Origin: Marinobacterium litorale DSM 23545 | Lineage (GTDB): Bacteria > Pseudomonadota > Gammaproteobacteria > Pseudomonadales > Balneatricaceae | DNA: 38,599 nt | NCBI RefSeq assembly: GCF_000428985.1 | Contig: NZ_AUAZ01000035.1 | Span: forward strand, 1-38,599 | Reading direction: 5' to 3' | Part shown: in pieces, positions 1 through 38,599 of the stretch | Position numbering within the stretch: the first letter of the stretch is position 1 | How the letters are laid out: each line of letters begins with the position of its first letter | The notes under the pieces: generated by a model | What the model saw: only the letters and a program-made list of their open reading frames with translations | Told to the model about the DNA's origin: nothing | The model's database searches: none | Program-made: the position numbers and the translations under genes

Positions 1-36
1 ATCACCGCCACAGGCGCCACCACAGGATTTGCTCAT
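1..36 (-). CDS. 5' end of a metal cation transporter (partial)
   Basis: Only the first 12 codons are in the window, reading MSKSCGGACGGD from an ATG at 36-34. The paired Cys-Gly-Gly motifs and the divergent position next to a CadR/PbrR-type regulator suggest a cadmium, zinc or lead efflux protein. The gene continues left of the window. The family cannot be fixed from 12 residues; the call rests mainly on context and on the MerR-type promoter that precedes it. Confidence 0.5.
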   Translation of the reverse strand, partial: MSKSCGGACGGD

Positions 37-69
37 GATACGACTCCACTTGAACAATGTTGTGGTACC

Positions 70-100
70 ATTTAAAACTATAAAGCTACTATAAGGTCAA
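70..100 (-). promoter_or_regulatory. MerR-type promoter/operator of the metal transporter
   Basis: On the minus strand TTGACC (100-95) and TTAAAT (75-70) are separated by 19 bp. This long spacer is the hallmark of promoters activated by MerR-family regulators. The spacer holds an imperfect dyad of the TATAGTAGCTTTATAG type. The site lies between the divergent transporter and regulator genes, so the regulator at 132 probably binds here. Confidence 0.65.
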
Positions 101-131
101 TAGAGTAAAGAATCCGTTGGGGAGGAGGCTG

Positions 132-545
132 ATGCGCATTGGTCAGTTGGCGCAGTTGGTAGGGGTCGAAACACAGACGATCCGCTTCTATGAACAGCAG
201 GGCTTGTTGCCGCCGCCTGATCGGAAGGACAACGGTTACCGTGTCTATACCGAGAAGCATGGTGAGGGGCTGGCCTTCATCCGTCGCTGCAGAATCCTGG
301 GCCTGTCACTGGCTGAGATTCACGAACTACAGAGCTATCAGGACGACCCTCATCAGCCTTGTACCGCCGTCAACACCTTGCTCGATGATCACATCTCTCA
401 TGTGCGGTCGCAGATAACCGCTCTGCAAGCGCTTGAGAAACAACTCGTTTCACTGAGAGCGAGTTGCAACGATGACCGGGAAGTTGAGGCGTGTGGGGTT
501 CTTGCTGTAGCGCCGCGCGATAATTGGCTCCGATTTGCGCGATAA
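132..545 (+). CDS. Cd/Pb-responsive MerR-family regulator, 3' end replaced by prophage
   Basis: This is a metal-sensing repressor/activator of the CadR/PbrR branch of the MerR family. The start MRIGQLAQL at 132 is preferred over an ATG at 117 because GGAGGAGG precedes it. The N-terminal winged HTH (IGQLAQLVGVETQTIRFYEQ) is followed by the dimerisation helix and family cysteines: one before AVNTLLDDHI, one in RASCNDD and one in VEACG. Host coding runs to about codon 125 (EACGVL). The remaining codons (about AVAPRDNWLRFAR) and the stop come from phage terminal repeats. Family members normally end within 10-25 residues of this point, so the truncated protein may still fold, but its C-terminal metal-site tail is altered. 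Confidence 0.85.
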   Translation: MRIGQLAQLVGVETQTIRFYEQQGLLPPPDRKDNGYRVYTEKHGEGLAFIRRCRILGLSLAEIHELQSYQDDPHQPCTAVNTLLDDHISHVRSQITALQALEKQLVSLRASCNDDREVEACGVLAVAPRDNWLRFAR

Positions 546-551
546 TTGGCT
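515..551 (+). repeat. Left-terminus transposase-binding repeats
   Basis: GCGCGATAATTGGCT occurs twice, at 515-529 and 537-551, one helical double-turn apart (22 bp). The first copy begins 9 bp inside the proposed terminus. Paired sites of this kind at phage ends are where Mu-type transposases bind. A related GAT(T)A-TGG-T motif is found in the opposite orientation at the right-hand end. Confidence 0.7.
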
Positions 552-628
552 GCTGGAATCCGTTGCATAGGATGAAAAATTATTCCAGTTACCGCGAACT
601 CAAGTGTCATATTTAGTAAGAATTCCGT

Positions 629-2059
629 CTACACAATGTATCCGGTCTCCAAGTAGACAATGTTGTACCGGCCTTGCGCCCAGCCCGTCACCCCTGTGAA
701 CGATCTGACATCGGTCCATGTTACCCCGTCGTCGCTCCCCTGAATTATAAAATCTTTCGGCGCCCGACCGGGACCTCCACTGTAGTTCTGCGGCAGCATC
801 AAAAAATGACTGACTTTTGCTGCGGAACCCAGGTCCACCCACCCCCAGTGAGGCGCTGCGGAACCGTCCGTGATCCAAGAATTGGACCCTGCATTCTGCT
901 CGTTATTGTCTATCACTTTCGCGAACGTCGCAGAGTCACCCGCGTAGAAGGAACTTTGGCCCGTGCTCATCCCAGGCGCTGTCAGGTCCTCTGTGGTGCC
1001 TGACCGGAGCTTGATTTCCTGCAGGCCGCAGTACGTGGGGTCGCTAACTGTAGCCGTCACGTAGACTCGCCAATACCGCCACGTAAGGCCCCCGTCGGAC
1101 AGCTTGGGGGCCGCAGGATCGGGGAATGGGACGCTGGGAGGTGTGAAGTTGGAAATATACCGCGCCACCCCTTTCGTCACGCGAACCTCATCCGCCCGCC
1201 CTGCGAGACAATCCTTAACCGAAGAATCGACCCCCCGAATGCCTCCAGCAGCGAAATAAGGATCGCCGGAAGGACGAACAGGAGTGCTAGGCAGTACCTG
1301 GGATTGGACCGTGCCTCCGACGCCGATATACGCCGTATTAGTGGATGCCACGTAGCAGCAGGCGACGTGAACCCCCTGGCCCTGCGGTATTACCAAAGTC
1401 GAGGTCCAGATGATAGGCGAGGATGTGCCGTTGGAAATCTGGAACTGCAGATACCCTGAAGGGTCTACGGCCAGCAGGAAATGAATCCCGTTTGAGGAGT
1501 TCCAGGCGGCCGACCCCGCGGTGCTGAATAACCAATTCGTCTGGATGGAGTCAAAGTAGAAATACCCTTCAACCGTGAAGTCGGAACCGAGAAGGTCGAA
1601 CCCCGGGTCGGCCGCCGCGCTGGCTACGAATCTAGTGGTCCCGTTCCCCTGCAGAGAACTGCCGCCGGTCGCACTCCAAGTGGTGGTCAGCACAGCTCCA
1701 TATACGGGGTTGAAGTTTTTCGGGGGTATAGAGCTGTCGATCATCGTGGGGCTGCCGTCTTCCCCATCAAAATGCAGCAGAGCCGTCACGTTCGAAATAT
1801 AAGGGTCGCCGGAAGACCCTTCGGGCGTCGCAACAACCTCATTGCTGACCTTCACTTCCGACCCTATAAACGCCACGATGCGGTAGTAATATGTGCTCCC
1901 CCCCGCGGCTGATGTGTCGTCGAAGGTTTCGGAGCCGGGCGGCAAGGTCACCAGAGGCACCGGAAGACCACCCGGGTCGATGGGAGAGGTAGATCGATAC
2001 ACCTTATACCCTTCTTCAACAGAGTTAGGATCGGTCCAGTTGAGTCGGATAATGGCCAT
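629..2059 (-). CDS. Receptor-binding tail protein (FN3, LamG-like and discoidin-like domains)
   Basis: This 476-residue protein is the last gene of the late operon and probably forms the distal adhesin. Residues 1-80 look like a fibronectin type III domain (IRLNWTDPNSVEEGYKVYRS through TYYYRIVAF). Residues about 95-310 resemble a LamG/concanavalin-like sandwich (LLHFDGEDG, FTVEGYFYFD, ADEVRVTKGVARY). Residues about 325-476 resemble a discoidin (F5/8 type C) fold (WRYWRVYVTA, AAKVSHFLML, FIIQGSDDGVTW). Such stacked carbohydrate-binding folds fit recognition of surface sugars. It starts 1 nt after the hub gene stop. The domain calls are by pattern only, and the exact receptor is unknown. Confidence 0.75.
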   Translation of the reverse strand: MAIIRLNWTDPNSVEEGYKVYRSTSPIDPGGLPVPLVTLPPGSETFDDTSAAGGSTYYYRIVAFIGSEVKVSNEVVATPEGSSGDPYISNVTALLHFDGEDGSPTMIDSSIPPKNFNPVYGAVLTTTWSATGGSSLQGNGTTRFVASAAADPGFDLLGSDFTVEGYFYFDSIQTNWLFSTAGSAAWNSSNGIHFLLAVDPSGYLQFQISNGTSSPIIWTSTLVIPQGQGVHVACCYVASTNTAYIGVGGTVQSQVLPSTPVRPSGDPYFAAGGIRGVDSSVKDCLAGRADEVRVTKGVARYISNFTPPSVPFPDPAAPKLSDGGLTWRYWRVYVTATVSDPTYCGLQEIKLRSGTTEDLTAPGMSTGQSSFYAGDSATFAKVIDNNEQNAGSNSWITDGSAAPHWGWVDLGSAAKVSHFLMLPQNYSGGPGRAPKDFIIQGSDDGVTWTDVRSFTGVTGWAQGRYNIVYLETGYIV

Positions 2060-2060
2060 C

Positions 2061-4805
2061 TTACAGTACCTCTGCGGTCAACCCGGTCGGGGCTCTCAGC
2101 ACACCGAACGAGGATTCAGTCGATTGAAGGGAATCGAGACCGCCTTTGACTGCGGTGACCCTCAATTCGATCGTAAGGGTTCCCGCAGGCGGCGGGTTGG
2201 CGGCTACGTCGAACGAGTAGGTTCCGACAGCGCCCACATCCGTGCTGAAGTAGCTCGACTGAAGCAACGCCCCCTCCGAGTCGTAAGCACTGGCGTCCAC
2301 TCGATACGTCGTGCCCGCTTCCGGGCCGTAGTCGGCGTTCTCGAACCAACTGACCGCCTGATCGGACTGAGCGAGCCTGTCCCGGTGGTTCCAGGTCAGC
2401 ACCACCGTATCGGTGCCAGGGGTGTAGTCCTGCGGGTCATACTGCCCATCCAGTCTGACGTTGGCTGCAGGGTACGGCCGGTTGACCCGGTTGACGATTG
2501 GCAGGTCCAGATACGTCGGCGTGCCTGAGTAGGAGCCCCTACCATTGACCGGGCGGCCGTACCCTTCGGCGGTCTCCCCTTCGGCAAATTCCGTTAAGCC
2601 TTGGCCGTATTCGTCTTCAATGAAGTAGAGGACCGTCCCCGAGGCGATCGGCCGGGGGAGTGTGTCCGCCACACCGCGGAGCACAGACAGGGACGTAGCC
2701 CCCGGCTGCAGGTCAGCACTAAGCGCCATGATCTCCCGCTGGTCGTCGGCAGCATCACCCACCAGAACAATCGAGCCTGCGAACAGAGGTTCAGAGATGG
2801 TCAGACCTGAGATGGGGATAGTGCTGTCTGAAGAGTTGTCCACCGCCGCACTAACCGAGGCGATTTCAGTGAAGTCGGCCTTCACGCTGTCACTGAAATC
2901 AACCGGAGGTGTCACGCCGTCCGGGTATACGAAGAGATCGTAATTCAGGTGAAGGCCGGTGGTCGGCACACCCCCGGCAAACGCGAAGTAGCCCACGTCC
3001 GCTGGAATGTCGGTGGCGTAGTTGTCGCCGATCTGCTGAATCAACAGGTAATACGGCAGTTCAAAAGCGGTTACGTGACTGAACCCCTGCGGGGGCATAA
3101 CCGGGTCCGTCCAGCCTGAGGGTGAGGGCGCCGAGAATACCGAGTATTCGGTGCCGAACACGTCCTCACCAAATTCCAGAACAATCTCGCCGTTGAGTAG
3201 ACCGCTGTCTGTGCGCTTGGCTACGCGGCAGATCATCTCCGTGATCCCGTTGTCCGGGTCCGTCAGTTTGAATACGTCGCCGGGTTTCAGATTGGACACG
3301 GAGCGGTTGGTGCGAACGGTCCCCCGGGCGAACGGCCGGCTGTTGGCCGCCAGATCACGTTGCGCGACCATCGCGGCTGTCGTGTCGTTGGTGAGGCCAG
3401 GGTACTCGTAGGTTTGGTTGATAATCGTCCCCACAGCCGTAATGGCGGCGGTATCCTGGACCGTAATTGATGCATCGGAGTTGGTTTCCCAGTTCCAGTA
3501 CGTAACGGTCACCTGGTTAACCAACTCGGAGATAGCCGGCGTGTCGAACTTCGTCACTTCCGAATTTGTGGGGTCGAGTAAGGGCAGAGTTGCCGGGTCG
3601 TAGTCGCCCCGGATCAGTTTGATCTCCTGCAGCCCGGTTTCCGGGTCCTCGTACCGCACGGCATCAATGTGGCGCATGATTTCGGAAACGAAGTCCTCGA
3701 TCGGCGCTTCCTGCGTCCACAAGATCGACATGCCGAGCGCTTCAGCGTAGAGCTGGTCCGCCACCGTCGTGTACGTTGGGCCGATCTCGGACTCCGGCAG
3801 CCCGCGCCCCCACGTAGTATCCGTCAGACATTCCCGGATGATGTGCGCCGGGTTCATGTCGAACTGTGACTGACCGCCTGCCGTTACCTTGAACGCTGCG
3901 TAAGAGTATGAACCTTCGTCTTCCCCTGCCAAAACGATGGTGTTGTCACCCTCAACCAGAATATCTCCCGGGACGTGTATTTCGTGCGTGAAAGCAGGCC
4001 CGGATGGCGTATCGATAGTTCCCGCCCGATCCAGCAATTTCGTCCCGTTCACCCACACCGAGGCCAGGTTATCCACGAAAAGGGTAAGCGTGAAGTTGGA
4101 GTTCCGTTCCAGCGTAAATACTCTGCGAATCCAGATTTTGCTATTCAGGTCCCAAGTTGTGCCCTTAGTCGTCGGGAAGCCGGAATCCGCGGCGAAAGGG
4201 TGCCCCGACTGATTTGCAAACGGGGTGCTTCCGAGCGCCCAGGATGAATCGTCATAGGCGGGGTCCGAGTAGTCAGCACTGTCTGTAAGGGGGACCTGCT
4301 TATAGCGCCAGCCGTCAGAAGTGGGGCCTATCTGCTCCGTCAGAGCGACATGAGACCGGATCTCCGCCTTCCCATCATACCACTGAACCTGCCCGTCCCC
4401 CCGCGTATGAATCCGCTGCGCCGTCACGGCCCACGGCTTCAGATACGGGTTATTGCCCACATAGACCTGTTTCAGCACCAGTGAGGTGACACCCCGGTAC
4501 GCGCTGACCAGCGCGGAGCCGATCTTGTCGAGGAGGTAGCTGTTGCGGGCTTGCGCCGGGTGGCCGGAGAGCACGTCGACGCTGCCGGCGACACCGCCTT
4601 CGCGGCTTTCGCCGCCGAACAGGCTGGGCTTGTCGATGGTGATCTCGCTGCCGGCGGCGCTACTGGCATCGGCCTCGCCGATCCATGCGGTTTTGTCATC
4701 GACATCGATCTTGATGATCTTATCGATCGGCCCGTGGCACAGCACCAGATGGGCGCCGAGGTAGTACTTATACCCAACCGTCTGCTTCTTACCGCCGCCG
4801 CTCAT
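2061..4805 (-). CDS. Tail tip/hub protein, lambda J-like role, with inserted sugar-binding domain
   Basis: This 914-residue central tip protein follows the small tip genes in the usual siphovirus order. The N-terminus (GGGKKQTVGYKYYLGAHLVLCHGP) is typical of hub proteins of the Phage-tail_3 type in B3/D3112-like and gene transfer agent-like tails. Residues about 155-310 look like a galactose-binding jelly roll of the beta-galactosidase kind (WALGSTPF, IWIRRVFTLE, LFVDNLASVWVNG, EGDNTIVLAGED), apparently inserted into the hub. The C-terminal third contains beta-rich repeats and an FN3-like segment near residues 780-914. Its start overlaps the upstream stop (ATGA). Confidence 0.8.
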   Translation of the reverse strand: MSGGGKKQTVGYKYYLGAHLVLCHGPIDKIIKIDVDDKTAWIGEADASSAAGSEITIDKPSLFGGESREGGVAGSVDVLSGHPAQARNSYLLDKIGSALVSAYRGVTSLVLKQVYVGNNPYLKPWAVTAQRIHTRGDGQVQWYDGKAEIRSHVALTEQIGPTSDGWRYKQVPLTDSADYSDPAYDDSSWALGSTPFANQSGHPFAADSGFPTTKGTTWDLNSKIWIRRVFTLERNSNFTLTLFVDNLASVWVNGTKLLDRAGTIDTPSGPAFTHEIHVPGDILVEGDNTIVLAGEDEGSYSYAAFKVTAGGQSQFDMNPAHIIRECLTDTTWGRGLPESEIGPTYTTVADQLYAEALGMSILWTQEAPIEDFVSEIMRHIDAVRYEDPETGLQEIKLIRGDYDPATLPLLDPTNSEVTKFDTPAISELVNQVTVTYWNWETNSDASITVQDTAAITAVGTIINQTYEYPGLTNDTTAAMVAQRDLAANSRPFARGTVRTNRSVSNLKPGDVFKLTDPDNGITEMICRVAKRTDSGLLNGEIVLEFGEDVFGTEYSVFSAPSPSGWTDPVMPPQGFSHVTAFELPYYLLIQQIGDNYATDIPADVGYFAFAGGVPTTGLHLNYDLFVYPDGVTPPVDFSDSVKADFTEIASVSAAVDNSSDSTIPISGLTISEPLFAGSIVLVGDAADDQREIMALSADLQPGATSLSVLRGVADTLPRPIASGTVLYFIEDEYGQGLTEFAEGETAEGYGRPVNGRGSYSGTPTYLDLPIVNRVNRPYPAANVRLDGQYDPQDYTPGTDTVVLTWNHRDRLAQSDQAVSWFENADYGPEAGTTYRVDASAYDSEGALLQSSYFSTDVGAVGTYSFDVAANPPPAGTLTIELRVTAVKGGLDSLQSTESSFGVLRAPTGLTAEVL

Positions 4806-4984
4806 TCAGTCTTTCCCTCAGCATGGTCAGCCGCCTTGATCGCGAACGCGGAGCCGGTGGCGCGCAGCTCGGATGCCGGCACGCCGTCGCGGAACCGGCG
4901 CGCATCGAATCCGTGCTCAGCGCACCAGCGCTTGATGCCGCCGGCGCAGTAGCCGAGCTGTCGCAGATGCCGGAATGTCACCAT
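4802..4984 (-). CDS. Small tail-tip module protein (60 aa)
   Basis: The product is MVTFRHLRQLGYCAGGIKRWC onward, ending AEGKTE. Small proteins with an N-terminal LR-LGYC-G--RW--HG pattern recur at this place in Mu-like siphophages, between the small membrane-anchored tip protein and the hub. The start at 4984 lies just downstream of the preceding stop, and the stop overlaps the hub start by 4 nt (ATGA). The molecular role is unknown; tail assembly is inferred from position only. Confidence 0.65.
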   Translation of the reverse strand: MVTFRHLRQLGYCAGGIKRWCAEHGFDARRFRDGVPASELRATGSAFAIKAADHAEGKTE

Positions 4985-4995
4985 CACCTCGTCGC

Positions 4996-5232
4996 TCACT
5001 TCTTGCCGCTTTTCTTCTTGATCGCCTTGGTTTTGATGTCGCCGTACCAAACCACGGATGCGCCTTTGATCACGCGGGTGCCGAACAGCACCGGGATGCT
5101 CTTGCCCTCCTGCGCGGTGGGGATGTCGAACTCCTCGGCCGCGGCCGGGTTCGGCTGTTTCGGCTTTGGCACCAGCAGGAACGAGGCGGCCATCAGGCCG
5201 ACGGTCAGCAGGAACGGTACCCAGAATCCCAT
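4996..5232 (-). CDS. Small tail assembly protein with N-terminal membrane helix
   Basis: This 78-residue protein begins with a hydrophobic helix (residues 2-21, GFWVPFLLTVGLMAASFLLV), followed by a Pro-rich stretch, a short folded core (EGKSIPVLFGTRVIKGASVVWYGDIKT) and a Lys-rich tail. The core resembles the opening of tip proteins of gene-transfer-agent and B3-like tails (IPVLFGTR). It sits between the DUF2163 protein and the 60-residue tip protein. Its function in tip assembly is inferred. Confidence 0.7.
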   Translation of the reverse strand: MGFWVPFLLTVGLMAASFLLVPKPKQPNPAAAEEFDIPTAQEGKSIPVLFGTRVIKGASVVWYGDIKTKAIKKKSGKK

Positions 5233-5240
5233 GGTTTACC

Positions 5241-6059
5241 TCACACCAGGCTGGAGCCCTCGAAGGGGCCCTTGGGCGGGATGAAGTCGAACCCGCCGTA
5301 GTTGTCGATGTTGGAGTACTTGGCATCGCAGGTAGCGGCGGAGCGATCGCAGCCGGGGAAGATCTTCACCGCTGAGCCGACCGCGAGGTCGAGCAGCTGG
5401 CGGTTGATCGTCACATGGTCACCCGTGTGGTTGATGATCAGGCGCATGATGCCGTCCAGCTCGAGGATGCCGCCGGCGAAGTAGCCGTCATCGAACCCGG
5501 CCGCGGCCGGCAGGGTCAGCAGCGTGCGGTTCGACAACGCCGTTACGGTATCTGCAACTTCATAGCTGGCCCGGCTCAGGCCGCAGCCGGTGCCGTAATG
5601 CACGTGCCGGCACTGGCGCTGATAGCGGGCACGGCAGCCGGTGGCCTTCAGCGATGTGGAGATCCGCTCGCAGGCGGCCGTCATCCACGGCCATTCCCAG
5701 CCGACGGTGACCACACGGCCGGACCAGGTGGCGATGACTTGTTGGTCGGGATCGTCCAGCTCTGTCTCTCTGATTTTGACAGTCACCAGCTTTTCAGGCG
5801 GTTGGACTCTGAAGAGGTCACCCAGCGGGTTGATGCCCGTGATCTCGATATTCAGCGCATTCCCATCATCCGGATTTCCGTCATCCGAGATCTTGTCCCG
5901 GGTAATCGGTACCGATGTGTAGGTATACCCTCCGACCGCGACGTCATGATCCGCACTGGTGAAACGAATCGTGTCCGCCTCATCGTCGGTATACCGGAAC
6001 TCATAGAGCGCCGCCGGGCGGCTGGCATAGCCGGTTGTTGAGTACTCGGAATGACTCAT
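5241..6059 (-). CDS. Phage BR0599/DUF2163 family tail tip protein
   Basis: This 272-residue protein of the BR0599 family is part of the tail tip of siphoviruses related to gene transfer agents. The N-terminal half has a beta-rich domain (YEFRYTDDEADTIRFTSADH). The C-terminal half has conserved cysteines (GCRARYQRQCRHVHYGTGCG and CDRSAATCDAKY), and it ends in the characteristic NYGGFDFIPPKGPF motif. The cysteines may bind an iron-sulfur cluster or form disulfides, as proposed for distal tail proteins of this group. Its start overlaps the upstream gene end by 4 nt. Confidence 0.85.
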   Translation of the reverse strand: MSHSEYSTTGYASRPAALYEFRYTDDEADTIRFTSADHDVAVGGYTYTSVPITRDKISDDGNPDDGNALNIEITGINPLGDLFRVQPPEKLVTVKIRETELDDPDQQVIATWSGRVVTVGWEWPWMTAACERISTSLKATGCRARYQRQCRHVHYGTGCGLSRASYEVADTVTALSNRTLLTLPAAAGFDDGYFAGGILELDGIMRLIINHTGDHVTINRQLLDLAVGSAVKIFPGCDRSAATCDAKYSNIDNYGGFDFIPPKGPFEGSSLV

Positions 6060-7264
6060 GCCACGTCCTCCACTATCTGAATTGCGATCGCAAACTTGGC
6101 CACCTCATCCGTGATCCACTCGATCTCCAGCCGATCGCTGGCGAGACGGCAGACGCTGACCAGGCACGCCTGCACGCACTCCCACGGCTCGTAGGCCTCG
6201 GCCCAAGCCTCGGTTGTGGTGATCACCGTCACGCCGTCATTAACGTTTGCTGTCAGCGCTGTGATCTCGAAAAACGCCAGGCTCCGGTCACGCTTGCGGA
6301 CCATCAAATGGGTGTGTATCGGGTCGCCAGTGAGGTATGTACCGAGCTCGGTACCCGGCACTTCAAACGTTGCACCGGCAGTGAGTGGATCTTGAAGATT
6401 GATATCCCACCAGGTGGGCATCAGGAACGGTCTCTGCCGCCCCCGGCATCGATCGAAGAACGCCAGCCACCAGTCGGTTTCTGCTCGGGTCTCTGTTGTG
6501 ACTTCGCCTTTGCGGGTGTTCGGCGGCAGGTCACCATCGGTCTCGTATGCGGTGGGGCCGATCTGCGCATCGATCATCATCGGCACCCAGGCGTAGCCCG
6601 CTTCCGGTGAGTTCACCCAGTTGATCGGTCGCACGAGTACTTCGAGATCACCAATGGTGTCGTCCGCCGTGAGCGTGGAGCTGACCGGCGGGCGGCTATC
6701 AACGATGTAACTAAATGAAAGCGGCAGACGCAGCACACCGGATGTCAGGCGCTTACCGCTGGCTGCGCCGTTGATCTGAGCCGGTACCGCCGGATAAACA
6801 GCGCTGTAGGTGCTCCAGTCGGCCTCCAGCGTATCAACCAGGGTGATGGTCACGCGGTCGCCCGCGATCGCCGCGATCGTCTGCGCCTCCGGCTCCTGGC
6901 CTGTGCGCATCAGTACCAGGTAATCACCGGCTTGAGCGTCATAAGCAACCGGCTGATCAAGTACCAGGATGTCGGTACCGGTGGCCGCGCTGCTGGCAAG
7001 TCGGCGCTGTCGATGCCACTGCGGCAACAGCCAAACATGGGGCTGCAGTGCGTACAGCATATAGTCCAGCGCTGTCGCGTCGTTGCCATCCAGGAGCACA
7101 TCAAATGAAAGGCTCTTGCGTGGTTTGGAACGCATCGCCCGACGCTGTTCTGTACCGTCACGGCTACGCATGACGTCGGTCTTATACTCACGCGACTCGG
7201 TCACTGAACTGGACCAGTTGTGGGGGAAGCGGAAGATTGCGGCTGTAGTGGACGGCAGCGGCAT
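6056..7264 (-). CDS. Tail protein downstream of the tape measure (402 aa)
   Basis: It has no domain I can name with confidence. The protein opens MPLPSTTAAIFRFPHNWSSSVTES and is beta-rich, with repeated aromatic and charged strands and no membrane segment. Position right after the tape measure and before the BR0599 protein is where B3/D3112-like phages carry a conserved distal tail protein, so a tail-tip role is likely. It begins 2 nt after the tape-measure stop. Confidence 0.65.
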   Translation of the reverse strand: MPLPSTTAAIFRFPHNWSSSVTESREYKTDVMRSRDGTEQRRAMRSKPRKSLSFDVLLDGNDATALDYMLYALQPHVWLLPQWHRQRRLASSAATGTDILVLDQPVAYDAQAGDYLVLMRTGQEPEAQTIAAIAGDRVTITLVDTLEADWSTYSAVYPAVPAQINGAASGKRLTSGVLRLPLSFSYIVDSRPPVSSTLTADDTIGDLEVLVRPINWVNSPEAGYAWVPMMIDAQIGPTAYETDGDLPPNTRKGEVTTETRAETDWWLAFFDRCRGRQRPFLMPTWWDINLQDPLTAGATFEVPGTELGTYLTGDPIHTHLMVRKRDRSLAFFEITALTANVNDGVTVITTTEAWAEAYEPWECVQACLVSVCRLASDRLEIEWITDEVAKFAIAIQIVEDVA

Positions 7265-7266
7265 GA

Positions 7267-10200
7267 TCAGCTCCCGAGGATCGCGTTGATGGAGGATTTT
7301 TCGGCTTTGACCGTGGCCTTAAACTGCCGCGTCCAGCTCGCTGTCGACGCCATCTTCTGAGCCATTTCTTCGGGATCCATGAAAAAGTTGGCCTGTAAGC
7401 TCATACCCTGGCCCTCGCCACCTTGCTGTTGTGGCTGTGTCAGGCTTGGCTGATTAAGCTGTGGCGCACTCATCTGTGGCGCTGGAACACCGGCCAGCCC
7501 CCCGGTTGCGTGTTTGATACGTGCAGTCCAGTCATCGAGTGCAGCCATGCCGCGCTGGTTAAAGTCACTCAGGAACGGCAGCGCACCGGGCTGCTCAACC
7601 ACCGCCGCACGGGTCACAAACTCCTTATTGGAAAGACGTGCCGGGATGCTGTCAGAGGTGCCGGTACCGGGGCCCACAACCAAACCGCCGGTAGAGAATC
7701 CCAAGCCTGGGAACATGCCCGCCAGGCCCGCAACGGCCTTCTGGGCTGCGATCTTAGCCAGCATATCGATCATGGCGTCGCCCACTGACTGGATCAGCGA
7801 GACGGTGGCATCACGCAGCGTCATGGTGCCGTCTGCCAGGCCGCGTATAGAACCGGCTATACCGGCCTCAAGCCCGTCTTTCAGGGTGGAGCCCAGCAGT
7901 GTGGTTGTGTTCTGTAACCGGTTGGCCTGGTTATCCAGATCTCCAAGCATGGCGCTGGCCTGCTCGCCAATAACACCTGGTTGTTTCGAGAGCTCCTCCA
8001 GGAGCGGGCGTTGCTGCTGGAGTACTTCATATGTCTGCCGGTGGATCTGAAGGATCCGATCGCGAGCCTCCAGCTCAGAGATCAGGCCAGCATCCTGTTG
8101 GATATTGACCGACTCTTCAGCGAGGTTTTGCTTATTGATGATCGAATCGATCTCAGACTGGACTTCAGAGAGCCGGGTACGGGCGAGATCCAGGTTGATT
8201 AACCGATTGACCAACGCGGTACCGGCATCATCGCCTCGGCTCTCCAAGCGGCTCAGGAGCTCACCGAACTCTTGCTCCAGCTCCATTGATCGCGCACCGA
8301 CCGCATCACCCGACAGCGCCATCACTTCAGACTGGATGCGCTGCAGCTGCCGCGCATCCTCAGTGACCTGGTTGAGCCGCTCCTGCGCCGCAATTGCCTG
8401 GCTGGCAGCCCGAGCGCGAGCCAGCAACTGACCAGTCAGACCTTGCTCAGCAATCCGGTACTGGCGCACCTCTTCAGCACTCTTGTTCTGCAGGGCGACA
8501 GTACGCTCAAGCTGCTCGACAAAGGCACGCTGGGCGTCTCTGCGCTGCTCTGCAGTGCGATCCGCTTCCTCTTCAGCCGCTTTCTTTTTACGTTCCGACT
8601 CGGCGGCATCCTCGTTGCTCTTAGCCAGCTTCTGGTTGGCTTCGACCTGGGCGAGGATCATTTTCCCAAGTTCGGATTGGCGGTCGATCTGGTTCTCTCG
8701 CATGTAGAGCAACGCCTCTTCGATAGGCGTTAAGTTTTGCAGCGCTACATTCTGTTTTTGGAGTGCCGTCAGGTATTTCTGTGCATCAGTGACAGCCTTC
8801 GGACTATTGATTGAACCCGAAGCGGAACTGGCAGCAGTCTCAGTGCCCTCCAAGGCTGCCTTCAACGAGTTGAGGCGTTCAGTTAGGTTCTCAGCTTTAC
8901 GGCCTCCTTTCAGGATACTATCCATCAAGTCGAGCATTCGCTCTTTGGTGTCATCCGAGATTTCAGATGATTCACTAAGGGCGGTACCAATCTGATCGAA
9001 ATTGACCTCTAGACCTTGGGCTGCACGGGCTGAAGCCTCACGAATATCGTTCATCAGCTGCTGGGTTTCTGCGGACCACCTGGCCGCTTGGATCTGCGGG
9101 CCCGATGCACCCAGCCAACCGCCAGCACGTTCACCACCGGGTGTGGCCAGGTTGGCCAACTGACGAGCATCATTCACACGTTCGTTTTGCTGTTGACTGA
9201 TATCGTCTGACAGCTGTTTAAGCTCGCGGTCCTGTTCCAGCTGTGTCAGCTCTTTCAGTTTATCTACAGCCTCGCTGAGGGGAACATTCATGTCCCGAAG
9301 TGACTGCGTAACTGAGTCTGTAATGCGCTCGGCATCGTCGCCGAAATCGATAAAGCTGGCTGCTACCAAGCCGACTGAAACGGCAATCCCAACAGGCCCG
9401 CCCAGGGCGGCGGACAGAGCTGCGCCAGCAGTTTTCAGACGAGCTAAGGAGGTCAGCAGCAGACTGTTGGCAACACGGGCTCGCTCAGCGGCAACCGTGC
9501 TTGCGTTAGTCGCTTGCGTCAGCGTGGCGGTGGCCGCTGCAGCGTTGCCGGTGGCTACTGTTCTTGCTTCCAGAGCGGCATCCAAACGCGCCTGTGCTGC
9601 CGCATGAGCGTTAGCTGCCTGGGTTGCCCGGGCCTCCAGGACAGTATGGGTTGAGAGCCCCTTAGCTGCTGACGCCTGAGCGGCCGTCCGCTTCGCTGTT
9701 TCGCCTGTCGCCCGCAGCTCCGCTTGAGCACTGGTTACGGCTGCTTTCGCTTTTTCCAGATCTGCGGCGGCCGCCCGCTGGGCTGCAATCGCGACGCCTT
9801 CCTGGGCCTTTGCCTGATTGGCTGAGGCGGTTGCATCAGCTCGCTTCTGCATTATCCCCTTAAGCGTCTCTTCAGATAGGTCCGATAGCGCAGCAACGGC
9901 GCGACCAGCGGTCAGAATCAGAGCGACTTCAAGGGCAGCACCGACTACGTCAGCATTATCGGACAGGGTATCCAAGACATCAGCCAGCGCACTGATCGCA
10001 TCGGCAATTCCTTCACCCGCACCAGTACCACTGGAGAGCGTCCCAATGATTCGGGTGAACGCTGCATCAAACTCCGTTGCAGCCTGTGAAATAGTGCGCA
10101 CACGGGTTTCGAACTGTTCATCGACACTAGCGGCTGCATTGCCCAGGGCTTCGACCAGGACATCAGCGGTCAACTGGCCCTCGTTTGCCATCTCACGTAG

Positions 10201-10965
10201 CTTGCCGATATCGACGCTCAACCCCTCGGCAAGAGCCAGCGCAAGCCCCGGAGCCTGCTCCATGACGGAGTTGAATTCCTCGCCGCGGAATACGCCGGAC
10301 GCCAGCGCCTGGCCGAACTGAACCGTGGCGGCTTCAGCACTCGCGGCTGCGCCCCCGCTGATTGCAATCGACTTGCTGACAGTATCGGTCAGTTGAGCTG
10401 TCTCACGCTGGGAAATATTCAGCCGGTCGGCGTTCTGGGCAAAGCGCTGGTAGATGGCAGCGGTGCTATCCAGTTGCTGGCTTGCATTACGCGCAATGGC
10501 GTAAACATCAGCGCTGGACTGAGCCAGCTCTCCCTGAGTGGCCGTAACCAGGCGCAAACGGTTTTCGTAGGCGGTCCAGGCATCGGCAGACTGGGTGATC
10601 TGCGCTAAGCCAAATCCAGCGGCCAGGGTCAGCGTTACCGCTTTGACGGAGCGGGCCAGCGCTGTCATGCCGCCACCTACGGCCTCGGTGGTTTCGGTTA
10701 GCTGGCGGGAAGAGCGGTTGGCGGAGGAGAGCGCAGAATCATACTGGCGGGTTGTTGTCGCCGCTTGAGCGGTGTTTTTAGCGGCTGTTCCCGCCGCTGC
10801 TCCAGCGGCACCGATTCCACCGGCAGCCGTACGGCCAGAGCGGCCAGCGCCATCGGCGCTGGTACGCGTATCGTCCAGTGCCGCATCCAACTGGTTCACC
10901 TGGCGGATCGCCTGCTGGAGGTCTGCTTTTATGCGGAGTGCGAGTTCGAGGTTCTTATCGGCCAT
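7267..10965 (-). CDS. Tail tape measure protein
   Basis: This 1232-residue protein sets tail length and is ejected with the DNA. Residues about 120-300 carry the classic tape-measure N-terminal domain (YENRLRLVTATQGELAQSS, FNSVMEQAPGLALALAEGL). Long Ala/Gln/Arg-rich coiled coils fill the middle (about 390-480 and 740-1040). A hydrophobic patch lies near residues 505-535. The C-terminus has the lambda-type Gly-rich motif (FSTGGLVVGPGTGTSDSIPARLS). From the usual rule of about 0.15 nm per residue the tail should be near 185 nm. A late-promoter-like element lies 49 nt upstream of its start. Confidence 0.95.
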   Translation of the reverse strand: MADKNLELALRIKADLQQAIRQVNQLDAALDDTRTSADGAGRSGRTAAGGIGAAGAAAGTAAKNTAQAATTTRQYDSALSSANRSSRQLTETTEAVGGGMTALARSVKAVTLTLAAGFGLAQITQSADAWTAYENRLRLVTATQGELAQSSADVYAIARNASQQLDSTAAIYQRFAQNADRLNISQRETAQLTDTVSKSIAISGGAAASAEAATVQFGQALASGVFRGEEFNSVMEQAPGLALALAEGLSVDIGKLREMANEGQLTADVLVEALGNAAASVDEQFETRVRTISQAATEFDAAFTRIIGTLSSGTGAGEGIADAISALADVLDTLSDNADVVGAALEVALILTAGRAVAALSDLSEETLKGIMQKRADATASANQAKAQEGVAIAAQRAAAADLEKAKAAVTSAQAELRATGETAKRTAAQASAAKGLSTHTVLEARATQAANAHAAAQARLDAALEARTVATGNAAAATATLTQATNASTVAAERARVANSLLLTSLARLKTAGAALSAALGGPVGIAVSVGLVAASFIDFGDDAERITDSVTQSLRDMNVPLSEAVDKLKELTQLEQDRELKQLSDDISQQQNERVNDARQLANLATPGGERAGGWLGASGPQIQAARWSAETQQLMNDIREASARAAQGLEVNFDQIGTALSESSEISDDTKERMLDLMDSILKGGRKAENLTERLNSLKAALEGTETAASSASGSINSPKAVTDAQKYLTALQKQNVALQNLTPIEEALLYMRENQIDRQSELGKMILAQVEANQKLAKSNEDAAESERKKKAAEEEADRTAEQRRDAQRAFVEQLERTVALQNKSAEEVRQYRIAEQGLTGQLLARARAASQAIAAQERLNQVTEDARQLQRIQSEVMALSGDAVGARSMELEQEFGELLSRLESRGDDAGTALVNRLINLDLARTRLSEVQSEIDSIINKQNLAEESVNIQQDAGLISELEARDRILQIHRQTYEVLQQQRPLLEELSKQPGVIGEQASAMLGDLDNQANRLQNTTTLLGSTLKDGLEAGIAGSIRGLADGTMTLRDATVSLIQSVGDAMIDMLAKIAAQKAVAGLAGMFPGLGFSTGGLVVGPGTGTSDSIPARLSNKEFVTRAAVVEQPGALPFLSDFNQRGMAALDDWTARIKHATGGLAGVPAPQMSAPQLNQPSLTQPQQQGGEGQGMSLQANFFMDPEEMAQKMASTASWTRQFKATVKAEKSSINAILGS

Positions 10966-11013
10966 AACATCACCTGAGAGATATAGGTGATGGTGGCATC
11001 AGTTAGCAGTGGG

Positions 11014-11034
11014 GTAATTTGAACGAGGGCAAAA
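11014..11034 (-). promoter_or_regulatory. Late-promoter-like element, copy A (tail operon)
   Basis: This 21-bp element reads on the minus strand TTTTGCCCTCGTTCAAATTA plus C. It differs at one base from the two other copies. It lies 49 nt before the tape-measure start and after the last gene of the preceding block, so it can start a separate tail transcript. It contains a small dyad, TTTG-N8-CAAA. Binding by the Mor-family protein is an inference. Confidence 0.6.
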
Positions 11035-11182
11035 AGTGCTTGGAGAGTTATTTTAGCCCCTGGAGGATAAGGGCCAATATAAGTAAACCAATCCATCCTT
11101 GGGGCGTACAGAAAACCATTGTCATGAAGAACCAAAAACCATCCATATGGATGTCTCCTGCTTTGATGCAGTGCTCAGCCGG

Positions 11183-11374
11183 TTACTCGTCTTTGCTGAC
11201 ATCGACAGTGTATCCATGGCCGCGGCACTCAAACTCCACCTCAGCGCCGGCAGCGATGATGCACAAATGGTTGCAGAGCGCTTTCAAAGTCCGCTCGGCA
11301 CCGTGGGTCTCGTAATACTCGACCATCGCCTCGTTGAACTCTTTATCTGTCATATTGGGCCTCTTCATCTCCAT
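11183..11374 (-). CDS. Small hypothetical protein (63 aa)
   Basis: This is a small acidic/neutral protein (MEMKRPNMTDKEFNEAMVEYYE start, KDE end) with two helices and a short beta strand containing VEFECRGHGYTVDV. It overlaps the end of the upstream gene by 32 nt, so the true start may be Met3 or later. It is the last gene before the tail promoter. It sits among small non-structural genes in the tail region; no function can be assigned. Confidence 0.5.
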   Translation of the reverse strand: MEMKRPNMTDKEFNEAMVEYYETHGAERTLKALCNHLCIIAAGAEVEFECRGHGYTVDVSKDE

Positions 11375-11678
11375 AGAGGTGAAACACGGTTACGATTTCG
11401 TCACGCTCGCTACTTACGACGAACACGATATTGCTGCGGCTCAGCAGCAGATACCGCCCCTTGTATACGCCGCTGAGATAGATCGCTGAGTTGACCGGGG
11501 TGAGGCGTCTGATCAGCTTTTTCCGCTTCTTGCCGACTGTGGTGGCTGACGCGAACTCGAGGTGCTTGTTGATTCCCGCGAACCGCTGCTGCCACCGAAG
11601 TAAAGCGTGATCCGACCAGGTGAATGCGCCTCCTTGCCACTCAGAGACCTCCTCCTTCGACCTCCCTACGCGATTCAT
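11343..11678 (-). CDS. Small hypothetical protein, DUF4258-like pattern
   Basis: The 111-residue sequence has a HALLRWQQR motif near residue 24, a basic middle (KKRKKLIRR) and a beta-rich end (YLLLSRSNIVFVVSSERDEIVTVFHL). The 'HA--R---R ... IVTVF' pattern resembles DUF4258/RelE-like small proteins. An RNase-like toxin or a small phage effector is possible but not shown. It lies between the tail chaperone and the tape measure, an unusual place for non-structural genes. It starts 3 nt after the upstream stop. Confidence 0.5.
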   Translation of the reverse strand: MNRVGRSKEEVSEWQGGAFTWSDHALLRWQQRFAGINKHLEFASATTVGKKRKKLIRRLTPVNSAIYLSGVYKGRYLLLSRSNIVFVVSSERDEIVTVFHLYGDEEAQYDR

Positions 11679-11681
11679 GGG

Positions 11682-11963
11682 TTACACAGTTGCCGTATCG
11701 TCATCCCAATACAGCGCTTTGGGCTTAAAGTGGGGGTTGGCTTTCCGGTCGATGACTTCCCGCATCATGCCGTCCAGCGCGTACTGGGCATCAGCGGGAG
11801 CCACGTAAACGCCGATATAGGTGTATCGGTTGGAGGCAGCGCCTTTGCCGCAGGGCTGCCGAACGATCCGAACAGGCTGCAGCTGTGCTTCGCGTATCAG
11901 GTGCTGATGAGTGGTTTTCGTCGGGTCTTTTTCTTTAGTTGGGTAACGAACGGTCAGGAGCAT
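11682..11963 (-). CDS. Small hypothetical protein (93 aa)
   Basis: The product opens MLLTVRYPTKEKDPTKTTHQH and ends ALYWDDDTATV. It is mixed alpha/beta with a conserved-looking core (ASNRYTYIGVYVAPADAQYALDGMM). GAGG precedes the ATG at a suitable distance and the gene follows the chaperone frameshift product by 11 nt. No family is recognised. It belongs to a cluster of three small genes between chaperone and tape measure. Confidence 0.55.
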   Translation of the reverse strand: MLLTVRYPTKEKDPTKTTHQHLIREAQLQPVRIVRQPCGKGAASNRYTYIGVYVAPADAQYALDGMMREVIDRKANPHFKPKALYWDDDTATV

Positions 11964-11974
11964 TTCAGGCCTCG

Positions 11975-12621
11975 TTATTTTCTCAGCTCTTTGATAAACG
12001 TCCCTGTGTCACTCTGCGGCCACATCGCACTGTTCATGTCACCGATCTGGTCGGCCCGGCGACGGCGGTCCAGCCTGAGCGCGGCATCGTAATAGAGTTT
12101 CAGCTTTCGTTCTGAGTAGGTGCCGATGGCTCTCTCGTCGTGCCCTGCGGCGACGAGTGTGGAGTAGACGTCTGCCCAGCGGAGCGCAGTTTTGCCATGG
12201 CCTCGCGGCTTAGTTTGACGGTTTCCGTCATCAGCCTGGTTTGCAGCTTTCTCATAAAAAAACTGGAATTGGCACCCCACCAGGCCATGGTCAGCAGCTC
12301 GCCATCCGACGATGAAAGTTCCTGGATCTCTAACGGCGTAAGACCGCACACGGGTGAAATAAGATGGGGCAGCTCATCGGCATGGTCACCGAGTACCAGG
12401 AACACTTCATCCAGGGTAAATTCGGTACCGGTGCGCATCAGCTCAAAGAGGCTATCGAGAAAGCCCGCCATGGCGCGGCCATGCTTGAGGCTCTCGATGA
12501 ACCCGTATTCGCGGACAGTGATAGCGCGGCCATCGATAACAACATCACGATCAGAGTGGAGGATCTCCAGATCGTCCTGGTGATCCTCCCCCTGAACTTC
12601 AGGTTGCAAGCGCTTAGCCAT
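11975..12621 (-). CDS. Tail assembly chaperone, long form by -1 frameshift (G-T like)
   Basis: This frame is entered by a -1 ribosomal slip at T-TTT-TTT (12262-12256) in the short form gene. After the slip it reads YEKAANQADDGNRQTK and ends GTFIKELRK, giving about 215 residues. An open frame with natural codon use and no ribosome-binding site of its own, placed between tail tube and tape measure, is the standard arrangement of lambda G/GT and its relatives. The tail-specific extension contains a basic helix (ERKLKLYYDAALRLDRRRR). The frameshift is inferred from sequence. Confidence 0.75.
12100..12621 (-). CDS. Tail assembly chaperone, short form (G-like)
   Basis: This 173-residue protein starts at MAKRLQPEV (12621), where the ATG overlaps the tube gene stop (TAATG). 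An ATG 27 nt upstream lies inside the tube gene and is less likely. The acidic N-terminal part (EDHQDDLEILHSDRDVVIDG) and the helical core (EYGFIESLKHGRAMAGFLDSL, SSSDGELLTMAWWGANSSFF) fit tail tape-measure chaperones. It ends without slipping in a low-complexity tail. It is expected to coat the tape measure during tail assembly. Confidence 0.75.
   Translation of the reverse strand: MAKRLQPEVQGEDHQDDLEILHSDRDVVIDGRAITVREYGFIESLKHGRAMAGFLDSLFELMRTGTEFTLDEVFLVLGDHADELPHLISPVCGLTPLEIQELSSSDGELLTMAWWGANSSFFMRKLQTRLMTETVKLSREAMAKLRSAGQTSTPHSSPQGTTREPSAPTQNES
12256..12262 (-). promoter_or_regulatory. Programmed -1 frameshift heptamer T-TTT-TTT
   Basis: In the chaperone reading frame the codons are AGT TTT TTT ATG, so the heptamer T-TTT-TTT is in exact X-XXY-YYZ register. 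Slipping back one base joins SSFF to the long-form frame YEKAANQ. The seven-T run is the only such run in the overlap between the two frames (12100-12349). Confidence 0.75.
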
Positions 12622-13379
12622 TACGCGCCAGTCCCCGGCATGATCCAACGACCGTACCCGCCCAGCTCCGAGTCATTCTCGTTGTTGGAATCGTTCAGCA
12701 GAGTGAAAGGCACTTCCAAGCCGCTCAAGCTGGTGGCGGTCAGGTCCAGCTCGTTCACGTTGTTGAACTTCACGCGGTACAAATCCAGGCGGGCATTGTC
12801 TTCCGCACCATCCACCGTGTTCTCGGCAATCGCCACGAGGTAGCGAACAACCGAGCGCTGGCTGGACATGACGATATCCTTGCGCGCCGCATAGTCGTAA
12901 TCGGCAGTAAACGGTTGGGTGTAGCTGGCGGGATCCAGGATTTTAACCATCCCGCCAGCGGCACTTTCGATGCTGTAATCGGTGCCTTCAGTCAACGTTG
13001 CGGGAGTGCCTGCACTGTCATTGATAACCAGTGAACTGATATCAGCATGGTCCAGAGCGATCAGCTCGCCAGCGACCAAATCGGTCGGGAAGGCTTCGCC
13101 CGTGACACTGCCGGAAGCAATATCGATCACGTCACCGCCCAGGCTGATGGCGAAGTTCTCCGGCGACCCATTATGAAATGTGATGGTTCCGCTAACCTCC
13201 GTGCCGGTGTTCAGCGTCGCACTAGTCCGGCGCTGCCCTGAATATGACTCCTTGCGGCTTTCTTCGCTGGAGCTGGGGTTGACCTTCAAGAGCGCGTCAC
13301 CGGTCCAGCGCATTGCCTGGGGCTTACCGTTGACGTTGGTCGCCAAGTAAATCTTGGACTGGAGTGAAAAGTCTTTCAT
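12621..13379 (-). CDS. Major tail tube protein
   Basis: This 252-residue beta-rich protein begins MKDFSLQSKIYLATNVNGKPQ, typical of siphovirus tube subunits of the B3/D3112 group. Its middle (YSGQRRTSATLNTGTEVSGT) and end (VPFTLLNDSNNENDSELGGY) also fit. It probably polymerises around the tape measure. It lies just before the frameshifted chaperone pair, the canonical order, and its stop overlaps the chaperone start by one base. Confidence 0.85.
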   Translation of the reverse strand: MKDFSLQSKIYLATNVNGKPQAMRWTGDALLKVNPSSSEESRKESYSGQRRTSATLNTGTEVSGTITFHNGSPENFAISLGGDVIDIASGSVTGEAFPTDLVAGELIALDHADISSLVINDSAGTPATLTEGTDYSIESAAGGMVKILDPASYTQPFTADYDYAARKDIVMSSQRSVVRYLVAIAENTVDGAEDNARLDLYRVKFNNVNELDLTATSLSGLEVPFTLLNDSNNENDSELGGYGRWIMPGTGA

Positions 13380-13403
13380 TGGTTTCTCCTTCGCTTACCG
13401 GCC

Positions 13404-13604
13404 TTAGCTTTTGGCTTTGCTGGTGGTCGCCTTTGGCATTGCCGCGCTGTTTGAGGCGATGATCTTGCGCTTGATCAGAAACTCGCGTTGCTTCGCGGTT
13501 ACCTGGATCTTTGCGTCCTTTTTGAGCTTCTTACCGCCGTGGGTGTGATCCTTCAGCAGGGTCACTTCAACGGTTGCCGGTGTTTCTTGCTTCGGGGTGC
13601 TCAT
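13404..13604 (-). CDS. Small basic protein between tail terminator and tube
   Basis: This 66-residue, Lys-rich protein begins MSTPKQETPATVEVTLLKDHTHGGKK. The HTH-GKK-K--A-I-VT---REFLI pattern recurs in small proteins of Mu-like head-tail joining regions. Its ATG overlaps the stop of the tail terminator gene (ATGA), so translation is coupled. Function is unknown; a role in head-tail connection is inferred from position. Confidence 0.65.
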   Translation of the reverse strand: MSTPKQETPATVEVTLLKDHTHGGKKLKKDAKIQVTAKQREFLIKRKIIASNSAAMPKATTSKAKS

Positions 13605-14053
13605 GCGGTGCCTCCGATATAGTGGGTGGTTGTAAACACGTCGATCCAGAGCAAACGCTCCTGGTCGTAATCCATCACGTCGCCCTGCAGCCAGGCGATG
13701 GGTTGAAAGGGTTTTACCGGCACCCAGCCCTCCAGGGCCTCGCGCACCGATCCGATTAATGGGCTGATATCCTGCAACGCGGTTTTACCTGTGCGGCCCC
13801 GGTAATTGCGCCCGCAAATGATGACGCCGAAGGTGCAAAGCGCCTGGCGTTTTCCCCGGCGTCTGTCACCCGCAACAGAATCAGGTGAGTCTTTTGCTTT
13901 CTCACCGGCGAGCACCACATAAGCAGTCCCTGGGCGAATCGTTCGCAGGTCCTTAACCGCCGCATATTCCGCAGCACCCTCGACTGAATCGATACCCGCA
14001 ACCTGGTCGCGTAAGCGCTGCTCAACGAGGGTGGTATCGAAGGGCTGGCTCAT
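13601..14053 (-). CDS. Tail terminator (Mu gp37-like)
   Basis: The start MSQPFDTTLVEQRLR at 14053 is chosen because its ATG overlaps the upstream stop (TGATG), while the longer frame begins inside that gene. The 150-residue protein matches the gp37-like pattern of Mu-type phages (VEQRLRDQV, GTAYVVLAGEKA, CTFGVIICGRNY, LIGSVREALEGW). Such proteins cap the tail tube and join it to the head. It sits between DUF1320 and the tube gene, as in related siphophages. Confidence 0.75.
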   Translation of the reverse strand: MSQPFDTTLVEQRLRDQVAGIDSVEGAAEYAAVKDLRTIRPGTAYVVLAGEKAKDSPDSVAGDRRRGKRQALCTFGVIICGRNYRGRTGKTALQDISPLIGSVREALEGWVPVKPFQPIAWLQGDVMDYDQERLLWIDVFTTTHYIGGTA

Positions 14054-14574
14054 CAGAAGTCCCTCAGCGTGTCGCGGGTAAACTGCCGATCCGGCGCATC
14101 CCAATCGGCCAGGCCCGCACGGCTATTGGTCTTGGTGTCACCAGCTCCCAGGGAGAACTTGCCCTCTGCGACCTGCTGCAGCAGCTTCATGGCATCCCGG
14201 TAGTCGCGGACAATCGGATCGGTTGCGTCGGCGCTGATACGGTCTTTGTGCAGCAGATAGCGAGCGATCGCACGGGACCAGACCGTTACGATTCCGGGAA
14301 CCGCACCAAAGGTGTCGATCAGCGGCAGATAGTCACGCAACACCAGATAGCCGTCGATCATTGCGTCCGCGTTGGCCACCGCATCATCAATTCGGCCCAG
14401 GGCATCGTCGGCAACAGCGATTTCATCCGCCGTCCAGGCTGAGCGATCAGCCCCGGTGAGCGTTGCCTGCATCAGGTCGTAATCGACCAGCTGCTCATGC
14501 TCGGCAGTTGCGACTTGAGAAAGCTCACGCGCGCCGGGGATGTCGGCAAGCTGTTCGTGGGTGACGTAGCTCAT
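14053..14574 (-). CDS. DUF1320 head-tail connector (Mu gp36-like)
   Basis: This 173-residue helical protein begins MSYVTHEQLADIPGARELSQV, the signature opening of the DUF1320/gp36 family. It includes ALGRIDDAVANADAMIDGYL and VVRDYRDAMKLLQQVAEGKFSLG-like segments typical of head completion proteins. It probably binds under the portal and links head to tail. The ATG overlaps the upstream stop (ATGA), and its own stop overlaps the terminator start. Confidence 0.9.
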   Translation of the reverse strand: MSYVTHEQLADIPGARELSQVATAEHEQLVDYDLMQATLTGADRSAWTADEIAVADDALGRIDDAVANADAMIDGYLVLRDYLPLIDTFGAVPGIVTVWSRAIARYLLHKDRISADATDPIVRDYRDAMKLLQQVAEGKFSLGAGDTKTNSRAGLADWDAPDRQFTRDTLRDF

Positions 14575-15020
14575 GCGCTCACCTTCGCTTGTTCAGCCTT
14601 GATGGCCTCAACCAGATCCGCTTTGAGCAGCTTGTAGTAGCCATCGATCTCTTTGTCTTTGGCGATCGCTTCCAGGTCTTTCACCAGCAGGTCTTCAAGG
14701 GGGACGGATTCGCCGTTCACAGTTGCAAACCCAATCTGGACGGCATCGCTTACTGGCTCTTCCGGTGGCGTTTCCGGCGTGGGCGGTTCTTCCTGTCCGG
14801 CTTCACCGGCTTGGGGCGCTTGCTGATCCGGTACGTCTGAACCGGCGGTTCCGTCGTCAGAGACGGAGGGCGGTACGTTGTCATTGGTTGTCTCGCTGAT
14901 GAGTACCAGGGCACCACTTTTAATGAGCGGCGCAGCATCGTCGGCAGTCGCTTCCAGCGAACCGCTCTTGCGGATCTCGCCTTCCCACTTAACCGGGCGC
15001 TCAATGCGGTAACTGTTCAT
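14571..15020 (-). CDS. HI1506/gp35-like head protein with HeH/SAP-like C-terminus
   Basis: This 149-residue protein starts MNSYRIERPVKWEGEIRKSG. A Pro/Glu/Gln-rich linker occupies residues about 55-95. The C-terminal 45 residues (VPLEDLLVKDLEAIAKDKEIDGYYKLLKADLVEAIKAEQ) form a helix-extension-helix pattern like HeH/LEM or SAP domains, often seen in Mu-like gp35/HI1506 proteins. It follows the major capsid gene after a 92-nt gap holding short hairpins. The role is unknown; capsid or connector association is likely. Confidence 0.7.
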   Translation of the reverse strand: MNSYRIERPVKWEGEIRKSGSLEATADDAAPLIKSGALVLISETTNDNVPPSVSDDGTAGSDVPDQQAPQAGEAGQEEPPTPETPPEEPVSDAVQIGFATVNGESVPLEDLLVKDLEAIAKDKEIDGYYKLLKADLVEAIKAEQAKVSA

Positions 15021-15112
15021 CGCTTGTCCTCAAACCTTGGGCCTATCCCTGGCCCGTTGCTTCCCTGGTGGTTTGCCGCGACTACTTAACTGCGGCCTCT
15101 CTTCGCGCTGTA

Positions 15113-16042
15113 TTAGCCGACACCCTGGAGCAGGTAACCGGCGGTCATACCGCTGAGCACTGGCGAGCGCTCATAGGTCACCGGGTAAATCCAGCTTTTG
15201 GCGTTCTGGTCGTAATAGGCCTTTTCAACGAGGGGATGCCCTTCCATGGTGTAGGTGTATCCGTAGCTCGGCTCCTCCATATTCGGATCCGGCGACGTGG
15301 GTACGTAGGCCAACACCGCATCGCCCCCCCAGACATCGGAGAAAGCCCCCGCCGAGTCAGCCGTAATTGCACGGCCCACTACGACGCGTTCGACATCAAA
15401 CAGCTGCGCCAGCATCGCGACGGTCACTGAATCCGCAGAGGTATACTTAAAATTCTCCTTCACTTTGGCGTTAAACCGGGCCGCCGCGTACGCCTTGGCG
15501 GACAGGCACAAGGTGTTGGCAACCATGCCCGTGGTCTCGCGAATGGCTTCCTGTCCAGTGCTTACATCGGTCACTGGGTTGTTGGCGTCATCGGTCCATT
15601 TAGCGGCCGACATATCCGCCTTGTGATCCGCGTCATAGTTGGCGGCATTGCGTGCGATCGACGCCTGTTCGCGCTCAAGCGCAAGGCTGGCGATATTCAT
15701 GGCGTTACTGGTCGCCCGACGTCCCATGTCGATGCCAGGCATGACATTGGCATCACGCAGATGCTCGCGTGGCACTACGCCTTCTAGCGCGTCTTGTACC
15801 AGTGCGTAGGGCTTGCCGAGGTAACCAAAGGTTACGCGCTTGGTACCAGAGCCTGGCGTACGGCGAATGTTGTACTGCATGAACGACTCTTTGCCGAACT
15901 CCAGAACCTGACCGCCTGCAATAGCAACCGGCACGCGCGGGAACAGCGCCATACCGACATGTTCCTGGTGACGATAGCCATTGGCATGCGTGGTAAGGAT
16001 CGGATCAATCACCCGAACCTGGCTGTTATTCATCTGACTCAT
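15113..16042 (-). CDS. Major capsid protein (gpT analogue)
   Basis: This 309-residue protein follows the decoration protein and protease/scaffold genes in the Mu order I-(Z)-T. The N-terminal region (VRVIDPILTTHANGYRHQEHVGMALFP) is typical of major capsid proteins of B3/D3112-like phages. Later parts include an Ala-rich helix (ASLALEREQASIARNAANYDADHK) and the end (WIYPVTYERSPVLSGMTAGYLLQGVG). An HK97-type fold is expected from the family. GGAGATCC precedes the ATG. Confidence 0.85.
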   Translation of the reverse strand: MSQMNNSQVRVIDPILTTHANGYRHQEHVGMALFPRVPVAIAGGQVLEFGKESFMQYNIRRTPGSGTKRVTFGYLGKPYALVQDALEGVVPREHLRDANVMPGIDMGRRATSNAMNIASLALEREQASIARNAANYDADHKADMSAAKWTDDANNPVTDVSTGQEAIRETTGMVANTLCLSAKAYAAARFNAKVKENFKYTSADSVTVAMLAQLFDVERVVVGRAITADSAGAFSDVWGGDAVLAYVPTSPDPNMEEPSYGYTYTMEGHPLVEKAYYDQNAKSWIYPVTYERSPVLSGMTAGYLLQGVG

Positions 16043-16072
16043 GGTGGATCTCCTTTATGGATTCAGGTCGGG

Positions 16073-16408
16073 TTAGTTGGCGATCAGCAGCACTTCGAAC
16101 GGCTCACCATCGGCAGCGTCTTCCAGTGCGCGGGCAACGGTGACGCCTGCGCTCTGAACGGTGGCTGCTCCGGCTGTGCCAACCTCCAGCTCATCGCCAT
16201 CGCTGACTGCACCATCGGCAACAACAACCGCCGTGCCGATCACATCAACCAGCATCTCTTCGCCGTCGGCCGCTTTGGTGCGGGCAACGCCGAGGGTGTT
16301 GCCGGCGGCGGTGGCCACGGCGTTGGTGGGGCTGACAAAACGCTGGGCCGTGACCGCACCGCTGGCGGTACGGGTGAGGCCAAGCAGAGAGATAAATTGA
16401 GAACTCAT
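16073..16408 (-). CDS. Capsid decoration/cement protein (DUF2190-like)
   Basis: This 111-residue Ala/Val/Gly-rich beta protein has TASGAVTAQRFVSP, NTLGVARTKAADGEEMLVDVIGTAVV and GVTVARALEDAADGEPFEVLLI, the pattern of DUF2190 capsid cement proteins. It lies between the protease/scaffold and the major capsid gene, where decoration proteins are common. It probably stabilises the mature head. Confidence 0.8.
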   Translation of the reverse strand: MSSQFISLLGLTRTASGAVTAQRFVSPTNAVATAAGNTLGVARTKAADGEEMLVDVIGTAVVVADGAVSDGDELEVGTAGAATVQSAGVTVARALEDAADGEPFEVLLIAN

Positions 16409-16420
16409 GGTGGTGCTCCT

Positions 16421-16906
16421 TTAGCTAACTGCGGCCAGCGCAGTGTTGTAGTCACAATCGTTCTTGCGGGCGTACGCCTGGGCCTTGTTGTGAAGCGCCA
16501 GACGCTCCTGATCGACGGTGTACCCGCTGGGCGCGGCGAAGCTTGCAGAGTGCTCTTCGTCGGTATCCTCCTGGGCGCTGTGCTCGCTAAAGCTGACTTG
16601 CTCGGGCAAGCGATCCAGGAACTCACGGAACCAGGTTGCGCTCGGCTTCTTGATGGTCTGATCACCGTCGGCAAACTCCACAACCTCGGCATCGTTCAGG
16701 CCGTCCATAAAGGCGACCAGCCCGTCACGGTCTCGCGGCAGCACCTTACCGGCGTCGATCACCTGATCCGCAAAGGAGGCGATCTCATCGGCACGCTGTT
16801 TGGCTTCCTGCTCCTGGAGGCGCTGCTCGCGTTCTGCGATCTGTGCCTCACGGGCCTGCAACGTCGTTTCACGCTCTGCAAAGTCAGCGGTCTTTTTGGG
16901 ATCCAT
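16421..16906 (-). CDS. Nested scaffold protein (gpZ-like), internal start in protease gene
   Basis: An in-frame ATG at codon 216 of the protease gene (MDPKKTADFAERETTLQ) is preceded by GAGGAGG at 16921-16915 with an 8-nt spacer, as strong as any site in the region. The product of 161 residues would contain only the coiled-coil scaffold part. Mu and lambda make scaffold in this nested way (Z within I; Nu3 within C), so the same strategy is inferred here. Confidence 0.75.
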   Translation of the reverse strand: MDPKKTADFAERETTLQAREAQIAEREQRLQEQEAKQRADEIASFADQVIDAGKVLPRDRDGLVAFMDGLNDAEVVEFADGDQTIKKPSATWFREFLDRLPEQVSFSEHSAQEDTDEEHSASFAAPSGYTVDQERLALHNKAQAYARKNDCDYNTALAAVS

Positions 16907-17551
16907 CGTTTCGTCCTCCTCGATCGAATCGGAATATTCAGCCAAGGGCCGCTCGATGCGCTCCTCAGCCTCGCGGGTTTCTTCCTCGTAGGAAGTGATC
17001 AGCCAGTCAGGGATCACCTTGTCGGCTACCTCGGTATTGCGGTCCTCAATCAGGAACTCCCGCAAACCACGAAACATCCGGGTAATCGCCCAGGCGCCGG
17101 AGGTGCCCGGTGCAGCAAACTCGACGGTGACGATTTCGGACGCGTCGGTATCGGCAAAACTGGCGGCTTTGAGCCCCTTAACCGCCGGAGCTTTGGCTCC
17201 CAGAAATCCAACATGGCGGATGTACCAGACACCCGGCTTGGGGTTGCTGGGTGACTGAGGATGGAAAAAGGAGGTGCTGATACGGGGAAAGCGCTTCTTG
17301 TTCACCATCTCCGCAAACTCGGCATCCACATGCTCGGGCTCGGCGGTAATCAGGTTGCCATCGGTATCAACCGACTTGAGCCAGCCATAGGCCGGATCGT
17401 TCAGTTTGGGGTGACCGACAACCAGGGGGGCAGCAAACAGAGCAGGATCGTAAGCGGCAACGGATGCTTTTAGATCCTCCTCGGTAAACTCCAGGCGCTG
17501 GCCGTTCATGTCGGTATGCGTCCCGGCTTTGAAAATTTCGAGTGCACTCAC
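16421..17551 (-). CDS. Head maturation protease with C-terminal scaffold (gpI-like)
   Basis: This 376-residue protein matches the Mu-like I protein. The protease domain occupies residues 1-150 (EIFKAGTHTDMNGQRLEFTEEDL, PLVVGHPKLNDPAYGW, FPRISTSFFHP). An acidic linker runs to about 215, and a Gln/Glu/Arg-rich coiled coil to about 270 (AERETTLQAREAQIAEREQRLQEQEA) is scaffold-like. It cleaves scaffold during head maturation. A late-promoter-like element lies 82 nt upstream. A strong internal ribosome-binding site starts a separate scaffold product. Confidence 0.88.
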   Translation of the reverse strand: MSALEIFKAGTHTDMNGQRLEFTEEDLKASVAAYDPALFAAPLVVGHPKLNDPAYGWLKSVDTDGNLITAEPEHVDAEFAEMVNKKRFPRISTSFFHPQSPSNPKPGVWYIRHVGFLGAKAPAVKGLKAASFADTDASEIVTVEFAAPGTSGAWAITRMFRGLREFLIEDRNTEVADKVIPDWLITSYEEETREAEERIERPLAEYSDSIEEDETMDPKKTADFAERETTLQAREAQIAEREQRLQEQEAKQRADEIASFADQVIDAGKVLPRDRDGLVAFMDGLNDAEVVEFADGDQTIKKPSATWFREFLDRLPEQVSFSEHSAQEDTDEEHSASFAAPSGYTVDQERLALHNKAQAYARKNDCDYNTALAAVS

Positions 17552-17632
17552 ATGACTGCTCCGGTTCGTTTGGGTCTCAAATGGGCCTGGCGATATGCCA
17601 ATGAGGTCAGCTTATGAGGTGAGCGCGGCGCA

Positions 17633-17653
17633 GTAATTTGAACGGGGGCAAAA
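17633..17653 (-). promoter_or_regulatory. Late-promoter-like element, copy B (capsid operon)
   Basis: On the minus strand it reads TTTTGCCCCCGTTCAAATTA plus C, identical over 21 bp to copy C at 25749. It stands 82 nt before the protease/scaffold gene in the only sizeable gap (277 nt) of the head module, downstream of gpG. Confidence 0.6.
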
Positions 17654-17783
17654 CTTGAAATCGGGGTGTTGATGAGGAAAAGCGGGAAGTCTGGGTGTCG
17701 CGTAGGCGTAAAGACTTTTTATAAAAGCTTTATCGGCCTCTCAGGCGGTTTTTCAGGGGCGGGTGACAGGCGTTGTAGCGGCC

Positions 17784-17800
17784 AGCCCCTCTCAGGGGCT
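17784..17800 (-). terminator. Hairpin after gpG (weak terminator candidate)
   Basis: AGCCCCT-CTC-AGGGGCT is a perfect 7-bp stem with a 3-nt loop, starting 29 nt past the gpG stop. No U-run follows on the minus strand, so it may be a processing or pausing hairpin rather than an intrinsic terminator. It separates the lysis/packaging block from capsid element B. Confidence 0.35.
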
Positions 17801-17828
17801 TACAGAGGCGCTCAGAGCCTCGGGCTAT

Positions 17829-18404
17829 TTAGCGGGCAGAAACCGCTTTAGCGAGGTAGTCGCGGGCAAGACCGACCAGGTAGTTCTCATCGGCCTCGCT
17901 GGTACCCAGCCAAGGGCGTGCATGAATGGTCGTGTTGTGGGCCCCGATCGTTACGCCTTGGGCAAAGTCACTGCGCCGCTTACTCACAAATCGGTTTCCA
18001 ACCGATCCATCCCGGTTGCGTTTGAAATAGGCATTCTGAGAACGAGCCGCATGCTGAATCTCAGCACCGTACTGGTGAACCGCGCCATAGATTCGATCGG
18101 TACCAAAGGCCAAACCTTCATCATCGACCACTCCACGTAGCGTGTTGGCCAGGTAGCCGCGCAAAGTCAGGATCTTGTTGCCGTTCTGCTTCTTGCGCTT
18201 CTGATAACGTGGGGATAACGGTGCCCAGGGTGTACCGTCTGGAGCTTTCTGGTCTTTAAAGCGCTGGCGATGCACACGATGCAGGTGCTCACGCATATTG
18301 ACCAGCAGCGGCTTGGGATTATCCAGCGCCTGTATTCCCGCCTTCAGTACATTGCGGACTTGGGTATCATTCAGTTCAAAGTTTATACGCGCACCGGCCA
18401 TCAT
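17829..18404 (-). CDS. Virion morphogenesis protein (Mu gpG-like)
   Basis: This 191-residue protein has the gpG/virion morphogenesis pattern: RVHRQRFKDQKAPDGTPWAPLSPRY near residues 44-68, LTLRGYLANTLRG, and GAVHQYGAEIQHAARSQ. It ends with HARPWLGTSEADENYLV. In Mu, gpG acts in tail or head-tail assembly. AGGAGA precedes an ATG-ATG pair. It follows gpF after an 88-nt gap with strong hairpins. Confidence 0.85.
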   Translation of the reverse strand: MMAGARINFELNDTQVRNVLKAGIQALDNPKPLLVNMREHLHRVHRQRFKDQKAPDGTPWAPLSPRYQKRKKQNGNKILTLRGYLANTLRGVVDDEGLAFGTDRIYGAVHQYGAEIQHAARSQNAYFKRNRDGSVGNRFVSKRRSDFAQGVTIGAHNTTIHARPWLGTSEADENYLVGLARDYLAKAVSAR

Positions 18405-18472
18405 TTTCTCCTATAATCGGGGTAACCGCGATGGATACGCCCCCGGCAATTGGGCCGCCAAACATCGCGGGG

Positions 18473-18492
18473 CCGCAGGTGCCGGCCTGCGG
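18473..18492 (-). other. Hairpin directly after the gpF stop
   Basis: CCGCAGG-TGCCGG-CCTGCGG is a 7-bp stem touching the gpF stop codon. A second dyad, CCGCGATG (18426-18433) with CATCGCGG (18463-18470), lies just downstream. No U-run follows. They may lower or pace expression of gpG. Confidence 0.35.
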
Positions 18493-19743
18493 TCACTCCT
18501 CACTTCTGCTGTATAGCCTCACACCGACACGCATATCTTCGATGTCATGCGCATCAGGCTGGAAAACGGTGATTCCACTCCACCCATCGGCCGCAATCTC
18601 GAATACCGCCAATGCGGGCAAAACCTGATCAGGCAGACTGAACTGCGCAAGGTAACGGCGGCGAACCATGGCTTTCTTCTGACTGTGGTGCCACTCCAGG
18701 CGTACCCAGATCTCATCCGGATCAATCACGGCTTGAGCCAATAACGGCAAGTAACGACCACGGCCACGCTTGTCCGCTTTCAAGGTGCCTGAGCGGCGGT
18801 CCATGAAAAGCTCTTTCCCCATGACCAGGCGTTCATCAATCACATCACGAAAGATTGCAGGCTTATCCAAATCAGCGCCAAAGGGCTGCAGGAAGGTGCG
18901 TGCATACTCCTCTTGCGTAAGCCCCTCAGACAGCAGCTGGTCTGGACTGGCCGGGCGTGGTTCAGGCAGGGGTGCATTCGGGCGGGTATTGGGCAGACCC
19001 TGGCCACCAGCCGAGCCGGTTATCGGAGGCTCAGGGCGTTCAGGGGGGATAGCACTCTGCAGGCGCGCACGACCAGGTGTGTATTCAAAGCCGGGATCGA
19101 TCCCCTCCGGCACCCGCACCGTACGGGGGCCGCTGGGGCTGCGCTGGCCGATGGTGACCGTCTGCCAGTTTTCGGCCGGCGCGGTACCGAGTTTGAGCTG
19201 CTGCCGCTGCATATCGAATTCAGACAGGCCCGTTACATAGCACTGGCAGCCCCAGCCGCCAGGCGGGAAATGTGCGATCCACCAGTTGTGATCGGCCCGC
19301 AGGATCAGGCCATCCCACGCCAGGTGATGTTCACGCGGGTGGGTGACGGAGTCGTTGTGGTTGTACTGCCAGTACGGCAGTGCGTCCCGGTCTTCCCAGA
19401 GCTGCTCGAACCGGCCCGCGTTGTAACTGCTGAACAGGTTGGTCTCGTAGATAACGCGTGATCGCCAGCCGCGCCCGCCGTTATAGTCCCAGCCGTGTTT
19501 TGAAACGATGTTGTCGAAATCCTTGCGAAACTCTTCCAGGGTGATGCCGTCCTCCACCATCTTGATGATCGACGTGTGAAAGTCCTCAACGATCGCATTG
19601 CGGTTGGCACCGGCCACGACAAAGCCCCAGTCATGCTCATGGGTGCGTATGTCGGTCCAGTGCCGGGTTGGGATCGCCAGCTTCTGCCGGATGAAATCGA
19701 TCTGCTGAGGAAACGGCACCGACCCATAAGAGACGCTGGGCAT
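18493..19743 (-). CDS. Minor head protein gpF with C-terminal PBECR2-like nuclease domain
   Basis: Residues about 1-200 are the Mu F/SPP1 gp7 head morphogenesis domain. They carry the family motifs VIYETNLFSSYNAGRFEQ and HHLAWDGLILRADHNWWIAHFPPGGWGCQCYV. A Pro-rich linker spans about 232-268. Residues about 270-416 resemble the PBECR2 member of the barnase/EndoU/colicin-like phage nuclease group (FRDVIDERLVMGKELFMD, LPLLAQAVIDPDEIWVRLEW, RRRYLAQFSL). Such domains fused to a minor capsid protein may enter the host with the DNA. The ATG overlaps the portal stop by 1 nt. Confidence 0.85.
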   Translation of the reverse strand: MPSVSYGSVPFPQQIDFIRQKLAIPTRHWTDIRTHEHDWGFVVAGANRNAIVEDFHTSIIKMVEDGITLEEFRKDFDNIVSKHGWDYNGGRGWRSRVIYETNLFSSYNAGRFEQLWEDRDALPYWQYNHNDSVTHPREHHLAWDGLILRADHNWWIAHFPPGGWGCQCYVTGLSEFDMQRQQLKLGTAPAENWQTVTIGQRSPSGPRTVRVPEGIDPGFEYTPGRARLQSAIPPERPEPPITGSAGGQGLPNTRPNAPLPEPRPASPDQLLSEGLTQEEYARTFLQPFGADLDKPAIFRDVIDERLVMGKELFMDRRSGTLKADKRGRGRYLPLLAQAVIDPDEIWVRLEWHHSQKKAMVRRRYLAQFSLPDQVLPALAVFEIAADGWSGITVFQPDAHDIEDMRVGVRLYSRSEE

Positions 19744-21299
19744 TAGCGTTGCTCCTCTTTGACCTCATTGCGACCGGCGAGGAACGCGGCGGATCCGGCC
19801 TGAGCCATGGCGGCTGCGTACTGGTCCAATGTCATGGCCGGGTAGGTTTCCAGGAGCCGATCGCGCAGCTCTTCCAGGGTGTCCACCTGGTTGGCCAACT
19901 CGCGTACCTGGTTAATCCACGCGCTGACGTTGGGCTCAACGGATTGTCGGGCCTGCTCCATCATCTGTAGCGGTGGCTGGCCTATAGCCTCCGCAAAGCT
20001 TGCTGGCACATCCGGCGCGTCCTGAGTACCAGACTCAACCGGTACCGGCTGAACACCTGGCTTCACAGGCGGGGCAGGATCGGGTTGTTTCTCTTCCCAG
20101 CCCTCACCGTAGTTCTCGGTGATATAGCCCAGCTTAGGCTTGAAGTAGCCCATATCCACAATCGTCTTATCACGCTCGGCACGCTCGTTCAGATCCTCAT
20201 CCGGCGTGACCTTGCGATAGACGCGCGGTACCGCCGCACCGGGAAAGTTCCACTCGGTCAGCCAGCGGGCGATCGTGCGGTTGAACGACTCGCAGACCAG
20301 ATCCGCATCGGCCTTCACCAGATCCTCACGCACATCGCCCTGCAGGTCGTCATTGCCGAGCCGGCCCGGCGTGCCTTCGGAGCTGGCCACTTGCCCCATT
20401 ACCACCTTGGCAATCGCCCGGTCCATCCGGTCGACCAGGGAAACGTAATCGGCGGAGCCGCTGCGGGCGGCCTCCAGCAGCTCGATCTCCATACCCTGGG
20501 GCACGATGATGCCGGAGTCGGTATTGATGGCCGACAGCGCCTGCAGCAGCCGGGTCTTCTCATCCGGCAGCGCGGTACTTGGGTAACTACCTTTCGCCGT
20601 TGGCTGGCCGAACTTCTCAAGGAAGATCATCCAGAACTTGATGCCGTTGCGCTTGAACAGCACCGGCCAATAGAGCCAGTGGGCCAAGCCCAGTCCATAG
20701 GGCTCGTCGTCATGGTCCGCGCCGGTGCTGAACGCCCAGAACTTACGGTCTGGCAGTAGCTCGCCTTGCGGGTTGCTGTAGGTCTTCATGCGCAGGCGCA
20801 TGGCCCCATCCCAGCCGAAGCGTTGGCGATCGCGCACCTTGATGGCATCCAGGGTGATAAAGCGGCCGTCGCGGGCGTACATCGCTTCTGCGGCTGCAAA
20901 GCCGTAGAACACGCCATACATCATCTTGCCGGTAACGCGGTCCCAACCGATGTGGTGGAGCTGCTCGGTCAGGAAGTCCGCAGCGGCTTTGTCGCGCTTC
21001 GTTTTGCCGCCTGGATCAACACCCCATTCTTTACTGGTGATCGCCAGTTGCCGTTGCTGAAATACGCCTGCGACCTGGTCGTCGCGCAGCACCTGGCGAT
21101 AGATCTCGTAATCGCCTGCGCCGCGCAACTGCAGGATGGAATCAGAACTGGGCTGGATCTGCATCGGATCCACATAGCCACGTGTGATATCGCGGCCATC
21201 AAACGTGGTCGCGACTTCGCGCATCTCCGGGCGACTGGATCGGCGTGTTTCATCGGCGAAGCTGGCCGGGATATAGAGCCCGCTTAATGTCTGCTGCAT
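19743..21299 (-). CDS. Portal protein (DUF935, Mu gp29-like)
   Basis: This 518-residue portal forms the ring through which DNA is packaged. The DUF935 pattern is clear: YEIYRQVLRDDQVAGVFQQRQLAITSKEW, WAFSTGADHDDEPYGLGLAHWLYWP, WMIFLEKFGQPTAKGSYP and VVMGQVASSEGTPGRLGNDDLQGDVREDL. It follows the terminase and precedes gpF as in Mu. The C-terminal 100 residues are Pro-rich then helical. It starts 2 nt after the terminase stop. Confidence 0.93.
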   Translation of the reverse strand: MQQTLSGLYIPASFADETRRSSRPEMREVATTFDGRDITRGYVDPMQIQPSSDSILQLRGAGDYEIYRQVLRDDQVAGVFQQRQLAITSKEWGVDPGGKTKRDKAAADFLTEQLHHIGWDRVTGKMMYGVFYGFAAAEAMYARDGRFITLDAIKVRDRQRFGWDGAMRLRMKTYSNPQGELLPDRKFWAFSTGADHDDEPYGLGLAHWLYWPVLFKRNGIKFWMIFLEKFGQPTAKGSYPSTALPDEKTRLLQALSAINTDSGIIVPQGMEIELLEAARSGSADYVSLVDRMDRAIAKVVMGQVASSEGTPGRLGNDDLQGDVREDLVKADADLVCESFNRTIARWLTEWNFPGAAVPRVYRKVTPDEDLNERAERDKTIVDMGYFKPKLGYITENYGEGWEEKQPDPAPPVKPGVQPVPVESGTQDAPDVPASFAEAIGQPPLQMMEQARQSVEPNVSAWINQVRELANQVDTLEELRDRLLETYPAMTLDQYAAAMAQAGSAAFLAGRNEVKEEQR

Positions 21300-21301
21300 A
21301 T

Positions 21302-22864
21302 TCAGAACCCTCCGAAGTCGTTACCGCCACCGACCGTGCCAAAGCCGGTATCGGTGACGACAGCGCCACGGTTGTAGTGGTCATCGCTCATGGAAGTGCG
21401 GCGGCCTGTGGATTGGAATTCCATCTCGACGATCTCTTGCTCACTGGCGGCATGGGCTAATACGCAGCCCATGGCGCTATCCCCGTGACGCTCTCCTTTA
21501 CCGTCGGTTTTCCCTTCAGGGAGGCGAGCAACACCACGCACGAGCTTGAAGGCGCGGTGGTCTTCGAGGACGTCGTCATGTTTCGGGATCAGGATCGTCC
21601 GGTCTTCGAAACGGGCCTTGTAGCGGGGCATCTGCTCCCGGTACCAGGATTCCGTTGGCATCACCCGTTCTACCTGGGAGCCCCAGTAATCCCACGCGGC
21701 TTCGCCGATTGAGGAGCCGTTGCCTCGGCTATCGATTGCCACACCGCAACGACGTGGCAAGCCATCACCGACAGCAAACAGCACTTGCTCCTGCTGCTTG
21801 AACGGGACGTTATGCAACTCCACAATGAACGGAACGCGGCGGCGCAGATCCAGGCCGATTTCCATGGGAACGATGTCGGACATATCACCGGAGCGAGCGA
21901 AGTCCATACCCAGTGCATGACGGCGCTCGGGATCGAGCTTATCGAGCAGGGGGCGCACTTCATCACGGATCCAGTCTTCCATGATGGAGGTGCGCATCGG
22001 CAGCGGCATCTGGTTGAACTCGCGGGAGCCGTTGAATCTGAGCACCGGCGCTTGATACATACAGGCTTCGATTTGCGCACGGGTCAGGTAGGATCCGCCG
22101 CCCAAGGCGGGCACACAGAACAGCTCTTCGTCCTCGTTCGGTTTGTAACGGTTGATAAGCTGCTGACGCCAGTGTTTCTCGCCGTCTGCCGTCCATTCCC
22201 GCCCAGTCACCGCACAGATACGGCGATAAAAGCCATCTTCCAGGGCGTCATCCAGGGTGACGCGGTGTAAAGAAAAGTCGTAGCGCCCGGCCCTGATATC
22301 GTTGATCAGTGTATTGAACGGGTTGTCCTCACCGTTGTGGGTACTGATGATCCGAATCTGACCGCCCCAGATGGTCATCGCCATAGCGGCCTTGAGCAGC
22401 TCGGCGATATCGTCAACGAACGCCGCTTCATCGATCACCAGCCGCTCACCGGGACGGCCCTTGCTTCGCAGGTTGCGCGGGTTGCTAGTAAACGCCTGGA
22501 TGACATTGCCGGAGTCAAACTTAATGGTGTAGGTAAGAATCTGTTTGTCATCCTGCTCGATAACAGACTCTTCGATCTGGCCAGCCGCTGCTTGGAACGC
22601 CTTCGCCCAGCCCGCACAGTCCTGGATAAAGCCGGATGTCATCTCTTTGTTGTAAGAGATGTAGTAGACGTTTGCCCCGGCGCTGGAGGCTGCATAAAGA
22701 ACATCATCAGCGGCCTCCGAATAGGACAGACCGATACGGCGGCTTTTCTCGATCACCTTGACCGGACTTGTATCCTGGACCCAACGCTGTTGGTAGCCCA
22801 GCAGGATCGCGAAGTCGGAATCCAACCGCTCTTTTTGCTCTCCAGTAAGAGGCTGATCGCTCAC
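21302..22864 (-). CDS. Terminase large subunit (Mu gp28-like)
   Basis: This 520-residue packaging motor has an ATPase domain with a Walker-A-like SRRIGLSYSEA (41-51) and Walker B RLVIDEAAF (140-148). Its RNase H-like nuclease shows acidic residues in GMDFARSGD (D320) and IDSRGNG (D377). It cuts and packages DNA headful-wise into the capsid. The start overlaps the small-subunit stop by 4 nt. Confidence 0.93.
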   Translation of the reverse strand: MSDQPLTGEQKERLDSDFAILLGYQQRWVQDTSPVKVIEKSRRIGLSYSEAADDVLYAASSAGANVYYISYNKEMTSGFIQDCAGWAKAFQAAAGQIEESVIEQDDKQILTYTIKFDSGNVIQAFTSNPRNLRSKGRPGERLVIDEAAFVDDIAELLKAAMAMTIWGGQIRIISTHNGEDNPFNTLINDIRAGRYDFSLHRVTLDDALEDGFYRRICAVTGREWTADGEKHWRQQLINRYKPNEDEELFCVPALGGGSYLTRAQIEACMYQAPVLRFNGSREFNQMPLPMRTSIMEDWIRDEVRPLLDKLDPERRHALGMDFARSGDMSDIVPMEIGLDLRRRVPFIVELHNVPFKQQEQVLFAVGDGLPRRCGVAIDSRGNGSSIGEAAWDYWGSQVERVMPTESWYREQMPRYKARFEDRTILIPKHDDVLEDHRAFKLVRGVARLPEGKTDGKGERHGDSAMGCVLAHAASEQEIVEMEFQSTGRRTSMSDDHYNRGAVVTDTGFGTVGGGNDFGGF

Positions 22865-23475
22865 TGCATACCCTCCATAATGGCGGCTCGCAATGCGGCA
22901 ACACCATCACTAGACAGGCCTTGGCTCTTCGCCGCTTGCTCTGCACTGGCCGCAGCATCCTCCAGGGCCTGTTTCCGCGCCCGCGCTTCAATATCTTCCT
23001 GGTACTTCTTCAGCGTGACGCTGGAGCGCGTGAGGGTGGCAATATTCTTTGCCGCCTCCGATAACAGGCCGATCCGCTCACTGATATCGATATCCTCGTC
23101 ATCCGCTTCCTGGAGCATCATCAGCGAGTCAAACAGGCCGGTCTGGATCATGGAGGTGAGCGCTTCAGATCGCGCATCCTCACGGTCTGCGGTGTGTTCT
23201 CGGATGATCTTCGCGGCCTCCGTAGAGGCACGGATCGCGGCCAGGCGTTTCTCAAGCTTCTGGCCGTAGCGGCCAACAGCTGAACGGCTGGGCAGCTCAC
23301 CGGCTTTTGCTTCATCCGGGAATTCAGACTGCAGGTCCGCAATCAGCTCATCCAGTGTCATGCGGCCTTCGGCCAGGTGCTTCTCGATGCGTTGGCGGAT
23401 CTCTACGCGCAGCCTGGCAACGGATGAGCGACTGGATGCGAGAACTGGAGCGATTTCGTCCATATCGTCACTCAT
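22861..23475 (-). CDS. Terminase small subunit-like protein (DUF3486, Mu gp27-like)
   Basis: The start MSDDMDEIAPVLASSRSSVAR at 23475 is preferred over one 30 nt upstream inside the preceding gene. The 204-residue helical protein has the DUF3486 pattern: a DNA-binding N-terminus (LAEGRMTLDELIADLQSEFPD, PSRSAVGRYGQKLEK) and a C-terminal coiled coil (SSVTLKKYQEDIEARARKQALEDA). It recognises phage DNA for packaging. The stop overlaps the terminase start. Confidence 0.88.
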   Translation of the reverse strand: MSDDMDEIAPVLASSRSSVARLRVEIRQRIEKHLAEGRMTLDELIADLQSEFPDEAKAGELPSRSAVGRYGQKLEKRLAAIRASTEAAKIIREHTADREDARSEALTSMIQTGLFDSLMMLQEADDEDIDISERIGLLSEAAKNIATLTRSSVTLKKYQEDIEARARKQALEDAAASAEQAAKSQGLSSDGVAALRAAIMEGMQ

Positions 23476-23479
23476 AGGC

Positions 23480-23788
23480 TCACCAGTACTTCTCAGGTCG
23501 TGCAATACCAGGGCGACACTCGACGGTGTATTCGGCGATATCGGTACCCAGGGCCGTCAGTTCGCAGTGCCAGCGGCCATCCGGCTTTTTATCGACGTCG
23601 ATCATCTTGCGATCGCCCAGGTAATCGATCTCCCGACGGAGCTCCTGGGGCGTTGCGTCCGGGTATTCGCTCTGTACAACGGAAAGCACCAGGCCTTCAT
23701 ACGCCCCGATCGGGCGGGCATTGTTCAGCGTCAGCAGGATGTACCACCGCATCGACTCGCGGCGTACACGTTCCATATCAATTGGCAT
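23480..23788 (-). CDS. Mu gp26-like small DNA-binding protein
   Basis: The start MPIDMERVRRESMRWYILLTL at 23788 follows GAGGAGG with a 5-nt spacer. The 102-residue protein looks like a winged helix (YEGLVLSVVQSEYPDATPQELRREIDYLGDRKMI, then a beta hairpin DGRWHCELTALG). Proteins of this type occupy the same place in Mu-like genomes, before DUF3486. It overlaps the DUF2730 gene by 11 nt. A role in packaging is inferred from position. Confidence 0.75.
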   Translation of the reverse strand: MPIDMERVRRESMRWYILLTLNNARPIGAYEGLVLSVVQSEYPDATPQELRREIDYLGDRKMIDVDKKPDGRWHCELTALGTDIAEYTVECRPGIARPEKYW

Positions 23789-24128
23789 CGTATCCTCCTC
23801 GCAGCTGGGCGCGCTGCAGGCCGCCCGCCAAACTATCGATCTTTGCTTCCAAACGGCTCTGGCCCCGGATGTAGTCCTCACTGCGGACATACTTTTCGGG
23901 CAATTCCGCACGCAGTTTCATCAGATCGCGCTCCACCTGAGTAACGGCTTGGTTGTTCAGTAGCTCACCTTCCTCGATCTTGGCCAATCGTTGGTTAAGC
24001 GCGTCGAACTTGCTATCGAGCTGCTGTGTAAACAGCTTCCCTACATACTTCGCAACCGCCCAATACCCGCCAATCAACGTCAAGATGATCGCCACCAGCG
24101 ACAGCACGTCCCTAAGTTCCATTTGCAC
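23778..24128 (-). CDS. DUF2730 membrane-anchored coiled coil (Mu gp25-like)
   Basis: This 116-residue protein has one N-terminal membrane helix (about 8-28, VLSLVAIILTLIGGYWAVAKYV) and a coiled coil (LDSKFDALNQRLAKIEEGELLNNQAVTQVERDL). A GTG start at 24128 has AAGGAGG five bases upstream; an ATG two codons later is too far from it. The DUF2730/gp25 family is conserved in Mu-like phages between lysis and packaging genes. Its function is unknown. Confidence 0.8.
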   Translation of the reverse strand: MQMELRDVLSLVAIILTLIGGYWAVAKYVGKLFTQQLDSKFDALNQRLAKIEEGELLNNQAVTQVERDLMKLRAELPEKYVRSEDYIRGQSRLEAKIDSLAGGLQRAQLRGGYDAN

Positions 24129-24375
24129 CGCGGCCTCCTTGTAGTTTCCGTATCAGTTCAAACAAACGGCCACCGCAGATGCCGTATTGGTCATAAAGCT
24201 CTTTCAGTGCCACCGCTGCAGCGCTGTCGCTGTTATCCGCCGGGCTCACCGGCACCGGGCACGGCACCATCAAGTCCGCCGGTAACGGCTCTGGCAGCCC
24301 GTTCTCGGGCGGCATCGAGCTCGCGCATGACGCGGTCATCAAAGCGGCACTCGCTACGCATAGCAGCCGTTTCAT
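24112..24375 (-). CDS. Rz1-like outer-membrane spanin lipoprotein
   Basis: This 87-residue protein has a lipoprotein signal (MKRLLCVASAALMTASC, Cys17) followed by a Pro-rich segment (PPENGLPEPLPADLMVPCPVP), as in Rz1. It begins inside the Rz gene in another frame and extends 121 nt past it, a classic overlapping spanin pair. It pairs with Rz to fuse inner and outer membranes at lysis. It is longer than lambda Rz1 (60 residues), with a C-terminal helical extension. Confidence 0.8.
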   Translation of the reverse strand: MKRLLCVASAALMTASCASSMPPENGLPEPLPADLMVPCPVPVSPADNSDSAAAVALKELYDQYGICGGRLFELIRKLQGGRGANGT

Positions 24376-24637
24376 CGAGCAGCTCCTTCAGGGTTTTGGT
24401 GGTTTTACGGTCCTGGCTCTGGCGGTCCGCCAACAAGCCCTTTACCCGCTGGCTGGCCTTGTTCGACTCAGTTACCAGGGTGCGATGCTGTTCAATCAGT
24501 GCATTCAGATCAGTCACGGCCTGCTCATCGGTTGCCGCTTGGGCCTGGAGTGAGCCATCGGCATGGCCTTTCCAGTAGCCCGCAGCACTGCCCAACATCA
24601 AGGCAAGGGACGCAACAGCAATAAGACGGGCGATCAC
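24233..24637 (-). CDS. Rz-like inner-membrane spanin
   Basis: It starts at GTG 24637, which overlaps the transglycosylase stop (GTGA) and has AAGGAG seven bases upstream. The 134-residue product has an N-terminal membrane anchor (IARLIAVASLALMLGSAAGYW) and a periplasmic coiled coil (VTDLNALIEQHRTLVTES, RDRKTTKTLKELLDETAAM). This matches i-spanins. The overlapping Rz1 frame supports the call. Confidence 0.8.
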   Translation of the reverse strand: MIARLIAVASLALMLGSAAGYWKGHADGSLQAQAATDEQAVTDLNALIEQHRTLVTESNKASQRVKGLLADRQSQDRKTTKTLKELLDETAAMRSECRFDDRVMRELDAARERAARAVTGGLDGAVPGAGEPGG

Positions 24638-25290
24638 AGCGTGACTCCTTCGCACATGCCAGGGCCCCATCCGGCAGCGGCATAGAGCGGCTCCCACCGT
24701 AAGAGGATCAGGCGCACATAGAGGCGGTTCTCCCTCCGCGCCCAATCCGCTCGCTGGGTATATTTCTCAACTGCGTTGAACCACTTGGCAGGATCGGCCC
24801 CCGAAGCCGACGCCAGGCGTTCGTCACGGCCTACCCAGCCGATACCGCCGTTATAAGCGCTGGCCATTTTGGCGGCCTGATTGCACTGATCCACAGCATC
24901 CACCCTCGCAAACAGCCAACGGTCGTAGATAACCAGGGCGCGCAGTGCCCAGCCGGGATTCAAAGGCTGGTGATCACCCAGCTCATCGGGGTAGATCTTG
25001 GCGATCCATTCCGAGGTTGAGGGCATAAACTGCGTCATCCCTTGCGCGCCTACCGGAGAGACCGCATCCGGCATCCAGCGCGACTCCTGATGCACCTGGG
25101 CGGCAAAGGTGGCGATCGGCGCATCCAGCCCCCAATGGGCGTGTGCACTGCGCACCAACAGACTGCGGTACTTGTTGGCTGCCGCCGGTATCCCGGCAGA
25201 GTGCGCGGGTGCGCAGGCCACAAAGCCGAAGAGCACAACCAGGAGCAGGATCAGGAAGCCATCAAATGACGGTGTGGTTACTCGGCGCAT
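24634..25290 (-). CDS. Exported lytic transglycosylase endolysin (SLT domain)
   Basis: The start MRRVTTPSFDGFLIL at 25290 gives 218 residues. An N-terminal hydrophobic segment (residues 11-27) ending ACAPAHSAG looks like a signal sequence or releasable anchor. The SLT fold shows the catalytic glutamate in AAQVHQESRWMPDAVSPVGAQGMTQFMPST and the late motif ASAYNGG. It cleaves peptidoglycan glycan strands for lysis. It follows the holin directly and its stop overlaps the Rz start. Confidence 0.88.
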   Translation of the reverse strand: MRRVTTPSFDGFLILLLVVLFGFVACAPAHSAGIPAAANKYRSLLVRSAHAHWGLDAPIATFAAQVHQESRWMPDAVSPVGAQGMTQFMPSTSEWIAKIYPDELGDHQPLNPGWALRALVIYDRWLFARVDAVDQCNQAAKMASAYNGGIGWVGRDERLASASGADPAKWFNAVEKYTQRADWARRENRLYVRLILLRWEPLYAAAGWGPGMCEGVTL

Positions 25291-25292
25291 GA

Positions 25293-25691
25293 CTACAGCC
25301 CCAACGTCAGACCGAGGACACAGGCGAGCACGATTAAGGCGCGGCGAAGGGTGGCGATACTGGCGGACCAACGATAGCCAGCCTCCTGCGCCCGGTCGCG
25401 TTTAAGATCGCCATCCTGGTAATGGTCGGCCTCACCGAACAGCACGTGGGGCCGTGCATAAGGAAACAGCGTACGGTCCAGCCAATACGCCAGCACCGCC
25501 GCAATGGTGACCAGGGCGATCTTGTAGAGCACCACCGGCAGTTGATGGGGGCTTACCCAAGCAATAGCCGCCAACAGCGCGATACTGACCAGCAGCCAGA
25601 CGATCAGGCGGGGGATGGCTATCCGAGGGATAGTGATCCGAGGGATGGTGATCCGAGGGATGGTGATTTTGGCGAAGAGCTTGCGCAACAT
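25293..25691 (-). CDS. Putative holin with Ile-Pro-Arg repeats at the N-terminus
   Basis: This 132-residue membrane protein is the first gene of the late lysis block. After a basic start, the N-terminus has a pentapeptide repeat, I-T-I-P-R, about four times (residues 9-28). Two membrane segments follow (LIVWLLVSIALLAAIAWV and VVLYKIALVTIAAVLAYWL), then a charged stretch, then a third (ALIVLACVLGLTLGL). The size, topology and position before the endolysin fit a holin of the 2-3 helix type. AGAGGA lies 7 nt upstream of the ATG. Confidence 0.7.
   Translation of the reverse strand: MLRKLFAKITIPRITIPRITIPRIAIPRLIVWLLVSIALLAAIAWVSPHQLPVVLYKIALVTIAAVLAYWLDRTLFPYARPHVLFGEADHYQDGDLKRDRAQEAGYRWSASIATLRRALIVLACVLGLTLGL
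25612..25671 (-). repeat. 15-bp tandem repeat in the holin gene
   Basis: Four consecutive units of GGGATGGTGATCCGA (plus strand, with small changes) start at 25612, 25627, 25642 and 25657. Because the unit is 15 bp it keeps frame and encodes the repeating I-T-I-P-R motif. The number of units could change by slippage without breaking the gene. Confidence 0.85.
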
Positions 25692-25748
25692 GTCGGCGTC
25701 CTCTGACTGTGAGTGAGTACAGTCAGAATGACGCCGATTAGGTGGGGA

Positions 25749-25769
25749 GTAATTTGAACGGGGGCAAAA
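25749..25769 (-). promoter_or_regulatory. Late-promoter-like element, copy C (lysis/packaging operon)
   Basis: The 21-bp sequence is identical to copy B at 17633 and lies 58 nt before the holin, the first gene of the late block. On the minus strand a CTAAT box follows 20 bp after TTGCCC; copy A has CTAACT at the same distance, while copy B does not keep this spacing. It is probably bound by the Mor-family activator. Confidence 0.6.
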
Positions 25770-25824
25770 TCAATTAAGGAGATTAGAAGGCAAACTTCCG
25801 GACATAAACAAACCGGAGCCCAGT

Positions 25825-26043
25825 ATGCAAACAGCAATTTACAAACAACATCACCAGGAAGCGTTTTCAGCTGCCACCGCTATGAATGAGGCGGATTTGC
25901 GTCGGGTGAGTAACCTGCTCGATCGACTACTGCAAACGGGAGCTTCATTTGCTGAAGCAAATATAGAACTGCAGCGCCTGTTCTTGCCGACCGTGGCAGA
26001 CGATCAGGAATTGGCATCAGGGAGTTACCAGCCAGCTCGTTAG
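25825..26043 (+). CDS. Small hypothetical protein (72 aa)
   Basis: The product (MQTAIYKQHHQEAFSAATAMNE start) is mostly amphipathic helix, with GGAG six bases before the ATG. It lies divergent to the holin at the edge of the accessory region. Its 3' part is antisense to the end of the gene at 25880-26434, so one of the two frames may be non-functional there. No family is recognised. Confidence 0.4.
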   Translation: MQTAIYKQHHQEAFSAATAMNEADLRRVSNLLDRLLQTGASFAEANIELQRLFLPTVADDQELASGSYQPAR

Positions 26044-26434
26044 CCAACGCCACTTGGATCGCCTGTTGGTGTCGCTCCAAAATCACACGCCACACCTCAA
26101 TGCTAACAGGCGGCCACTTTCCCTTAAAAACAAAGTGCTGCTGTGCCAAATCAGCCTTTCCTTCGAAGCGCGCTTCATAGGGCAAGGCCACGAAGTCACG
26201 ATAACGATTTCTAAAGTCATTATTTAACGGCCAAAGAGCCTCAACTACATCCCATCCTGATAACTGTTTTGGTGCACTGTTTTTCCAGTCTGGACCGATG
26301 ACTTGAGAAAAATATTCAAACAGTAAATTTTGATCCACCGATTCAACCCTCCCTGTGTTCTTATCTATAATTCCTAACCTCGCTGAAAAACGTATCGCGT
26401 AGTCCAGCTGCATTTGCAGCGCAGGTGGCCACAT
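25880..26434 (-). CDS. C-terminal part of a probably frameshifted accessory protein
   Basis: This is an open frame of 184 codons (MWPPALQMQLDYAIRFSARLG start). The same frame is open and natural-looking for 12 codons upstream of this Met (ADFRADATDAAM), and no ribosome-binding site precedes it. This suggests it is the continuation of the gene at 26374-26889 after a frame change near 26455. The combined protein would be about 330 residues. I do not recognise it. Placed between lysis genes and the repressor, it is in the usual 'moron' site for genes that serve the lysogen. Confidence 0.5.
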   Translation of the reverse strand: MWPPALQMQLDYAIRFSARLGIIDKNTGRVESVDQNLLFEYFSQVIGPDWKNSAPKQLSGWDVVEALWPLNNDFRNRYRDFVALPYEARFEGKADLAQQHFVFKGKWPPVSIEVWRVILERHQQAIQVALANELAGNSLMPIPDRLPRSARTGAAVLYLLQQMKLPFAVVDRAGYSPDANPPHS

Positions 26435-26889
26435 GGCGGCATCTGTCGCATCAGCTCTGAAGTCGGCTTAAACGTATCCCCATCACGACGCCCGCAAGGC
26501 GCTAGATCTGGACCTCCTATATCCAAAGAGACCTCAATCAAGCTATCCGGTGCCCCCTTTAAGGCCACCCGGATTTCACCACGGCGCATAAGTTTGTGAG
26601 CCGAAAAGATCAGCCAGGAAACGAGTGTATCGAGAATATCCCGGGCATTTGGATCAATGCCTTCTGAAACCAGCAACTCCCTGCAACGGGGCCAATCCCA
26701 TTCTTCGTTACCAAGCACCGTTTCAAGGCGTTTTATCCAAACCCGATGCTCGGCCGACTCATTATGGAGCGACACAACTTCTTCCAGAAGCTTGCGTTTG
26801 GTTGATTCAGATAACTGCATCTCCCGAGCCGCCTGCTCCATTGGGACTCGCACAAATACATCAGGGATGGCGGGTAAGTTGAAGCTCAT
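26374..26889 (-). CDS. N-terminal part of a probably frameshifted accessory protein
   Basis: The start MSFNLPAIPDVFVRVPMEQAAR has a perfect AAGGAGGT site upstream. The protein is helical to about residue 110, then has a beta-rich segment (GEIRVALKGAPDSLIEVSLDIGGPD). After GDTFKPT it runs into a Cys/Trp-rich tail (CGHLRCKCSWTTRY) that looks non-native, while the next frame reads well. A one-base indel near 26455 is the simplest explanation. No family is recognised; the leader resembles that of the gene at 27047. Confidence 0.55.
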   Translation of the reverse strand: MSFNLPAIPDVFVRVPMEQAAREMQLSESTKRKLLEEVVSLHNESAEHRVWIKRLETVLGNEEWDWPRCRELLVSEGIDPNARDILDTLVSWLIFSAHKLMRRGEIRVALKGAPDSLIEVSLDIGGPDLAPCGRRDGDTFKPTSELMRQMPPCGHLRCKCSWTTRYVFQRG

Positions 26890-27046
26890 ATTACCTCCTT
26901 AGATCAGCCACAGTGCAACGCCTACATCCATCTGGCGCTGTAAAACTCAAGCTCAATTTCACTACTGAGCAAATAGCCAAACGACACCACCGCAAACAAC
27001 CAGGGCCGCTATGCCTGCTGTTGCAAAGTATCGTTAAAGCTACAGG

Positions 27047-27331
27047 TCACGACTCATACCAGCCATCCCAATAGACGCCTTTAGTACCGGTTTCCTTTTT
27101 TGTGCAGGCGAAGTTTCTTTTGGTGCCTCGCAGATAACCCGTCACGTTGTCCGGCTCGTCTACGATCACATCCAGAGAGAAACCAGAGCTTGACTCAACG
27201 TTAGTCAGACAGCTTCTCAATGAGCGAAACTCACCACCCATCACCGTATTAGCCCCGCTCTCGCCCTTATTGCCGAACAGGACATAAAGCGCAAAGACCA
27301 CAAAGCCCAGCATCAGAATTACACGAATCAT
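27047..27331 (-). CDS. Small membrane-anchored accessory protein
   Basis: This 94-residue protein has one N-terminal membrane helix (MIRVILMLGFVVFALYVLF) and a soluble domain with two cysteines (RSCLTNVESSSGFSLDV and RNFACTKKETG), probably in the periplasm. AAGGAGG precedes the ATG with the same leader as the gene at 26889. In a temperate phage between lysis genes and repressor, such a protein could serve superinfection exclusion or lysogenic conversion, but this is only inferred from place and topology. Confidence 0.55.
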   Translation of the reverse strand: MIRVILMLGFVVFALYVLFGNKGESGANTVMGGEFRSLRSCLTNVESSSGFSLDVIVDEPDNVTGYLRGTKRNFACTKKETGTKGVYWDGWYES

Positions 27332-27390
27332 ATTCCCTCCTTAGATCAATCAAAGCGCAGCACCGACATCCTCCTGACGCCACTCGTACC

Positions 27391-27458
27391 CAAATGCGTC
27401 GACGCATTTGAACCAAAACGGCAAGCGCCTGCCGTTTTGGCGGCTCAATTTTGAGCCG
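27391..27458. repeat. Cluster of three palindromes downstream of the repressor
   Basis: Three inverted repeats lie head to tail: CAAATGCG-TCGA-CGCATTTG (27391-27410, perfect 20 bp); a 28-bp near-palindrome with half-site CCAAAACGGCAAGC (27413-27440, one mismatch); and CGGCTCAA-TT-TTGAGCCG (27441-27458). No gene crosses them. The 28-bp one recurs at 30337. They could end transcription from the repressor side, or be a protein-binding or repeat element. Confidence 0.6.
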
Positions 27459-27480
27459 TCACCAGCCAACACTCCACCCA

Positions 27481-27606
27481 CTACCCCGGCCAACGCATTC
27501 TGAGCAACTGCCACAGCAGCAGCACCGCCTCCGGCGTTAGCACCAAATGGCAGTGATAGTCACCGCCCACCACAAAATTGTTGTCTCCCTCCACGCGGAT
27601 ATCCAT
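27481..27606 (-). CDS. Small protein downstream of repressor (41 aa)
   Basis: The product opens MDIRVEGDNNFVVGGDYHCH, continues LVLTPEAVLLLWQLL and ends RMRWPG. An AGGGAG site lies six bases before the ATG, and the gene starts 14 nt after the repressor stop. The N-terminal strand motif (I-V-G--N-VVGGDY) resembles the repressor's own C-terminus (ISVKGKGNRVAGKDYYE), so the two may interact or one may derive from the other. It is too short for many gene finders. Confidence 0.5.
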   Translation of the reverse strand: MDIRVEGDNNFVVGGDYHCHLVLTPEAVLLLWQLLRMRWPG

Positions 27607-27620
27607 CTACAACTCCCTTG

Positions 27621-28175
27621 CTACTTCTCATAGTAATCCTTGCCCGCTACGCGGTTGCCTTTGCCTTTGACCGATATCGAGGTGTCGCCGCGCGTATCGG
27701 CAGTACTGCCTGCTGTCAACGCGCCTAGTACAGCAGCTTTAACCTGCAAAGAGGCGGTGCGGAACAAAGCAAGCAACTCCTGCTCATCGCGGTGCAGCGG
27801 TTCCTGCACCAGCCCAGCCAAAGCCGACCCATCACCCAGCTCTGCCGCATGCAGGATCTGCTGCAATAATCGACGCTGCTCCTCACTCAATTCGGGTAGG
27901 TTTGCCTTTTGTGTCGCTGTCGATACCGCATCCAGCCGGCGATGAAGCTCAACCTCATTATCCGGTTGAAACATCGAACCTTCGCCGGTTGCCAACCAGT
28001 CACCCCGAATGTGCAACTTCTTAACCAGCACTTCAGCTTCTTCTCTTGAAAACTTCTTAGCCTCTCCGCCAGCCAAGCGCTTTACGCGCTGGAGCGGCAC
28101 ACCGAGCAATTCGGCAAGCTCTTTCTGTTTAAGACCGCATTCCTTCAGGATTTTTTTTGTTAGTACGGAAATCAT
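27621..28175 (-). CDS. Prophage repressor (Cro/CI-type HTH)
   Basis: The start MISVLTKKILKECGLKQKEL at 28175 is chosen because AAGGAA lies just upstream; a longer frame would cross the operator. The 184-residue protein has an HTH at about 10-50 (LKQKELAELLGVPLQRVKRLAGG) followed by WLATGEG, typical of phage repressors. A Gln/Leu-rich helical middle precedes a C-terminal motif GDTSISVKGKGNRVAGKDYYEK. No LexA-like protease domain is seen. It faces the early operon across a 88-nt switch region and probably binds the palindrome at 28189-28205. Confidence 0.82.
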   Translation of the reverse strand: MISVLTKKILKECGLKQKELAELLGVPLQRVKRLAGGEAKKFSREEAEVLVKKLHIRGDWLATGEGSMFQPDNEVELHRRLDAVSTATQKANLPELSEEQRRLLQQILHAAELGDGSALAGLVQEPLHRDEQELLALFRTASLQVKAAVLGALTAGSTADTRGDTSISVKGKGNRVAGKDYYEK

Positions 28176-28182
28176 ACTTTCC

Positions 28183-28211
28183 TTGACGGGTACGAAAAAC
28201 GTACCTATTAT
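28183..28211 (+). promoter_or_regulatory. Early promoter with operator in its spacer
   Basis: TTGACG (28183-28188) and TATTAT (28206-28211) are separated by exactly 17 bp, and those 17 bp are the palindrome GGTACG-AAAAA-CGTACC. A half-site GTACGG lies at 28163-28168 inside the first codons of the repressor. Binding there would block RNA polymerase completely. This is the expected lysis/lysogeny switch, driving the gene at 28264 and the early operon. Confidence 0.75.
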
Positions 28212-28263
28212 TGATTTAATAAACACCAAACATCATTTACAGAGAACGAGGCATAGCAAAGCC

Positions 28264-28482
28264 ATGACTAAGCGCAAAGTACTCACTCCCGATGAAGTCA
28301 AAGCCCAGCTACAGGATCAGGGCATCACTATCACTCAGTGGGCTAAAGACCACGGCTACACCCGCAACGCTGTCTATCGCGTTTTGAACGGGTTCGATAA
28401 AGCCAAGTACGGCAAAGCTCACGAGATCGCCGTAAAGCTGGGGCTCAAAGCCCAACCCCAGCCTGATCACGCTGCCGCGTAA
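28264..28482 (+). CDS. BcepMu gp16-family DNA-binding regulator
   Basis: The 72-residue protein (MTKRKVLTPDEVKAQLQDQG start) carries the typical core ITITQWAKDHGYTRNAVYRVLNGFDKAKYGKAHEIAVKLGL of the BcepMu gp16 family, a small HTH protein that plays a Ner/Cro-like part opposite the repressor. The start is set by family length; an upstream frame would run through the promoter. It is the first early gene. Confidence 0.85.
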   Translation: MTKRKVLTPDEVKAQLQDQGITITQWAKDHGYTRNAVYRVLNGFDKAKYGKAHEIAVKLGLKAQPQPDHAAA

Positions 28483-28508
28483 ACGAACCCGCTACCAGGA
28501 GCCATGCC

Positions 28509-28694
28509 ATGCCTAACCGTCCTTTCCATCAACAAATCCGGTCGTTTGCCGTAGAGGAGCTACGTTCGATAGCTCGTGCTGCCGGATTGCATCGGCTTTC
28601 TCATGGGGAGCGCGAAGGAGCACTCCGTTCAGCAATTCAAGCGCATCTCGCTCAACGGCAATCGTCATCGGATTCTGACCGGGAAGTTCGATGA
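28509..28694 (+). CDS. Small SAP/Rho-N-like early protein (61 aa)
   Basis: The product (MPNRPFHQQIRSFAVEELRS start) has a helix-extension-helix pattern (VEELRSIARAAGLHRLSHGEREGALRSAIQAHL) like SAP or Rho N-terminal domains that bind nucleic acid. AGGAG seven bases before this ATG favours it over an ATG at 28504. It is antisense to the 3' half of the frame at 28513-28836. A role in early regulation is guessed from position. Confidence 0.5.
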   Translation: MPNRPFHQQIRSFAVEELRSIARAAGLHRLSHGEREGALRSAIQAHLAQRQSSSDSDREVR

Positions 28695-28836
28695 GCGCGT
28701 TAATGTCGCCCATCAGCTCCGGCAAGTCGATTGCCTGCTGGTCCGATAGCCGCTTAACCAGCGTGCCAAATAGGTTATGCAGGCCAGCAAAAGCGGCAGC
28801 AAGCTCTTCACGGTCGACAGGGGTTGATTCACTCAT
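28513..28836 (-). CDS. Hypothetical minus-strand protein inside the early region
   Basis: The 107-residue product begins MSESTPVDREELAAAFAGLHN. The first half reads like a helical protein (FGTLVKRLSDQQAIDLPELMGDINALIEL) and GAGG is 8 nt upstream of the ATG. The second half is antisense to the small gene at 28509. It would be the only minus-strand gene in the early block and fills a 260-nt gap with no plus-strand gene. No family is recognised. Confidence 0.45.
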   Translation of the reverse strand: MSESTPVDREELAAAFAGLHNLFGTLVKRLSDQQAIDLPELMGDINALIELPGQNPMTIAVERDALELLNGVLLRAPHEKADAIRQHELSNVAPLRQTTGFVDGKDG

Positions 28837-28911
28837 GCGCCCATCCTCGATTGTAAATGTACCGAAGAGCCTAGCGAAGTTGAAACAATTTTACCTATAG
28901 CAAAATCAGGG

Positions 28912-28934
28912 TTTTTTCAGCAGGCCTGAAAAAA
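28912..28934. promoter_or_regulatory. A/T-rich palindrome before the CII-like gene
   Basis: TTTTTTCAG-CAGGC-CTGAAAAAA is a perfect 9-bp inverted repeat with a 5-nt centre, 22 bp upstream of the gene at 28956. Because it is A/T rich and symmetric it may be an operator or a bidirectional terminator. Confidence 0.45.
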
Positions 28935-28955
28935 GAGAAGAGAGGACGCCATCCA

Positions 28956-29429
28956 ATGACACGCAGAAATTGGAAGAGCTGGGTACCGAGGTCACCTGTC
29001 GAGGCCATGGAAGGTGTCGTTGAGCTGGCCTTTATCAAAGACAGCAGCCGGGTAATCAAACGAATCGCCTGCGAGTTTATTGGGCAGCACGACGCGGGGC
29101 CTCTCTACAAGTGGATGAGTAATGGACGGCTGCCGCTCTGCCTGATCCTGCCATTTGAAAAGGCCTGTGGTGTGCCGTTGATCACCCGCTACCTGGCCGC
29201 CGCCAACGGCAAGATGCTGGTTGATATCCCCACGGGCCGCAACTGTAAGGCCAAAGATGTTCAGCAGCTGCAAACCGTTCTGAACGATTCCGTAGGGGCT
29301 CTGCTGGCGTTCAGCGCCGGCGATCAGGACGCCGACGAAACCCTGGACTCTTTGCGCGCAGGCCTGGAGTCACTGGCCTGGCACCACGGCAATGTGCAGC
29401 AGCACGCACAACCTCAACTGGAGTTTTAA
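28956..29429 (+). CDS. CII-like early regulatory protein
   Basis: This 157-residue protein resembles the phage CII (CP76-type) family. It has a helical N-terminus (VEAMEGVVELAFIKDSSRVIKRIAC) and then the characteristic segment YKWMSNGRLPLCLILPFEKACGVPLITRYLAAANGKMLV. A helical C-terminus follows (LQTVLNDSVGALLAFSAGDQDADETLDSLRAGLESL). A GAGAGGA site precedes the ATG. It probably adjusts the lysis/lysogeny decision or early transcription. Confidence 0.6.
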   Translation: MTRRNWKSWVPRSPVEAMEGVVELAFIKDSSRVIKRIACEFIGQHDAGPLYKWMSNGRLPLCLILPFEKACGVPLITRYLAAANGKMLVDIPTGRNCKAKDVQQLQTVLNDSVGALLAFSAGDQDADETLDSLRAGLESLAWHHGNVQQHAQPQLEF

Positions 29430-29431
29430 CC

Positions 29432-29671
29432 ATGGCTACCCAATCTGCACCTGCATCACAGAACGCCCCAGGTGTTCACAAAAAAACCTACCACTGCAGC
29501 TGGTGTGGCGCTGAGCGCGCCCTGGAAGAGCTGAACGGTGTGGACATACTGACCGGCGATGACAGCCACGCCAACTGCGCCCAGCTTGTGCGTTGCGATT
29601 CGCCCGAAGCGCAGCGCATTTTCAACGACCTGATCTCCTGCGGCTTGGACATTCTGGAGGCTCGCCCATGA
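29432..29671 (+). CDS. Small early protein with CxxC motif
   Basis: The 79-residue product has a low-complexity start, then KKTYHCSWCGAERALEELNGVDILTGDDSHANCAQLVRC. Four cysteines (C-x2-C and a later pair) could bind zinc. It starts 2 nt after the CII-like gene and overlaps the next gene by 4 nt (ATGA), so it is translated within the operon. Function is unknown. Confidence 0.6.
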   Translation: MATQSAPASQNAPGVHKKTYHCSWCGAERALEELNGVDILTGDDSHANCAQLVRCDSPEAQRIFNDLISCGLDILEARP

Positions 29672-29985
29672 GTACAGCTGACCAGACCCGTATCAGCGCC
29701 AGTGGCGCCAAGTGCCTCAGGGTGCTGTTCGCCCTAAGTGGCCATAGCCTGACCGGGCTGAGTAACAGTGAGTTGAGCAAGGCGCTGAACGAGAGCCCGG
29801 CCACCATCAACCGCTGCCTGAACACGCTGATTGCGGAAGGTGCGGCCATCAAGCTGGATTCAGGCCGCTTTGCGCCCAGCATCCGGGTGCTGCAGATGGC
29901 CACCCGCCATGCTCAGGAGTTCAGCAAGGCCCGCGCCCGTATGGACGAAATCGATCAGCGCCTGATGGCCGGCGCGAATCTGTAA
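29668..29985 (+). CDS. IclR-like winged-helix early protein
   Basis: The start MSTADQTRISASGAKCLRVL at 29668 overlaps the upstream stop. The 105-residue protein has an HTH (GHSLTGLSNSELSKALNESPATINRCLNTLIAEGAAIKLDSGRFAPS) with the wing seen in IclR/MarR-type domains, and then a helix (ATRHAQEFSKARARMDEIDQRL). It has no effector domain. Such small proteins occur before the transposase operon of B3-like phages. Confidence 0.65.
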   Translation: MSTADQTRISASGAKCLRVLFALSGHSLTGLSNSELSKALNESPATINRCLNTLIAEGAAIKLDSGRFAPSIRVLQMATRHAQEFSKARARMDEIDQRLMAGANL

Positions 29986-29997
29986 AAGGAGCGATAG

Positions 29998-30933
29998 ATG
30001 TCACGCACACCGGAAATTATCGAGGCACCCACGGAAGATCAGGTGGATTGGGTTGGCGGCGCAATGAGTCAGGCCGCTAAACATTCCACTGAAATTATGG
30101 AGCAGTTTGGTGACGGCGAGCCCTATGAGCGCAGGCGAATAATCAAGGAATTCAGGTTCTACATGGCTCAGGGCGCTGAAGCCATGTTTGAAATGGGCAA
30201 GCGGCTGATTCTTCTGAAAGAGAACGAGCCTCATGGGGAGTTCACAGAAATCGTCGAGAACCAGTTTGGCATGAGCCCCAGGACCGTGCGGGTCATGATG
30301 CAAGCCACGATCAAATACTCATCGCCCAAGCTGGAGCCAAAACGGCAAGCGCTTGCCGTTTTGGGTAAAACAAAATTGTTCGAGCTGATGGTGGCGGATG
30401 ATGAGGAGCTAGTTGAGCTTGACGAGGGCGGCACCGTCGCTGGTCTGACTCTCGATGACATCGACCGTATGACTTCCCGCGAACTCCGCCGCGCCCTCCG
30501 AGACGCCCGCGAAAACGCCGATGCCAAGGGCAAGGTGCTGGCGGATAAGAACACCAAGATCGATGAGCTGGATGCGGAGCTGACCGCGCTGAAAAACCGT
30601 CGCGCCAAGGCGGAAGTGGAGACGCTACCGCCCGACGAGGTCGCCGCCGATCTGATGCAGCAGGCCACCCGTTTTACCCATGAGGCCTTGGGCGTGATCA
30701 ACGGCATGATGCTGCCGGCGTTTCGCGCCATCGATAGCCACGATCAGACCCACGGCAGCCGCCATAACGTGATGATGGCGGGGCTGGTGGCTCAGCTGGA
30801 GGTGCGCCTGAATGAAATCCGCGCCGACTTCGACCTGCCGCGCCACCTGGATGGCGACAGCACCCCGGACTGGCTGCGTGACGACGCTGACCAGGTGGTG
30901 GCCGCGGCCATCCGCCAGGCTGAGGAGCGCTGA
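29998..30933 (+). CDS. DUF3102 protein upstream of the transposase
   Basis: This 311-residue protein has the DUF3102 pattern at about 45-140 (FYMAQGAEAMFEMGKRLILLKENEPHGEFTEIVENQFGMSPRTVRVMMQ), which includes an HTH-like part. A coiled coil (about 160-205, LRRALRDARENADAKGKVLADKNTKIDELDAEL) and a helical C-terminus follow. A perfect 28-bp palindrome lies in the coding sequence and encodes part of KRQALAVL. The gene ends 2 nt before the transposase, so the two are coupled. A role in replication or regulation is inferred. Confidence 0.72.
   Translation: MSRTPEIIEAPTEDQVDWVGGAMSQAAKHSTEIMEQFGDGEPYERRRIIKEFRFYMAQGAEAMFEMGKRLILLKENEPHGEFTEIVENQFGMSPRTVRVMMQATIKYSSPKLEPKRQALAVLGKTKLFELMVADDEELVELDEGGTVAGLTLDDIDRMTSRELRRALRDARENADAKGKVLADKNTKIDELDAELTALKNRRAKAEVETLPPDEVAADLMQQATRFTHEALGVINGMMLPAFRAIDSHDQTHGSRHNVMMAGLVAQLEVRLNEIRADFDLPRHLDGDSTPDWLRDDADQVVAAAIRQAEER
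30337..30364. repeat. Perfect 28-bp palindrome inside the DUF3102 gene
   Basis: The half-site CCAAAACGGCAAGC is followed immediately by its exact reverse complement. A copy with one mismatch lies at 27413-27440, outside any gene. The chance of a 28-bp perfect palindrome recurring 3 kb away is small, so the sequence itself is probably bound or moved. Confidence 0.75.
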
Positions 30934-30935
30934 TC

Positions 30936-32681
30936 ATGAGCGCGCTGACTGAACAACTGGTGATGATTGCCCAGCAGGCGCGCGAGCTGCCCCACGGTCA
31001 GAAAACGCCCTTCTATGACCGCTGGGCCCGGCAGCTGTGTATGTCCCGCGCCACGTTACTAAAAAAACTCAAAGGTGTTGCCATGAGCAATTCACGCAAA
31101 CGTCGCTCTGATGCCGGGCAGTGTGCCCTGGAGCTGAGCGAAGCCCGGCTGATCTCTGCGGTGCTGATGGAAATGATACGCCGCAACAATAAACGCAACG
31201 GCACGATCAAGGCGGTGGTTAAGTTGCTGCGCGAAGACGGCAAGATCCGCGCTGAGAAGTTCGATAAAAGCACCGGCGAACTAACACCGCTCAGTGATGA
31301 TGCGATCGCCCGCGCTTTACGCAACTATCGCCTGCATCCCGACCAGTTGCTGGCCCCACCACCAGCGATCGCACAGCGCAGTGCTCACCCGAACCATGTA
31401 TGGCAGGTGGATGCGTCGATCAGCGCCCAGTTCTATATGGATGTTCACGGTTCTGAGGCGATCGACCCGGCCCAGTATTACGACGGCAAGCCGGAGAACC
31501 TGAAGAAGATCGAACGCAAACGCCTGTGGCGCTACGTGATCACCGACCACACCAGCGGCACCCTTTACCTGGAGTACGTGCTGGGTGCGGAGAGCGCCGA
31601 GAATCTGATTAACGTGTTTATCAACGCGATGCAGAAACAGCGCGAAGATCCGTTTCATGGTGTGCCGTTCATCCTGGTAACGGACCCCGGCGCGGCAATG
31701 AAGTCGGCCATGTTCCGCAATCTGTGCCGTTCGTTGAGTGTGGATCTGATCATCAACGAGGTGGGTAACGCCCGCGCCAAGGGCCAGGTGGAGCAGGCCC
31801 ACGACATGGTGGAAAAGCTGTTTGAGAGCCGTCTGGCGATTCAGAAGGCGAACAGCCTGGATGAGATTAATCAGCTGGCCTGGCGCTGGATGCGGCACTT
31901 TAACGCCACCGCCACCCATACCCGCACCGGCATGAGCCGCTATTCCAAATGGATGGAGATCCAGCCGGATCAGCTGCGCCTGGCGCCTGGCGGCGAGCTG
32001 TGCCGCGAGCTGGCGGTGAGCGACCCGGAAACCCGCGTGGTTGATAACTACGTCCAGATCTCTTTCCGTGGCAAGCAGTTTGATGTTTCCAGCGTGCCGG
32101 ATATCGGTGTGGGCCAGGAGCTGATGGTGGTGCGCAACCCCTGGCGCGACGAAGACACCGCCCAGATCGTGCTGCGCGATGAGCACGGTCGCGAGATCTT
32201 TCATGTGGTTGAGGCGGTGGAGCGGGACGATCACGGTTTCAACGTGAATGCGGCCATGATCGGCAGCGAGTACAAGCGCCACGCAACCACGACAGGCGAG
32301 GAGCAGCGTCAGCAGCTGGAGCAGATCGCCACCGGTACCACCTCCATCGCCGAGGCCGAGGCCGCCCGCAAGGCGAAGCGCCGGGTGTTTGCCGATATCA
32401 ACCCCCACGCGGATGTGGAGGCGTACAACCCCACCGACTTTATGCCTAAGCGCGGTACCGCACTGGATGTGCATACCCCTCGGCTGGTCACCAAGCCGCT
32501 GACCCATGTGGAGGCCGCCAAGCTGCTGCGTGATCGGCTGGGCAGCTGCTGGAAAGGTGCCGAGCACTTCGGCTGGCTAAAAGCGACCTATCCGGACGGC
32601 GTACCCAGTGAGGAGATCGATGCCATCGAGGCGCTGCTGCGTCAGCCGAAGGCCAATCTGAAACTGGTTGGGGGTGCGTGA
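30936..32681 (+). CDS. Mu-type DDE transposase (MuA analogue)
   Basis: This 581-residue protein joins phage ends to target DNA for integration and replication. The N-terminal 130 residues hold HTH DNA-binding parts (FYDRWARQLCMSRATLLKKLKG). The catalytic core shows D159 in VWQVDASIS, D250 in ILVTDPGAAM and E286 in AKGQVEQAHD; the last two have 35 residues between them, a classic DD(35)E. The C-terminal part (about 375-450) resembles the Mu transposase beta barrel, then a basic Ala-rich segment that may contact the ATPase. Confidence 0.93.
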   Translation: MSALTEQLVMIAQQARELPHGQKTPFYDRWARQLCMSRATLLKKLKGVAMSNSRKRRSDAGQCALELSEARLISAVLMEMIRRNNKRNGTIKAVVKLLREDGKIRAEKFDKSTGELTPLSDDAIARALRNYRLHPDQLLAPPPAIAQRSAHPNHVWQVDASISAQFYMDVHGSEAIDPAQYYDGKPENLKKIERKRLWRYVITDHTSGTLYLEYVLGAESAENLINVFINAMQKQREDPFHGVPFILVTDPGAAMKSAMFRNLCRSLSVDLIINEVGNARAKGQVEQAHDMVEKLFESRLAIQKANSLDEINQLAWRWMRHFNATATHTRTGMSRYSKWMEIQPDQLRLAPGGELCRELAVSDPETRVVDNYVQISFRGKQFDVSSVPDIGVGQELMVVRNPWRDEDTAQIVLRDEHGREIFHVVEAVERDDHGFNVNAAMIGSEYKRHATTTGEEQRQQLEQIATGTTSIAEAEAARKAKRRVFADINPHADVEAYNPTDFMPKRGTALDVHTPRLVTKPLTHVEAAKLLRDRLGSCWKGAEHFGWLKATYPDGVPSEEIDAIEALLRQPKANLKLVGGA

Positions 32682-33850
32682 TGACGCTGAAGCTGAAAGC
32701 CGTACTGAAACAGCTGGGTAAACCCCAGGCGGATCTGGCCCGTGTGCTGGATCTGAGTGGCGGGACGATCGCCCAGCTGGTCAACCACAGCCAGTGGCCA
32801 AAGTCGCTGGATCGCGATGCGCTGAAACAGAAGATCGAGATGTTTTTGGAGGAGAGCGGTGCCGACGCTAGCACCGTCAGCACCGCTTTTGAGCCTGAAG
32901 AGCCGCTACCAACCGCCCTTCAACACACTGCCATGTCCCAGGAGGACGAACCTATGTTACTACGCAAGCAACGCCTGACACCAGACGCCAAAAAGACCTT
33001 TGGCATTTACCGCGAGCCGTTCGATGAGCTGGCGTCGCCGGATGAGATGTGGATCAGCCCCGATATCCGATACGTGCGCGAATCAATGCTACAGACGGCG
33101 CGATACGGGGGCTTTATTGCCGTAGTCGGCCAGTCCGGCTCTGGCAAAAGCACGCTGCGCCGCGACCTGGCCCAGCGCATCCAGGATGAATCCCATCCGG
33201 TGATCCTGGTGGAGCCCTATACCGTGGAAGCGGAAGACTCCGACATCAAGGGTAAGCGCTTCAAGAGCAGCGATATCACCTCAGCGCTGCTGGCGGCCGT
33301 CGCGCCCACTGAAAAGCCGAAAATCAACCCTCAGGCCCGTTTCGCGCAGTTGCATCGGGCGCTGAAAGACAGCCATGCCGCCGGGTATCGCCACTGTGTG
33401 GTGATCGAAGAGGCACACTGCCTGCCGGTACCGACGCTGAAGCACCTGAAGCGCATCCTGGAGCTGGAGGTCGGTTTTACCAAACTGGTGTCGGTTATCC
33501 TGATCGGCCAGACCGAGCTGGGCGACAAGCTGAGCATCCACCGCATGGATGTACGTGAGGTTGTGCAGCGCTGCGAGCTGGTCACCCTCAACCCGATCGA
33601 TCCCGGTGAGCTCAAAGAGTTTCTGACCTTCCGCTTTGGCAAGGCCGGCTGCCAGTCGGTTGAGTTCCTGAATGAATCGGCCATCCCTGCGCTGATTCAC
33701 CGGCTGCAGCTGCCCGATCGCAAACGCGACACCCGTGTTTCTAACTTGTACCCCCTGGCTATTGGCAACCTGGTAACTGCGGCTATGAACTTGGCGGCTG
33801 AGCTGGGTCTGCCGGTTGTCGATGAAGAAGTCATTAATGGAGTTAGCTGA
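32681..33850 (+). CDS. AAA+ transposition activator (MuB/TnsC analogue)
   Basis: This 389-residue ATPase selects target DNA and activates the transposase. An N-terminal HTH (KPQADLARVLDLSGGTIAQLVNHSQWP) is followed by a Glu-rich linker. Walker A is VGQSGSGKST (residues 149-158), Walker B is VVIEEAH (240-246), and a sensor region VSVILIGQTELG follows. The ATG at 32681 overlaps the transposase stop; a GTG three bases upstream is an alternative start. Confidence 0.92.
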   Translation: MTLKLKAVLKQLGKPQADLARVLDLSGGTIAQLVNHSQWPKSLDRDALKQKIEMFLEESGADASTVSTAFEPEEPLPTALQHTAMSQEDEPMLLRKQRLTPDAKKTFGIYREPFDELASPDEMWISPDIRYVRESMLQTARYGGFIAVVGQSGSGKSTLRRDLAQRIQDESHPVILVEPYTVEAEDSDIKGKRFKSSDITSALLAAVAPTEKPKINPQARFAQLHRALKDSHAAGYRHCVVIEEAHCLPVPTLKHLKRILELEVGFTKLVSVILIGQTELGDKLSIHRMDVREVVQRCELVTLNPIDPGELKEFLTFRFGKAGCQSVEFLNESAIPALIHRLQLPDRKRDTRVSNLYPLAIGNLVTAAMNLAAELGLPVVDEEVINGVS

Positions 33851-33851
33851 C

Positions 33852-34121
33852 ATGTCTTACGCATCAGATATGCAGAACCAGACCATCCTGGAGCAGCTGG
33901 CCAACACCCAGTTGGCCGTCAATATGTTGCAGTCGCTGGGCTTGTCAGTGCTGAGCATCGACAAGATCGGCGAGCGGCCCAGGATCAGGATCATCCCCGG
34001 TGTGGGTTGCAGGCAGCTGCGATCCGGCTGGACCCGGCGAACGATTATTGATGGCCGCAAGGCCGTTGAGAACGTGGCGTTTGTCTCTGGGTGCCACGTG
34101 TCATGGGAGGAACGGTCATGA
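33852..34121 (+). CDS. Small early protein (89 aa), unknown
   Basis: The product opens MSYASDMQNQTILEQLANTQ and is helical for about 45 residues, then forms a basic beta-rich end (RPRIRIIPGVGCRQLRSGW, YHV-like strands). The start is set just after the ATPase stop. It overlaps the next gene by 4 nt. I do not recognise it; it is part of the middle gene cluster downstream of the transposition genes. Confidence 0.6.
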   Translation: MSYASDMQNQTILEQLANTQLAVNMLQSLGLSVLSIDKIGERPRIRIIPGVGCRQLRSGWTRRTIIDGRKAVENVAFVSGCHVSWEERS

Positions 34122-34393
34122 GTCGATACGACTATTACGTCATTGATTTGGAAGCGACACGGAGCACCGGACGCGTGATGTTCTTCGGTAAGGGGCTGCG
34201 GAATCAGCTTACGCCTGAACCAGAGCAAGCCGCCGTTATTACCGAGGAGTTTGTGAACGGCAACACCGAGTTTTACGACAACGGTGATACCACTCGCGCC
34301 GTGCTGTGTAGCGCTGTCCGTGAGTACCGGGACAACCTGATGGAGCTGATCCATACCCGTCACCCTGAACCCGCAAAGGAGCTGATCGCATGA
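34118..34393 (+). CDS. Small early protein (91 aa), unknown
   Basis: The product opens MSRYDYYVIDLEATRSTGRV. It has a short N-terminal beta-alpha unit and an acidic centre (VNGNTEFYDNGDTT). The DLE after a beta strand resembles an exonuclease start, but the protein is too short to have that fold. Both ends overlap neighbouring genes by 4 nt (ATGA), which supports the frame. Confidence 0.6.
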   Translation: MSRYDYYVIDLEATRSTGRVMFFGKGLRNQLTPEPEQAAVITEEFVNGNTEFYDNGDTTRAVLCSAVREYRDNLMELIHTRHPEPAKELIA

Positions 34394-35019
34394 ATACCCA
34401 TACGCAAATGCCTCAGAAAATCCCCGAAGGGTTTCTGATGAATCACCGGGGCGACCTAGTGCGAGTCGAGAATATCAGCGAGCAGGACCAACTCCGTGAC
34501 CAGGTTGTTTCAGGGTTGGTACCCGAGGCTGTTGAACTAAATGAACGACTTCTCGCTTTCAAGAAACGGGCGCTGTCCGATATCGATGACCTGATCGATA
34601 TCGCTAAAGAGCGGATCGGCGTCCAGCTCGGCGGCAAGAAGGGCAACATTGAGATCCGCAGCTACGACGGGCGGTTCAAGGTTGTCCGAGCCTTCCGGGA
34701 TCTCATCGCCTTTACCGAAGAGGTGGAGGCTGCCCGCCAGCTCATCGAGAACTGTATTGAGCGCTGGGGCAGCAGTGCGAGCACGATGCGGCATGCATTT
34801 GAGCAAGCATTCGGGCTGAAGGATGGCAAGGTCCGCACGTATCGACTGCTGGAAATGCTCAGCTGGAATATTCCAGACGATGAAGAGTGGGACGAAGCGA
34901 TGCAGGTCCTGCGCGCAGCCATGCGTAACAGCGGCACGGCGGTTTATGTACGCATCTACGAGCGGATCGGCGAGAGCAACGAATATAAGCCGGTCGCTCT
35001 GGATCTGGCGAAGTTGTGA
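34390..35019 (+). CDS. DUF3164 family protein
   Basis: This 209-residue protein is common in Mu-like early regions. Recognisable segments are IPEGFLMNHRGDLVRVENISEQDQLRDQVV, LLAFKKRALSDIDDLIDIAKERIGVQLGGKKGNIEIRSYDG and VRTYRLLEMLSWNIPDDEEWDEAMQVLRAAM. Its biochemical role is unknown. It starts in an ATGA overlap with the upstream gene. Confidence 0.88.
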   Translation: MNTHTQMPQKIPEGFLMNHRGDLVRVENISEQDQLRDQVVSGLVPEAVELNERLLAFKKRALSDIDDLIDIAKERIGVQLGGKKGNIEIRSYDGRFKVVRAFRDLIAFTEEVEAARQLIENCIERWGSSASTMRHAFEQAFGLKDGKVRTYRLLEMLSWNIPDDEEWDEAMQVLRAAMRNSGTAVYVRIYERIGESNEYKPVALDLAKL

Positions 35020-35027
35020 GGTGGGAT

Positions 35028-35267
35028 ATGGGCGTTGTTAACCCTGAAAAGCTCTCGATCGATATGGCCTTCCATGCGCGCATGACCAGCGGACAGGCTG
35101 AAGACGCTATCCGCGTATTCGGCGAACTGGTGACCCGAGCTGTTGCCGATGGCCATACGGTTGAACTGCCAGCCTTCGGAAAGTTTGAACTCGGCAAGCG
35201 CGGCAACGGCGAGCCCGCTCTTCGATTCGTCCAATCAAATAGCGTACGGAAGGCGCTTAAATCATGA
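35028..35267 (+). CDS. HU-like DNA-binding protein, divergent copy
   Basis: The 79-residue product (MGVVNPEKLSIDMAFHARMT start) has the helical dimer part (SGQAEDAIRVFGELVTRAVADGHTVELPAFGKFEL) and the HU FGKF motif, but the DNA-binding arm is short. GAGG lies six bases before the ATG; an upstream GTG at 35016 is less likely. It may bend DNA for transposition or regulate the operon. A second, fuller HU gene lies at 36032. Confidence 0.65.
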   Translation: MGVVNPEKLSIDMAFHARMTSGQAEDAIRVFGELVTRAVADGHTVELPAFGKFELGKRGNGEPALRFVQSNSVRKALKS

Positions 35268-35437
35268 GCATCAAGATACCCGTTACAGAAGACGAGGTCC
35301 GCGACCTGCTCGCCTGGAGTGAGTTGCATGTAGAGGGCGAGACGACGGATCACGAAACAGGCACGTACGAGGAAGGCGTTCACGACGCAGTGAAGTGGAT
35401 GCTTGGGCTGATTCACTCAAGACCGGATGAGGTGTGA
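35264..35437 (+). CDS. Small acidic early protein (57 aa)
   Basis: The product opens MSIKIPVTEDEVRDLLAWSE and ends GLIHSRPDEV. The ATG overlaps the HU-like stop (ATGA), and the stop is followed after one base by another ATG. The sequence is strongly acidic and helical with a WMLGLI patch near the end. It is below many size cut-offs but has good coupling and natural composition. Function is unknown. Confidence 0.6.
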   Translation: MSIKIPVTEDEVRDLLAWSELHVEGETTDHETGTYEEGVHDAVKWMLGLIHSRPDEV

Positions 35438-35438
35438 G

Positions 35439-35711
35439 ATGAGTATCTAAGAAGATTTGAATTTGGACTTTCAAAGCGGGATGCAGGCCAACATCGATGA
35501 CGATGCGTTAGCAGTGTTCATGCGACTGGAGGCAAAGCACAACGCAATCGTTGATCAGTTCGACACTGTGCTGACGTTTAAGGATGCGCCGATCCATGTT
35601 GGCGAACGTGTGATTGAGCCAGGCTCCCCGGAGCATCGTGGAGTCCGACTGGGGATTGCTCTCGCCAAAGAAATGCTGGGTGAGTTTCCACTCTCTATTT
35701 CTGAGAGCTGA
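35439..35711 (+). pseudogene. Early gene with a stop at codon 4, possibly re-started at TTG
   Basis: A well-placed ATG (GAGG six bases upstream, one base after the previous stop) opens MSI and then hits TAA at 35448-35450. The same frame continues without stops to 35711 as EDLNLDFQSGMQANIDDDALAV and ends SLSISES (about 85 residues). The start in use may be TTG 35457 or ATG 35481, or the gene may be off. The protein itself (helical, with DAPIHVGERVIEPGSPEHRG) is not recognised. Confidence 0.55.
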
Positions 35712-35749
35712 AAAGGCCATATCCGAAGGTCGATTAACGGGGGCCCGAG

Positions 35750-35968
35750 ATGAGTACTGTAACTATCAGCCTAACTGACAACGACGAAGGAGCGGTTGAC
35801 GTGAAGATCGAAGGCCTTCCGGATCGAGGACACACACCCAGTAAAGCCCAGGCCTTTGGTGAGGCGCTGCGCGACACGATCGGGAGCCTCAGTCCGTGCG
35901 TTAGCGGGATGGGAGATAACGTGTGCCCATACTGTGATGGCACCTGTACCAAGCGAAACGGGCCGTGA
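35750..35968 (+). CDS. Small protein ending in a CPYCDGTC motif
   Basis: The 72-residue product opens MSTVTISLTDNDEGAVDVKI and has a beta-rich start, a helix (SKAQAFGEALRDTIGS) and a Cys-rich end NVCPYCDGTCTKRNGP that may bind zinc. Its last five codons and stop lie inside the first hammerhead ribozyme: the UGA stop is in the loop of stem III. Translation to the end would therefore disturb folding. Function is unknown. Confidence 0.6.
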   Translation: MSTVTISLTDNDEGAVDVKIEGLPDRGHTPSKAQAFGEALRDTIGSLSPCVSGMGDNVCPYCDGTCTKRNGP

Positions 35969-36009
35969 ATGGTCCGTCTATCCGGCGTGGCTGCCGGGTA
36001 CTGATGAGC
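35953..36009 (+). ncRNA. Hammerhead ribozyme 1 (type II), before the HU gene
   Basis: All core bases match: GC then GAA (35955-35957); stem III ACGGGCC/GGTCCGT (35958-35964 with 35971-35977); C17 at 35978; stem I TATCCGGC/GCCGGGTA (35979-35986 with 35993-36000); and CTGATGA (36001-36007) followed by GC. Cleavage is expected after 35978. Stem II is short next to the core (GC/GC); outer pairing CCTGT (35943-35947) with ACAGG (36019-36023) would cover the HU ribosome-binding site. Confidence 0.8.
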
Positions 36010-36031
36010 AGCCGAACAACAGGAGATATCC

Positions 36032-36322
36032 ATGAATAAAGCAGATCTGATCGAAGCACTGACCAAGGATATGAAGGTTACCCATGATCGTCCGGTCAGT
36101 AAGGCCGATGTCCAGGCCTTCCTGTCGAGCTTTACCGCTGTCGTCTCAGAGGAGATGACACACAGCGATGTAGTAATACCAGGGTTTGGGAAATTCCATG
36201 TTTCCGAGCGAGCAGCACGCAAGGGTCGCAACCCTCAGAACGGTACGGAGATCGATATCCCCGCAGCGCGTGTTCCCAAGTTTACGCCCGGAAAGCTGTT
36301 AAAAGAGACCGTCAATAGCTAA
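36032..36322 (+). CDS. HU-family DNA-binding protein
   Basis: This 96-residue protein is a clear HU/IHF-type subunit. The helical body (MNKADLIEALTKDMK, KADVQAFLSSFTAVVSEEM) is followed by VVIPGFGKFHVSERAARKGRNPQNGTEIDIPAARVPKFTPGKLLKETV, which contains the DNA-binding arm with RNPQNG. It would bend DNA in transposition or compete with host HU. ACAGGAG precedes the ATG. It is bracketed by two hammerhead ribozymes, and its stop codon lies in stem II of the second. Confidence 0.92.
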   Translation: MNKADLIEALTKDMKVTHDRPVSKADVQAFLSSFTAVVSEEMTHSDVVIPGFGKFHVSERAARKGRNPQNGTEIDIPAARVPKFTPGKLLKETVNS

Positions 36323-36384
36323 GCGAAACAGGCGGTACGCCGCCTGTCTGCCCGACGTGGTGGTCGGGTACTGATGAGCAGCTA
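36316..36384 (+). ncRNA. Hammerhead ribozyme 2 (type II), after the HU gene
   Basis: The core is complete: stem II TAGCT-AA-GC (36316-36324) pairs with GC-AGCTA (36378-36384) with an AA bulge; GAA (36325-36327); stem III ACAGGCGG-TACG-CCGCCTGT (36328-36347); C17 at 36348; stem I TGCCCGAC/GTCGGGTA (36349-36356 with 36363-36370); and CTGATGA (36371-36377). Cleavage is expected after 36348. Stem II includes the HU stop codon and runs into the AGGAG of the next gene. Confidence 0.85.
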
Positions 36385-36394
36385 GGAGAAAGCA

Positions 36395-36970
36395 ATGCAA
36401 CTGTCAATCTTAGAAGTCCGCATACTCAACGAACTCGCCCGGCGTGGGCCCTGCGCCGCATCCACCATCATGCCCCATGTTGAGGGGTTGGATTCAAAAG
36501 CGCAGCTGAAAGGCACACTGGAGGGGCTGGAGAAGAAGGAGCTGGCGAAATACCAGTCAAACGGTCAGTGGGCAATGCCTGCCGCCCTCAAGAAAAAGGT
36601 GCTGGACGGAAAGGTCGGAGCAACGGTCGATACTACGGTAACGACACCGCCGGTCGCTGACATTAAGCCCGCGCCGGTATCGGTTAAGCCAAAGGTGGCA
36701 GCAAAACAGAAGCCCACAGCACCGGCTTCCGGCAAACAGGCAGCGGTGAAGGTGCCGGTACTGGAAATGTCCGAGCCAGCCAGCACCATCAGTCCCCTGC
36801 AGGCCTTGCGCAACAGCCTGCCGCCCGGTGTTGAAATGTATGTGAGTGATGAGGAAGCAATCCTTCACTGGGAAGAGAATACGTTCAAGATCGAAGATGA
36901 TGCGTTGGATACAGCCTTGGGCGCTATCCGTACCCTTGAGCGGTTGAAGGTGGGGTCTACATGCAGCTGA
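36395..36970 (+). CDS. Winged-helix-like early protein with Pro/Ala/Lys linker
   Basis: This 191-residue protein has an N-terminal winged-helix pattern (ILEVRILNELARRGPCAASTIMPHVEGLDSKAQLKGTLEGLEKKELAKY). A long Lys/Pro/Ala/Thr-rich linker (about 75-125) and an acidic C-terminal domain (PPGVEMYVSDEEAILHWEENTFKIEDDALDTALGAIRTL) follow. AGGAG, adjoining ribozyme 2, is its ribosome-binding site. It probably binds DNA; the specific role is unknown. Confidence 0.65.
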   Translation: MQLSILEVRILNELARRGPCAASTIMPHVEGLDSKAQLKGTLEGLEKKELAKYQSNGQWAMPAALKKKVLDGKVGATVDTTVTTPPVADIKPAPVSVKPKVAAKQKPTAPASGKQAAVKVPVLEMSEPASTISPLQALRNSLPPGVEMYVSDEEAILHWEENTFKIEDDALDTALGAIRTLERLKVGSTCS

Positions 36971-37428
36971 CCCGTTGCCCTATTTGCCACAGCCGCATCC
37001 ACCTGGACGCCCTCGTCCAGGATGACGCCGGCCGCGAGCTGCTCGCACTACTGTCCAACCTCGACCGAGCCGCCGGTCGCTCGCTGGTCTCATACATGAC
37101 GCTGTTCCGGTCGAAATCTCGCGACCTGGCCAGTGATCGAGCGTTACGGATCGCTAAAGAGACCTTGGACCTGGCTCCAATTGATCGCTTGGTACCGGCA
37201 TTAATAACCGTCGTTGAGCAAATGCAGGTTAAGCAAGATGTCGGCGGCTTTAAGCCCCTCAGTAACCACAACTATCTGCGCAAAGTGGTCGAGTCCTCTG
37301 GCCCAGCTAACCAGGTTGAAGGCGATATCGACAACTTGCCTGCGGATCTCCGTGGGGCAGAGAGCAAGAACGAAAAACGCGCACGCGTAACCGCTGCGAC
37401 TATGGATATTAAGAACATCGACTGGTGA
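36961..37428 (+). CDS. Conserved early protein with N-terminal CxxC
   Basis: The 155-residue product begins MQLTRCPICHSRIHLDALVQ. The CPIC and a following His could bind zinc, as in small proteins found in the same place in B3-like phages. The rest is helical (LALLSNLDRAAGRSLVSYMTLF, RALRIAKETLDLAPIDRLVPALITVVEQM), with an acidic tail. It overlaps the upstream gene by 10 nt and the next by a few bases. A replication-linked role is possible but unproven. Confidence 0.65.
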   Translation: MQLTRCPICHSRIHLDALVQDDAGRELLALLSNLDRAAGRSLVSYMTLFRSKSRDLASDRALRIAKETLDLAPIDRLVPALITVVEQMQVKQDVGGFKPLSNHNYLRKVVESSGPANQVEGDIDNLPADLRGAESKNEKRARVTAATMDIKNIDW

Positions 37429-37433
37429 ACCGG

Positions 37434-37997
37434 ATGAGCAAAAACCCCCAGCGCAATCGAGACCTAGCCGCCATCCACGCTGCCCGTCGTGCACTAGCGT
37501 TGGATGAAGATCTATATCGCGAGCTCCTGGAGCAATGGACCGGCAAGCGCAGCGCCGCCGATCTGACAGCCCGCGAGCGTGGCAAGGTACTCAACGAACT
37601 CGGAAAAATCGGTTTTCAACGTAAGCCGCGCCAACAACCAGGTAAACATCCAGGAACGCCCAACAACCTGGAAAAGGAGCCAATGCTCCAGAAGGTCGAA
37701 GCGCAGCTCGCCGATATGAAGTTGCCCTGGTCCTACGCGGACGCGATCGCAAAGCAGCAGTTCGGCATTGCCCGAGTGGGTTGGTTGAAAACCACGCGTC
37801 AGTTTGACGCCGTGATCGCCGCGCTCCATGTAGAGCAGGAAAAGCGATCGCTTTGGACCGCTGTAGAGCGTGAAATGAATCGACTCGGCCTAACCGAGGC
37901 CGATATCGAGCGCGATTACCACCCCCGAAAAGGCTGGAAGCGAAACCGCAAAGCGCTTGAGCAGCTTCTCAGCATCCTAAACGTGAAGGAGGCTTGA
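37434..37997 (+). CDS. GemA-like regulatory protein (DUF1018, Mu gp16)
   Basis: The start MSKNPQRNRDLAAIHAARRA at 37434 is favoured over GTG 37425, which overlaps the previous stop. The 187-residue basic protein has the GemA pattern (ALALDEDLYRELLEQWTGKRSAADLTARERGKVLNELGKIGF, then SYADAIAKQQFGIARVGWLKTTRQFDAVIAALHVEQEKR). In Mu, GemA alters host gene expression and DNA supercoiling. It precedes the Mor-like gene, as in Mu. Confidence 0.85.
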   Translation: MSKNPQRNRDLAAIHAARRALALDEDLYRELLEQWTGKRSAADLTARERGKVLNELGKIGFQRKPRQQPGKHPGTPNNLEKEPMLQKVEAQLADMKLPWSYADAIAKQQFGIARVGWLKTTRQFDAVIAALHVEQEKRSLWTAVEREMNRLGLTEADIERDYHPRKGWKRNRKALEQLLSILNVKEA

Positions 37998-37998
37998 T

Positions 37999-38349
37999 AT
38001 GGCACGCGACGGAAAAGGAATGGAAGGCCGCAGGCATGAGCTCCTGGAAGACGTCCACGCCCGCGCTGCGGAAGTGGCCAAAGAGCTCGGCATTGACCCT
38101 GATCTGGCTGATCAGATCGGCTGTGCGATTGCAGATCACCTCGCGCAAAACTGGGGCGGCCAGAACTTCACAATTCCGATGGATTACCACTATCGTATAG
38201 GTAAGCGCGACTCAGAAATCTACGACCTCTTTACCGGTAACAACCACCACATCCTGGCACGCGAATTTGGCATGACCGTGCGAGGCATATATAAAGTCAT
38301 TGCACGCGTTCGAGCCAATGGCGACCCGGATCAGCACGACTTATTCTGA
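37999..38349 (+). CDS. mor: Mor-family transcription activator (middle/late switch)
   Basis: This 116-residue protein matches the Mor/C family. The dimerisation region (HELLEDVHARAAEVAKELGIDPDLADQIGCAIADHLAQNWGGQNFTIP) is followed by KRDSEIYDLFTGNNHHILAREFGMTVRGIYKVIARVR, the C-terminal HTH. AAGGAGG precedes the ATG. It should bind promoters and recruit RNA polymerase; the three 21-bp elements upstream of late genes are the natural targets. Only one Mor-type gene is seen, whereas Mu has both Mor and C. Confidence 0.88.
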   Translation: MARDGKGMEGRRHELLEDVHARAAEVAKELGIDPDLADQIGCAIADHLAQNWGGQNFTIPMDYHYRIGKRDSEIYDLFTGNNHHILAREFGMTVRGIYKVIARVRANGDPDQHDLF

Positions 38350-38519
38350 TCCGGGCTCTCGTTTCACTATCTGCAACTTCCTTCCATAAACTCATCCCGG
38401 TTTGTCACAGCTTGTCCCAGCCCATCCCGCATTTATCTCTCATACCGGGTATATTTATCTAACGTCTAAACATCTTGCTGGAATTAGCGAAGGAAACATG
38501 CACCAGCAGTAGGTGAAGC

Positions 38520-38592
38520 ATCAACCAGATAATCCGATGAGATGCCGGTCTGTCTCACTCTCATGCAAAGGTAAGATCAACCATTTAATCCG
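38520..38592 (-). repeat. Right-terminus transposase-binding repeats
   Basis: ATCAACCAGATAATCCG (38520-38536) and ATCAACCATTTAATCCG (38576-38592) match at 15 of 17 bases and are 56 bp apart. On the minus strand they read GGATTA--TGGTTGAT, similar to GATAATTGGCT at the left end and in inverted orientation, as expected for the two termini. The rest of 38350-38599 is non-coding with no gene I can see. Confidence 0.55.
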
Positions 38593-38599
38593 CTTACCC

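Follow-up and report, generated by a model that had tools for sequence, protein, structure and literature searches.

A hammerhead ribozyme pair by which the early message of a Mu-like prophage can probably cut itself into single-gene pieces

Phage T7 produces a long early mRNA that is cut between genes by RNase III, and the resulting pieces carry end hairpins. Cleavage by a hammerhead produces ends with a 5'-OH and a 2',3'-cyclic phosphate. In the available excerpts of Perreault et al. 2011 (PMC3088659), hammerheads in prophages are reported to flank genes, as with ardA in Agrobacterium tumefaciens, and processing to single-gene messages is proposed; native polycistronic RNAs with clustered hammerheads cleave in vitro and one arrangement does so in E. 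coli, and 14 of the 18 consensus hammerheads tested were active. The excerpts of a further study (PMC10085705) describe hammerhead and twister ribozymes as lying close to one another and as having their strongest association with genes of Mu-like phages, the reason being called unknown, while those of another (PMC6155905) mention ORFs of small, non-conserved proteins flanked by hammerheads. For the Mu-like Pseudomonas phage Fc02 the early operon has been mapped, and it ends in gemA and mor; the available part of that text (PMC9936078) holds no mention of hammerheads. In E. coli, RiboJ, a hammerhead joined to a hairpin, raises transcripts about twofold on average and protein by a factor of two to ten; stability conferred by the hairpin is named by the authors, in the part of the paper at hand, as a possible explanation (PMC6206723).

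Here we analyze a window, the whole stretch of 38,599 nucleotides that makes up contig NZ_AUAZ01000035.1 of Marinobacterium litorale DSM 23545. Its right part is the early region of a Mu-like prophage on the + strand, in which an HU gene lies between two type II hammerheads, HHR1 and HHR2 (Table 1). As in T7, a long early transcript would be cut between genes into hairpin-ended pieces; there the cutting is done by a host protein, whereas self-cutting of the RNA is predicted in the prophage. The locus resembles the clusters in the excerpts of PMC3088659 in that at least two hammerheads of one strand, with a gene between them, flank a single gene of a prophage. It differs in that the gene is HU, bracketed within a Mu-like early operon, and in that the recurrence of the bracket, a stop-ribozyme-start rule of placement and the gain and loss of units are measured. 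The initial annotation knew of no described pair that excises one gene; given the report of 2011 on gene-flanking prophage hammerheads, this claim does not stand.

Table 1. Features of the Mu-like early region and of the two hammerheads (positions in the window).
Feature	Position	Strand	Evidence
Mu-like transposase	30936-32681	+	phrog_310 8.1e-105
DNA transposition protein	32678-33850	+	phrog_296 1.6e-68
DUF3164 protein	34390..35019	+	PF11363 1.2e-49
Weak HU-like ORF	35028-35267	+	PF00216 5.6e-6
72-aa ORF, stop codon inside HHR1 stem III loop	35750..35968	+	sequence, ORF list
HHR1, type II hammerhead	35951..36017, core 35953-36009	+	RF02276 Hammerhead_II 69.6 bits, E 1.2e-12
Predicted cut 1, after C35978	35978..35979	+	cleavage-site base in RF02276 alignment
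Predicted excised HU message, 370 nt, hairpin on both ends	35979..36348	+	inferred from the two cut sites
HU gene, 96 aa	36032..36322	+	PF00216 3.8e-26; ribosome-binding site AGGAG 36021-36025
HHR2, type II hammerhead	36321..36387, core 36323-36379	+	RF02276 66.3 bits, E 8.9e-12
Predicted cut 2, after C36348	36348..36349	+	cleavage-site base in RF02276 alignment
191-aa ORF directly behind HHR2	36395..36970	+	sequence, ORF list; AGGAG 36384-36388
155-aa ORF	36961..37428	+	phrog_2161 1.8e-35
GemA	37425..37997	+	PF06252 9.8e-22
Mor transcription activator	37999..38349	+	PF08765 3.9e-32

The Pfam match of the gene between the hammerheads bears out its assignment to HU in the initial annotation. 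The core of HHR2 starts one base past the HU stop codon TAA. At the other border the upstream ORF does not end ahead of the ribozyme: its TGA (35966-35968) is part of the loop that closes stem III of HHR1; because this ORF reads into HHR1, ribosomes could block the ribozyme. Neither the 72-aa ORF nor the 191-aa ORF has a match in Pfam or PHROG. Small ORFs lie between the weak HU-like ORF and HU; the former lies outside the hammerhead pair and is 24% identical to the bracketed HU. Between 27000 and 38599 there are 5 promoter-like and 11 terminator-like sites, no excess over the 5.2 and 11.2 found in shuffles. The host genome comprises 4,380,400 bases, and IMG/VR contig 2522572179_000007 carries an identical HU.

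A cmscan of the window with all 4227 families of Rfam 15 at gathering scores returns HHR1 and HHR2 as the sole matches, both above the 37 bits set for RF02276. These scores, together with a reading of the sequence, confirm the two type II hammerheads with all conserved core bases that the initial annotation had described. GCGAAAC is found at 35953 in HHR1 and at 36323 in HHR2, with the GAA of the invariant core at 35955 and 36325, and CUGAUGA at 36001 and 36371. Stem III pairs 35958-35964 with 35971-35977 in HHR1 and 36328-36335 with 36340-36347 in HHR2; stem I pairs 35979-35986 with 35993-36000 and 36349-36356 with 36363-36370, respectively, and the stem lengths given earlier hold. The A-U pair preceding the cleavage base is 35958-35977 in HHR1 and 36328-36347 in HHR2. 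H17 is C35978 in the first and C36348 in the second, matching the cut positions that had been predicted. The two elements follow each other in register at a spacing of 370 bases. By sequence, loop I (UGG) and the tail behind stem II can form a pseudoknot that includes one wobble pair in each copy (35988-35990 with 36012-36014 in HHR1, 36358-36360 with 36382-36384 in HHR2), and the last base of this pseudoknot in HHR2, 36384, is at the same time the first base of the next AGGAG ribosome-binding site. Score, invariant core, closed stems I and III, open stem II and pseudoknot place both elements in RF02276. Compared with the type II hammerhead of this family (Perreault et al. 2011), we find the same core, three stems, open two-bp stem II and loop I-tail pseudoknot and no difference; self-cleavage of HHR1 and HHR2 is predicted. 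The printed consensus structure of RF02276 pairs 2-58 and 3-57 and the sequence suggests 3-58 and 4-57 for stem II, perhaps a quirk of the model.

The compensating stem changes noted earlier are real. Between the copies, stem III changes from G-C to A-U at pair 3 and from C-G to G-C at pair 7, and stem I from G-C to A-U at pair 7; one-sided wobble changes occur too. The minimum-energy folds of HHR1 and of HHR2 both contain stems I and III. Only 1 of 200 shuffles folds at least as well as HHR2; the folding energy of HHR1 is ordinary (20 of 200), and folding energy by itself is insufficient to establish HHR1. A structural descriptor that recovers both elements finds 0 matches when run on shuffled locus DNA (493,244 bases), and this control and the Rfam scores rule out a chance resemblance. 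In a comparison of 157 distinct, equally long 3' halves, each of the 8 pairs of stem I covaries, with mutual information of 0.44-1.51 bits and 93-100% pairable, and the central pair of the loop I-tail pseudoknot reaches 0.59 bits at 94% pairable, the next non-stem pair having 0.49. Since this set was gathered by a descriptor demanding the core and partial stems, some of the pairing follows from the selection, whereas the mutual information does not. Judged by this comparison of sequences, the conserved RNA structure is real.

How widespread are such elements? Our survey draws on two IMG/VR pattern scans, on whole genomes searched with Rfam and on fetched loci; the loci are a sample selected for carrying a hammerhead, the IMG/VR part being taken from among the matches listed. 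In a first round 39 of 129 loci were without a descriptor match and were excluded. In a second round a slightly relaxed descriptor matched in 225 locus-strands of 374 records, which k-mer clustering reduced to 159 non-redundant loci that are still related to varying degree. Genes were labeled by HMMs built from window and JBD30 seeds. We find at least 227 hammerheads in at least 159 non-redundant loci, 117 of them with one, 36 with two and 6 with three to eleven. Counts by descriptor and by Rfam differ in some loci (8 vs 4 in L054, 7 vs 6 in L050, 2 vs 0 in L129), and Rfam finds more in L036, L107, L102 and L091. Within the family of the host, 15 of 116 genomes have a match, 14 of them above the cut-off, and in a class-wide draw 5 of 369 do, with 3 above the cut-off, the genome of the window being counted in both. 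In GenBank, 75 phage records, 74 of them named Pseudomonas phage, match 37 bases of HHR2 at about 95%; in the 30 records listed, either no feature is given at the match or the record is unannotated. Pseudomonas phage JBD30 (JX434032.1, near 9394-9465) has a full hammerhead of 66.2 bits ahead of GemA and Mor, which begins at the base next to the stop of gene 18 and is followed by gene 19, GemA and Mor, and no feature is annotated there. The gene that precedes it has no Pfam match at E 0.01.

All hammerheads lie between DUF3164 and GemA in 74 of the 77 non-redundant loci, among the matches listed, that hold both genes on the strand of the hammerhead, and in 38 of these 77 HU lies there as well. 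The hammerheads beside Mu-like genes and beside one another agree with the association reported in the excerpts of PMC10085705, and what is different is that their place is specified here. A set of 25 viral loci with GemA was fetched irrespective of ribozymes; the 24 that remain without the window's own carry no Rfam ribozyme at gathering scores, which rules out that every GemA operon includes a hammerhead and likewise gives no other ribozyme class substituting for it. One of the 24, L245, has a single sRNA-Xcc1 match. Found between DUF3164 and GemA in nearly all hammerhead-bearing loci that hold both, yet absent from these 24, the hammerhead is optional and, where present, prefers one place.

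The placement of the ribozymes relative to genes is exact. In 146 of 225 cases among the matches listed, an ORF of at least 50 codons has its stop codon within -6 to +4 nt of the first ribozyme base, as against 257 of 9000 random positions (2.9%) and 5 of 225 on the antisense strand. Such stop-abutting ribozymes make up 99 of 135 in Mu-like loci and 47 of 90 in others, and when one ribozyme per non-redundant locus is counted, 101 of 157 abut a stop, 48 of those exactly (again among the matches listed). On the other side, 156 of 223 ribozymes among the matches listed are followed just behind by a ribosome-binding site and a start, compared with 10 of 223 when the following 70 bases are shuffled. 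The extreme case is L091 (IMGVR_UViG_3300017605_000570), where 11 type II hammerheads above the Rfam threshold lie within 4 kb (minus strand, 2817-6749) and all 10 intervals between them end in a stop at -4 to +1 of the next hammerhead. Each interval holds one gene of 59 to 342 codons, one of which was read by hand, the automatic table having missed it. L091 is a one-gene-one-ribozyme array, with a hammerhead after each of several small genes; its 7-kb locus has no GemA or DUF3164 label. Given this placement and the one-gene intervals of L091, excision of single genes looks like a common design and not a peculiarity of HU. More arrays, with 4 to 8 Rfam matches each, are seen in L054, L050, L107, L036 and L102, and some array hammerheads belong to another subtype, marked by a UC/GA stem II (L054).

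Two hammerheads bracket HU in at least four non-redundant loci, at 370-393 nt from cut to cut (window 370, L366 382, L368 376, L327 393 nt), all four sharing the order hairpin, start, HU, hairpin. The elements of L366 score 67.3 and 62.8 bits and those of L368, whose bracket was recognized by reading as the automatic label missed it, 61.6 and 42.8 bits; in L327 the second ribozyme and the HU frame share 18 nt, and the first element is a descriptor match. Because HU of the window and HU of L366 share only 45% identity as proteins, the arrangement is not one recent copy. In the 38 loci with HU between DUF3164 and GemA, 22 of 51 hammerheads among the matches listed stand right behind HU, where 12.0 are expected from random junctions; 22 is reached in 7 of 20,000 random draws. 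HU is not the usual bracketed gene, as 4 of 68 consecutive hammerhead pairs, among the matches listed, enclose it. Nor is the hammerhead a general companion of HU: in loci fetched for relatives of the window HU, the descriptor matched in none of the 80 loci from genomes and in none of the 5 other viral ones. The link between HU and hammerhead is confined to these phages, and the empty GemA loci together with these 85 indicate that neither the operon nor HU needs one.

We consider the pair, with a probability of about 0.62, to be working intercistronic type II hammerheads that cut the rightward early transcript at both borders of HU, the benefit being insulation. The hammerheads would fold as the RNA emerges and then cut at the two predicted sites. 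The cuts would yield a separate HU message with the stem I hairpin and a 5'-OH in front and the stem III hairpin and a cyclic phosphate at its end; the 370-nt length put forward in the initial annotation would follow from the cut sites. A second product would be the downstream message (ORF 36395, ORF 36961, GemA, Mor), also starting with a stem I hairpin. In the type II layout each new end is hairpin-capped, and besides the core just two pairs of stem II keep the products together, which should make the cut one-way. Insulation would mean that every gene is given its own defined, hairpin-capped end, so that early genes could be swapped and persist at their own level with their neighbours undisturbed. 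Cleavage of RiboJ likewise leaves a hairpin before the ribosome-binding site and standardizes the 5' end; in the available part of PMC6206723, RiboJ is an engineered element that derives from a plant satellite RNA and is used behind promoters, whereas the phage hammerheads are natural and lie between genes. The single early transcript, the cleavage in the cell and the benefit are what we infer. Sequence, fold, covariation, exact intergenic placement, recurrence, and gain and loss of units support this explanation, as do the Rfam scores and the earlier work on cleaving bacterial hammerheads and on RiboJ; against it speak the optional nature of the hammerhead, the ordinary energy of HHR1, the upstream ORF that runs into HHR1 and the small share of pairs that bracket HU.

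A broader reading, to which we give slightly less than even odds, regards type II hammerheads as RNA-level insulators of an exchangeable gene slot, the DUF3164-GemA stretch taking up whole units of gene plus hammerhead. As each unit carries its own stop-ribozyme-start joint, a new gene would be cut from the shared transcript at once and the messages of its neighbours would stay unchanged. The same device would have grown in other phages into one-gene-one-ribozyme arrays such as L091. HU would be a favoured tenant, as its excess of hammerheads suggests, perhaps because Mu-type transposition uses HU.

Units are gained or lost. A second Mu-like prophage of the same genome (contig C6, G000:C6:108354-108419; L247, ribozyme at 10357) has at the homologous junction a homologue of the 72-aa ORF, a single hammerhead and a homologue of ORF 36395, and differs from the window by lacking exactly HU and one hammerhead. 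Identity between the two prophages is 53-72% per 60 columns left of the ribozyme and 98-100% over 300 columns right of it, then 52-98%; this jump indicates that their histories change at the ribozyme. Among locus pairs with similar flanks (near-duplicates kept), the number of hammerheads differs in 17 and the cargo length in 40. For 16 of these 17 a single was compared with a double locus, and the 5' part of the single ribozyme is nearer the first ribozyme in 16 of 16, the 3' part nearer the last in 8. These observations would also fit hammerheads that matter mainly as short, conserved DNA linkers at gene borders where phages recombine and units come, go or are swapped, cleavage being incidental or only making the swap harmless. 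We regard this as unlikely. The 3' part is nearer the first ribozyme in 6 of the 16 comparisons and tied in 2, and the comparisons overlap, L350 and L307 being used six times each and together serving in 12 of 16. Nor does the C6 ribozyme fit well, its 5' part being equidistant from HHR1 and HHR2 (6 and 6 differences in 26) and its 3' part nearer HHR2 (4 differences vs 9 in 39); moreover, pure linkers need no covarying stems and no pseudoknot. The mixed 3' results indicate that some units seemingly arose via crossing inside the ribozyme and others were added beside an intact one, so that crossing-over inside the ribozyme as a general route of gain is borne out only in part. Alternatively, cleavage may be regulatory: terminating ribosomes would cover or unfold the hammerhead, so that it cuts only if translation of the upstream gene is poor, and the cut or the unfolding of the pseudoknot would control the next ribosome-binding site. 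The upstream stop codon in or beside the ribozyme, base 36384 of HHR2 shared by pseudoknot and AGGAG, and the ribosome-binding sites within 8 nt of stem II in 82 of the 156 ribozymes with a site behind (among the matches listed) are in line with this, but the arrangements in the excerpts of Perreault et al. cleaved efficiently, without regulation being shown, and we find such control improbable. A circular HU message, closed from the excised RNA as in retrozymes and viroid-like RNAs, is more improbable by far. In the excised RNA the 3' half of HHR1 stands at the front and the 5' half of HHR2 at the end, and their stem II ends match (GC/GC), so that the two termini could come together in a hammerhead fold. 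Two stem II pairs only would hold these ends, however, and Perreault et al., in the same excerpts, sought spliced and circular products and detected neither. Moreover, a retrozyme is a tandem, mostly non-coding repeat, whereas here the unit is a single coding gene, HU, and only the ribozymes repeat, differing in sequence.

Gene-flanking hammerheads in prophages and their association with Mu-like phages are already known; what is added here is the regularity of their placement and the gain and loss of units. The open-access full texts searched hold no statement that we could find of the stop-ribozyme-start rule, the DUF3164-GemA place, the link to HU or the gain and loss of units. The rule, the defined stretch and a with-HU and without-HU pair in one genome make the Mu-like association experimentally approachable, and cultured relatives exist, such as JBD30 with its full hammerhead. 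A long prophage message can probably cut itself into single-gene pieces. If insulation is confirmed, phages would have evolved on their own what synthetic biologists build with RiboJ.
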